Origin: an uncultured Pseudoflavonifractor sp.
GTDB taxonomy: Bacteria; Bacillota; Clostridia; Oscillospirales; Oscillospiraceae
Reading direction: 5' to 3'
Assembly (NCBI GenBank): GCA_947644625.1
Contig: CANRZY010000004.1
Span: 1-48,180 of the forward strand
Length of the DNA: 48,180 nucleotides
The stretch's first letter is position 1; every line of letters begins with the position of its first letter. Below are positions 1-48,180 of the stretch, piece after piece. Under the pieces are notes generated by a model. The model did no database searches. It had not been told where the DNA came from and saw only the letters and a list, made by a program, of their open reading frames with translations. The translations under genes and the position numbers were made by a program.

Positions 1-108
1 TCCTCTTCTGGTGTTGTTCTGTCTTCACGTTGTTTAATTTACAAGGTACACACCGTTCGCTTGGCTTTCGCTTGCGAACTTTGATAGGATACCACCGTCC
101 CCCAGGTT

Positions 109-114
109 TGTCAA
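109..114 (-). promoter_or_regulatory. Promoter P2 (-35 at 109-114, -10 at 86-91), probable rRNA operon promoter reading out of the window
   Basis: Minus strand TTGACA-N17-TATCCT, preceded by an A-tract UP-like element (AAAAAAGTTTGAAAAAAATAAAAAAAAGAC). Followed by TTCGCAAGCGAA hairpin and ACCTTGTAAATTAAACAACGTGAAGACAGAACAACACC, which resembles Firmicutes pre-rRNA leader/spacer sequence. Confidence 0.65.
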
Positions 115-189
115 GTCTTTTTTTTATTTTTTTCAAACTTTTTTGGAGAGGGGTACACAGCAGCACAAATCCTGCTCTTTTATCTTACT

Positions 190-536
190 ATTAAGTAATA
201 GGAACGTCCCATAGATAGCATTACCCCCCGGCCTTCCATCGAGACCGGGGGGTCACTTCTGGTTGGGCTCTATCAATGTTGTTTACCTCGCTTCCTATGG
301 GATGTTCGCTTCGCTGAGATCGGGAGCCTGGTCGTTGTTCTCGCTTCGCAGTTACCGGAAACTGTGTCGAGCCTCTTTCGTGCTCTTCCTCACATCGTGT
401 GAGACCGTTTGGAACTTGCTCTGGCTGGAAAAACTGACTGGTCCTGCTTCTCGCTTAGCCGGGATCGGGTTTCGGTCCCTTTCCAGAAAGGGTTTTTCTG
501 TTTGGACTTCTTAGCCCATTGGACTCACCTCTTTCT
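190..536 (-). ncRNA. Candidate structured leader RNA / independent ncRNA between P1 and P2
   Basis: No convincing ORF. Several local hairpins: CCCTTTctggAAAGGG, CTCACAcgaTGTGAG, CAGTTtccggtAACTG, and CCCCCCGG(N13)CCGGGGGG at 224-252. Recurrent AAGCGAG-like linkers. Confidence 0.4.
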
Positions 537-542
537 GTCTAT

Positions 543-571
543 ACTATACAATAGGCTTTAGGGTTTGTCAA
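543..571 (-). promoter_or_regulatory. Promoter P1 upstream of a long structured leader
   Basis: Minus strand TTGACA (566-571) - N17 - TATAGT (543-548). Confidence 0.65.
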
Positions 572-614
572 TAGGTTTTATGAAATTTTTCTAAAAATAT
601 TTTCCAAAAATAGA

Positions 615-643
615 AAAGGCGGGGAGCAAGCCCCCGCCTTTTC
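615..643. terminator. Intrinsic terminator (bidirectional)
   Basis: AAAAGGCGGGGagcaagCCCCCGCCTTTT. Confidence 0.8.
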
Positions 644-645
644 CT

Positions 646-1092
646 TCAGGCCAGCCCCAGCAGCAGTAAAATGAGGCCGTAAATCACGCTGGCGCTGATG
701 CCGAACACCAGCACAGGCCCGGCGATCACAAACATTTTGGCCGCTACGCCCATAACGAGTCCCTCGCTTTTGAACTCCAGGGCCGGAGATACCACGGCGT
801 TGGCAAAGCCGGTAATGGGTACCAGGGTCCCTGCCCCGGCATGCTTGGCGATCTTATCGAAGATCCCCAGTCCGGTGAGCGCCGCCGAGAGAAGGATCAG
901 GGATACCGATACCGCTCCCGCCGCGTCGTCCTTGGGCAGTCCGCAGGAGTTTTGATAAAAATTCAGCAACGCCTGTCCAAGGACGCAGATCAGCCCGCCT
1001 ACACAGAACGCCCACAGGCAGTTCTTTCCGGTAGGCGAACTTTGACTTTTGGCGTTGACGTATTTGCCATAGTCCGTGTTGGTCATATCCAT
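646..1092 (-). CDS. spoVAC: Stage V sporulation protein AC
   Basis: 148 aa; four-TM pattern with GLPKDDAAG...LTGLGIFDKIAKHAGAGTLVPITGFANAVVSPALEFKSEG typical of SpoVAC. Confidence 0.9.
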   Translation of the reverse strand: MDMTNTDYGKYVNAKSQSSPTGKNCLWAFCVGGLICVLGQALLNFYQNSCGLPKDDAAGAVSVSLILLSAALTGLGIFDKIAKHAGAGTLVPITGFANAVVSPALEFKSEGLVMGVAAKMFVIAGPVLVFGISASVIYGLILLLLGLA

Positions 1093-1236
1093 GCTACGCG
1101 CCTCCCTTTCCGGGACAGTTTACCCAAAGGAGGACCTTCTATTCATTCCGCTACTATAAGGTTGCTATCCGGTTTCACCGCCTTTTGGGGGCGCAAAAAA
1201 TCCGGGGCACGGATATGCCCCGGATCCTTTATTCCG

Positions 1237-2022
1237 TCACATCAGCTTCACGGTATAGTAGACCGCCATGATGAGCAGCCAAGCCACCACCACCGCATAG
1301 AGGACCGCCGAAGAGATCCCGATGGCCGCCACAATGAGAGCCAGCAGCGCGATCACCGCCCCGGCATAGAGAATACCATAGTTGGCGTCCTTGGAAAAGA
1401 GCTTCCATTCCTTTCCCGCCAGCTCTACCCTTCCCCGGTCTCCCTGCGCCTTGCGGCACAGTCCGGCGGCCGCCAGGATCAAAAGAGCCGCCGCCACAAC
1501 ATAGGCGTAACAAAAAACGCTTCTTCCTCCGCCCAAGGCCCTTCCACACATCCAGATCCCAAAAAGGGCCAGAACGCTCTGGCTCGCGATGAGGAAAAAC
1601 TCATGCTGGTAAAGGTAATAGACCAGGGCCAGGATCACTACGGCGGGAACAGCGTAGCTCATCAGCCGCAGCCCGGAGTCAGAGCCAAACCAGGTGGCAA
1701 AGCAGCTTACAGACACCCCCACCATAAACAGGCACAGCGTACCCGGCAGATTAACGCCCTTGTCGCTTTTCCGGGCGCTGCTCCACCAATACCCCGCTCC
1801 GGCGGCACAGGCAAGCCCCGCCACCGCCAGGATCCTTACCACGCTGTCCAGCGCCAAACGCAGATTCACTTGTGCTCCGGTATAGTGGGTCCAATAGCGG
1901 TTCAGCAAAAGCAGCAGAAACTCCAGCACGGCTCCCCCCGCCACCCAGCATAGGATGCGGTTGAGAGCCTCTTCCTCCGCCCGGAGCTTCTCCGCTCTTT
2001 TTTGCTTCGCGTTCTTGTCCAT
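1237..2022 (-). CDS. Uncharacterised multi-spanning membrane protein
   Basis: ORF with charged N-terminus (MDKNAKQKRAEKLRAEEEALNR) and several hydrophobic helices; RBS AGGAG upstream of ATG at 2022. Confidence 0.7.
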   Translation of the reverse strand: MDKNAKQKRAEKLRAEEEALNRILCWVAGGAVLEFLLLLLNRYWTHYTGAQVNLRLALDSVVRILAVAGLACAAGAGYWWSSARKSDKGVNLPGTLCLFMVGVSVSCFATWFGSDSGLRLMSYAVPAVVILALVYYLYQHEFFLIASQSVLALFGIWMCGRALGGGRSVFCYAYVVAAALLILAAAGLCRKAQGDRGRVELAGKEWKLFSKDANYGILYAGAVIALLALIVAAIGISSAVLYAVVVAWLLIMAVYYTVKLM

Positions 2023-2242
2023 GCGCACATCTCCTGAGAAAGCCTTCCCCATTAGGGTAAGCAAAAATAGTCTCTGGTTATTCTACCAGATTCTTCCGAA
2101 ATTTGCAACAGAAAAAACCGGCGCTTCCCCCTTTCCGTTTTCTTTCCTGCAATCTTCCATAAATTGTAAGCATTTTGTTGTTGTTTTTTGGACACACCTC
2201 GGTATAATGAAGCTACTACAAACAGAGAGGAACGCGACGAAT

Positions 2243-3520
2243 ATGGTAAAAACCTTCCCGAACCGGGCGCTGGCCTTGGGCCTCGCTCTCTTGTTCACCC
2301 TCAATCTTTCCGGCTGTGGCGGCAAGGAGCCCAAGCCTACGGAAAGCCCCGCCGCCGCAACGGAGACGCCTGCTCCAACGCCCACCCCAACCCCGGAGCC
2401 CACGCCGGATCCCGATGTCACCACCCCTCCCGTCCCCCTGGTGGCCTGGGGCCCTGACCAGGTGGTGGAGCATCTTTTTTTCCATCCGGTCATCGCATAC
2501 CCCAAGTGGGGCTTTCAGGACTGCCCCTCCTCCCAGTCCCAGAAGGAGGGGCTGGACGACTGGATGGTCACGGTAGACGAATACAACAAAATCTTGCAAA
2601 GCGTCTATGACCGGGGCTATATTATGGTAAGCATGAACGAGGTGTGGAGCGAAGTCACCGGCGACGACGGCGTGGCTCGGATGCAGCGCAATACCCTGAT
2701 GATCCCCGAAGGCAAAAAGCCCCTTATCATCTCCTTTGACGACACCAACTACTATGACTATATGCTGGAGGAGGGCTTTACCTCCAAGCTGGTACTGGGC
2801 ACTGACGGAGAGGTCTGGGCAGAGTGTACCGATCCCTACACCCAGGAGACCTTTCTCACGCAGGATCTGGACGCCATTACTATTCTGGACAAATTTGTCC
2901 GGGAACATCCCGACTTTTCCCTTAACGGGGTAAAAGGCTGCCTTTCCCTTACCGGCTACCAAGGGATCCTGGGTTACCGGACTCAGAATGACATCGACAT
3001 CGCCGCCACCGACCCCCGCCGCCCTGCCTTTGACGCCAACCGTCAGGCCGAGATCGACGCGGTAAAGCCTATCATCGCCCGCTTGAAGGAGACCGGCTGG
3101 TACTTTGGCTCCCACACCTGGGGGCACATCAACCTCAACGGCGACCGGGTGGACCTTGCTTGGGTCAAGCGGGATACTGTCCGCTGGCAGGAGGAGGTCG
3201 GCTCTCTGGTTGGCCCCACCCAGATCCTTTTCTACCCCCACGGCGCCCGGCCCGACGGGGACGACTGGCACAAGACAGGTCCCAAGTTCCAGTTTCTCCA
3301 AGAGTTTGGCTTCCGCATATTTGCCAGTGTGGGCATCAACTCCTTCTCCTATGTAAAGCAGGATATCTCCGCCGTGATCTGTGACCGGCTTCATCCCGAC
3401 GGCACCACCCTCCGGGGCGGCCCCGGCGGAAAAGCGGTGGGCTGGTACAGCCAGTTTTATGACGCAAGGGAGATCATCGACCTGGACGTACGGCCTAAAT
3501 TAGGGGTCACCTGGCAATAA
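2243..3520 (+). CDS. Polysaccharide deacetylase family lipoprotein
   Basis: Lipobox LSGC; Pro/Thr-rich linker; NodB-like motifs (PLIISFDDTNYYDYM, SHTWGH). Confidence 0.8.
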   Translation: MVKTFPNRALALGLALLFTLNLSGCGGKEPKPTESPAAATETPAPTPTPTPEPTPDPDVTTPPVPLVAWGPDQVVEHLFFHPVIAYPKWGFQDCPSSQSQKEGLDDWMVTVDEYNKILQSVYDRGYIMVSMNEVWSEVTGDDGVARMQRNTLMIPEGKKPLIISFDDTNYYDYMLEEGFTSKLVLGTDGEVWAECTDPYTQETFLTQDLDAITILDKFVREHPDFSLNGVKGCLSLTGYQGILGYRTQNDIDIAATDPRRPAFDANRQAEIDAVKPIIARLKETGWYFGSHTWGHINLNGDRVDLAWVKRDTVRWQEEVGSLVGPTQILFYPHGARPDGDDWHKTGPKFQFLQEFGFRIFASVGINSFSYVKQDISAVICDRLHPDGTTLRGGPGGKAVGWYSQFYDAREIIDLDVRPKLGVTWQ

Positions 3521-3542
3521 AATTTTGCAGGGAGGTTTTTCC

Positions 3543-3938
3543 ATGACTGACCGAGAATTGGCCGATCTAGCGTATTCCATGCTGGACAAAGCCTATGTTC
3601 CCTACTCCAAATTTCCTGTGGGGGCCGCTCTCCTCTGTGCCGACGGGAGCGTGTTCACCGGCTGCAATGTGGAAAACGCAGCCTATGGCTCCACCATCTG
3701 CGCCGAGCGCACCGCCCTTGTCAAAGCGGTGAGCGAGGGCCACCGGGACGACTTTGTGAAGCTGGCAGTGGTGGGTAACTGCACCGACTACTGCGCCCCC
3801 TGTGGGGCCTGCCGCCAGATGCTTTATGAATTTGCCCCGGAGTTGGAGCTGCTGCTGGGGCGGGAGGACAGAGAGTTTACAAAAACCACTCTGAACGCTC
3901 TTCTCCCCTTTGGCTTCGGTCCAAAGAGCCTGCAATAA
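3543..3938 (+). CDS. cdd: Cytidine deaminase
   Basis: YSKFPVGAALL, GCNVENAAYGSTICAERTA, CAPCGACRQ motifs; RBS GGGAGG. Confidence 0.95.
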   Translation: MTDRELADLAYSMLDKAYVPYSKFPVGAALLCADGSVFTGCNVENAAYGSTICAERTALVKAVSEGHRDDFVKLAVVGNCTDYCAPCGACRQMLYEFAPELELLLGREDREFTKTTLNALLPFGFGPKSLQ

Positions 3939-3980
3939 AATAAAATGCTGTGGCAAACCTGCCACAGCATTTTATTTTTT
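3939..3980. terminator. Intrinsic terminator
   Basis: AAAATAAAATGCTGTGGCAaaccTGCCACAGCATTTTATTTTT. Confidence 0.9.
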
Positions 3981-4110
3981 CCAGTCTCTTTGCCGTCTGA
4001 ATTGAAACGGCGGAGCAATTTCTAACAGCAAAGGATACCCCCGCTCCAGTGAATACCCTTGTCAACGGCAGGTCCCGCTATTTTCCCTGCTGACCGGCAG
4101 CTTATTTTTC

Positions 4111-4164
4111 TTGACAATTCTTCGGCTCCATGATATTTTTATATACATACCAACGGTATGTATA
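4111..4164 (+). promoter_or_regulatory. tetR promoter and operator
   Basis: TTGACA (4111-4116)-N17-TATTTT (4134-4139), followed by perfect 10-bp inverted repeat TATACATACC-aac-GGTATGTATA (4142-4164). Confidence 0.8.
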
Positions 4165-4178
4165 ATAGGAGGAACAGG

Positions 4179-4823
4179 ATGTCGCGGAACAAATACCCTG
4201 AGGAGACCCGGAAAAAGATCCTGAACGTGTCCTTTCGCCTGTTTTCCGAGAAGGGCTATGACCACACCACCATCCAGGATATCGTGGACGCCCTGGGTAT
4301 GAGCAAGGGGGCTGTATACCACCACTTCAAAAGCAAGGAGGATATTCTGGATCACCTATATGACCAATACTACGTGGACTCCAACATGTTCGGTATAATG
4401 GAGTCCCCCTCCCTCTCCGGCCTGGAAAAGCTACGGGAGCTGCTGCGTAGGCAGCTTGCCGATCCGGGAAAGCTGGATATCGATAACATTACCGTCTCCT
4501 TTGAACGCAACCCCCAGCTTATTCAGCTTATGCTCACCACCTCTGTCCGGAATGGGGCCCCCATGATCCAGCGGCTGCTGGAGGAGGGGATCGCCGACGG
4601 CTCTATCACCACCGCCCATCCCAAGGAGCTGGCTGAGAGCTGTCTTGTGCTGCTGAACCTGTGGGCGGGCATCTTCTCCCATGACCGGGAGGATTTTATG
4701 GCAAAATTCCGGTTTCTGAAGAGCATGACCGACGCTCTGGGTTGCCCCGTCTTTGACCAGGCCATGATGGATACTTTGGACGCCTACTATACTCGCCTTG
4801 CCCACAAAATTTCCCAAGCATAG
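4179..4823 (+). CDS. TetR/AcrR family transcriptional regulator
   Basis: RKKILNVSFRLFSEKGYDHTTIQDIVDALGMSKGAVYHHFKSKEDIL, a canonical TetR N-terminal HTH; AGGAGG RBS. Confidence 0.93.
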   Translation: MSRNKYPEETRKKILNVSFRLFSEKGYDHTTIQDIVDALGMSKGAVYHHFKSKEDILDHLYDQYYVDSNMFGIMESPSLSGLEKLRELLRRQLADPGKLDIDNITVSFERNPQLIQLMLTTSVRNGAPMIQRLLEEGIADGSITTAHPKELAESCLVLLNLWAGIFSHDREDFMAKFRFLKSMTDALGCPVFDQAMMDTLDAYYTRLAHKISQA

Positions 4824-4865
4824 TCTTTTCCGCCCCGCCCCCTGTGGGGCGGATTCTTTCCTCCA

Positions 4866-4892
4866 TATACATACCAACCGTCGGTATCTATA
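4866..4892 (+). promoter_or_regulatory. Second TetR operator in front of the MFS gene
   Basis: TATACATACC-aaccgtc-GGTATCTATA shares both half-sites with the tetR operator. Confidence 0.7.
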
Positions 4893-4915
4893 AAACAAAG
4901 AATTGAGGTTATCCT

Positions 4916-6121
4916 ATGAATAAAACACTCTTTTCCCGCAGCTTTACCCTGATGTTGGTTGGGCAGATCGTGTCTCTGCTGGGCAATGCCCTGCTGCGGT
5001 TTGCCCTGTCTCTCTATATACTGGATCTGACCGGCTCCGCCTCTGTCTTTGGCGGCGTACTGGCGGCGTCCATGCTTCCCACCATTCTGCTTTCTCCTGT
5101 AGGGGGCGTGCTGGCCGACCGGATCCCCCGGCAGAGGATCATGTATATCCTGGACTTTCTCACCGCCATTGCCGTCTGGAATTTCGCCCTTTTTGGCCGG
5201 AATGGCTCTACCCTCCCCCCCGCCCTGCTGTTGCTGTCCCTCTCCGCCATTCAGGCCTGCTATCAACCTTCGGTCCTCTCCTCTGTTCCCCTGCTGGTCT
5301 CCCAGGAGGAACTGACCCGGGCCAACGCCCTGGTGACCCAGGTATCCGCCCTGTCCTCTCTGCTGGGTCCCTTGGCAGGCGGAGCTCTTTACGGATTTTG
5401 GGGCATGGGGCCCATCTGCGCCGTCAGCGGGCTGTGCTTTCTTGCCTCGGCAGTGATGGAATGCTTTCTCCGCATCCCCTTCTTTCCCTCCACGGGCAAG
5501 GGCGGGGCGGGCGGCGCCCTTGCCGACCTCCGGGAGGCCGGCCGGTTTCTCCTCCAGTCCGGGCTCATGCCTCTTTTGTGGGTGGTGGCAGGCCTGAACC
5601 TGTTCCTCTCCTCCCTCTACCTTGTGGGCCTCCCCTTTTTTGTCAAGATCACCCTGGGGCTGTCCAGCCAGCTTTATTCCCTGGTGGAGGCCGCCATGGC
5701 TCTGGGCACCATTCTGGGCGCTGTGTTGGTGGGGGTCATTGGGTCCCGCCTTTCCTTCTCCCGCTCCTGGCGGTATATCCTGCTCGCCGCCCTGTCCCCG
5801 GTTGTTATGGCCCCTGCCGTGGCGCTTCCCTTCGCCCCTTTGGTCTCCTGGCTGGTCCTGCTTCTCTCCGCCTTTTTGGGCATGACCTGCGCCGGAGTCT
5901 TCTCCATCCTGGCCCAGTCCTTTTTCCAAACCGTGACCCCCGCTTCTCTTTTGGGAAAGGTGGGCGCCTTTGTAACGGCGGCGGCCACCTGCGCCATGCC
6001 TTTGGGGCATGGAATGTACGGTCTGCTGCTGGACTGTTTCTCCCCCTGGATGGCTCCCATTCTGACCTTTGCCGCCTGCCTCCCCCTGGCATGGACGGCA
6101 CGAAAGGTTTTAAACCGTTAA
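4916..6121 (+). CDS. MFS transporter (efflux type)
   Basis: 12-TM-like protein with GGVLADRIPRQRIMYILDF MFS loop motif; adjacent TetR regulator. Confidence 0.9.
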   Translation: MNKTLFSRSFTLMLVGQIVSLLGNALLRFALSLYILDLTGSASVFGGVLAASMLPTILLSPVGGVLADRIPRQRIMYILDFLTAIAVWNFALFGRNGSTLPPALLLLSLSAIQACYQPSVLSSVPLLVSQEELTRANALVTQVSALSSLLGPLAGGALYGFWGMGPICAVSGLCFLASAVMECFLRIPFFPSTGKGGAGGALADLREAGRFLLQSGLMPLLWVVAGLNLFLSSLYLVGLPFFVKITLGLSSQLYSLVEAAMALGTILGAVLVGVIGSRLSFSRSWRYILLAALSPVVMAPAVALPFAPLVSWLVLLLSAFLGMTCAGVFSILAQSFFQTVTPASLLGKVGAFVTAAATCAMPLGHGMYGLLLDCFSPWMAPILTFAACLPLAWTARKVLNR

Positions 6122-6202
6122 GAATTTCTGATTTTTGTATAGATCTTCCCCTTTCTGTCAAAACTGTTTCCGGGAATCCATTTGAGGAGGTTTCTTAGGA
6201 CT

Positions 6203-6415
6203 ATGATCATGGATAAGATCGCCCTGACCCTGGCCATCGTGGGCGGGCTCAACTGGGGCAGTATCGGCATTTTCGGCTTTGACATTGTGGCGTTTCTCTT
6301 TGGAGGCGCCAACAGCGCTCTGAGCCGGGTGGTTTATACGCTGGTTGGCCTGGGTGCCATCTGGTGTATCTCCCTTCTCTTTCGGGAGACCGATCCGGTA
6401 GAAGACCGAAGCTGA
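6203..6415 (+). CDS. DUF378 family small membrane protein
   Basis: MDKIALTLAIVGGLNWGSIGIFGFDIVAFLFGG is characteristic of DUF378. Confidence 0.9.
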   Translation: MIMDKIALTLAIVGGLNWGSIGIFGFDIVAFLFGGANSALSRVVYTLVGLGAIWCISLLFRETDPVEDRS

Positions 6416-6418
6416 ACA

Positions 6419-6460
6419 AAAAACCGCCGCTCATCCAATGGATGAACGGCGGTTTTCCAT
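6419..6460. terminator. Intrinsic terminator (bidirectional)
   Basis: AAAAACCGCCGctCATCCAaTGGATGaaCGGCGGTTTT. Confidence 0.85.
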
Positions 6461-6497
6461 TTTTCCGGACGCTTTCTCGGAAGCATCCTCCCGTTTC

Positions 6498-6656
6498 TTA
6501 TTTTTTGGGGTGGCAGATATCCTTTCCGGGGCAGTCTCCGCAGCCGCAAGAGCAACCGCCCTTTCCGCTTTTTCGGTTGCGGACGCCCCGGATGATAACG
6601 GCGGCAAAGACGCCGAATACGACGGCTCCCACCAAAACTGTAGCCAGATTGGGCAT
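6498..6656 (-). CDS. FeoB-associated Cys-rich membrane protein (52 aa; absent from supplied ORF track)
   Basis: Translated by hand: MPNLATVLVGAVVFGVFAAVIIRGVRNRKSGKGGCSCGCGDCPGKDICHPKK*. One TM followed by a CxCxC..C..C cluster, immediately downstream of feoB; RBS GGAGGG. Confidence 0.9.
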   Translation of the reverse strand: MPNLATVLVGAVVFGVFAAVIIRGVRNRKSGKGGCSCGCGDCPGKDICHPKK

Positions 6657-6668
6657 ATCAATCCCTCC

Positions 6669-9062
6669 TTACCGGGCCCCGGCGGCAATGGAGCGCACCG
6701 CCCCAGAGGCGCCTTCATACCTATTCTTTCTTACCAGCAGATAAATCATTCCTGTGAGACATACCGCAGCGGCTACCGTGCCCACCCCAAAGGTCAGCTC
6801 CCCGGTCGCCACCCCGCCCAGCTGGTAGACGATGAGAGCGGCCACATAGGCCAGCACACACATATACCCGATTGCGGCCCAGGTCCACCCGGCGTTGTTC
6901 ATCTCCCGTCTGATCGCTCCCATGGCGGCAAAGCAGGGCGCGCAGAGAAGATTAAAGATCATAAAGGAGTAGGCGGAAAGGCCGGTGAAGACCACAGCCA
7001 TCTGGTCAGAAAAGTTGCTGCCAGGAAACAGGACGCGGAAGGTGGAGACTACATTCTCCTTGGCGATCAGCCCGGTAACGGTAGCCACAGCGGACTGCCA
7101 GTTGCCAAAGCCGATGGGGGCAAAGATCCAGCATACCCCTCCACCGATCGCCGCCAGGATAGAGGCGTCAGGGTTCTCCACCAGGCCGAAGGCTCCGTTT
7201 TCCAATCCGAAGCCCTGAAGAAACCAGAGAATGACGGAGGAACACAGGATCACGGTGCCCGCCCGCTTGATAAAGGACCAGCCCCGCTCCCAGGCCGCCC
7301 GGAGTACGTTGGTCACGCTGGGCACATGGTACTGGGGCAGCTCCATAACAAAGGGGGCCGGATCTCCGGCAAAGACGCGGGTCTTTTTCAGTATGACGCC
7401 GGAGACAATGATGGCGGCCACGCCGATAAAGTAGGCAGAGGTCGCCACCCAGGTGGAGCCTCCGAAAAGGGCCCCGGCAAACATGGCGATAATAGGCATT
7501 TTCGCTCCGCAGGGAATGAAGCAGGTGGTCATAATGGTCATTTTCCTGTCCCGCTCGTTCTCAATGGTCCGGGATGCCATAACTCCCGGCACGCCGCAGC
7601 CCGTGCCCACCAGCATGGGGATGAAGGACTTGCCGCTCAAGCCAAACTTTCTGAAGATCCGGTCCATAATAAAGGCGATCCGAGCCATATATCCCACATC
7701 CTCCAGAACGGCGAGAAGGAGAAACAGCACAAGCATTTGAGGCACAAAACCCAGCACCCCACCCACTCCGGCGATGATCCCGTCCACAATGAGCCCGGTA
7801 AGCCAGTCGGCACAGCCGATACTCTCCAGCCAGGAGCCCACGATAACAGGGATACCGTCCTGCCAGCGGCCGTAGGCATTGGGATCGGGGCCATCCTCGC
7901 CGAACTGGGCCACGGTGGCCTGGGCTTCCCCGTAAACGGCGGCGTTCACCGCCACCTCCTCGGTCTCACCGGAGTCGTCGTCATAGAAGTATACCACAGT
8001 TTCTCCGTTTTCGTAAGCCTCTATGATGGCCCCAGCACGCTCAAAGTCTCCGGCATCGTCCTCGTAGCCGTCGCCGCCGGAGAGGAACCAGCCGTCCCCA
8101 AAAAGTCCGTCGTTGGCCCAGTCGGTGGCGGCGGTGCCGATGGACACCTTCCAGCCGCCCATGGCGATGGCGTAGACCAGGAACATGACCGCTACAAAGA
8201 TGGGCAGAGCCAACACCCGGTTTGTCACCACCCGGTCGATCTTGTCAGAGGCGGACAGGCTGTGACGGGCCGCTTTTTTCTTTACCGAGCGGTCCACCAC
8301 GCCGCTGATGTAGGCGTACCGCTGGTTGGTAATAATGCTCTCCGCGTCGTCGTCCAGCTCCTTCTCGCAATCGGTGATGTGCTTTTCCAGATGAGCCTTC
8401 TCCTCATCGGACAGCTTCAGCTCCTCCAGCGCCTTCCCGTCCCGCTCAAAGATCTTGATGGCGTACCAGCGCAGATACCGGGGATCCACCTGTCCCTCAA
8501 TGGACTCCTCGATGTGGGCCAGGGCATGCTCCACACTTCCGGTAAACACATGGGGCAGCTCCCCCGCCTTGTGAGACGCGGCCAGATCGGCGGCGGCCTG
8601 GGCCGCCGCCAACCCACCCTCATTTTTCAGGGCGGATATCCCCACCACAGTACAGCCCAGGGCCTTTCCCAGCTTATCCAGATCAATGGCGTCCCCATTC
8701 TTCCGTACCAGGTCCATCATATTGACCGCCACCACCACAGGAAGTCCCAGCTCAAGCAGCTGGGTGGTCAAATACAGGTTTCTCTCTATATTGGTGCCGT
8801 CCACGATATTCAGGATGGCGTCGGGCTTCTCCTTCACCAGATAGCTCCGGGCCACCACCTCCTCCAGCGTATAGGGGGACAGGGAATAGATCCCGGGCAG
8901 GTCCTGAATGACCACGTCCTTGTTTCCCTTGAGCCGGCCCTCCTTCTTCTCCACCGTGACGCCGGGCCAGTTGCCCACATACTGGTTAGAGCCGGTAAGG
9001 GCGTTGAACAGGGTGGTCTTGCCGCAGTTGGGATTGCCCGCCAGGGCAATTTTAAGCTCCAT
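6669..9062 (-). CDS. feoB: Ferrous iron transport protein B
   Basis: G1 motif GNPNCGKTTLFNALTG, VGNWPGVTVEKKEG, DLPGIYSLSP, NMMDL; C-terminal permease with GTGCGVPGVMASRT. Confidence 0.96.
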   Translation of the reverse strand: MELKIALAGNPNCGKTTLFNALTGSNQYVGNWPGVTVEKKEGRLKGNKDVVIQDLPGIYSLSPYTLEEVVARSYLVKEKPDAILNIVDGTNIERNLYLTTQLLELGLPVVVAVNMMDLVRKNGDAIDLDKLGKALGCTVVGISALKNEGGLAAAQAAADLAASHKAGELPHVFTGSVEHALAHIEESIEGQVDPRYLRWYAIKIFERDGKALEELKLSDEEKAHLEKHITDCEKELDDDAESIITNQRYAYISGVVDRSVKKKAARHSLSASDKIDRVVTNRVLALPIFVAVMFLVYAIAMGGWKVSIGTAATDWANDGLFGDGWFLSGGDGYEDDAGDFERAGAIIEAYENGETVVYFYDDDSGETEEVAVNAAVYGEAQATVAQFGEDGPDPNAYGRWQDGIPVIVGSWLESIGCADWLTGLIVDGIIAGVGGVLGFVPQMLVLFLLLAVLEDVGYMARIAFIMDRIFRKFGLSGKSFIPMLVGTGCGVPGVMASRTIENERDRKMTIMTTCFIPCGAKMPIIAMFAGALFGGSTWVATSAYFIGVAAIIVSGVILKKTRVFAGDPAPFVMELPQYHVPSVTNVLRAAWERGWSFIKRAGTVILCSSVILWFLQGFGLENGAFGLVENPDASILAAIGGGVCWIFAPIGFGNWQSAVATVTGLIAKENVVSTFRVLFPGSNFSDQMAVVFTGLSAYSFMIFNLLCAPCFAAMGAIRREMNNAGWTWAAIGYMCVLAYVAALIVYQLGGVATGELTFGVGTVAAAVCLTGMIYLLVRKNRYEGASGAVRSIAAGAR

Positions 9063-9100
9063 GGAAATTCTCTCCTCTCCAAAATTATATTTCAAGGGTG

Positions 9101-9118
9101 AATTAGCAGTTGCTAACT
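9101..9118 (-). promoter_or_regulatory. DtxR/IdeR-like operator upstream of feoB
   Basis: AATTAGC-AGTT-GCTAACT inverted repeat, same half-site as the sites upstream of feoA. Confidence 0.6.
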
Positions 9119-9131
9119 CACGGGCAAAATG

Positions 9132-9356
9132 TTATGCCAGCTCGATCATCTCAGCGTCCGCTCTTCTCACGCTGAGCTCATAGCCCCGTACATTCAGCTC
9201 CATGGGATCTCCCAGGGGAGCCACCTTGCGGACAAAGATCTCCGTGCCACGGGTAATGCCCATGTCCATGATCCGCCGCTTTACCGCGCCCTCCCCATGG
9301 AGACGGGCTACCGTCACATTTTCCCCCACCTTGGCGTCCTTCAAGGTCCTCATCAT
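9132..9356 (-). CDS. feoA: FeoA family protein
   Basis: VARLHGEGAVKRRIMDMGITRGTEIFVRKVAPLGDPMELNVRGYELSVRRADAEMI. Confidence 0.93.
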   Translation of the reverse strand: MMRTLKDAKVGENVTVARLHGEGAVKRRIMDMGITRGTEIFVRKVAPLGDPMELNVRGYELSVRRADAEMIELA

Positions 9357-9369
9357 TTCCTCTCTCCTT

Positions 9370-9579
9370 TCAAATCAGAATGCGTCCGGCCATCCTTTGA
9401 TCCAGAGCCACCCGGCTGTCCTTCACTTGCAGGATGAGACTCCCGGCAAGCTCACTGACCACTGTCACCACAGCGTCCACCACAAAACCCATTTCGGCCA
9501 GGTGCCGACGCACCTCGTCCTTTCCTGTGATCCTGCGGATGGTCACTGTCTCCCCCGGCTTTGCCATTGACAAAGGCAT
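9370..9579 (-). CDS. feoA: FeoA family protein (second copy)
   Basis: PGETVTIRRITGKDEVRRHLAEMGFVVDAVVTVVSELAGSLILQVKDSRVALDQRMAGRILI; RBS GGAGG; start set at internal MPLSMAKPG. Confidence 0.9.
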   Translation of the reverse strand: MPLSMAKPGETVTIRRITGKDEVRRHLAEMGFVVDAVVTVVSELAGSLILQVKDSRVALDQRMAGRILI

Positions 9580-9606
9580 ATGCTCCCGCCTCCTCTTCTC
9601 CAAAAA

Positions 9607-9688
9607 GTTAGCACCAGCTAACATATCGGGAAAAATTTTGGTTAGCGATTGCTAACCTTCAACGATGGAAAGTTTACCATTGCTAACT
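9607..9688 (-). promoter_or_regulatory. Cluster of three DtxR/IdeR-like operators upstream of feoA
   Basis: GTTAGC-acca-GCTAAC (9607-9622), GGTTAGC-gatt-GCTAACC (9640-9657), AGTTTAC-catt-GCTAACT (9671-9688). Confidence 0.7.
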
Positions 9689-9736
9689 CATTTTGTCAAG
9701 CCCCTTCTCAAAATTTTATCCGCCAACGGGAGATAG

Positions 9737-9780
9737 AAAAACCGGATGAGAGGATCCCTCTCACCCGGTTTCGCTTTTCT
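9737..9780. terminator. Intrinsic terminator
   Basis: AAAACCGGaTGAGAGGatccCTCTCAcCCGGTTT. Confidence 0.8.
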
Positions 9781-9785
9781 TCTCT

Positions 9786-10370
9786 TCATTCCCACCGCTC
9801 CGGCAAAGCCCGTTCCAGCAGGGCCCCCATCTCTTCTGCACTGAGAGGCATGTTATTTTCCAGCCACCAGTCTACTGCGGACAAAATGGCCCCGGCATAA
9901 AAACGCCCCCAAACCTTAGCCGCATATGGATCCTCCTGTACAGCGGGATCCCCTTTCTCCAATATAAAACGCTCCAGCACCCTGGCAATGGCCTTCTCCA
10001 TCATTTGAAGCTCCGGACTCCCCGCTCCTCCAAGGCCTACGGAACACAACCGCTGATGGGTCCGGAAAAAAACAAGCACCTTTTGAAATTCGTCCCGGAA
10101 TCCTGCCCGCAGTCCCTTTTCCTTGTCCGCCCTAGCCCAGTTTTCCGAAAAACGATCCATCATATTTTGGAGTACATAGTGAAACAGATCGTTTTTGTCT
10201 TCAAAATGGGCATAAAACGTGGTGCGGTGAACCATGGCCCGTTGACAGATATCCACCACCGAGATCTCCCCATAAGGCTGTTCCTCCATCAAACCCAAAA
10301 GCGCATTGCTGAGATGCTGCCTGCTTCTGCGCTGACGCATATCCTCCTTACCATCCCTGCCTTCCCGCAT
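9786..10370 (-). CDS. TetR/AcrR family transcriptional regulator
   Basis: RRSRQHLSNALLGLMEEQPYGEISVVDICQRAMVHRTTFYAHFEDKNDLF HTH; C-terminal TetR-like domain. Confidence 0.88.
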   Translation of the reverse strand: MREGRDGKEDMRQRRSRQHLSNALLGLMEEQPYGEISVVDICQRAMVHRTTFYAHFEDKNDLFHYVLQNMMDRFSENWARADKEKGLRAGFRDEFQKVLVFFRTHQRLCSVGLGGAGSPELQMMEKAIARVLERFILEKGDPAVQEDPYAAKVWGRFYAGAILSAVDWWLENNMPLSAEEMGALLERALPERWE

Positions 10371-10465
10371 ACTCTCACGCCCCCCTCTTTTCCTTTTTTC
10401 GCCATTATACTGCTGTTTGGCAATACTGTCAAGTTAGGCTACAGATGTCTTTGTATAAAAGAGGA

Positions 10466-10497
10466 AGCCGCCCCGGTCTGGGGCGGCTTCCTGCCTC
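10466..10497. terminator. Intrinsic terminator
   Basis: GAAGCCGCCCCggtctGGGGCGGCTTC between the tetR and reductase genes. Confidence 0.8.
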
Positions 10498-10522
10498 TCT
10501 TTTTTCTGATCTTTTTTCCTTT

Positions 10523-12820
10523 TTACTTGAGCTCCTCGGCTATCCTATCGCCCACCAGGGCACCGAAGGACACGGCGGCGTCAAAGCCGTTGCCGTAGCG
10601 GGTCTCCCGCTGCTCGTAGGAACCGATCACGTCGCCGGCGGCCCACAGGCCGGGGATCTCGGCGTCCTTCTCGGTGAGTACGTGGCCGTCCAGATCCACC
10701 CGCAGACCGGCGGTGGTCAGGTAGACCACAGGCTCCACCCGGACCAGCCAAATGCCGTCCTTGGTGTCCAGGTAGGGCAGGTTACCCTGGCCCCACTCGC
10801 TGGTACCGCCGTTCATAGCCAGCTCGTTGTTGGTGGCGATGGTCTGGGCCAAATTGGGCAGGTTGAGAGCCTTGGCGGCCTCCTCCACGGTGTCGTAGTG
10901 GACAGCCTCCCCCTTCTCAAAGATGGCCTTGTAGGTGAACTTCTTATCGTCGTAATCCTTGATGGTGGCGGCGCCGGCGTCGTCAAAGACATAGTAGAAG
11001 GTGTTGCCGTTGGCGGGGTCGGCCTTGGCGGCGGCCATGGTAGCGTGGTTGTTCTTCATAATGTTGGCAAACTGGTCGCCCTTGATGTTGACCATCAGAC
11101 CCACGTTCATGTAGTGGAGGAAGGCCAGCTCAAAGTGGCTCTGATAGGTAGCCAGGAAGCCGGGCATATATGCACCGGCGTAATCCACCACGCCGCCGGC
11201 CTTCAGACCCATCTTCAGGCCGTCGCCGGTGAGGCTCTCAGGGCAGATGAAGAACTCGTCGGCCCACTCAGGGTGATACTCCTTCAGAAGTTCAGGGCTC
11301 TTGGCAAAAGAGCCGGTAGCCAGCATGGTCTGCTTGGCGTTGACGGTCCAGGTCTTGCCGTCCTTCCCCACCGCCTTCACGCCGGTGATGGCTCCGTCCT
11401 TATTCTGGATCAGCTCCGTGACGGGAGTATTGTAGACGATCCTGACCCCCTGGGCAGTGACCCGGTCCACCATAAACTCCATCAGGTAGCCGCAGCCGCC
11501 GGAGTAACAACCGGGGGCGAAATAGGGGCTGCCCACAAGGCCGGGCTCCACGCCCAGGGAGGTAAAGCCCACGCCGATGCTGTTCATCCAGTCATAGAGC
11601 TTGCCGGAGGTCTGATACATCTGCTGTAGCCAGGGCAGCTCATCCTTGGTCTTGCCGTAGGCCTTGCCCAGGGCGTCGCCAATGTTATCCCAGGAGCTCA
11701 TATAAAGCCCGGTGGCCATGTTGACCTCCCGGCCCACCAGCCAGTTCTGATAGGTCTGGGAATCCACGCCGTTGAAGCCGCCAAAGGCGGTGGGCATGGA
11801 GCCGCCGGGGATGTCCTGCTTCTCAAAGAGAATGATGTTCTTTACACCGGCCTCCAGCAGCCGGGCGGCGGCCATCAGGCCGGCGGTACCGGCGCCCGCG
11901 ATAACCACGTCCACATCCTCGGTGACCTGGGTGGGGACAACCTCCTCCTTGGCGGGAGCGGTGGCAAAGACGGCGGGATCGCCGCCGGCAGCGATAACGG
12001 CCTCAGCCACGCCCTGCTTGATAGTGGTGGAGGAAACGGTGGCGCCGCCCACGGCGTCCACATTAAAGCTCTGGGCAGCGGAGATAGCGCCGGGGATCCG
12101 GTCGATGGCGTAGGTGCCCACACCCTCAGTCTCGCTCTGAGAGTTGATGGTCACGGACTTGATCTTGCCGCCCTGGAACATGGTGGTGACCACGATGATC
12201 CCCTCATGGCCGATGGCGTTGACGGTATACTTTCCGTCGGCGGGAGCGGCCACGGCCTTACCCTGGGCCTTCGCGAGGGCCACCGTCAGAGCGTCCTTGA
12301 CGCCCCGGCTGGTGTAGGTGGCTCCGGTGATGGTATCCATCTCCAGGCCCTGGCTGGCAGCCAGACGGCCCAGAGGCGCCAGGATGGCGCCGCCGATGGT
12401 GGGAGTCTCGTCGTCACCGGTGACCTTTACCTCGGTGATGGCGTCGGCAGAGACGGTGGCTTCAACGGTGACGGGACCGCCAAAGCCCATGGCCGTGCCG
12501 GTATAGGTGCCGGGAGTGTAGGACGCGGCCGCGGTGATGCCGTCCACACCCACCAGCTTCACGGTACCCGTGTCGTTCTTGTCCCACTCCACATCAATGC
12601 CCAGCAGCTCGCACAGATAGCGGACAGGGGCATAGGTGGTGCCCTCATAGGCGAATACATCGGCGGGAGTCCCGTCCGACTTGGTGGGAGTGACCGCTTG
12701 GCCGTTGATGGTCAGGTCCATGGGGGTGATGGAGACCGTTTTCTCCACGCCGGCCGCCAGAGCGGCCGTTCCCATGACCATGGCAAGGGCCAGCGCCAGG
12801 GCTGTGATCCTTTTCTTCAT
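10523..12820 (-). CDS. Secreted FAD-dependent oxidoreductase with stalk (CuAO-N-like) domain and two FMN-binding (flavinylation) domains
   Basis: Signal peptide; TINGQAV...YAPVRYLCELLGIDVEWD stalk-type repeat; two flavinylation-like motifs (TGATYTS, GGATVSS); FAD-binding DVVIAGAGTAGLMAAARLLEAG and C-terminal AGDVIGSYEQRETRYGNGFDAAVSFG. Confidence 0.92.
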   Translation of the reverse strand: MKKRITALALALAMVMGTAALAAGVEKTVSITPMDLTINGQAVTPTKSDGTPADVFAYEGTTYAPVRYLCELLGIDVEWDKNDTGTVKLVGVDGITAAASYTPGTYTGTAMGFGGPVTVEATVSADAITEVKVTGDDETPTIGGAILAPLGRLAASQGLEMDTITGATYTSRGVKDALTVALAKAQGKAVAAPADGKYTVNAIGHEGIIVVTTMFQGGKIKSVTINSQSETEGVGTYAIDRIPGAISAAQSFNVDAVGGATVSSTTIKQGVAEAVIAAGGDPAVFATAPAKEEVVPTQVTEDVDVVIAGAGTAGLMAAARLLEAGVKNIILFEKQDIPGGSMPTAFGGFNGVDSQTYQNWLVGREVNMATGLYMSSWDNIGDALGKAYGKTKDELPWLQQMYQTSGKLYDWMNSIGVGFTSLGVEPGLVGSPYFAPGCYSGGCGYLMEFMVDRVTAQGVRIVYNTPVTELIQNKDGAITGVKAVGKDGKTWTVNAKQTMLATGSFAKSPELLKEYHPEWADEFFICPESLTGDGLKMGLKAGGVVDYAGAYMPGFLATYQSHFELAFLHYMNVGLMVNIKGDQFANIMKNNHATMAAAKADPANGNTFYYVFDDAGAATIKDYDDKKFTYKAIFEKGEAVHYDTVEEAAKALNLPNLAQTIATNNELAMNGGTSEWGQGNLPYLDTKDGIWLVRVEPVVYLTTAGLRVDLDGHVLTEKDAEIPGLWAAGDVIGSYEQRETRYGNGFDAAVSFGALVGDRIAEELK

Positions 12821-12846
12821 GGCTATTCTCTCCTTTTACACAAGTT

Positions 12847-12903
12847 GTTTGATGCATCATCAAACACTATATCAATTATATATTAAGGGTCTTATTTTGT
12901 AAA
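12847..12903 (-). promoter_or_regulatory. Promoter with overlapping operator for the flavoprotein gene
   Basis: TTTACA (12898-12903)-N17-TATAAT (12875-12880); perfect inverted repeat GTTTGATG-CAT-CATCAAAC (12847-12865) at about +3 to +21. Confidence 0.75.
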
Positions 12904-13051
12904 TCACAACCATATCCGACGGCAATCGAAAATTTCCCGTCTTTCATTGAATTTTTTTATCAATAGATTGCGCCAACACCTTTTCCTGTTCAAACCCGCT
13001 TTTTTATGGTAAAATATTTTTGATCACTTTTTCCTGGAGGCGATCTATATT

Positions 13052-13468
13052 ATGCTGATCGTTGTCATTGACGGGCAGGGTGGAGGGCTGGGTGCAGCCC
13101 TTGTAGCCCGTCTGAAAACCCGGCTAGGGAACAAGGCTCAGCTCCGGGTGGTGGGGATCAACGCCCTGGCTACCTCCGCCATGCTGAAGTCAGGGGCAGA
13201 CAAGGCCGCCACCGGAGAAAACGCCGTCTGCCATAACGCCGCCCAGGCAGACCTGATCCTGGGCCCCATCGGGCTTCTCTCCACCAATGCCCTGATGGGC
13301 GAGGTAAGCCCCGCCATAGCCGCCGCCGTCTCCTCCGCCAAGGCCCGCCGGATCCTGGTACCCGTCTCCAGCGGCTGCGGTATCCTGGTGGCGGGAGCTA
13401 CAGGCTGGAAGCTGGAGGAGCTGTTGGATGAAGCGGTGGAGCTGGCGGTAAAGGAGATAGGCCCATGA
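13052..13468 (+). CDS. DUF3842 family protein
   Basis: MLIVVIDGQGGGLGAALVARL...NALATSAMLKSGADKAATGENAV...GPIGLLSTNALMGEVSP...VPVSSGCG. Confidence 0.85.
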   Translation: MLIVVIDGQGGGLGAALVARLKTRLGNKAQLRVVGINALATSAMLKSGADKAATGENAVCHNAAQADLILGPIGLLSTNALMGEVSPAIAAAVSSAKARRILVPVSSGCGILVAGATGWKLEELLDEAVELAVKEIGP

Positions 13469-14562
13469 ATGTTTTGAAAAATATCCTTACCCTCCATGCC
13501 AAACGGTATCCTTCCATGGAGCTCCGGGACTATGTAAAGCTCCTCTACCAAAGCGAATTTGGACCCGGCCATCTGGTGGAGGCAGAAGACGCCCTAGAGG
13601 CGCTGCAAAGGGAATTTGCCCAAGCCAAAGAGGAAGGTTATACCCCTGAATATGCCGTGGAGGCCATCGGGGACGGGCTGTGCCGCGTCCACCTGGATCC
13701 CCGGTTCATTACCGGGGAGGACCTTCCCCTCCTCGCCCGCTGCTTTGCCCACTCGGCCTGCCCCAGAGGAAGCGAAGCGGGACTGTGGAAAAAATTAGGG
13801 CTTTTGTCCGGGCTGGCCTGGGCCGGAACGCTTCCTCTGGAGCCTCAGGAGCTGGACCTGTTTCTTGCCCTCTACGAAAGCGGGGGCTGTCCCCCTATCC
13901 ACCACAGCGACGGTTACCGGGAGCTTTACCGTCCCCATTACCGGGTGATGGACCGGGACCTCTCCCTGTACGCTCCCGCCCTCCGGGCCGTCGACGCTCT
14001 TTTGCGGAACACGCAGGGCCCTGTCATTGTAGCGGTGGACGGGCGCTGCGCCAGCGGTAAGACCACCTTTGCCCAAAAAGCGGAAGCACTCTTTGACGAA
14101 TGCAACGTATTTCACATGGACGACTTTTTCCTGCCACCGGAAAAGCGGACGCAGGAACGACTTTCCACCCCCGGCGGTAATGTGGACTACGAGCGTTCGG
14201 CCACCGAGCTTTTTGAGCCCCTTCGCCGGGAGGAAGCGGTTGCCCACCGCCGCTTTGACTGCTCCACCATGACCATGGGGGAACCCCAGGGGATCCCCTT
14301 CCGGCGGCTCAATATCGTGGAGGGAAGCTATGCCCTTCACCCTGTTCTGTCCGGTTACTCCCAACTGCGGATCTTCTTTACCTGTTCCCCAGAGGTCCAG
14401 CTTGCCCGTCTCTCCCGCCGGGAAACTCCCGAAAGCCTGGAAAGGTTCCGGAAACGGTGGATCCCCATGGAGGAGAATTACTTTAGATCCCTTTCCATCC
14501 AGGACCGGTGTGATATCGTGGTGGACACTTCCCCCCTGTCCTCTTTGGAGCCAGAAAAATAA
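13465..14562 (+). CDS. Two-domain protein: uncharacterised N-terminal domain and uridine-kinase-like P-loop NTPase
   Basis: C-terminal VIVAVDGRCASGKTTFAQKAEALF Walker A, FHMDDFFLP, NIVEGSYALHP; ATGA overlap with upstream DUF3842 gene. Confidence 0.8.
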   Translation: MNVLKNILTLHAKRYPSMELRDYVKLLYQSEFGPGHLVEAEDALEALQREFAQAKEEGYTPEYAVEAIGDGLCRVHLDPRFITGEDLPLLARCFAHSACPRGSEAGLWKKLGLLSGLAWAGTLPLEPQELDLFLALYESGGCPPIHHSDGYRELYRPHYRVMDRDLSLYAPALRAVDALLRNTQGPVIVAVDGRCASGKTTFAQKAEALFDECNVFHMDDFFLPPEKRTQERLSTPGGNVDYERSATELFEPLRREEAVAHRRFDCSTMTMGEPQGIPFRRLNIVEGSYALHPVLSGYSQLRIFFTCSPEVQLARLSRRETPESLERFRKRWIPMEENYFRSLSIQDRCDIVVDTSPLSSLEPEK

Positions 14563-14582
14563 AACTGCAAAATCACAAGAAA

Positions 14583-14615
14583 TGGGCCGGACTACCCGGC
14601 CCATTTTGTTGACCT
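14583..14615 (+). terminator. Intrinsic terminator
   Basis: AATGGGCCGGactaCCCGGCCCATTTTGTTG. Confidence 0.8.
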
Positions 14616-14704
14616 TTTTGCCAAAACCCCTTTGCTTTCCCTGCCAAAAAGTGCTATTCTACAATCTGTTGCCATGATTTTTACCCCGAAGGAGCGACCT
14701 TTCT

Positions 14705-16006
14705 ATGTCTCAGATCCTCATTTGCCTTTCCATCGCCCTGACGGGCGGGCTTCTCATGTCCCGGCCGGCCAAAAGGCTGGGGCTTCCCGCCGTCACCGCC
14801 TATCTCATTACCGGACTCCTGCTGGGCCCCTTCTGTCTGGGCGCTTTGAGCATCCCCGGCCTGGGTTTCTCCAGCCTGGACCAGGTGGTGGAATTCAATA
14901 TCATTTCCCAGGCGGCCCTTGGCTTCATCGCCTTTTCCATCGGAGACGAGTTCCGGCTGGAGCAGCTGCGGAGCATGGGCTCCCGGGTCATTATCGTGGG
15001 CATTGCCCAGGCGGTGGTCACCACCGCCGTGGTGGATCTGGCTCTTATCGCCCTCCATTTTCTGAATCCCGCCCTTATCAGCCTGCCCTCCGCCATCACC
15101 CTGGGTGCCATTGCCGCCGCCACCGCCCCTGCCGCTACCTTGATGGTGGTCCGGCAGTATAAGGCGGATGGACCTTTGACCCATCTTTTGTTGATGGTGG
15201 TGGCCATTGACGACGCGGTGGGATTGGTGCTGTTCTCCGCCTCCTTCGGGGTGGCCTCCGCCATGGAAAGCGGCGTTATCAGTGTGGTCAGCGTCCTGGT
15301 GGAGCCTGTGATCGAAATCGTTCTCTCCCTGATCCTGGGCGGTTTCGCCGGATTTTTCCTCCACTGCCTGGAGCAGTTTTTCCATTCCAGGAGCAAGCGG
15401 CGCAGCCTTTCCATCGGCTTTGTACTGCTGACGGTAGGCCTTTCTATGATGGAATTTGAAATCGGCGGCGTCCACATCGGCTTCAGCCTGCTGCTCACCT
15501 GCATGATGGCGGGCACCGTTTTCTGCAATATCTGCCGCACCTCTCAGGAGATCATGGAGCGGATCGACCACTGGACCGCACCCCTGAGTATCCTGTTCTT
15601 TGTTCTGTCCGGCGCTGAACTGGATCTGGGGGTGCTGTCCCAGCCCTTGGTACTGCTGGTGGGCGTTGTCTACATCCTGTTTCGCTCCCTGGGCAAGTTT
15701 ACCGGCTCCTATCTCAGCTGCGCCGCTACCGGGTGCGACGCCAAGATCAAGAAGCATTTGGGCATTACCCTTCTCCCCCAAGCGGGCGTGGCCCTGGGGA
15801 TGGCCCTTACCGCTCAGAACCTGATGGACGGAGCCATGGTACGCAATGTGGTACTGTTCTCCGTGCTGGTCTACGAGCTGGTCGGACCTACCCTGACCAA
15901 GCGTTCCCTCACGGCCGCCGGAGAGATCCGGCCAGAGGGAAAGACCTCCGCCCGGACCATGAACAAGGCCAAGGAGCCGGTGGAGCTGGGCACGGGAAAA
16001 TCTTGA
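14705..16006 (+). CDS. Cation:proton antiporter (CPA2/NhaP-like)
   Basis: 12-13 TM Na+/H+ exchanger-like: LGLPAVTAYLITGLLLGP, AAATAPAATLMVVRQY, AIDDAVGLVLF. Confidence 0.88.
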   Translation: MSQILICLSIALTGGLLMSRPAKRLGLPAVTAYLITGLLLGPFCLGALSIPGLGFSSLDQVVEFNIISQAALGFIAFSIGDEFRLEQLRSMGSRVIIVGIAQAVVTTAVVDLALIALHFLNPALISLPSAITLGAIAAATAPAATLMVVRQYKADGPLTHLLLMVVAIDDAVGLVLFSASFGVASAMESGVISVVSVLVEPVIEIVLSLILGGFAGFFLHCLEQFFHSRSKRRSLSIGFVLLTVGLSMMEFEIGGVHIGFSLLLTCMMAGTVFCNICRTSQEIMERIDHWTAPLSILFFVLSGAELDLGVLSQPLVLLVGVVYILFRSLGKFTGSYLSCAATGCDAKIKKHLGITLLPQAGVALGMALTAQNLMDGAMVRNVVLFSVLVYELVGPTLTKRSLTAAGEIRPEGKTSARTMNKAKEPVELGTGKS

Positions 16007-16031
16007 CACCGTCCCCCTTTTTTGCTATCAT
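16003..16031 (+). promoter_or_regulatory. Promoter of ECF S-component leader
   Basis: TTGACA (16003-16008, overlapping the antiporter TGA stop)-N17-TATCAT (16026-16031). Confidence 0.7.
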
Positions 16032-16037
16032 TCTTTC

Positions 16038-16148
16038 AGCGAAACCGCCGTTACGAAAACGGCCCCGTCCCGTACAAAAATATGGAATGTCAATGCGCCG
16101 CGAAGGCTGGAGTCCCCATGAAGGGGACCGGCTTTCGCGGCGTTTTTT
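16038..16148 (+). ncRNA. Candidate cis-regulatory leader (riboswitch/attenuator) with terminator hairpin
   Basis: Leader ending in CGCCGCGAA...TCCCCatgaaGGGGA...TTCGCGGCG-TTTTTT (16096-16148), 20 nt before the GTG start; preceded by hairpin GCCGTTacgaaAACGGC. Confidence 0.5.
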
Positions 16149-16168
16149 GACCGGAAGGAGTTTTTACA

Positions 16169-16714
16169 GTGGATCCCTACCGCACCAAAAAGCTTGTCCT
16201 GGCCGCCCTTTTTCTGGCGATCGGGGTGGTTCTGCCCACCGCTACCCACTCCATTCCCAATGCGGGAAGCGTACTTCTTCCTATGCACATTCCGGTCCTG
16301 CTGTGCGGCCTGACCTGCTCCTGGCAATATGGACTGCTGTGCGGCCTGCTCTCCCCTGCCCTGTCCAGCCTCATCACCGGAATGCCCCCTGCCGCCGTCC
16401 TCCCCGCCATGGTCTGCGAACTGGCTGCCTATGGCCTTCTCTCCGGTCTCTCCGCCCGGTTGGTCCACACGGGGACCCGTTTGACAGATCTCTACCTCCA
16501 GCTTATCTCCGCCATGCTCCTGGGCCGGGCGGTGTACGGCGCCATGAACGCCCTGGTGTTCCGGGCGGGGACCTATTCCATGGAGGTCTTTCTTACCGCC
16601 GCCTTTGTTACCGCCCTACCCGGCATTCTCCTCCAGCTGATCCTGCTCCCCTCTCTGGTGCTGGCGCTGGAGAAGGCCCGGATCCTGAAGGATCCCTACA
16701 GTGTTCCGGCATAA
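16169..16714 (+). CDS. ECF transporter S component (substrate unknown)
   Basis: MHIPVLLCGLTCSWQYGLLCGLLSPALSSLITGMPPAAVLPAMVCELAAYGLLSGL is an ECF_trnsprt family signature; GTG start with GGAAGGAG RBS. Confidence 0.85.
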   Translation: MDPYRTKKLVLAALFLAIGVVLPTATHSIPNAGSVLLPMHIPVLLCGLTCSWQYGLLCGLLSPALSSLITGMPPAAVLPAMVCELAAYGLLSGLSARLVHTGTRLTDLYLQLISAMLLGRAVYGAMNALVFRAGTYSMEVFLTAAFVTALPGILLQLILLPSLVLALEKARILKDPYSVPA

Positions 16715-16738
16715 CGATTTTGTTTCCTCCTTTGGGCA

Positions 16739-16773
16739 GAAAAAACACCGTTTCAGAAACGGTGTTTTTTCTG
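16739..16773. terminator. Intrinsic terminator (bidirectional)
   Basis: AAAAAACACCGTTTCaGAAACGGTGTTTTTT. Confidence 0.93.
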
Positions 16774-16871
16774 TCTCTTTTTATTGAGAAACGCCCCCCT
16801 GTCCGGGCGTCCGCCGCAAAGGCTCACATCCATGGAAAAACGGGACCCGTTCTTTTCAGCAGCCTTTCCTT

Positions 16872-17846
16872 TTACGTTTTCTCCCGCATTTTATCATACA
16901 GCTTCTCTGTGTAGATATCCAGGACCACTGCCACAAGTATGATGATTCCTTTTACCACCGTCTGCCAGTAGTTGTCCACCTTCATCAGATTGAGGCCATT
17001 GCTGATAAGACCGATGGTCAGGCAGCCGAATACCGTTCCGATCACAGTCCCGGAGCCGCCGCCCATGGGCGTTCCTCCGATAACCACCGCCGCTATCACG
17101 TCCATTACGGTGTCTCCGCCGATCGTTGTCTGTGCCGAGCCCACTCTGCCGCAGGATATAAACGCGGTGATGGTAGTTACCGCACCAAGGAGAACGGAAA
17201 CCCCGATCCGCGTCTTCGACACATTGATCCCGGAAACCTTTGCCGCCTCCGCATTTCCTCCTACCGCTATCACATTGCGCCCAAAGCTGGTCTTGCTTAA
17301 AATGACCGCGCCCGCGATAACCAGAACAAACAGGAATAAAACAGGCATGGGGATCCTGCCTACATACCCCTGCCCCATAAACACGATCCCCTCATTGATA
17401 TTCGGGATCGGGCTTCCATTCGAGAGCAGCAGCATGAGACCCTTGTAGATCTGCTGCATGGCCAGTGTGATCAGGAACGGAGGCAGCTTGAATTTCACCG
17501 CGATAAAGGAGTTGAGTCCTCCCAGGCCCATGCCGAGCAGCAGACAGAGGATCAATATCGCAGGAAACGGAAGCCCCGCCACCGACAGCAATCCGGCAAC
17601 AATACCGATCAAACACATCATGTTTCCAATGGACAGGTCCACGCTGGCGGAGGCCAGCAAAAACGTGTATCCGATACCAACGATCGCGTTTGTACTGATC
17701 TGCATTGCCACATTTGTCAAATTTCTCGGCGTAAGAAATACCGGGGTAGCAAAGGACAGTACAAGAAAAAAGATAATGTCCAGCATGAGCGCCCGATTAT
17801 TTAAAAAGAACAGGAAAACCGCTTCAGACGGCCGCTTTTTACTCAT
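16872..17846 (-). CDS. Ribose-type ABC transporter permease
   Basis: RbsC-like: NAIVGIGYTFLLASASVDLSIGNMMCL, AVGGNAEAAKVSGINV, VVIGGTPMGGGSGTVIGTVFG. Confidence 0.93.
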   Translation of the reverse strand: MSKKRPSEAVFLFFLNNRALMLDIIFFLVLSFATPVFLTPRNLTNVAMQISTNAIVGIGYTFLLASASVDLSIGNMMCLIGIVAGLLSVAGLPFPAILILCLLLGMGLGGLNSFIAVKFKLPPFLITLAMQQIYKGLMLLLSNGSPIPNINEGIVFMGQGYVGRIPMPVLFLFVLVIAGAVILSKTSFGRNVIAVGGNAEAAKVSGINVSKTRIGVSVLLGAVTTITAFISCGRVGSAQTTIGGDTVMDVIAAVVIGGTPMGGGSGTVIGTVFGCLTIGLISNGLNLMKVDNYWQTVVKGIIILVAVVLDIYTEKLYDKMREKT

Positions 17847-19363
17847 GTAGGCCGACCCCCTTTTTCTGTGTTATGTGGAAGGATCCCAAACATTTCGGAT
17901 ATAATGACAGATTCGTCCGCTTCGCCCCTGTTGTGTTCACCCACGATGGTTCCGCCACATACCACCAGGACGCGGTCACTCATGCCAAGCACCTCCTCCA
18001 GGTCGGAGGAGATCAGGATGATCGCGTGCTTCTCCGCAGCCAGACGGCTGCACTGCATATATATTTCATACTTCGCGCCCACATCCACGCCGCGGGTCGG
18101 TTCATCCAGGATCAAAAGCTTTGGCTGTGTCAACAGCGCGCGGCCGATCAAAACCTTTTGCTGATTGCCTCCGCTGAGCGACCAAATCGGCATATTGATA
18201 TTCGCCGTTTTTACTCCCAGCCCTGACGCCATATCGACGGCGGCGGCATTTTCTTTCTTTTTGTTGATAAAGCCAAACCGGCATATCCGGTCAAAATAGG
18301 ATAGGGTCATATTCAGTTTGACCGAAAATTTCCTTACAACGCCAAGGCGCAAACGGTCTTCCGTTACCATGTTGATCCCATTGTTGATCGCCTCCTGCGG
18401 AGAGCGGTTGACAATTTTTTTGCCGTTAAGGTACATGCTGCCGGAATCCAACGGGGATATCCCGAAGATCCCATTCATGATCTCGGTACGGCCCGCCCCA
18501 ACCAATCCGGCAATTCCCAGGATCTCCCCCTCTCGGACTTGAAAGCTGACCTGATCGAAGGTGTTCCGCTTACACAGAGCCTCCGCCTGAAATACCACAT
18601 CTCCAATCGGGGCGGATTTCTTTGGATAAAGATTCTCCATTTTCCGGCCGGCGATCATTGCAATCAGTTCCGGCATAGGGGTCTCCTCCGTTTTTCGGGT
18701 AGCGATCTTTTCGCCGTCCCGAAAAACGGTTACACGGTTGGCAATCTCAAATATTTCATCCAGCTTATGGGAAATAAAAATAACTGCCGTCCCTTGAGAG
18801 GAAATATCCCGGACGATCCGGTACAGGATCTCAATCTCTTTATCCGAGAGCGAGGACGTAGGCTCATCCATAATGACAAGCTTTGACTGGTAAGAGATCG
18901 CCCGCACCAGCTCCACGATCTGCATTTGCGCCACGCTCAACGTTTTCACCACCGCCTGGGGTGAAATATCGATCTTCAGACTATCGATCAACGCCTGGGT
19001 CTCCTGCTCGCAGCGCTTTTTGGAGTATAAGCCATGGCAGCGGAACCGGTCGGACCGTCCGATCCATATATTCTCCGCCACCGTCATGCTGGGAACCAGC
19101 TCTAGCTCCTGATGGATCATGGAGATCCCGATTTGCAGCGCGTCATGGGCGGACCTGGGCCGGTACGGCTTTCCCTCAAAGAGCATCTCCCCGGAATCCG
19201 GCGTCAATGTGCCGAGCAGAATATTCATCAGAGTCGATTTCCCGGCTCCATTCTCCCCGGCCAAGGCATGTACCTCCCCGGCGTTAATATCAAAGTCCAC
19301 GGATTTTAAAGCTTGATTGGAGTAGAACCGTTTGCTGATCCCTTTCGCTTCAAACAGTTTCAT
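17843..19363 (-). CDS. Sugar ABC transporter ATP-binding protein (RbsA-like, two NBDs)
   Basis: GENGAGKSTLMNIL, VAQMQIVELVRAISYQSKLVIMDEPTSSL, LSGGNQQKVLIGRALLTQPKLLILDEPTRGVDVGAKYEIY. Confidence 0.95.
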   Translation of the reverse strand: MKLFEAKGISKRFYSNQALKSVDFDINAGEVHALAGENGAGKSTLMNILLGTLTPDSGEMLFEGKPYRPRSAHDALQIGISMIHQELELVPSMTVAENIWIGRSDRFRCHGLYSKKRCEQETQALIDSLKIDISPQAVVKTLSVAQMQIVELVRAISYQSKLVIMDEPTSSLSDKEIEILYRIVRDISSQGTAVIFISHKLDEIFEIANRVTVFRDGEKIATRKTEETPMPELIAMIAGRKMENLYPKKSAPIGDVVFQAEALCKRNTFDQVSFQVREGEILGIAGLVGAGRTEIMNGIFGISPLDSGSMYLNGKKIVNRSPQEAINNGINMVTEDRLRLGVVRKFSVKLNMTLSYFDRICRFGFINKKKENAAAVDMASGLGVKTANINMPIWSLSGGNQQKVLIGRALLTQPKLLILDEPTRGVDVGAKYEIYMQCSRLAAEKHAIILISSDLEEVLGMSDRVLVVCGGTIVGEHNRGEADESVIISEMFGILPHNTEKGGRPT

Positions 19364-19383
19364 ACCTTATCCCTCCAAGGTGG

Positions 19384-19412
19384 GGGCATGAGGGCACGAA
19401 GCCCTCATGCCC
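19384..19412 (-). other. Intercistronic stem-loop (perfect 12-bp stem)
   Basis: GGGCATGAGGGC-TTCGT-GCCCTCATGCCC (minus strand) between the SBP and ATPase genes, no U-tract. Confidence 0.8.
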
Positions 19413-19421
19413 AGGTGCGAA

Positions 19422-20462
19422 TCACTCAAGCCCCTCTTCCGCCGCGATCTCGTCCACGTTGTCCAGCGTCATAAGCCGATAATATTGGTCGATATTGACC
19501 GTCTTATCGCAGGCCTCGCCGGAAAACGCTTTCTCCGCCACGTCTCCGCAGCTGTCGCCCAGAGAACGCAGAGACAGGCAAACGGTGGCGTCAAATTCGC
19601 CGCTTCGCAGTCCCGCGATGCCCACCGAGTTTCCGTCCGCGCTGACGATCACAAAATCGTCCACGGGATCATAATTCTGGGCCCGCAGCGCATTGACGAT
19701 ACCGCTGGTCATATCGTCTGCCTGGGAGATGAAGCAGTTGATCTCAGGATACACCTGCATCCAGTCCGTAACGAGATTATAGGCCTTTTCCGCCTCGGCG
19801 TCCGCGTAGCCTTCCATAATGAGCTTTACCCTGCCTTCGTTTTCCGGCAGGTCAACGCAGTTTTCAATAAACGCGTCATACTTGATCTGGGCGGGAACAC
19901 TGGTGGGCAAGCCCCGAACGATCCCGATGTTAAGATTCTGGTCCGGATGATCCTGAAGCCATTGGTTTACATAATCTGCTTGGCAAATTCCTCCAAGGGC
20001 CTGGCTTCCGCTTACATAGCAGTAGTAATCATCATCCTCCACCTTCGCGCTGCGCCCCGCAATAATGACCTTGATCCCCGCCTCGGTCATCAACCGGATC
20101 GCCGGAACGCTGGCGTCACTGTCACAGACCATTATAACGACAGCTTCGCAGCCCAGAGAAATAAAATTCTCACAGTTGGTAAGCTCCTTGCTCGTATCAC
20201 CGTCCGCGCTGAGGGAGACATAGTCCCAGCCATGCTCTGTGGCCATCCGCTCAAAATTGTCCAGTGTAAGCTTCATGGTACTGTCCAACGCGGACATGGA
20301 AAAACCGATCAAATGCTTTTCTTCCTGTTCGGGAGTTGCCACCACCGGATTTGATTCAAGCGTTTCCTTATCGTTGTCTGTGGGTGTTTTTTGGCAGGAG
20401 CTGAGGCTAAGGAGCATAACGGCTGTCAAAAAAAGCGCTGTTAGTTTTTTCATTTGATTCAT
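19422..20462 (-). CDS. Sugar ABC transporter substrate-binding lipoprotein (RbsB-like)
   Basis: Lipobox LSLSSC; periplasmic-binding fold IGFSMSALDSTMKLTLDNFE...CEAVVIMVCDSDASVPAIRLMTEAGIKVI. Confidence 0.9.
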   Translation of the reverse strand: MNQMKKLTALFLTAVMLLSLSSCQKTPTDNDKETLESNPVVATPEQEEKHLIGFSMSALDSTMKLTLDNFERMATEHGWDYVSLSADGDTSKELTNCENFISLGCEAVVIMVCDSDASVPAIRLMTEAGIKVIIAGRSAKVEDDDYYCYVSGSQALGGICQADYVNQWLQDHPDQNLNIGIVRGLPTSVPAQIKYDAFIENCVDLPENEGRVKLIMEGYADAEAEKAYNLVTDWMQVYPEINCFISQADDMTSGIVNALRAQNYDPVDDFVIVSADGNSVGIAGLRSGEFDATVCLSLRSLGDSCGDVAEKAFSGEACDKTVNIDQYYRLMTLDNVDEIAAEEGLE

Positions 20463-20495
20463 TTCCTTTCCGGTATATTTTTTAATATGTGGATA

Positions 20496-21410
20496 TTAAC
20501 GAAGGACAGATTGGCACATCCGGCGCAGGGTGTGCCGTTTCCCCTTAAGGGCAATGGACAATGCCGTGATAAGCTCCGGCGTCGCCATATTTTCGTTGAT
20601 CCCCGCGTCTCCAAGCATCTGGATATCCGCGCCGCAAATTTTATTGTCGATGGCAATTCTTTGGATCAGCTCTGCTTCCGAGCCCTCCATGGAGCTGTGT
20701 ATTCCGGTGATGGCAATGCCTCCCGCCGCGTGTATGGCGTCGATCAGATCCGTTACATACTCTCTTGAAAAACCGGGCAGCGTACCCACAGCCGGAACCT
20801 GAAACAGATTGGCTCCCGCTTCAACCGCCTTAGCCGCAAAATCCGCCGTCTGAAGCTGACGCATATGGACCGGAGCTTTTTTTAGTTTGGGTCCGTGCAG
20901 AACACCAGCTTCCACAAGAGCGCGGCCCTTTGCCTTTTTTGCCAGGACCCGGATGGCGGGAAGAAAATCGGGATCCTGCTCAAACCCATAAACGCATACA
21001 ATGTCAAATCCTTCTTCCAGCATTCTATCCATACGCGCTTCACTGGCCTGCTCCACAAACATTTCAACCGCCACAGGTCTGCCGATCATGGCCCGGATCT
21101 CTCTGGCACGCCATCCCTTCCCGGCCTGAAGCTGTATTTCCTCAAAAGCTGTGTCATCCAAGGGATCCTTGGAGGGCAGTCCGGGAAACATGGGACGTTC
21201 CGGGTCATAATAGCACAGCTTTACAAGATCCGCCCCCATTGCGGCGCAAGCCTCGGCGTTGGTCACCCCCTGGATCAGATTTGGCCCCTTGCTGCGCGCG
21301 CAGGCGTATACGCATCTCCCCTCTGACTCCCGGAGCGCCTCAAACAGTTCTTCCGGCGTCAGACACAGCAGCTCCGACGGCGTGCAGGTCATCAATCTCT
21401 TTTTCCCCAT
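20496..21410 (-). CDS. TIM-barrel protein (PEP phosphonomutase-like / DUF7916-like), function unknown
   Basis: NAEACAAMGADLVKLCYYDPERPMFPGLPSKDP... GIAITGIHSSMEGS barrel pattern; operon context with PTS genes. Family name is from memory. Confidence 0.6.
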   Translation of the reverse strand: MGKKRLMTCTPSELLCLTPEELFEALRESEGRCVYACARSKGPNLIQGVTNAEACAAMGADLVKLCYYDPERPMFPGLPSKDPLDDTAFEEIQLQAGKGWRAREIRAMIGRPVAVEMFVEQASEARMDRMLEEGFDIVCVYGFEQDPDFLPAIRVLAKKAKGRALVEAGVLHGPKLKKAPVHMRQLQTADFAAKAVEAGANLFQVPAVGTLPGFSREYVTDLIDAIHAAGGIAITGIHSSMEGSEAELIQRIAIDNKICGADIQMLGDAGINENMATPELITALSIALKGKRHTLRRMCQSVLR

Positions 21411-21431
21411 TCCCTTTCCTCCTTTCTTTCA

Positions 21432-21698
21432 CTATTCTGTAAGCCCCTCGATCAGGCTTCGCACCGCATCCAAGGCCTCCGCCTCATCTTTGCCGTCGCA
21501 TATCAATTCCACCCGCGCGCCATATGTAAATTTCCCTGTAAGAATATGGAGGGTGCTTTTGGCGTTTACGGGCTTTCCCCCGTTTGTATCCCGCATCGTG
21601 ATCTCGCAGAGAAAGCGGGTCGCTTCTTTGGCGATCCTTCCGGAAGGACGCGCATGCAGCCCGGAGGGATCATGGATGGTCACAATCGCTTTTTGCAT
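21432..21698 (-). CDS. HPr family phosphocarrier protein
   Basis: GLHARPSGRIAKEATRF (active His) and VNAKSTLHIL. Confidence 0.92.
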   Translation of the reverse strand: MQKAIVTIHDPSGLHARPSGRIAKEATRFLCEITMRDTNGGKPVNAKSTLHILTGKFTYGARVELICDGKDEAEALDAVRSLIEGLTE

Positions 21699-21718
21699 AA
21701 CTTCCTCCGACCTGTCAA

Positions 21719-22165
21719 TCAATTTTGAAAGATCCGCACAACCTCCGCCGCCGTAGCGCAGAGCATCAGCTTTTTAATACACTCGGGATCCACGATTTTT
21801 TCCGCAACCATCCCAAAGGTTTCCAAATGCTCCGCTTTATTCGCCGCGGCAACGCCTACCAGAATCCGAATGGGATTGTTATCCTGCTGGGGAAACACAA
21901 CAGGCTCCTTCAAGCGCAGAAAGCAAATTCCCGTCCCTTTCGCGCCGTCCTCGGCCCGTGCGTGGGGCATGGCAACACCGGGCGCCACAATGATGTATGC
22001 TCCATATCCCTCCACAAGGGAGATCATGGCGTCTATGTATCTGCGCTCCACAATGCCTTCCGCTACCATAAGTTCACCAGCCTGCGTGATCGCCTCCTTC
22101 CAATCCTCCGCCTTAAAATCCAGCATTACGGCGGATTCCTCTATGATCTGCCTCATCCTCTTCAC
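21719..22165 (-). CDS. PTS sugar transporter subunit IIA (Fru/Mtl/ascorbate type)
   Basis: ERRYIDAMISLVEGYGAYIIVAPGVAMPHARAEDG (active-site His). Confidence 0.93.
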   Translation of the reverse strand: MKRMRQIIEESAVMLDFKAEDWKEAITQAGELMVAEGIVERRYIDAMISLVEGYGAYIIVAPGVAMPHARAEDGAKGTGICFLRLKEPVVFPQQDNNPIRILVGVAAANKAEHLETFGMVAEKIVDPECIKKLMLCATAAEVVRIFQN

Positions 22166-22174
22166 CTCCGTTCT

Positions 22175-22525
22175 TTATTCTTCCCGCAGCCAGCCTTTGC
22201 TTAAAAAGGATCTCACGATCTCCTGGCGGATCTGCTCCTGATTGGCGATGTCCTTGACCTCGATCACCAGCGCCTCCGGCACTCTTTGCCGCAGCTCATC
22301 TATGCGCAGGGCCTCGCAAAAGATAACATCCGGCGTTGAATCCCGGCTTCCCATGGGGTTATCCTCCGTTGCGGGCTCAACGCTGTAATCGGTGATGCCC
22401 AAAGCATGAAACGCGTTTTCCACCGCCATCTTCATCAGCAGACAGGTACACACCCCTACGATGCACAAGGTATTGGCCGTAAGGGGCCTGGCATAGGGAA
22501 AGCTGTACTGGTACTTTTTCTCCAT
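22175..22525 (-). CDS. PTS sugar transporter subunit IIB
   Basis: TLCIVGVCTCLLMKMAVENAFHALGI resembles the IIB Cys P-loop; start at MEKKYQYSF, RBS AAAGGATGG. Confidence 0.8.
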   Translation of the reverse strand: MEKKYQYSFPYARPLTANTLCIVGVCTCLLMKMAVENAFHALGITDYSVEPATEDNPMGSRDSTPDVIFCEALRIDELRQRVPEALVIEVKDIANQEQIRQEIVRSFLSKGWLREE

Positions 22526-22551
22526 GTTTGATCCATCCTTTCCGTAATAAT

Positions 22552-22827
22552 TAGCTTCGATCAACAAGGGTAAACACGCCCCAGAGGCCCCAAAGGGCGC
22601 GCTGGTGGTGTTCTCGCCCTCCGAGGGCGACAAGCCCACGTTCGGGCTGTGGCCTTGCCATCACACCCTTTGGGGCCTCTGGGGTCCGAAGGAGTTTTGC
22701 GAGAGCCCAAAGCATTCCCGGCAAGGTTGTCAACGCAGCCTTACTGGCGTAAGGCAAGGAGACAAAACGCAGTCCGGAAGCGGCTTGGGCCCCGCAAAAC
22801 CGTGTCTGCCCTTGTTGATCGAAGCTA
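22552..22827. mobile_element. MITE-like structured repeat, copy 1 (276 bp, TA-flanked)
   Basis: Perfect TIRs TAGCTTCGATCAACAAGGG at both ends; internal perfect 19-bp inverted repeat CCCCAGAGGCCCCAAAGGG (22579-22597) / CCCTTTGGGGCCTCTGGGG (22666-22684); near-identical to 32526-32802. Confidence 0.9.
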
Positions 22828-24141
22828 GCCAAAAGGTATTTCCCGAGGGCCAAAAAGCAACCTTCCCAGCAGGATAGCAATGGGATAGAGCAAAAGCCGG
22901 TCATCCGGTTCGGAGGCAACATTACAAAAATATTCCGCAGTGTAGAACGCCCCGCCAAGATACTGGATCAGCAAGCTGCCTCCGGCCATAAGTAGCGCGG
23001 TAACAACGCCGCCAATGACGGCTCCTCTCCGTCCGCCAGCCTTGTTTCCAAAGACCGCCGCGCCGCCGGCGGCCATATAGAAATAGAGCGTGGCCCCCCC
23101 AATAAATCCCCAGCCCAGCTTTGCAAACAGCAGCATCAGGGCAAAAAAGAGTACCGAGCCGGAAACGGCTCCAAACAATACCGCGTTCTGCCCAAAGGGA
23201 AACAGCGTCGGAACATCCATCGCCGCCTTTGCGTTGGGGACCAGCTTTTGGCTAACCGCCCCCAACGCCGGCATCAGCTCGCTGGTGATCATACGCAAGC
23301 CGCTTGTCAGGATAAAATAGCCCGCGGAAAATTGAAGACCCTGGGCTACCGCCCAAACCGGTACCGGAAGCTGCGTGCCGCATACCTCCCTTGCCGCCTC
23401 GGTTCCGCAAGCCGCGCAGAAAGCCAGGATCGCCGCGCTTTGCAGCAAAAACATACATACCCCCATATCACGCAGCACCGCCGCAAGCTTGGGCAGTTTT
23501 ATTTCTTCGGTATCATCGCCATCCCGCCGTTTACGGACCAGCAGCTTTACCGCCAGGGCCGTTATGGCGATAGAGATGGATGTCTGATGTCCGTAAGCCG
23601 CAGCCGAGTCGCCCCGAATGCGTTCTATCTGCTTATCGATATACATTGGCTGGATACAATACCAAAGCCCTGTGATCACCGTACCGAAGGCCACCACATA
23701 CAGCCAATTTGTTTCCTTATACACGGTTACCGCTATGCCGGTCGTTAACAGCGCCAAACGCAGAAGCACGTGACAGCCTCCCATATAGACGATCTTCCGT
23801 CCCTCAGGCACAAGCTTTCGCTCGATCAGCAGATGGAGCAAAAAGCCAAACGCCATGACCGGAACATAGTAGATCCCATTTGACCGAAAAAAAGCGTTGG
23901 TGTTCGCCGGAGCCTCCACCCCAAAGGCGGCTGTCGCCAGAAGGCGAAGTCGGTTTGCCGTATCAAGGAATACAAAGACGCCGGTATTAAAAATGAGAAA
24001 GCCGGTCACGGCCTTGACCGCCGAACAGAATATCTGCCCGGCGCTCTTTCTCATCATCGCCTGGGCGGCCATAACAAGAACGCCAAACATACACGCGGTC
24101 ACGACACAGTCAAGATCTATCCATTCTAAAATAGACTGCAT
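22825..24141 (-). CDS. PTS sugar transporter subunit IIC (ascorbate-type)
   Basis: UlaA/SgaT-like membrane protein: FGVLVMAAQAMMRKSAGQ...FLIFNTGVFVF...; follows PRD regulator; stop TAG is completed by the repeat terminus. Confidence 0.85.
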   Translation of the reverse strand: MQSILEWIDLDCVVTACMFGVLVMAAQAMMRKSAGQIFCSAVKAVTGFLIFNTGVFVFLDTANRLRLLATAAFGVEAPANTNAFFRSNGIYYVPVMAFGFLLHLLIERKLVPEGRKIVYMGGCHVLLRLALLTTGIAVTVYKETNWLYVVAFGTVITGLWYCIQPMYIDKQIERIRGDSAAAYGHQTSISIAITALAVKLLVRKRRDGDDTEEIKLPKLAAVLRDMGVCMFLLQSAAILAFCAACGTEAAREVCGTQLPVPVWAVAQGLQFSAGYFILTSGLRMITSELMPALGAVSQKLVPNAKAAMDVPTLFPFGQNAVLFGAVSGSVLFFALMLLFAKLGWGFIGGATLYFYMAAGGAAVFGNKAGGRRGAVIGGVVTALLMAGGSLLIQYLGGAFYTAEYFCNVASEPDDRLLLYPIAILLGRLLFGPREIPFG

Positions 24142-24157
24142 ATATCCTTCCTCCCTT

Positions 24158-26005
24158 CTATCCGTATAATAATTTGACAATATCCTCTATATGCCGCGCA
24201 TCCAGGATCCCGGCCCTGGCCCTATTGTCGGAAAGGATATTTGCCAGCGCCCCCAAGGCCCGCTGATGAAGCTTGTTATCCAGCGCGGCAATGACGATCA
24301 CAAGCCGGATCGGATGATCCTCCATATCAAGCAAATAGACCGGCTGCTTTAAGCGCAGCAGACTAAAGCCCAACATACGCACCTGTGAGGAGTATGCGTG
24401 AGGAATCAGCGTTTCGGAAAACACCTCGTAATAAGTGCCATGAGTCAGGGTCAATCCGATCATCTCGTCAACATAACCCGGTAAAATGGCCCCCTCCCGC
24501 AAAAGCGGCTCGGCGGCGGTCCTCACCGCCGTTTTCCAATCCCCGCAGGCGTCCATCATTTGAATATACTCCGGCTTCAGTACCTTTTTCAGCTTTGGGG
24601 GCCTTAATACGTCGGCAACCACCCTGCGTTCCGCGGGAGACGCCATTTTCAGCAGATTCCGTAATACGGTCTCGTTCCGAATATCGCAATACTCCTTCAT
24701 CTGCTGGATACATAAATGAACGCTTCCCGACTCCAGATCCAATTCGGTTTGTTGTATCCGCTCCGCCTCCCATTCCCCCTGCTCCTCCGGCCCTGGGGCC
24801 GCCCTGTCGGACTCCAAGATCTTCAGCAGGTAGGATACGATAAACGCCGTTTCATCCTCACACACATACAGCAAGGAATCCATCCGAAGCCCGCGCAAAA
24901 GCATGTTTACAATACAAAACACATCGTTGTGCTTCCGCTTCATGGACAGCAGCTTTGGATAAACGATGGGAAAATCATATTTGGCGCAGAAGGAGGCAAA
25001 CAGCAAATGCCGGGACAATTCCTGGATCAACGCCTGGTCCTCTACCGGCTGGACATTCACGATCAGGGAAAACCGATAGATCAGTTCGGCGGCGATCCAC
25101 TCAAAATGGCACATCTGCTTGGGCAGCAGCTCCTGCCGTAGGTCTGCGTTATCTCCCGCATATCCCAAAAGAAGGGCGATATAGGGAAGCTCGTTCCCAT
25201 CTACCGCGCACCCAGGCTCCTCCGCCAGCTCGCCAGCCAGCTTCCGCGCCAAACTCCACGCCCGGGAGGAGCGGGGCACATCGCACATTTGGCCGTGGTA
25301 GACCGTATCCCTTCCCCCACGCAGGAAAAGCAGAGAGAGCAAGCAGGCCGCCCGGTTGAGGTATTCTATGGTACAGGGTATCTGCTCCTCCCGAAACAGC
25401 TCCCACAGCCGCTGCGCAATTTTGTGCGGGGATACCAGGCTTGTCCTGTGCAATACCGTGCGTACCACACTGGAGAAAAGCTCGATGCTGCCCAGCCTGT
25501 CAATATGCATCAGCACAAAATTCCGAACGCTCTCCTGCCTGCCTCCCAAAAAATACCCTTGCTGCCGGCTGAAGCGAAGGGAGATCGAATGCTCAGCCGC
25601 AGCCGCCCTGATCTGCTTCAGATCCCGGATCACCGTATTCTTGCTGATTTTAAAGGCAGACTGGAAATGGAATACGGAAAGCTCCTCATCGGCGCAAAAA
25701 ATATATATGATCTCCGCCGATTGCCGGATCTGGGGATCCTGGTCGTCCAGAATCAGCTTGCAGCCATCCGTATCCGCCAGTCTTGCGAAAAATTCGGACC
25801 AGGAAAATGTGACCAGCACGGAATCATTTGTAACAACAAGCTCCGGCAGTCGGTATCCGGCAAGATACTCATTGATCCAATGCAGCCGATACCTTAACTG
25901 AGAACGGCTGAGGTTATATCCCTGCTCAAGGGTCTCCAGCGGAACGCTGCCCGCCTTAACGATATCCTGAAGGATCCGAAAGCCGCTCTTCCTATAGTCA
26001 TCCAT
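24158..26005 (-). CDS. PRD-containing transcriptional regulator with C-terminal EIIA domain (MtlR/BglG type)
   Basis: N-terminal HTHs, central PRD-like helices, C-terminal GYVDEMIGLTLTHGTYYEVFSETLIPHAYSSQVRMLGFSLLRLKQPV (EIIA). Confidence 0.88.
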   Translation of the reverse strand: MDDYRKSGFRILQDIVKAGSVPLETLEQGYNLSRSQLRYRLHWINEYLAGYRLPELVVTNDSVLVTFSWSEFFARLADTDGCKLILDDQDPQIRQSAEIIYIFCADEELSVFHFQSAFKISKNTVIRDLKQIRAAAAEHSISLRFSRQQGYFLGGRQESVRNFVLMHIDRLGSIELFSSVVRTVLHRTSLVSPHKIAQRLWELFREEQIPCTIEYLNRAACLLSLLFLRGGRDTVYHGQMCDVPRSSRAWSLARKLAGELAEEPGCAVDGNELPYIALLLGYAGDNADLRQELLPKQMCHFEWIAAELIYRFSLIVNVQPVEDQALIQELSRHLLFASFCAKYDFPIVYPKLLSMKRKHNDVFCIVNMLLRGLRMDSLLYVCEDETAFIVSYLLKILESDRAAPGPEEQGEWEAERIQQTELDLESGSVHLCIQQMKEYCDIRNETVLRNLLKMASPAERRVVADVLRPPKLKKVLKPEYIQMMDACGDWKTAVRTAAEPLLREGAILPGYVDEMIGLTLTHGTYYEVFSETLIPHAYSSQVRMLGFSLLRLKQPVYLLDMEDHPIRLVIVIAALDNKLHQRALGALANILSDNRARAGILDARHIEDIVKLLYG

Positions 26006-26170
26006 TTCTCGTCTCCTTGCCGTGACCGCGCAGCCGCCCTATCCAAAGGACCGGGCCTGCGTATTTCCTGTTTTTAAAGTAACATCCAGCATTTTAAAAG
26101 GCAACCAATATTGAGGCCAACTTTTTAGCAGGTTGGGATAATTCCGCCAAAAAGGTGGGTATTGTGTACA

Positions 26171-26206
26171 AAATAGACAGCGTTTTCTATGCCGTTTTGT
26201 CTATTT
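26171..26206. promoter_or_regulatory. Inverted repeat upstream of the PRD-regulator operon
   Basis: AAATAGACA - N18 - TGTCTATTT between the regulator and the next gene. Confidence 0.45.
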
Positions 26207-26305
26207 CGCCAGCCCCTTCCCACATTCAGGCCACTATATACACTCTAGTATTCTGTCCCACCAGCCCCGGTATACCCGTTTGCAGCTTCCCGTGGGCACA
26301 AAAAA

Positions 26306-26336
26306 GCGCGGCCGTTAAGCCGCGCTTTTCCGTTTG
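26306..26336. terminator. Intrinsic terminator
   Basis: AAAAGCGCGGCcgttaaGCCGCGCTTTT. Confidence 0.85.
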
Positions 26337-26391
26337 TTCCCTTGTAATGAAAATCCTCTGCCTAACTGAAAAACGATTGCTTTTCCATTCC

Positions 26392-27432
26392 TCAGAAGCT
26401 ACAGCGGACGACACATTTCAGCGTCACACCGTCCACTGTGGCCGTTACACGGCAGGTCCCCTTGCCCACGGCGGTGACGGTGCCGTCAGCCCCTACGGTG
26501 GCTACGGCGGGATCGCTGGAGGTCCAGGTCACTGCGGAGCTGGTGCCTGAGACAATGAGCCGCCAGGTCTCCCCTTCCTTGCCCAGGGTAAAATCCTCCC
26601 GGTTCAGGGAAAGGTTGGCGCCGGAGGAGCTTGGCGGCGTTGATGTAGTCGTGGTGGGGGGCGTGGTCGCGGACGACGAAGCGCCGCCGGAAAGCTGACA
26701 GCGGACAACGCAGCTTCTCTCCCCCACTCCCTCAATGGAGGCGGTCACCGTTACCGTTCCCTTGGATACCGCCGTCACAAGTCCATTCCAGGACACCGAC
26801 GCCACGTTGGGATCGCTGGACTTCCAGACGATATCTCCATGGGCGTCCGCCGGGGTCAGGGTCACCTTGAACTGATAGGTCTCTCCCACCGCGAAGAAGG
26901 AGATATCCTCCCGGCTGAGTTTGAAATCGGTGGGAGTCACCAAGGGCACCGAGGGCGTCTGTATCCCCGGCGCGGTGGGCTGAGGTTCCGGGGTCACAAC
27001 AGGCTCCCCGGAAGGCTGGACCGGCTGGGTCGGCTGAATCGGCTCCATGGAGGGCTCCGTACTCACCTCCACAGGGGGAACGCTGGGACTGGGTTTGGGG
27101 TCCTTGCCCTTCCCCAAAAGCGGCTTTATCAGTGAAATGACGATCCCCGCCGCCGCAATGATAAGGGCCAGGGACAGCACCCAACTGATGATCCGCCCCA
27201 CCGAGGGCCCATTCCCTCCGGTACCGCCGGAGCGGGAGTGGCGGACCAACCGCCGTCCTCCGTGGACAGGCAGGTCGTCATCATAGTAATCATCATCGGC
27301 GGCGTCCGGGTCGTCCCAACGGCCTGTCCCATCCTCGTTGCAAAAGGGACAATGCTTATAGCTGGCGGCGTACATTTCGCCGCAGTACTCACATTTGATC
27401 AGCTCTTCCTTGGTCCCGCTTCTTCGTCCCAT
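26392..27432 (-). CDS. Zinc-ribbon, TM and tandem BIG2 (Ig-like) domain protein
   Basis: CEYCGEMYAASYKHCPFC zinc ribbon; single TM; Pro-rich linker; two BIG2-like repeats (WKSSDPNVASVSWNGLVTAVSKGTVTVTA, WTSSDPAVATVGADGTVTAVGKGTCRVTA). Confidence 0.88.
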   Translation of the reverse strand: MGRRSGTKEELIKCEYCGEMYAASYKHCPFCNEDGTGRWDDPDAADDDYYDDDLPVHGGRRLVRHSRSGGTGGNGPSVGRIISWVLSLALIIAAAGIVISLIKPLLGKGKDPKPSPSVPPVEVSTEPSMEPIQPTQPVQPSGEPVVTPEPQPTAPGIQTPSVPLVTPTDFKLSREDISFFAVGETYQFKVTLTPADAHGDIVWKSSDPNVASVSWNGLVTAVSKGTVTVTASIEGVGERSCVVRCQLSGGASSSATTPPTTTTSTPPSSSGANLSLNREDFTLGKEGETWRLIVSGTSSAVTWTSSDPAVATVGADGTVTAVGKGTCRVTATVDGVTLKCVVRCSF

Positions 27433-27529
27433 GGCAGTCCCTCCGTTTCCCATTTTCTATTCTATATTTTACACGGTTCCCCCATTATCGTCAACTTGAT
27501 TTGAAGAAGTTTCATCAATTTGTAATGAT

Positions 27530-28249
27530 TCATGGATAGAAGCTGCGGTAGGTCTGCCCCGGCGTCAGCTCCACATGACGCTGACAGGCCAGCTCCTCCA
27601 CCGTCACAAAAAGGAACCCCTTCTGATGAAGGGCGTCCACTACCCGAAGGGCCGCCTCCACTGAGGTGGGATAGATATCGTGGAGCAGGATCACATCCCC
27701 ATCCCCGGCGTTGGCGGTAATGTGTTCCACGATCCGGTCCGTATTTTTGTCGTCCCAGTCCTCCGGATCGATGGACCAGAGGATCAAGGGACTGTCCGAA
27801 CGTTTTTCCACCGCGGCGTCGATCTTGCCGTAGGGCGGGCGAAGAAAAAAGCCTGTGCGTCCCAATATCCCTGTTAAAAGGCTTTCCGTCCGGTCCACCT
27901 GCCGTGAAAAATCTCTGGCGTTCAATCCCGTAAGGTAAACATGGTCATAAGAGTGGGTACCGATCTGGTGTCCCTCCTGTTCCATGCGCTCCACCAGGTC
28001 CTCATTGCCTGGGATCATTTCCCCCACCAGAAAAAAGGTGGCGTGAGCCCCCCGCTGGGCCAGACCGTCCAGCAGCGCCTCCGTAGTGGAACGGCGGGGT
28101 CCATCGTCAAAGGTGAGCGCCACAAGGGGCCGGTCCACCTCCACCTGTGCCAGAGCCTCCGCCGTTACCGTTTTTGGGTCTCCCGGTCCCAAGGTCAAAA
28201 ACAACGCCAGGGCCAAGATCAAAAGAGCCGCCTTCCGTTTTCTTTTCAC
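27530..28249 (-). CDS. Polysaccharide deacetylase (NodB family)
   Basis: VALTFDDGPRRSTTEALLDGL, IGTHSYDH, FLRPPYGKID, ILWSIDPEDW. Confidence 0.95.
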   Translation of the reverse strand: MKRKRKAALLILALALFLTLGPGDPKTVTAEALAQVEVDRPLVALTFDDGPRRSTTEALLDGLAQRGAHATFFLVGEMIPGNEDLVERMEQEGHQIGTHSYDHVYLTGLNARDFSRQVDRTESLLTGILGRTGFFLRPPYGKIDAAVEKRSDSPLILWSIDPEDWDDKNTDRIVEHITANAGDGDVILLHDIYPTSVEAALRVVDALHQKGFLFVTVEELACQRHVELTPGQTYRSFYP

Positions 28250-28326
28250 TCCCCCGCCGCCTTTCCTTCATTCTTACGGTCAGTATGTCCGGCAGGGAGA
28301 TTTTTTAATTGAAAATTTATACCATG

Positions 28327-28358
28327 CAAAGAGCCCCGCGCCGATGGTGCGGGGCTCA
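28327..28358 (-). terminator. Terminator-like hairpin downstream of DUF2461 gene
   Basis: GAGCCCCGCgccgatggtGCGGGGCTC. Confidence 0.65.
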
Positions 28359-28365
28359 GGCTGTT

Positions 28366-29049
28366 CTATTGTTCCCTGGGATCGGGATCCCCATCCAGGG
28401 TGGACAGATACCGGAACATGGGCGCCAGCTTTTCCCACTCGTTCAGGATATAGCCCGCCAGCTCCGGGGACCACAGAAGCTCGTCATGCTCCCGCTCGCA
28501 ACTGAGGGAAAAGCCTCCCTTTTTGTTATACCATGGCTCCAGACATTTGCTGGGAGCGGGGCGAAGCTTTTTGAACTCCTCCCCCTCCAGATGAAAGGTA
28601 TCCTGCCTCTCCAGCTGCCGGACCAGCTTCTCCATGGTTTTTGGATCCCGGTCCATCCGGGCCCGAAGCTTTGCCATGGTGAGAGCCTGGGCCATCCAAT
28701 ATCCCAGTCCAAAGCTGTATCCCTCTGGAGAAAGCTCAAACCAAAAGACAGGCTGGCAGGACCACCGCTCGGCGGGCTCGGAAACGGTAAGCCACAGATG
28801 GTCCTTGTAGGGTCCTCTTCCGAACAGCCGCCGGGCGTCCCGGTAAATACGGCTCACCCGGCTCACCAGTCCCAGATCGGAATGCTTATCCGAAAATCCG
28901 TCATACAGCTCCCGGCACAGTTCCTTCATAGGTGTTTCAAATATTTCCTTGTACTCCACCTTCCGCGGTTCAAACCATTCCCGGTTGTTGTTCAAACGGA
29001 TCCCCCACATAAAATCCACCACTGCGGGGTCAAAGCCTTGAAAACTCAT
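28366..29049 (-). CDS. DUF2461 family protein
   Basis: FMWGIRLNNNREWFEPRKVEYKE...RDARRLFGRGPYKDHLWLT...PEGYSFGLGYW. Confidence 0.88.
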   Translation of the reverse strand: MSFQGFDPAVVDFMWGIRLNNNREWFEPRKVEYKEIFETPMKELCRELYDGFSDKHSDLGLVSRVSRIYRDARRLFGRGPYKDHLWLTVSEPAERWSCQPVFWFELSPEGYSFGLGYWMAQALTMAKLRARMDRDPKTMEKLVRQLERQDTFHLEGEEFKKLRPAPSKCLEPWYNKKGGFSLSCEREHDELLWSPELAGYILNEWEKLAPMFRYLSTLDGDPDPREQ

Positions 29050-29071
29050 GGAGTATCCTATTCTCCTTCCT

Positions 29072-29193
29072 TAGCTTCGATTAACATGGGCAGATACGGT
29101 TTTGCGGAGCCCAAGCCGCCTCGGAGGGCGAGAACGCCGCCAGTGCGCCTTTTGGGGCCTCTGGGGCGTGTTTGCCCTTGTGAATAGAAGCTA
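29072..29193. mobile_element. MITE-like structured repeat, copy 2 (122 bp, internally deleted, inverted)
   Basis: Ends TAGCTTCGATTAACATGGGCAGATACGG / rc TAGCTTCTATTCACAAGGGCAAACACG; lacks the central ~155 bp of copy 1. Confidence 0.88.
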
Positions 29194-31077
29194 CTGCCCC
29201 AGCACAATGGTCCCCGGAGGGAGGATCATGGGCAGAATGGGCTCCTCGCTCTCTGCCGCAGGAGGCTGCGCCCCCTGTCCCGGAGGAAGAATGGGCTCGT
29301 CCCCCGTCTCAGCAGGCGGAACTGACGGCGTTTGAGAGGGCTCCGGCCCACCGCTCTGCGCGGGGGAAGCGCTCTCCTGAGGCAGAGCGCTCTCCGCTGG
29401 GGCCACGGGAGTGGACGTGGGCTCGGTACGGATCCCGGTAAAGGGATCGATCCCCCACAGCTCCAGGTCGGCGGGATTGAAAAGAATGACCTCATTCCGG
29501 TAGTGATACTTGGTCTTGTAGAGGAGCGTTTCCGACAGCACCTTGCCCTCGGCGTCCACCAGCTTTTGATAGGTCTCAATGGTAACGCCGTTATAGCCGG
29601 TACGCTCCGGATCCTTCTGAGTAGTGCCCTGGGGAACGGAGGCGTCCGCCTGGTAAATGGTCTCGTAAGGCTGGGTCACCACCCGGTTGGTGGAATAGGG
29701 CTGCCCGTGGATCCCGGTAACGTCGGTCCCCAGGATGGTCACATGGATATAATTCTTGCTGTCTACCGAAGCCTCGATCTTGATGGGGTGGTCCGTATCG
29801 TTCTTAAAGCGGAAATCCAGACTTCCTTCATCGCCGTAATCCCCATAGACCGTGGCGTCCAAGCCGCCCTTCACATAACTGGGCTCATAACGGTGGGCAT
29901 ACCGCTCCAGGGTCTCCAGATTAGCCATCAGGGCTGCCCAGTAAAGGGTGGAAGAAGCCTGGCAGATCCCTCCCGCCACCGTATCCTTCGACAGTCCGTT
30001 TACATAGGCAGTAGCCTTTCCGTAACCGTTGGCCTCAGTATAGGGACTGCACTTCTGGTTAAAGGAAAACTCATCCCCCGGAAAGAGGATGGAGCCATTG
30101 ACAAACTCCGCCGCCACCTTCACGTTCACCTTTCGGTCGGCAGTGCCGGTGACCCGGGTGGTGGCCTCTCCCAGCACGTCCCGGAACAGGCTTTCGGTAA
30201 GCTGCTCAGTGGAGGTATCAGGCTCGGTAAGCAGAAGGTCTACCCGGAAGACGGTCCCCTCCCTGGCTGCGGCCAGCGCCTCCCTGGCTCCCTCCACATC
30301 CAGATCCTTTCCTGTGACGGAGGGAACGATCTCCAGAGATTCCCGGTCCAGATAGGCGTCAGCCACCTTGGCGTAGACCTCCTGCCGGATAGATTCAAAA
30401 TCAGGCTCGGCAGGGGGGGCAACGGCAATGACCGCCTCCACCGGGGCATAGCCCGCAGGCTCGTCATTGTTCAAAAGATGGCCTGCCCGCTCGGTGAGGG
30501 CGGGCAGCAAACCGGCCACATCCACCGTCCGGCCTGTGCGGCCCTTGGTAAATACCACCGCCGTATCCCGGATCTCCCAGGTGGTCTGGGCGTCGGCATC
30601 CCCCTGCTCCCGGGCCGCCCGCTCCACTTCACCGGGTACATGGTCCAGGGTAAGGACCACAGGAGCTCCGCTCCTGTCCAGCATTCCGGCCAGGAACCGA
30701 AACCCCCGGAGGGGTATGGGCGCGGCGGCGGGGGACACGCTTTTCACCGCCCCCTCCGCGTCATAGGAAAACTCCGTACCGGAAAGCTGATAAAGCGTCC
30801 CCTGACAGGAAAAGGGCACCTCCAACGCGGAAAGCCGCTGCTGAAGGGCAACGTCCAGGGCAGCAGAGGCCTCCCCGGCGGACATACCCCCCACCTCTAC
30901 CCCGCCGATGCGGGTATGGGGCGCCATACGTCCCCCGCCCCCTCCGGCGTAAGCGCATAAGGCCGTATAGCCCCCTATGAGCAAAACAAGCGCCGCCCCT
31001 AAAATGATAAGGGCGGTCCTGGGTCTTCCTTTATTGGGCTCCGCCACAAGGCGTTTGCCCCCTGTCTTCTCTTCCAT
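29191..31077 (-). CDS. VanW family protein with peptidoglycan-binding-like N-terminal repeats
   Basis: FPGDEFSFNQKCSPYTEANGYGKATAYVNGLSKDTVAGGICQASSTLYWAAL VanW core; TM; Pro/Ser-rich tail; stop TAG completed by repeat terminus. Confidence 0.92.
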   Translation of the reverse strand: MEEKTGGKRLVAEPNKGRPRTALIILGAALVLLIGGYTALCAYAGGGGGRMAPHTRIGGVEVGGMSAGEASAALDVALQQRLSALEVPFSCQGTLYQLSGTEFSYDAEGAVKSVSPAAAPIPLRGFRFLAGMLDRSGAPVVLTLDHVPGEVERAAREQGDADAQTTWEIRDTAVVFTKGRTGRTVDVAGLLPALTERAGHLLNNDEPAGYAPVEAVIAVAPPAEPDFESIRQEVYAKVADAYLDRESLEIVPSVTGKDLDVEGAREALAAAREGTVFRVDLLLTEPDTSTEQLTESLFRDVLGEATTRVTGTADRKVNVKVAAEFVNGSILFPGDEFSFNQKCSPYTEANGYGKATAYVNGLSKDTVAGGICQASSTLYWAALMANLETLERYAHRYEPSYVKGGLDATVYGDYGDEGSLDFRFKNDTDHPIKIEASVDSKNYIHVTILGTDVTGIHGQPYSTNRVVTQPYETIYQADASVPQGTTQKDPERTGYNGVTIETYQKLVDAEGKVLSETLLYKTKYHYRNEVILFNPADLELWGIDPFTGIRTEPTSTPVAPAESALPQESASPAQSGGPEPSQTPSVPPAETGDEPILPPGQGAQPPAAESEEPILPMILPPGTIVLGQ

Positions 31078-31279
31078 ATACGATCACCCCAAAAGTCCAT
31101 ACGGGCAGACAACACAAGATATAGTGTTATTATACGGGTTCTGAAACAAAATTGCAAGAACAGAAAGGTTACATCCAAGGATTTTCCCCGGTGATTTTTC
31201 TTTACAAGCAACGAAAATCGTTGTATGATAGCCTATGAGTTAATTAAAATTTCATTCATCCATGACCGGGAGGCGCCCT

Positions 31280-32512
31280 ATGTCCAATAAACAAGAATCC
31301 AATATCCCCTGGTGGGCCATTGTTCTGGGCTTTATTTTCTTTTGGCCTGTGGGCATGATCCTCCTGTTTTTAAGTCTGGGCGGAGTCAACGTTCCCGTGG
31401 ACCGGATCCGGCAGGAATTCCAAACTCAGCAGACCTACCGGCCCGGCGCCCAGCAGCGGTATACGCCGCCTTCCGCCGGGGCGCAAAGCGGGTATCAGGC
31501 CCGGAGCGGTCCCGTCCAGGGACAGGGGGCCGCCGCGGGAGCGGCGGCCAAGGCTGGGCAGGGCGCTGCCCAGCGGCCCTATTCTTACGGCGGAGCCTCC
31601 GCCTCCAAACAGGCCCCGCAGGGGCAGGGCACATCAAGAAAACGCTTTTTCCGCAAGCCTAAAAGCGGAAAGTTCCTTACCACTCTCGGCGGTATTATGA
31701 GCTTTGCCTTCGGCATTGGTTTTATTTCCGAGATTGCTGATTACGGCCTTCTTTATCCCGGAGAGTGGTTTCCCCTGTTTGGCTTTCTCTGCGCGGGACT
31801 GGTAACTCTCTGGAACGGCCTATCCCGCACCCGGCAGGGGCGGCGGCAGCGGCTTTATATGGGCGTGATCGGCAACCGGAACTCCGTCTTCATCTCTGAT
31901 CTGGCAAGCGCCGCTGGGGTCAGTGAGAAAAAGGTTATTTCCGATCTTCAGCGGATGCTCTCCGACGGCACTCTCCCCATGGGCTACATAGACCGGGCCT
32001 CGGGACGGCTGGTGCTCACCGACCAGGGCTATGAGGCCCCCCACCGGGAGGAGGCTCCCCAGAAGGAAGCTCCCCCCAAGGCCCAGAGCAAGGAGGACGA
32101 GGACGACGCCATTCTCCGCCAGATCAAGGAGGTCAACGACGCCATTCCCGACGACGAGATGAGCCGCAAAATAGACCGGATCGGGGAGATCACCGGAAAG
32201 ATCCTGGATTACCAGCGGCAGAATCCCGCCAAGGCCTCCGAGCTGCGGCAGTTTTTGAACTATTATCTGCCCACCACCCTGAAGATCCTCCGGGCCTATG
32301 CCCAGATGGAGGCCCAGGGGGTGGAGGGGGAAAACATCTCCTCCGCCAAGCACCGTATCGAGGATATGATGGATAAGGTGGTGGAGGGCTTTGAAAAACA
32401 GCTGGACCAGCTCTTCCGCACCGACGTCATGGACATTACCACCGATGTAGAGGTGCTGGAGCGGATGCTGGACAAGGACGGTCTGGGATCGGGAATGACT
32501 CTGGGAGGCTGA
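31280..32512 (+). CDS. XpaC-like (5-bromo-4-chloroindolyl phosphate hydrolysis) family protein
   Basis: N-terminal TM, low-complexity linker, helical C-terminus (EISRKIDRIGEITGKILDYQRQNPAKASELRQFLNYYLPTTLKILRAYAQME) typical of XpaC. Confidence 0.8.
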   Translation: MSNKQESNIPWWAIVLGFIFFWPVGMILLFLSLGGVNVPVDRIRQEFQTQQTYRPGAQQRYTPPSAGAQSGYQARSGPVQGQGAAAGAAAKAGQGAAQRPYSYGGASASKQAPQGQGTSRKRFFRKPKSGKFLTTLGGIMSFAFGIGFISEIADYGLLYPGEWFPLFGFLCAGLVTLWNGLSRTRQGRRQRLYMGVIGNRNSVFISDLASAAGVSEKKVISDLQRMLSDGTLPMGYIDRASGRLVLTDQGYEAPHREEAPQKEAPPKAQSKEDEDDAILRQIKEVNDAIPDDEMSRKIDRIGEITGKILDYQRQNPAKASELRQFLNYYLPTTLKILRAYAQMEAQGVEGENISSAKHRIEDMMDKVVEGFEKQLDQLFRTDVMDITTDVEVLERMLDKDGLGSGMTLGG

Positions 32513-32525
32513 CATCTGACAGACA

Positions 32526-32802
32526 TACCTTCGCTTGACAAGGGCAAACACGCCCCAGAGGACCCCAAAGGGTGCGCTGGCGGCGTTCTCCCCCTTGCCG
32601 GGCGACAGCCCACCTGCGGGGTGCGGCCTTGCCATCACACCCTTTGGGGCCCTCTGGGGTCCGAAGGAGTTTTGCGAGAGCCCAAGGCGTTCCCGGCAAG
32701 GTTATCGACGCAGCCTTACTGGCGTAAGGCAAGGAGATAAAACGCTGTCCGGGGGCGGCTTGGGCCCCGTAAAACCGTGTCTGCCCTTGTCAAGCGAAGG
32801 TA
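32526..32802. mobile_element. MITE-like structured repeat, copy 3 (277 bp, TA-flanked)
   Basis: Perfect TIRs TACCTTCGCTTGACAAGGGC; interior highly similar to copy 1. Confidence 0.9.
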
Positions 32803-32806
32803 GAGA

Positions 32807-32846
32807 AGGAGCCGCGCTGCCTCAGGCAGCGCGGCTCCTTTCGTAT
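32807..32846 (+). terminator. Intrinsic terminator, now separated from its gene by repeat copy 3
   Basis: AAGGAGCCGCGCTGCctcagGCAGCGCGGCTCCTTTCG. Confidence 0.85.
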
Positions 32847-32852
32847 ATAAAG

Positions 32853-33464
32853 TTACAGCTCCTTCCTCCCCACGATCCCCAGGGAGACCCGCCAGGACAG
32901 AGCCAGGGCGGCAAGGCCCACCAGGGGAAGAAGCGAGGTCATCGGGGGCAGGCGCAGACCCCTGGTGGCACTGGCAATATTCAGAATGGAGCCCCCCATG
33001 CCGACGACTCCGGCCATAAGGGCCACCAGAACGATCATCACCGTCCGGCTCTTGGCGCCGCCAAAATGATAGCTGACAGGCAGGGCAATGGCGGCATAGA
33101 GAAAGAATACCCCACCGTAAACCGCCGCCATGGAAAGCTGGGCGCCCTCCCCTCCCAGCAGGCCCAGGAGGATCTGCATGACCGTCATTCCCACCGCCAC
33201 CAGGAGAGTGAAAAGATACCGGGCGTCCACCATAGCCATCCGGCCTGAGGGCACGGCGGAGCCGTAGGCCGTCCAGTGATTGAAGTCATCATAGCTGAAC
33301 AGGCCCAGCACACTGGATATGCCAAAGAGAAGCACATAGAGGGCAAAAAAGCTGGTGTTAAAATCCGTAAAAACAGCCAGAATACCGAAACACGCCATGA
33401 ACAGGGCATAGAATTTCAGATTACCGCTCATGAGATAATAGTCCCGTTTTAAAAAGCCTTTCAT
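32853..33464 (-). CDS. ABC-2 type transporter permease
   Basis: Six-TM protein (MKGFLKRDYYLMSGNLKFYALFMACFGIL...FNHWTAYGSAVPSGR); 4-nt overlap with ATPase gene. Confidence 0.82.
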   Translation of the reverse strand: MKGFLKRDYYLMSGNLKFYALFMACFGILAVFTDFNTSFFALYVLLFGISSVLGLFSYDDFNHWTAYGSAVPSGRMAMVDARYLFTLLVAVGMTVMQILLGLLGGEGAQLSMAAVYGGVFFLYAAIALPVSYHFGGAKSRTVMIVLVALMAGVVGMGGSILNIASATRGLRLPPMTSLLPLVGLAALALSWRVSLGIVGRKEL

Positions 33465-34300
33465 GTACGGTCCCCCCTCGTTGTATAGATCATCAAGTCC
33501 TCCAAGGTAGGCGGATCTAGGGACAGGTCCGGGCAGGCCCGACGGAATTCCTCCCGGTCATTGATGAGCGCCTGACAGCCATAGTCTCCCTCCCGCTTGC
33601 CCACGATGAGGGCAGGATCGACCTGGGCAAGGTCGGCCTTGGAGCAGGAGAGCTTTCCATATTTAGAAAGCAGCTCGTCCTTGGCCCCTGAGATGGTGAC
33701 CCGTCCCTTGTGGAGATAGGTCACATAGTCGCAGATCTTTTCCAGGTCGCTGGTAATGTGGCTGGAAATAAGGATAGCGTGGTCCTCGTCGGAGAGGAAG
33801 GAAAGAAATTCGTCCAGGATCTCGTCCCGTACCACCGGATCCAGCCCCGAGGTTGCCTCATCCAGCACCAGGAGCTTGGGTTTATGACTGAGAGCCACAG
33901 CGATAGACAGCTTCATTTTCATCCCCCGGGAGAGCTCCTTTACCTTCTTTTGGGCGGGAAGCTCAAACTTCTCTAAATAGTGGGTAAAAAGGGCGTCCTC
34001 CCAGCCGGAGAACATTCCGGCACAGAAGGACCCCACCTGCTTCACCCGCAGCTGGTCGGAAAAGGGACACTCGTCCGGCACATAGCCCACTCCGGCCAGG
34101 CCCTCCCCCTCCAGCAGCTCCACGCTGCCTCCGGTAGGCTTCAAGATCCCCAAAAGGCACTTGATGGCGGTGGACTTTCCCGCTCCGTTCTCTCCGATCA
34201 GCCCCAGAATGGTGCCTCCTGGAATGGATATGGACACATCGTCCAGCTTAAAGGAGCCAAAGTCCTTGGTGAGATGGTCCAGCTTTGCAGCGTACTCCAT
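33461..34300 (-). CDS. ABC transporter ATP-binding protein (YtrB-like)
   Basis: GENGAGKSTAIKCLLGI, LSRGMKMKLSIAVALSHKPKLLVLDEATSGLDP. Confidence 0.93.
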   Translation of the reverse strand: MEYAAKLDHLTKDFGSFKLDDVSISIPGGTILGLIGENGAGKSTAIKCLLGILKPTGGSVELLEGEGLAGVGYVPDECPFSDQLRVKQVGSFCAGMFSGWEDALFTHYLEKFELPAQKKVKELSRGMKMKLSIAVALSHKPKLLVLDEATSGLDPVVRDEILDEFLSFLSDEDHAILISSHITSDLEKICDYVTYLHKGRVTISGAKDELLSKYGKLSCSKADLAQVDPALIVGKREGDYGCQALINDREEFRRACPDLSLDPPTLEDLMIYTTRGDRT

Positions 34301-34303
34301 GGT

Positions 34304-34678
34304 CTATTCCTCCCCATATAGAATGTCTAAGGTCTCCCTGACCTCGGCGGCGGCGATCCCCCCCAGCTTGGCGCACTCCACCGCCTTTTGAAGGTATTCC
34401 TCCACCTGACGAAGAGCATTCTCCCGGGCCAACTCCAGATTCCGGGGAGCTACAAAGCACCCCTTGCCGGGGACAGTGGTGATGAACCCCTCCCGCTCCA
34501 ATTCCTCATAGGCCCGCTTGGTGGTGATCACCGAGATGCGGAGGTCTTTTGCCAGAGCCCGCATGGAGGGCAGGGGCTCTCCCTCCCCCAGGACCCCGGT
34601 GAGGATCAACGTCTTGACCTGCCGGGTGATCTGGTCGTAGATGGGGGCCTCCCCCGTATTTCGGATGATGATGTCCAT
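34304..34678 (-). CDS. GntR family transcriptional regulator (YtrA subfamily)
   Basis: MDIIIRNTGEAPIYDQITRQVKTLILTGVLGEGEPLPSMRALAKDLRISVITTKRAYEELEREGFI. Confidence 0.95.
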   Translation of the reverse strand: MDIIIRNTGEAPIYDQITRQVKTLILTGVLGEGEPLPSMRALAKDLRISVITTKRAYEELEREGFITTVPGKGCFVAPRNLELARENALRQVEEYLQKAVECAKLGGIAAAEVRETLDILYGEE

Positions 34679-34705
34679 GTGGTCACTCCCATCTTCTCTT
34701 TGTAG

Positions 34706-34758
34706 ATACTGTATCTATCAGATATATACAGTATAACCACAGTGAGCCCCATTGTCAA
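34706..34758 (-). promoter_or_regulatory. GntR promoter and operator
   Basis: TTGACA (34753-34758)-N17-TATACT (34730-34735) overlapping inverted repeat ATACTGTAT-N11-ATACAGTAT (34706-34734). Confidence 0.82.
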
Positions 34759-34814
34759 GAGGAAATTTTTATTTCTCCCGTGGGGGCCCATGAGGACATG
34801 AGCCCTTAGGAAAA

Positions 34815-34858
34815 ATAAGCCCCCGGCGGAAGGGTTTCCGCCGGGGGCTTATTTTAGA
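34815..34858. terminator. Intrinsic terminator
   Basis: AAGCCCCCGGCGGAAgggTTTCCGCCGGGGGCTTATTTT. Confidence 0.9.
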
Positions 34859-34863
34859 TCATC

Positions 34864-36552
34864 TCATTCTGTCTCAATAAAAATACCCTTCTCCTCAGAC
34901 CAGTCCACCTTAACGTTCAAGGCGGCGCCCAGGTCCCGGAGCTTATAATAGTTGTAGGCTCCGCCCTTGTCGTCCAGAAGGACGATGGCCTCCAGGGCGG
35001 CGGTCTGGCCGTTGACGTTGGTGGGAGCGGTGGCGGGGGAATAGGCCCGGTTGCCGGAGAAGGGGGTCTTCATCTCCGAGCCGTTGGAGGTGTAGCCCTT
35101 CCCGGTCTCAATGTTCACCGCCCCGTCCCAGCCCACCTGGAACTGAGCGGCGGTGCCGTTGAGGATCTGGGCCACATCCCGGAGCTTTACATAGTTGGTG
35201 TCGTTGCCCTTTTCATCCTTCAGGGCGTAGCACTGGAACTCCACCGCCTTGCCGTCCACCAGCACGTTCTGGGTGGAGGCGTAGGCCGTGCCGCCGGTGG
35301 GCTGCTCCGTGGGCTGGGGCTGCTGGGCGTTGGGGTCGGCCCCGGGGGCAAAGACGGCCTCAAACTCGTAGTTCTCCCGGATGTCGGAGATGGTGTAGGT
35401 GTTATTGACAAGGTCGCCGGTCCCCACGCTCTCGCCGTTGAGTTTGATGTCGGAGACATGGTAGGCGGCGGGGTCGTAGGGGGTCATGACGAAGGTGACG
35501 CTGGAGCCCTCCTTCGCCACAAACCGGTTGTTGCCGCTGTAGGGGTCACGGGCAACGCCGTCGGAGGTCTTTACCGTGCCGTAGCTGTTATCGCTCCCGT
35601 TTATGATCCGATAGCCGCCGTCATTGAGATATTTGATGGACAGGGGAATGTGGGCAGTAACGGTGTTCTGCTCTTTGGAGTCCGGGTAATAGGCGGTGAA
35701 CTTCAGCACACCCTCCACCACGCCGGGACTCCAGCTTCCGGAGTCCGCCCATACGATCACCTCGATGGATTTGCCGGCCTCCACCACTCTGTAGTCAGAG
35801 CCGACAGTAGTCTTAAAGATCCTGTCCTTGTCCTTCCGCTCGCAGGCGGAGGTGTCCACCTCCGCCTCCAGCCGGAAGGGAAGGCTGCCCTGGTTGGTAA
35901 TGGTGATGGTCTCTTTCTCTGCTTTGTGAAAGCTCGCGCCCTCAAAGGGAACATCCGAGACGCCGAAATCTATGGAGCTGGCGCTGATGGTCCAGTCGAT
36001 GTCCCCTTCCTCCGCGTCGGCCAGGGAGCGGAGGTCATAGCTGACGGTATAGGCCTCCTCAATGAGATAGCGGTCGCCTGAAGTCCAGCTCTCATAATAG
36101 GTGGGGGTGACCCAGCGCCCCTCCTCCTTGGGCTCCACAATCACCAGCAGATCCAGGGTGTCGCTGCCCTTTTTGGGGGACTCCCCGTTGATTTTGAAGG
36201 TGTAGTCCCGGCTCTCTCCCGGCTTGATAAGGAGGACCTTTGAAGCCTCGTTGCCGGACAGAACGCCGGTACCGCCCTGGAAGCCCGCCGCCACCTCCAC
36301 AGAGCTGTTGTTGGTGACGGTGACGGTGCGGGCGTCTGCGCTGGGCATTTTCATTTGATAGATGGTGCCCAGGTCAATGTGCCTGGAACCGAAGCTGAGC
36401 TCCAACTGGGATTCCGCCTGACTTGCCGAGATATTCACAGGGGTACTCTCCCCATCGGACCCATAGCTGTTCCCAGCCGCAAAAGCTGCGGCGGGCAGCA
36501 GCCCCAGGCAGAGGGTCAGGATCATCAGAAAGAGTGAAATGGGTTTTTTCAT
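34864..36552 (-). CDS. Secreted multidomain protein (Ig-like repeats, InlB-like repeat, C-terminal stalk/CuAO-N-like domains)
   Basis: Signal peptide; ISASSIDFGVSDVPFEGASFHKAEKETITITNQG (HYDIN/ASH-like); YVKLRDVAQILNGTAAQFQVGWDG and YYKLRDLGAALNVKVDWSEEKG stalk-type repeats. Confidence 0.82.
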   Translation of the reverse strand: MKKPISLFLMILTLCLGLLPAAAFAAGNSYGSDGESTPVNISASQAESQLELSFGSRHIDLGTIYQMKMPSADARTVTVTNNSSVEVAAGFQGGTGVLSGNEASKVLLIKPGESRDYTFKINGESPKKGSDTLDLLVIVEPKEEGRWVTPTYYESWTSGDRYLIEEAYTVSYDLRSLADAEEGDIDWTISASSIDFGVSDVPFEGASFHKAEKETITITNQGSLPFRLEAEVDTSACERKDKDRIFKTTVGSDYRVVEAGKSIEVIVWADSGSWSPGVVEGVLKFTAYYPDSKEQNTVTAHIPLSIKYLNDGGYRIINGSDNSYGTVKTSDGVARDPYSGNNRFVAKEGSSVTFVMTPYDPAAYHVSDIKLNGESVGTGDLVNNTYTISDIRENYEFEAVFAPGADPNAQQPQPTEQPTGGTAYASTQNVLVDGKAVEFQCYALKDEKGNDTNYVKLRDVAQILNGTAAQFQVGWDGAVNIETGKGYTSNGSEMKTPFSGNRAYSPATAPTNVNGQTAALEAIVLLDDKGGAYNYYKLRDLGAALNVKVDWSEEKGIFIETE

Positions 36553-36645
36553 GTGTCATTTCTCCCTTTGTCAGTGTTCATCCACCGTATAAAACACAGT
36601 GGGAGCGGACCTTGAGGTCCACTCCCACATTTTACTATATCTTAT

Positions 36646-37815
36646 TTAGTGGGTCAAGTACCGCACCCGGAGGATCCCGTCGATGGCACGGATCTCCCCG
36701 ATCTCCTTATCGGAGACCCGTGTGCCGATGTCCACCACGGTGTAGGCATACTCCCCCTTGGACTTGTTGGTCATGTTCTCCACGTTGACCCCCTCTTCGC
36801 CCAGAAGAGCGGTGATCTGGGCCAGAATGCCGGGGCTGTTTTTGTGGATAACGCACACACGGGCCACGCCGGACCAGGGCTGCTCCAAGGTGGGCAGATT
36901 CACGCTGTTGCGGATGTTGCCGTTTTCCAGATACTCCCGCAGCTCCTGGGCCGCCATAACGGCGCAGTTTTCCTCACTCTCAGGGGTGGAGGCCCCCAGA
37001 TGGGGGATCAGGGTCACGTTCTTGCACCCGGCCAGCTTGTTGGAGGGGAAGTCCGTCACATAGGCGGCCACCTTGCCGCTCTGGAGCGCATTCACCAAAT
37101 CGTCCTCATTCACCAAGCCTCCGCGGGCCATGTTGATGATCCGAACCCCGCCCTTCATCATGTGGATGGCGTCCTCGTTTATCATACCCTTGGTCTCCTT
37201 GCCCATGGGTACATGGATGGTGATGTAATCGCAGGTTTTATAGATGGTCTCCAGATCGGGAGCCACATGGACCAGCCGGGAAAGGGCCAGGGCGGCGTCC
37301 ACCGACAGGAAGGGATCGTAACCTACCACGTTCATCCCCAGCTTGGTGGCGATATTGGCTACCTGGACGCCGATGGCCCCCAGGCCAATGACGCCCAGGG
37401 TCTTGCCCAGGACCTCAGGGCCTACGAACTGGCTCTTTCCCTTCTCCACCACGGTGGTCACGTCCACCCCGGCGCTCACCTGAGCGTCCACCCACTTGGA
37501 GCCCCCCACCACGTTCCGGGAGGCAAGCATCAGGGCGCAGACGGCAAGCTCCTTTACCGCGTTTGCGTTGGCTCCGGGGGTGTTGAATACCACGATCCCC
37601 GCCTGGGAGCAGCGCTCCACGGGGATGTTGTTCACCCCGGCCCCGGCCCGGGCAATGGCCCGGAGGGCCTCAGGAAATTCGTACTCCTGCATGTCCGCCG
37701 AGCGGACCAGGATCCCGTCCTCGTTTTCCTCGCTGTCGGAGACGGTATACCGGGCCTTGTCCAGCTGGGAAAGGCCGGCGGGGGAGATCTTGTTCAGGGT
37801 CTTGATACGAAACAT
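36646..37815 (-). CDS. serA: D-3-phosphoglycerate dehydrogenase
   Basis: LGVIGLGAIGVQVANIATKLGMNVVGYDPF, ARGGLVNEDDL, C-terminal ACT domain. Confidence 0.93.
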   Translation of the reverse strand: MFRIKTLNKISPAGLSQLDKARYTVSDSEENEDGILVRSADMQEYEFPEALRAIARAGAGVNNIPVERCSQAGIVVFNTPGANANAVKELAVCALMLASRNVVGGSKWVDAQVSAGVDVTTVVEKGKSQFVGPEVLGKTLGVIGLGAIGVQVANIATKLGMNVVGYDPFLSVDAALALSRLVHVAPDLETIYKTCDYITIHVPMGKETKGMINEDAIHMMKGGVRIINMARGGLVNEDDLVNALQSGKVAAYVTDFPSNKLAGCKNVTLIPHLGASTPESEENCAVMAAQELREYLENGNIRNSVNLPTLEQPWSGVARVCVIHKNSPGILAQITALLGEEGVNVENMTNKSKGEYAYTVVDIGTRVSDKEIGEIRAIDGILRVRYLTH

Positions 37816-37877
37816 AGGAATCGCTCCTTTATTGGTTAGGTATTCCAGCGGCGGGTTTAGAACCCGCCCGCACCACT

Positions 37878-38957
37878 TTAATTCTCTTTGTCAAACTTGC
37901 GGATGAACTCCACCAGCTTCTCTACGCCCTCCACAGGCATGGCGTTATAAATGCTGGCCCGCATACCGCCCACATTCCGGTGGCCCTTCAGGTTGGTAAA
38001 ACCGGCGGCGGCAGTCTCGGCAATAAATTTGGCGTCCAGCTCCTCGCTCACCGAGCGGAAGGTCACGTTCATATCGGAGCGGCTGCCCGGCTGGGCGGCG
38101 CAGGTAAAGAGGCGGGAATCGTCCAGCACATCGTAAAGGAGCTTTGCCTTATTGTGCTTGATCTTCTCCATACCTTCCACGCCGCCCTGGCTCTCCAACC
38201 AGTCCAGGGTAAGCCCCAGCATGTAGATACACCAGCAGGGAGGCGTATTGTACATGGAGTCCTTGTCGATCATGGTTTTATACCCCAGCATCAGGGGGGT
38301 GTAGGGAAGCTCCTTCCCCGCCAGAGCCTCCTTCACAATGACCACGGTAAGGCCCGCGGGAGCCATGTTCTTCTGGGCCCCGGCAAAAATGACCCCGTAT
38401 TTGCTCACGTCAATGGGCCGGGAGAGAATGTCGGAGGACATATCGCACACCAGGGGCACGTCCCCTGTTTCAGGGACGTACTGCCACTCGGTACCGTAGA
38501 TGGTGTTATTGGAGCAATAGTAGAAGTAGCTGGCCTTGGGGTCCAGCTTCAGCGCGGACTGCGCCGGGATGTAGGTGTGGTTCTGGTCCTCGCTGGTGGC
38601 GGCTACGCTGATCTCACCGTACTTCAGGGCCTCCTTATAGGCCAGCTTGGAAAAGTTGCCCGTCACGGCATAGTCCGCCTTTCCCGTCGCGCCGATGAGG
38701 TTCAGAGGCACGGCGGAAAACTGGGTGGAGGCTCCCCCCTGAAGGAAAAGGACCTTGTAGCCCTCAGGCACCTTCAGCGCCTTGCGGAACTTTTCCTGGG
38801 TATCGTCAAAGATCTTCTGGAACACCTTGGAGCGGTGGCTCATCTCCATGACGGACATACCGGAGCCCTGATAATTGGTGATCTCGGCCCCCGCCCGCTC
38901 CAGCGCCTCCAACGGCAGCATGGAGGGTCCGGCGGAAAAATTGTATACTCTGTCCAT
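37878..38957 (-). CDS. serC: Phosphoserine aminotransferase
   Basis: MDRVYNFSAGPSMLPLEALERAGAEITNYQGSGMSVMEMSHRSKVF; GVIFAGAQKNMAPAG. Confidence 0.97.
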   Translation of the reverse strand: MDRVYNFSAGPSMLPLEALERAGAEITNYQGSGMSVMEMSHRSKVFQKIFDDTQEKFRKALKVPEGYKVLFLQGGASTQFSAVPLNLIGATGKADYAVTGNFSKLAYKEALKYGEISVAATSEDQNHTYIPAQSALKLDPKASYFYYCSNNTIYGTEWQYVPETGDVPLVCDMSSDILSRPIDVSKYGVIFAGAQKNMAPAGLTVVIVKEALAGKELPYTPLMLGYKTMIDKDSMYNTPPCWCIYMLGLTLDWLESQGGVEGMEKIKHNKAKLLYDVLDDSRLFTCAAQPGSRSDMNVTFRSVSEELDAKFIAETAAAGFTNLKGHRNVGGMRASIYNAMPVEGVEKLVEFIRKFDKEN

Positions 38958-39029
38958 TGATATTTCCTCCCTTGAGTAATTATGTAACTGTGGCGGAGGC
39001 AAGCCTCCGCCCTACGGGTGGCAGGAGCC

Positions 39030-39530
39030 TCAGCCCTCGTGGGCCGCTTGAAGATCCTGGGTCTGTTCGATCTCGGTGAGCATATCCACCCTGGTCTGAT
39101 GGCGGCCCCCCTCAAACCGGGCGTCCAGCCACTCATCCACGATCATCTTTGCCGTCTCCACCCCAACCACACGGGCGCCAAAGGCAATGATGTTGGTGTT
39201 ATTGTGCATTTTGGAAAGCCTGGCGGTATAGGGATCGCTGCACACACAGGCCCGGATCCCCTTCACCTTGTTGGCCGCCAGAGAGATCCCTACTCCCGTA
39301 CCGCAGATAAGAACGCCGCCGTCTACCGCTCCGTCCGCTACCAGCCGGGCTACCTTGTAGCCCAGCACGGGGTAATTGCAGCTCTCCGTCGTGCAGACGC
39401 CTACGTCCACTACCTCGATCCCTTTGGCCTCCAGATGGGCCTTGATCGCCTGCTTTATTTCCACCGCAGAATGGTCGTTGCCGATGGCAAGCTTCAAAAA
39501 GATCCCTCCCTGTTTTTCATTCTCAGTCAT
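39030..39530 (-). CDS. rpiB: Ribose 5-phosphate isomerase B
   Basis: AIGNDHSAVEIKQAIKAHL, GVLICGTGVGISLAANKVKGIRACVCSDPYTARLSKMHNNTNIIAFGARV. A TTG start at 39497 behind GGGAGGG is an alternative start. Confidence 0.93.
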   Translation of the reverse strand: MTENEKQGGIFLKLAIGNDHSAVEIKQAIKAHLEAKGIEVVDVGVCTTESCNYPVLGYKVARLVADGAVDGGVLICGTGVGISLAANKVKGIRACVCSDPYTARLSKMHNNTNIIAFGARVVGVETAKMIVDEWLDARFEGGRHQTRVDMLTEIEQTQDLQAAHEG

Positions 39531-39576
39531 TTATTATATGTCATTATTTTCACAGTTGCAAGGGCAAACTCTACAA

Positions 39577-39613
39577 AAAAACGCCGTGGACAGGTCCACG
39601 GCGTCTTTTCTTT
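39577..39613. terminator. Intrinsic terminator
   Basis: AAAAACGCCGTGGAcaggTCCACGGCGTCTTTT. Confidence 0.88.
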
Positions 39614-39618
39614 GATTT

Positions 39619-39867
39619 TCAGTCGGTCACGTAGGGCAGCAGGGCGATCTGACGGGCCCGCTTCACCGCCACGGTCAGCTGACGCTGATGCATGGCGCAG
39701 GTGCCGGTGGCACGGCGGGGACGGATCTTGCTCCGCTCAGACAGGAACCGCTCCAGCTTGGCGGCGTCCTTATAGTCGATGTGCTCTACCTTGTCGGCGC
39801 AGAAGGTGCATACCTTGCGGCGCTTGCGTCCGCGGGGACGCATCTCTTTTCCGGTATCCATAGGCAT
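39619..39867 (-). CDS. rpsR: 30S ribosomal protein S18
   Basis: [66 protein letters not shown]. Confidence 0.98.
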
Positions 39868-39909
39868 GGGAAAAAACCTCCCTTATCATTTAATGTGGCC
39901 GTCCCTGTC

Positions 39910-40374
39910 TCAGAACGGCAGGTTGTCCTCGTCGCCCACCAGCTCGGTGAACTGATCGTCCCCCGTAGGGGCGGCATAACCGCCCATGGGCTGGCTCGGC
40001 GCGGAGGGCGCGGAGTAGCTCTGGCCGCCGTAGCTGCCGCTCTCCCCCTCCCGGCGGGAATCGCCGAAATAGAAGTTTTCCGCCACCACCTCGGCAGCGG
40101 TGCGCTTGTTGCCGTCCCGGTCCGTATAAGGGCGGATCTGAAGGCGGCCCTCCACCACGGCCATACGGCCCTTGGTGAAATAACGGCTGATAAACTCAGC
40201 AGTCTGACGCCAGGCGACTACGTTGATAAAGTCGGTCTCCTTCTCGCCGGTCTGCTTGTTCTTGAAATCCCGGTCCACCGCCAGCCGGACAGTGGCTACC
40301 ATTACGCCCGAAGTGGTGGTCCGAAGTTCCGGATCGGCCACCAGCCGACCCATGATAACGATATGATTGAGCAT
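39910..40374 (-). CDS. ssb: Single-stranded DNA-binding protein
   Basis: MLNHIVIMGRLVADPELRTTTSGVMVATVRLAVDRDF... C-terminal DNLPF tip. Confidence 0.98.
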   Translation of the reverse strand: MLNHIVIMGRLVADPELRTTTSGVMVATVRLAVDRDFKNKQTGEKETDFINVVAWRQTAEFISRYFTKGRMAVVEGRLQIRPYTDRDGNKRTAAEVVAENFYFGDSRREGESGSYGGQSYSAPSAPSQPMGGYAAPTGDDQFTELVGDEDNLPF

Positions 40375-40386
40375 ACGGCCTCCCCC

Positions 40387-40683
40387 TTACTCGTCCAGGC
40401 AGACGATGATGGAACGCATCACGCCGTCGGTAATACGGAAGATACGGTCCAGCTCGGCGGGAAACGCCGGAGCGGCAGAGAAGGTCAGCCGGACATAGTG
40501 GCCGGTGGTCTGATCCTGGATGGGATAGGCCAGACGGCGCTTGCCCCACTCGTCCACCTCCACAGAGGTGGCATTGTTCTCCGCCAGGGTCTTGAACCGC
40601 TCCACCAGGGCGGCGGTCTCCTCCTCGTTCTTGCGGGGGTCAATAATGAATACTGCCTCGTAGTTCGCGTTGAGCTTTGCCAT
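40387..40683 (-). CDS. rpsF: 30S ribosomal protein S6
   Basis: YEAVFIIDPRKNEEETAALVERFKTL...EVDEWGKRRLAYPIQDQTTGHYVRLTF. Confidence 0.97.
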   Translation of the reverse strand: MAKLNANYEAVFIIDPRKNEEETAALVERFKTLAENNATSVEVDEWGKRRLAYPIQDQTTGHYVRLTFSAAPAFPAELDRIFRITDGVMRSIIVCLDE

Positions 40684-40699
40684 TTTTGTGCACCTCCTT

Positions 40700-40790
40700 A
40701 TGGTCTTGTGGCCCCCGGTCTTGCCGGGAGCAAGGAAGCTCTGTCTTTTGACAGGCTATATTATTATAATGGAATTTGGGAAAATGTCAA
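40700..40790 (-). promoter_or_regulatory. rpsF promoter and leader hairpin (candidate S6:S18 autoregulatory leader)
   Basis: TTGACA (40785-40790)-N16-TATAAT (40763-40768); leader hairpin GCTCCCGG-caaga-CCGGGGGC before AAGGAGGT RBS. Confidence 0.55.
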
Positions 40791-41071
40791 GGAATTTCCC
40801 CCGTTTTCAAAGGTTTTTTCTTTCTTCCTCTGGCAAAGGCCCTGCTAAGGTAGTGAAGGCTCCTCTCATACTCCAGCAGATCCCGCAGCCCCAGCAGCTC
40901 CTCCAACAGCCTTAAACGCTTGTCCCCCAGTCTGACACACAGGGCATTCCGGCAGCGCTCATAGCTCTTTAACAGGTCCTGATAGGTCTGCTCCTGCCCT
41001 GCCGGGCTTTTTTCGATATCCTCCTCTACCAGGAACATAGAAACCCGGAAAATCTCTTCTTCTGTCGGCAT
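40787..41071 (-). CDS. Small helical protein of unknown function
   Basis: 94 aa from MPTEEEIFRVSMFLVEEDIEKS; RBS GGGGAGG; divergent from RHH gene. Confidence 0.65.
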   Translation of the reverse strand: MPTEEEIFRVSMFLVEEDIEKSPAGQEQTYQDLLKSYERCRNALCVRLGDKRLRLLEELLGLRDLLEYERSLHYLSRAFARGRKKKPLKTGEIP

Positions 41072-41179
41072 AAATATCGCCTCCCCGGAACAGCATAGCA
41101 AAGTAATACAATGTTTGTCAAGCGTTTTGCTAAACAATGTTATACAATGATAGACAAAAAGAGGGGAGGTGTTCCCGGA

Positions 41180-41329
41180 ATGAAAACAGATACACAAATT
41201 TCTTTCCGCACTACCAGCGAGTTCAAGGAAAGACTGGAGGCGCAGGCCCAGCGGGAGCACCGTGCGGTGTCCAATCTTATCACCAAGGTCCTGGAAGAGT
41301 ATCTGGACCAGGCGGAGCCCAAAGAGTAA
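41180..41329 (+). CDS. Small ribbon-helix-helix (Arc/CopG-like) protein, 49 aa
   Basis: MKTDTQISFRTTSEFKERLEAQAQREHRAVSNLITKVLEEYLDQAEPKE; RBS GGGAGGTG. Confidence 0.8.
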   Translation: MKTDTQISFRTTSEFKERLEAQAQREHRAVSNLITKVLEEYLDQAEPKE

Positions 41330-41365
41330 AAGGACGGACCCTTAGTAAAAGGTCCGTCCTTTTTC
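41329..41365 (+). terminator. Intrinsic terminator
   Basis: AAAGGACGGACCcttagtaaaaGGTCCGTCCTTTTT. Confidence 0.9.
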
Positions 41366-41382
41366 GTTGGAAAAAGTGCAAA

Positions 41383-41520
41383 GTAAATAGGAATTACCGT
41401 TGCGCCGATGGGGAAATCAAAAATGAAACGTGGTCCTGCCGGACCGGTGAGGACACCGGTCCCTACAAAATGGCGCCAATGCCCGCATAGGGACCAACCT
41501 CCCCGGCGGTCCGGTCCCTG
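41383..41520. repeat. Dispersed repeat family 2, copy A
   Basis: Shares GCGCCGATGGGGAAATCAAAAATG..ACGTGGTCCTGCCGGACCGG.GAGGACACCGGTCCCTACAAAATGGC..CAAT with copy B, same orientation. Confidence 0.85.
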
Positions 41521-41524
41521 CTTT

Positions 41525-42394
41525 TTACAGCGCTTTCGCCTTATCCTTCAAAAACCGCTTCAACCACTTCCCCGTCTCCGGATGGTCCATGGCAAAGTCG
41601 ATGGTGGCCTCCAGGAAGCCCTTCAGGTTACCCGTATCGTAACGCTTGCCCTCAAAGTCCACCGCTACCATTTTTTCCTTCTTGCACAGCTCGCTCAGAC
41701 CGTCGGTCAACTGGATCTCGCCGCCGTACCCCGGCGTCAGATTTTCCAGCACGTCGAAAATGCCGGGTGTGAGCACATAGCGGCCCAAAATGGCGTAGTT
41801 GGAGAATACCTGCTCCGGCCGGGGCTTTTCCACCAGGTCGGAAACGTCAAAGATCCGTTCCTCCAGCGGTTTTACCTTTACCGAGCAGTATTTGCTGATC
41901 ACGTCCAGCCCCACCTGCTGCACTCCTACCGCCGAAGCCTCATAGCGCTCCGCCGCCTCGATGAGCTGCTTCACCACCGGCTTTTTGGACCGCATGATAT
42001 CGTCGCCCAGCAGCACCGCGAAGGGCTCGTCTCCCACGAAGCGTTTGGCCCGCCAGATGGCGTGGCCCAGGCCCTTGGTCTCCTTCTGCCGGACATAGAA
42101 GATGTTGGCAAGGTCGGCAGCCCGGCGGACCTCGGTAAGCTCCCGGTCCTTCCCCGACTGCAAAAGCCGGGTCTCCAGCTCCGGGTAATAATCAAAATAG
42201 TCGTCCATGGCGGATTTGGCCCGGTTGGTGACCACCAGGATGTCCTCGATCCCCGCGGCGGCGGCCTCCTCAATGATATACTGGATGGCGGGCTTGTCCA
42301 CCAAGGGCAGCATCTCCTTGGGCACCGTCTTGGTGGCAGGCAGCATCCGGGTCCCCAGCCCGGCGGCGGGTATCACTGCTTTGCGGACCTTCAT
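41525..42394 (-). CDS. galU: UTP--glucose-1-phosphate uridylyltransferase
   Basis: KAVIPAAGLGTRMLPATKTVPKEMLPLVDKPAIQYIIEEA; ETKGLGHAIWRAK; YGGEIQLTDGLS. Confidence 0.97.
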   Translation of the reverse strand: MKVRKAVIPAAGLGTRMLPATKTVPKEMLPLVDKPAIQYIIEEAAAAGIEDILVVTNRAKSAMDDYFDYYPELETRLLQSGKDRELTEVRRAADLANIFYVRQKETKGLGHAIWRAKRFVGDEPFAVLLGDDIMRSKKPVVKQLIEAAERYEASAVGVQQVGLDVISKYCSVKVKPLEERIFDVSDLVEKPRPEQVFSNYAILGRYVLTPGIFDVLENLTPGYGGEIQLTDGLSELCKKEKMVAVDFEGKRYDTGNLKGFLEATIDFAMDHPETGKWLKRFLKDKAKAL

Positions 42395-42422
42395 AGGACA
42401 TCCTCCTCATGGATCTGTATTT

Positions 42423-42944
42423 TTATAGAGCGGACAACCGTTTTTCCGGGATCAGGCCCCGAAATGCCTTGATCCTGGGCAAGCAGGCCAAAAGGGGCAG
42501 CCCTAGCGCATAGCACACCGCCAGCTCTCCAAAGCCCACAGAGAACGCGAAGGTCCCCCACAGGCCCCAGAATGCGCCGCCAAAGCCGCCTGCCACGGAA
42601 AAGGCGATCTCCCCGCCCACAATGACGGCGTTGCATACCACCGGCGGCAGAGGGGCCAGCCACCGGCTGGGCATCCTTGCCGTCAGCAGGCAGGCAAGGG
42701 CCGTAGCCAGGGTGCCGAAGATCCAGTCCAGCACGAAGGGGGAGCCCAGCAGATTGGACAGGAAGCAGCCCACGACCAGTCCCGGCGCGGCCCAGGGAAA
42801 GAGGAACGGCAGCACAGTCATACATTCCGCGATCCGGAATTGCACCTCCTGGTACTGGGGGATGGGCAGGAACACCGTGAGGACTGTGTACACAGCGGCC
42901 ACCATAGCGGCCAGGGTCAGATCTTTGGTACTGAATTTGCGCAT
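42423..42944 (-). CDS. queT: QueT-type transporter (queuosine precursor ECF S component)
   Basis: TLAAMVAAVYTVLTVFLPIPQYQEVQFRIAECMTVLPFLFPWAAPGLVVGCFLSNLLGSPFVLDWIFGTLATALA is the QueT family signature. Confidence 0.9.
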   Translation of the reverse strand: MRKFSTKDLTLAAMVAAVYTVLTVFLPIPQYQEVQFRIAECMTVLPFLFPWAAPGLVVGCFLSNLLGSPFVLDWIFGTLATALACLLTARMPSRWLAPLPPVVCNAVIVGGEIAFSVAGGFGGAFWGLWGTFAFSVGFGELAVCYALGLPLLACLPRIKAFRGLIPEKRLSAL

Positions 42945-42949
42945 GATAA

Positions 42950-43095
42950 CATTACCTCCGTTTTTTGATTCAGAGCGAATGGCTCCACAGTACGCGCGCC
43001 ACGTACAGGGCCGGAGGTCCCTTCCCCGGAAGCCGACGCACTCGCTCCCAGACGGCATTCTCTCCGGCCGTTAGACTGGGCGGGGGACCCAGTCA
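42950..43095 (-). ncRNA. Structured queT leader, candidate preQ1-type translational riboswitch
   Basis: Extended -10 TGGTATAAT (ATTATA at 43101-43106 on plus). Leader contains GACTGGG..CCCAGTC hairpin, GGCCGGAG..CTCCGGCC stem, GTACG..CGTAC hairpin, a possible 8-bp pseudoknot and a CCTCC capable of pairing the GGAGG SD. Confidence 0.5.
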
Positions 43096-43157
43096 AGGTC
43101 ATTATACCACAGCCTTCCCCAAAAGAAAACAGGATTTTCCCCATTGATGAGGTCGGG

Positions 43158-43305
43158 GTAAATGGGAATTTAGCGTTGTACCATTGCGCCGATGGGGAAA
43201 TCAAAAATGGGACGTGGTCCTGCCGGACCGGCGAGGACACCGGTCCCTACAAAATGGCATCAATACCTGCGTAGGGACCGCCGTCCCCGGCGGTCCGGCC
43301 CTTGC
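43158..43305. repeat. Dispersed repeat family 2, copy B
   Basis: See copy A; internal GGTCCCTAC..GTAGGGACC inverted repeat. Confidence 0.85.
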
Positions 43306-43309
43306 CCTT

Positions 43310-43348
43310 AGGCTTCCCCCTTGCAGGGGAAAGCCTTTTTAAAAAGTA
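43310..43348 (+). terminator. Plus-oriented intrinsic terminator-like hairpin
   Basis: AGGCTTcCCCCttgcaGGGGaAAGCCTTTTT. Confidence 0.6.
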
Positions 43349-43376
43349 AATTTCTATTTTCTCCCCAAACAGCCCC

Positions 43377-43420
43377 AAGCCCCCCGGAATCCATCTTCCG
43401 GGGGGCTTGACTTTTTTGAT
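43377..43420 (+). terminator. Plus-oriented intrinsic terminator
   Basis: AAGCCCCCCGGAAtccatcTTCCGGGGGGCTTgacTTTTTT. Confidence 0.75.
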
Positions 43421-43435
43421 TTCCTGTTGTATTTT

Positions 43436-43461
43436 ATCATTTAGATAATTATCTAAATGAT
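43436..43461. repeat. Perfect 26-bp AT-rich palindrome
   Basis: ATCATTTAGATAATTATCTAAATGAT. Confidence 0.9.
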
Positions 43462-43463
43462 TT

Positions 43464-44201
43464 TTACCTTTCCGGCAGATAGCTCAGCGGGTCCACGCTC
43501 TCTCCGTTTTTGGTCATACTCAGGTGGAGATGGGGTGCTTCGGCGCTTTCGGCAATGGCGCTCTGTCCAACGGAGCCGATCACGTCTCCGGTGCGGACCG
43601 GGTCCCCGATCTCCACCGTAGGCACCGCCGCCAGGTTGGAGCAGGTGGACATGACGCCGTCGGCATGGAGGATCACCACCGTGGTCCCCATCAGGTCGTC
43701 GGTATAAAGGTCTGAGACAGTGCCTCCTGCCGGGGCCATGACCTGGGTTCCCGCCGAAGAGGCAATGTCAATCCCGTCATGGGTCCGCCAATCTCCCATG
43801 GTCTCATCATAGCTCAGGGTCTCCACCGCCCAAGGACGAAGCACTTCCCCCTTCACGGGCCAGGTGAATACCGAGGCTGTCGCCGTGGTGGGCTCCGCCG
43901 CCGGGGCGGTGTCCACAGGCGGCTGGGCCGTGGCCTCCGGAATAGGCTCCGGGGTGGGCACGGGGCAAGGGGTGGCGGTGGTGGGCGGCACGATGGCCGC
44001 CGTTGGGGCCGGAACGGCCGTAGGGGCGGGGGTCACCACCACCGTCGCCTGGCCGGATACCGGTCTGTTCGGCTCCTGTTCAAAGCCGGAGAAGAGATAA
44101 TAGCCCGAAACTCCCAGCGCTGTCACGCACAGGAGAAGGACTATGTAGAAGCCCTTCCCCGCCATGAAGTCGCTGACACGATCCTGCATGGTCCTTTTCA
44201 T
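43464..44201 (-). CDS. M23 family metallopeptidase, SpoIIQ-like
   Basis: N-terminal TM MAGKGFYIVLLLCVTALGVSGYYL; Pro/Thr-rich linker; M23 HDGIDIAS...HLHLSM. Confidence 0.85.
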   Translation of the reverse strand: MKRTMQDRVSDFMAGKGFYIVLLLCVTALGVSGYYLFSGFEQEPNRPVSGQATVVVTPAPTAVPAPTAAIVPPTTATPCPVPTPEPIPEATAQPPVDTAPAAEPTTATASVFTWPVKGEVLRPWAVETLSYDETMGDWRTHDGIDIASSAGTQVMAPAGGTVSDLYTDDLMGTTVVILHADGVMSTCSNLAAVPTVEIGDPVRTGDVIGSVGQSAIAESAEAPHLHLSMTKNGESVDPLSYLPER

Positions 44202-44460
44202 TTGCTTTGCACCTCCGAGGGTAAGTGTTGCCATACCCTCCGGGCTTTATACCCACTTCAGGCAATTTTTTACCCCGGTCTCTCCCCGCCTCCCTTTCTT
44301 GCTTTTCCCCCGGATCCACTGTATAATATTTTTTTGGCTCCATATCTTAAATGATTTTTAACCATTTGTTCATGTTCCTTTTGCTTTCCCGTGCTATACT
44401 GCATACTTGAATCTTGACCTTGACTCAACAGGAACCCAGATTTGGAAGGAGATCCTACAT

Positions 44461-46164
44461 ATGGCTGAACAAAGCGCTGCCCAAGCCCCCGCCAAGGAGG
44501 CCCCTAAGCTCAAGCCCCCCAAGAAAAAGAAGAAATGGCTCAAGCGGCTCATCATTCTGGTCGTGATCGCCGCCGTCATCGTCTTTGTCCTCTCCCGCTG
44601 TATGGCCGGCGGGGTCCAGAGCGTATCCGGCTCCTATCTGCCCGCCCCTGCGGCCGTGCAGGAGCTGACCGTAGCCGTTACCGGCCCCGGCACCATCAAG
44701 CCCAACGACTCTTACCGGGCCACCACCCTTATTAAAGGGGAGATCCTCACCGCCCCCTTTGAGGAGGGAGATACGGTGCGTAAGGACGACGTACTGTTCA
44801 CTCTGGACCAGAGCGATGTGGAGAGCGCCGTCAAGCAGGCCCGGACCGGGGTGGAGCAGGCCCAGCTCTCCGTCCAGTCCGCCCAGCTCAACTATGACAG
44901 TCTGATCCGTACCCGGAACGACAACGCCAAGGACCGCCAGGTAAAGGCCAACGCCAACGGCGTTATTACCAAGGTCTATGTGGACCCCGGCGACACCATT
45001 GCCGCCGGGACCCCCATTGCCGACATTCTGGACCGGGACAACATGAAGCTGGAGGTCCCCTTCCACTCGGTAAACGCCGCCTCCTTCTATGTGGGACAGA
45101 GCGCCACCGTCACCGTTTCCGGCACCGCCGAAACCCTTTACGGAACGATCTCCCAGATCTCCGCCACCGACTCGGTAGGACCGGGGGGCACTCTGGTACG
45201 GAACGTGACCGTCACCGTCCAGAATCCCGGCGCCCTCTCCGACGCCTCCACCGGCTCCGCCGCTGTGGGGGACGCCTCCTCCTCTGCCTCCGGCTCCTTC
45301 CAGTATGGGGAGCGCAAGCAGCTCATCGCCAAGTATTCCGGCGAGCTGGAGACCCTGGAGCTCCACGAGGGAGACCGGGTATACGACGGCCAACAGGTGG
45401 GCGAGTTCAAGGAGACCCAGATGCAGGACCAGATCGACGCTGCAACCATTCAGCTCAGCAACGCCCGGCTGGCCCTCCGCAACGCCCAGGACAGTCTGGA
45501 GCGGACCCAGGATTCCCTGGAGGACTACACCATTACCTCCCCCATCGAGGGCACCGTCATTGAGAAGAACTACAAGGCGGGAGACAACTACGATCCCTCC
45601 ACCGCCTCCACCTCCGGGACCAGCGCCTTTATGGCGGTCATTTACGATATGTCCCGACTCACCTTTGACATCAACGTGTCCGAAATGGATGTAGTCCAGG
45701 TCCAGGTGGGCCAGAAGGTAACCTTCACCGCCGACGCCCTGGACAGCGCCAGCTTCACCGGCGTGGTGGAGAAGGTCAATATCAACGGCACCACCCAGAA
45801 CGGCAATACCTCCTATCCCGTCACCGTGGCGGTGGACGGCAACGGCAGCGATTTGGCCGACCAGGGACTTCTCCCCGGCATGAGCGTGTCCGCCAACATT
45901 ATCGTGGAGGAGGCCGGAAGCGTTCTCTGCGTTCCTGTGGACGCCATTCAGCGGGGGGCGTCTCCCTTTGTGATGGTGGCCGGGGCCGGGGCTCTGGATG
46001 AAAACGGCAATCTGGCCGACTTTACCAAGCTGGAGAAGCGGGAGGTAGAGCTGGGCCGGAACAACGACGAGTATATCGAGGTCCTCTCCGGCCTTACCGA
46101 GGGGGAGACCGTCTTTATTCCCAACGCCGCTTCCAGCTTTATGAACGCCATGATGGGGATGTAA
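44461..46164 (+). CDS. HlyD/MacA-like efflux adaptor protein
   Basis: VAVTGPGTIKPNDSYRATTLIKGEI, coiled-coil, lipoyl-like VKANANGVITKVYVDPGDTIAAGTPIADI; followed by MacB-type ABC genes. Confidence 0.92.
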   Translation: MAEQSAAQAPAKEAPKLKPPKKKKKWLKRLIILVVIAAVIVFVLSRCMAGGVQSVSGSYLPAPAAVQELTVAVTGPGTIKPNDSYRATTLIKGEILTAPFEEGDTVRKDDVLFTLDQSDVESAVKQARTGVEQAQLSVQSAQLNYDSLIRTRNDNAKDRQVKANANGVITKVYVDPGDTIAAGTPIADILDRDNMKLEVPFHSVNAASFYVGQSATVTVSGTAETLYGTISQISATDSVGPGGTLVRNVTVTVQNPGALSDASTGSAAVGDASSSASGSFQYGERKQLIAKYSGELETLELHEGDRVYDGQQVGEFKETQMQDQIDAATIQLSNARLALRNAQDSLERTQDSLEDYTITSPIEGTVIEKNYKAGDNYDPSTASTSGTSAFMAVIYDMSRLTFDINVSEMDVVQVQVGQKVTFTADALDSASFTGVVEKVNINGTTQNGNTSYPVTVAVDGNGSDLADQGLLPGMSVSANIIVEEAGSVLCVPVDAIQRGASPFVMVAGAGALDENGNLADFTKLEKREVELGRNNDEYIEVLSGLTEGETVFIPNAASSFMNAMMGM

Positions 46165-46167
46165 GCC

Positions 46168-46938
46168 ATGGAACACCTCATTGAATTTAAGGACATCTAC
46201 AAGATCTACCAGATGGGAGAGGAGTCGGTCCACGCCCTGGACGGGGTAAGCCTTACCATCGACCAGGGAGAGTTTGTGGCCATCGTGGGTCAGTCTGGCT
46301 CCGGCAAAAGTACCGCCATGAACATCATCGGCTGCCTGGATGTGCCCACCTCAGGCACCTACCACCTGGGCGGGATCGACGTTTCCACCATGGAGGACGA
46401 CCAGCAGGCGGAGATCCGCAACAAAATGCTGGGCTTCATCTTCCAGCAGTATAACCTTATACCCAAGCTCAATGTGATGGAAAATGTGGAGTTGCCCCTC
46501 CTCTACGCCGGCGTCTCCGCCGAGGAACGCCACGAGCGGGCCATTCGTTCCCTGGAACGGGTGGGGCTTGCCGATAAACGAAAGAACCTGCCCTCCCAGC
46601 TCTCCGGCGGCCAGCAGCAGCGGGTGTCCATTGCCAGAGCCCTGGCGGGGAATCCCTCGGTGATCCTGGCCGACGAGCCCACCGGCGCTCTGGATTCCCG
46701 GACGGGCCGGGAGGTGCTGGCCTTTCTTCAAAAGCTGAACGCGGAGGGAGATACGGTGGTCCTCATCACCCATGATAACTCCATTGCCGTAAAAGCCAAG
46801 CGGATCGTGCGGCTTCAGGACGGCAGGATCATCTACGATGGGGACTCTCAGGATCCCCAGGCGGTGGTCCAGCCTGAGGAGGAGTCCCTTTCCGACGACG
46901 GCTTCTCCGCCCTGCTGGGAGAGGAGGCGGGCGTATGA
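46168..46938 (+). CDS. ABC transporter ATP-binding protein (MacB/LolD type)
   Basis: [56 protein letters not shown]. Confidence 0.96.
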
Positions 46939-48158
46939 ATCTGGGACAATCCTTTAAGCTGGCGGTCAAAAGCCTGATGACCAGCAAAATGCGCTCTCTG
47001 CTCACTATGCTGGGCATCATCATCGGCGTGGCCGCCGTTATTATCATCACCAGTCTTGGAAACGGTATGCAGAACTACATGAACGACCAGTTTGAGGAGA
47101 TGGGCTCCAACCTGGTCCAGGTCTACGTCTACCCCTCCGGCAGCTCCATGGATGTGGACGCCGGCGACATGTTTGCCCTGGTGTCCAAATATCCCAAGTA
47201 CCTTACCGGCGTTACCCCCTACATCAACGTTTCCGGCGCCGTCCGCCATGGCAGCAACGAGTTCAAGCGCACCAGCATTTACGGCGTCAGCGAGACCTTC
47301 TACAATCAGGATAAGGGCACCACCATGCAGGGCTCCAGCCTGGGCAAGGGCCGCTTCCTCTCTTATGTGGACGTGGAACGGGAGCAGGCGGTATGCGTCA
47401 TTGGCTCCTACCTGGAGAAGGAAGCCTTTGGCGGAGACGCCCTGGGCAAGACCCTCACCGTGAACGGAGCGCCCTTTACCGTGGTAGGCGTGCTGTCCGT
47501 CAACGCGGACAACTCTGAGGGCAGCGGAGACGACTGCTTTTACATTCCCTATACCCAGGCCCAGCGGCTGAGCTCCGGCAGTTATATGGATATGTATCTT
47601 TTCACCTCCACCGACCGCTCCACCGCCGCCGCGGCCAAGGGCATCGTGGAGAACCGGCTCTATAAGGCCTATCAGAGTACCGATTATTATATGGCCATGA
47701 CCTCTGCGGAGATGATGGACGCCATGGATTCCATGGTGAACCTCCTCATGGCCATCCTCACCCTCATCGCCGCCATCTCCCTTCTGGTGGGCGGCATCGG
47801 CATCATGAATATCATGCTGGTCTCGGTCACCGAGCGAACAAGGGAGATCGGTATCCGCAAATCCTTGGGGGCCAAGGGCCGGGACATCCGCAGCCAGTTC
47901 ATTATCGAGGCGGGCACCACCTCCGCCATCGGCGGCAGCATCGGCATCATCCTGGGCGTCATCATGGCTCAGCTCATCACCGCGGTCATGGCCTACATTA
48001 TCCAGGGGGGCGAGAACAACGGCTTTGTGGCCCTGCCCACCCTGGGCGGTATCGCGGTGGCCTTCGGCGTCTCGGTGGGCATCGGCGTCCTCTTCGGCTA
48101 CCTCCCCGCCAACAAGGCCGCCAAATTAAACCCCATCGACGCCCTGCGCTACGACTGA
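46935..48158 (+). CDS. ABC transporter permease (MacB/FtsX type)
   Basis: LLTMLGIIIGVAAVIIITSLGNG, GGIGIMNIMLVSVTERTREIGIRKSLGAKGRDI; ATGA overlap with ATPase gene. Confidence 0.96.
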   Translation: MNLGQSFKLAVKSLMTSKMRSLLTMLGIIIGVAAVIIITSLGNGMQNYMNDQFEEMGSNLVQVYVYPSGSSMDVDAGDMFALVSKYPKYLTGVTPYINVSGAVRHGSNEFKRTSIYGVSETFYNQDKGTTMQGSSLGKGRFLSYVDVEREQAVCVIGSYLEKEAFGGDALGKTLTVNGAPFTVVGVLSVNADNSEGSGDDCFYIPYTQAQRLSSGSYMDMYLFTSTDRSTAAAAKGIVENRLYKAYQSTDYYMAMTSAEMMDAMDSMVNLLMAILTLIAAISLLVGGIGIMNIMLVSVTERTREIGIRKSLGAKGRDIRSQFIIEAGTTSAIGGSIGIILGVIMAQLITAVMAYIIQGGENNGFVALPTLGGIAVAFGVSVGIGVLFGYLPANKAAKLNPIDALRYD

Positions 48159-48180
48159 GCAAGGCAGATTTCCCCGCAGG

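Follow-up and report, generated by a model that had tools for sequence, protein, structure and literature searches.

The window, a stretch of 48,180 nucleotides from an uncultured Pseudoflavonifractor sp., carries three copies of a palindromic element (Table 1). Copy 2, whose span is counted from TA to TA with both dinucleotides included, separates a VanW-family ORF from the DUF2461 gene and has the ends GCTTCGATTAACATGGGCAGATACG and GCTTCTATTCACAAGGGCAAACACG. The junction reads on the gene strand ACC ATT GTG CTG GGG CAG TAG-CTTCTATTCAC...ATCGAAGC-TA-AGGAAGGAGAATAGGATACTCC-ATG. The TAG stop of the VanW-family ORF (29191-29193) is composite, its TA belonging to the host and its G to the element, and beyond the far end of the copy the sequence continues as TA-A-GGAAGGAG...ATG into the DUF2461 gene. 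The sequence-only reading had this ORF end in CAG-TA plus a G from the element, which the junction bears out together with the two family labels (PF04294 and PF09365). Deletion of copy 2 in silico with one TA retained yields CAG-TAA-GGAAGGAGAATAGGATACTCC-ATG, exactly the ancestral junction that had been written down. The proposal that the ancestral TAA overlapped the ribosome-binding site of the DUF2461 gene does not hold; instead, the TAA abuts the Shine-Dalgarno sequence GGAAGGAG, which was left unharmed by the insertion.

Table 1. Features of the window associated with the three element copies.
Feature	Position	Strand	Support
Copy 1, G-ended and full-length (276 bp), inserted in the EIIC TAA stop	22552..22827	+	
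PTS EIIC gene, TAG stop supplied by copy 1	22825..24180	-	Pfam PF03611 1e-49
DUF2461 gene, downstream of the copy 2 insertion	28366..29049	-	Pfam PF09365 6.5e-42
DUF2461 Shine-Dalgarno GGAAGGAG, immediately preceded by the ancestral TAA	29063..29070	-	sequence
Copy 2, palindromic element shortened by deletion to 122 bp, with TA at each end	29072..29193	-	orthologous junction empty in 15 genomes of the genus
Terminal inverted repeat, DUF2461 side, GCTTCGATTAACATGGGCAGATACG	29074..29098	+	
Terminal inverted repeat, VanW side, GCTTCTATTCACAAGGGCAAACACG, starting with the G of the TAG stop	29167..29191	-	
VanW-family ORF, 628 aa	29191..31077	-	Pfam PF04294 3e-42
Copy 3, full-length 277-bp C-ended element	32526..32802	+	
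Terminator-like hairpin immediately past copy 3	32806..32841	+	sequence

Two of the three copies, those at EIIC and VanW, used a TAA stop as TA target, as the earlier reading had it. Both are G-ended and regenerate TAG in either orientation, since both ends of this subfamily start with G. Copy 3 was also described correctly: it has a terminal C and is found outside of a stop codon, 13 bp past a TGA stop (32510-32512) and just 5' of the hairpin terminator. A repeat finder also detected another direct repeat, unrelated to the element: 127 nt at positions 41395-41521 and 43179-43305 of the window (89% identical, 1784 bp apart).

Element-free orthologous junctions

Each of the 15 other genomes of the genus has the DUF2461 gene, and in most of them the VanW gene adjoins it. 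The junction search found the element in front of DUF2461 in none of the 15. The nearest relative (84% DNA identity over DUF2461; genome G004, locus L096) has the junction ..ATTGTGGTGGGGCAG TAA gaaccc..ATG, and its VanW protein ends GQ-TAA, read as GGG-CAG-TAA (GTGGTGGGGCAG-TAA), which is the predicted ancestral stop. Other relatives have TAG or TGA there, with varied spacing. Outside of the window, copy C36:6775 occupies the stop codon of hpt (Pribosyltran) and is closely followed by a presumed ftsH gene. The hpt-ftsH junction is element-free in the relatives that have it, and 7 of 15 hpt orthologs inspected end in TAA. Empty orthologous sites at these two loci confirm that the TA of a TAA stop was the insertion site and that the terminal G turned it to TAG. 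The VanW and hpt cases are real insertions at stop codons.

A palindromic element with a covarying three-way fold

The element is a small, non-autonomous, MITE-like mobile element, palindromic and coding no protein. Full-length copies measure 276-278 bp, both in its own genus and in several further genera of the family; two shorter complete copies have 243 and 273 bp. Sizes overall range from 50 to 278 bp with no conserved ORF, and every two-ended copy has inverted repeats of ~25 bp. It shares with MITEs the short length (100-400 bp) without coded protein, the terminal inverted repeats and the target-site duplication at a clean empty site. Copies are up to 99% identical within one genome, which implies recent movement.

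The fold is Y-shaped, with a closing stem of 23-25 bp and two lobes. In an alignment of 22 copies 95.7% of the cells pair, and 47 of the 72 pairs are changed on both sides. The covariation score is 0.416 for these 22 copies versus 0.151 for shuffles, a control that overstates significance for related copies, and at most 0.10 for slid controls, which keep the relatedness, yet favour a structure derived from the same alignment. The outer nine bases are lineage-specific (GCTTCGATT, CCTTCGCTT, CCATCGGTT, CCATCAGTT, GCGTCAGCT, CCCTCGGCG), and the pairing and the inner ACAAGGGCARACACG are preserved despite these differences. Relatives in other Oscillospiraceae genera (L062, L063, L066, L067, L221-L225) likewise differ in their outer stems and share inner motif, length and fold at ~50-60% identity (~55% across genera). 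One carrier genome (G377) matches the cultured Vescimonas fastidiosa MM35.

Several derivatives follow the boundaries of the lobes. Copy C15:16098 (L034:2099-2269) has lost the right lobe and C36:6775 (L032:1976-2155) the left one, in both cases precisely, and the 50-bp copies consist of the closing stem only. In the C11 copy (L031:2014-2290, G000:C11:18313-18589) the left lobe is inverted in place relative to all other full-length copies, its core identity being 0.88 when flipped and 0.61 in direct orientation. Recombination between the lobe arms, or resolution of a folded intermediate, would be expected to give such an inversion. In two species a single degenerate end is fused to a terminator hairpin (L044:1619, G000:C128; L081:1527, G013:C4). 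Both lie at apparently the same place and may represent an old shared insertion that became part of the terminator.

TA duplication is also a property of MITEs derived from IS630/Tc1-mariner. The IS630 domain DDE_3 (PF13358) had no match in the 16 genomes of the genus, the own genome included and several of them incomplete, and no resident IS630 element with matching ends was found in the own genome or in the genus. IS630 was rejected as local mobiliser on these grounds and, because DDE_3 was not found in the 16 genomes, membership of the IS630-derived class is not claimed despite the TA on both sides. Viral contigs gave no match to the exact pattern. The lone record from a phage collection (MT837146.1, L255, ‘Bacteriophage sp.’, unverified) looks bacterial, coding FtsK-, aminopeptidase- and PfkB-like proteins beside a Vescimonas-type copy of the element, and a viral home was discarded. 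Membership of an Rfam family was rejected as well: there was no match at the gathering threshold, and a lax search of seven loci returned sub-threshold matches only, located outside of the element. Among open-licence papers no account was found of this element family, or of a MITE end regenerating a stop codon in place, and the family is apparently undescribed.

Terminal base, reading frame and stop codons

Copies were counted by BLAST and pattern searches of the 1.9-Mb draft genome (135 contigs, 89% complete). Among the 17 with a scorable junction, eight are G-ended (window copies 1 and 2, C33:7072, C6:36690, C36:6775, C115:3852, C6:27609, C15:5837) and nine C-ended (window copy 3, C99:1, C43:8428, C11:18313, C15:16098, C9:12568, C36:10080, C3:55389, C72:1). 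Four lie in stop codons (EIIC, VanW, hpt and gatB), all G-ended, and a fifth, also G-ended, closes an MFS gene in genome G013; these five long coding ORFs stop exactly at the TAG of the element. Genus-wide, stop-codon copies amount to 5/17 for G-ended versus 0/16 for C-ended elements (Fisher p=0.026), and to 5/17 versus 0/24 (p=0.008) when copies from two other genera (Vescimonas and that of G309) are included. In-frame ORFs at L047, L028 and L209 were left out of this count, having been judged non-coding by codon score or by an antisense gene. The predicted correlation of the terminal base with insertion in stop codons was, in consequence, recovered.

The proposed test for enrichment at TAA stops against random TA sites came out less evenly. 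In 128 kb sampled from the own genome, 1042 TAs count as tolerated and 63 of them (~6%) are stop-codon TAs. This null is crude and makes the figures rough: intergenic TAs vary in tolerance, element loci are over-represented in the sample and genes were called with a simple codon model. The 5/17 G-ended copies represent a ~5-fold excess over it (p=0.003). The excess weakens to p=0.06 when the two discovery copies (window copies 1 and 2) are set aside and 15 remain, to p=0.10 if the true null is 15%, and is gone should the majority of intergenic TAs not be tolerated. Ordinary insertions between genes make up most of the copies, and several further ones are found 4-16 bp from stops. TA is present at both ends of 25 of the 31 two-ended sites and at one end only of the other six, with no target consensus beyond TA among the 31.

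Of the 22 full-length copies, 15 begin the closing stem with a C-G pair and 7 with G-C. This pair is never mismatched, and both ends of each copy therefore agree. In the frame where TA begins the codon, G gives TAG and C gives TAC with read-through. In the frame where T closes a codon, the end reads T-ACC-TTC-GCT-TGA (or T-AGC-TTC-GAT-TGA), through which C-ended copies can close genes at a TGA four codons in. Two such cases are found, nth and a GNAT-like ORF, both 12-16 bp before the old stop and in the T-ACC-TTC-GCT-TGA frame. The conserved nth tail DTYNKK* becomes DTFA*, just past the last cysteine of a presumed Fe-S motif, and the tail YEYFTQTP* of the GNAT-like ORF becomes YEYFTFA*. Both end types can thus close genes, each by its own frame. 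A terminal base acting as an independent switch tied to stop codons was rejected: the base belongs to a closing-stem pair and flips with its partner, and hybrid ends exist. No choice of stop codons is needed, since whether a copy ends in G or C is a paired feature of the closing stem that covaries.

Insertion and probable selection at gene ends

Random insertion at TA followed by selection, a filter rather than targeting, probably explains most of the stop-codon pattern (probability of roughly three in four). The element inserted at a TA dinucleotide and has TA on both sides afterwards; it would be mobilised in trans by a putative transposase. At VanW the TA struck was that of the TAA stop; with G at both ends of this subfamily, TAG results whichever the orientation, leaving the VanW protein unchanged and the DUF2461 ribosome-binding site outside of the element. 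Genome-wide, the element would land at TA with no other preference. The cluster at gene ends would be mainly a post-insertion filter because insertions within genes would be lost unless the end sequence gives an immediate stop, namely TAG in frame 1 (G-ended) or TGA/TAA four codons in, in frame 3 of most ends. Points against this explanation are that no mobilising enzyme was found (PF13358, 16 genomes, several incomplete), that the null is crude, and that stop-codon insertions among G-ended copies still reach about five times the 6% null, which may reflect some real preference for gene ends.

That same excess, together with the further copies close to stops, is what favours an active targeting of gene ends or stop codons, for instance by a termination-coupled transposase or a favoured TAA context, with a G end evolved for stop repair. 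Such targeting is decidedly improbable: C-ended copies are as common as G-ended ones, yet none is in a stop codon, the G end belongs to a base pair that can flip, and significance weakens once the discovery copies are removed. Targeting by sequence context was rejected, as the 31 sites share only TA. The idea of an element adapted to insert harmlessly at gene ends is not upheld either, given the TA-only consensus, the mostly intergenic copies and a terminal base that is half of a stem pair. It is also rather improbable that the hairpin is kept at gene ends as something useful, a candidate terminator, mRNA 3'-end stabiliser or RNase III site between operon genes. Its very stable fold (z=-11.4 for copy 1, z=-3.0 for copy 2), the structure conserved across genera and the several copies just past genes would suit such a role, but the VanW and hpt junctions of relatives lack it, its size varies from 50 to 277 bp and its ends have no built-in U-tract. 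Small-number noise is very improbable as source of the correlation. The window holds just three copies and the discovery copies drive much of the significance; against this stand the independent cases at hpt, gatB and the MFS gene and the absence of stop-codon insertions among 24 C-ended copies. Beyond the filter, a tentative and on balance unlikely extension is that the mobility machinery recognises the fold and not the end sequence. A Y-shaped single-strand hairpin of fixed length would be the substrate, with an outer stem free to vary if paired and tips serving as portable stop codons, so that the element would live inside core-gene stops such as that of gatB.

Known repeats share parts of this organization. 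RUP of Streptococcus pneumoniae, a 107-bp MITE with TA target and the ends of IS630-Spn1 (PMC2229807, PMC3049150), is likewise small, protein-free, bounded by inverted repeats and present in many copies. It differs in matching a resident IS630, whereas DDE_3 was not found here in 16 genomes, and in being AT-rich and 107 bp long, while the present element is GC-rich, 277 bp long and has a conserved three-way fold. Correia/NEMIS and ERIC (RU-1) are also small palindromic mobile elements near genes. RU-1 insertions at gene 3' ends alter or extend the stop (PMC2229807, PMC2759123), but they add a C-terminal peptide, whereas here the end gives TAG at the old stop position and leaves the protein as it was. 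QMITE2 of Coxiella burnetii, a MITE whose transcript folds very stably, is similarly inserted at a gene 3' end, that of enhC, where it changes the protein end (PMC5896051). Its direct repeats are of 7-9 bp (PMC10969869) rather than TA, and in one strain it lengthens the protein by 33 residues. The pneumococcal SPRITE and BOX are interspersed structured repeats enriched downstream of genes, which was explained by insertion tolerance (PMC3049150); SPRITE has terminator-like AAAA/TTTT ends, and BOX is modular and variable in length, unlike the element described here.

The VanW and hpt insertions provide a clean, ortholog-verified example of an element whose end sequence decides which genomic sites are survivable: G-ended copies live in stop codons of core genes (hpt, gatB) and C-ended copies do not. 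The element itself is more unusual than its insertion in stop codons. Its family spans several Oscillospiraceae genera, including that of the cultured Vescimonas fastidiosa, and keeps length and three-way fold at ~55% identity, which is more than ordinary MITEs would need. The conserved fold makes it testable whether selection acts on the structure in its RNA form or as a folded DNA substrate of transposition.
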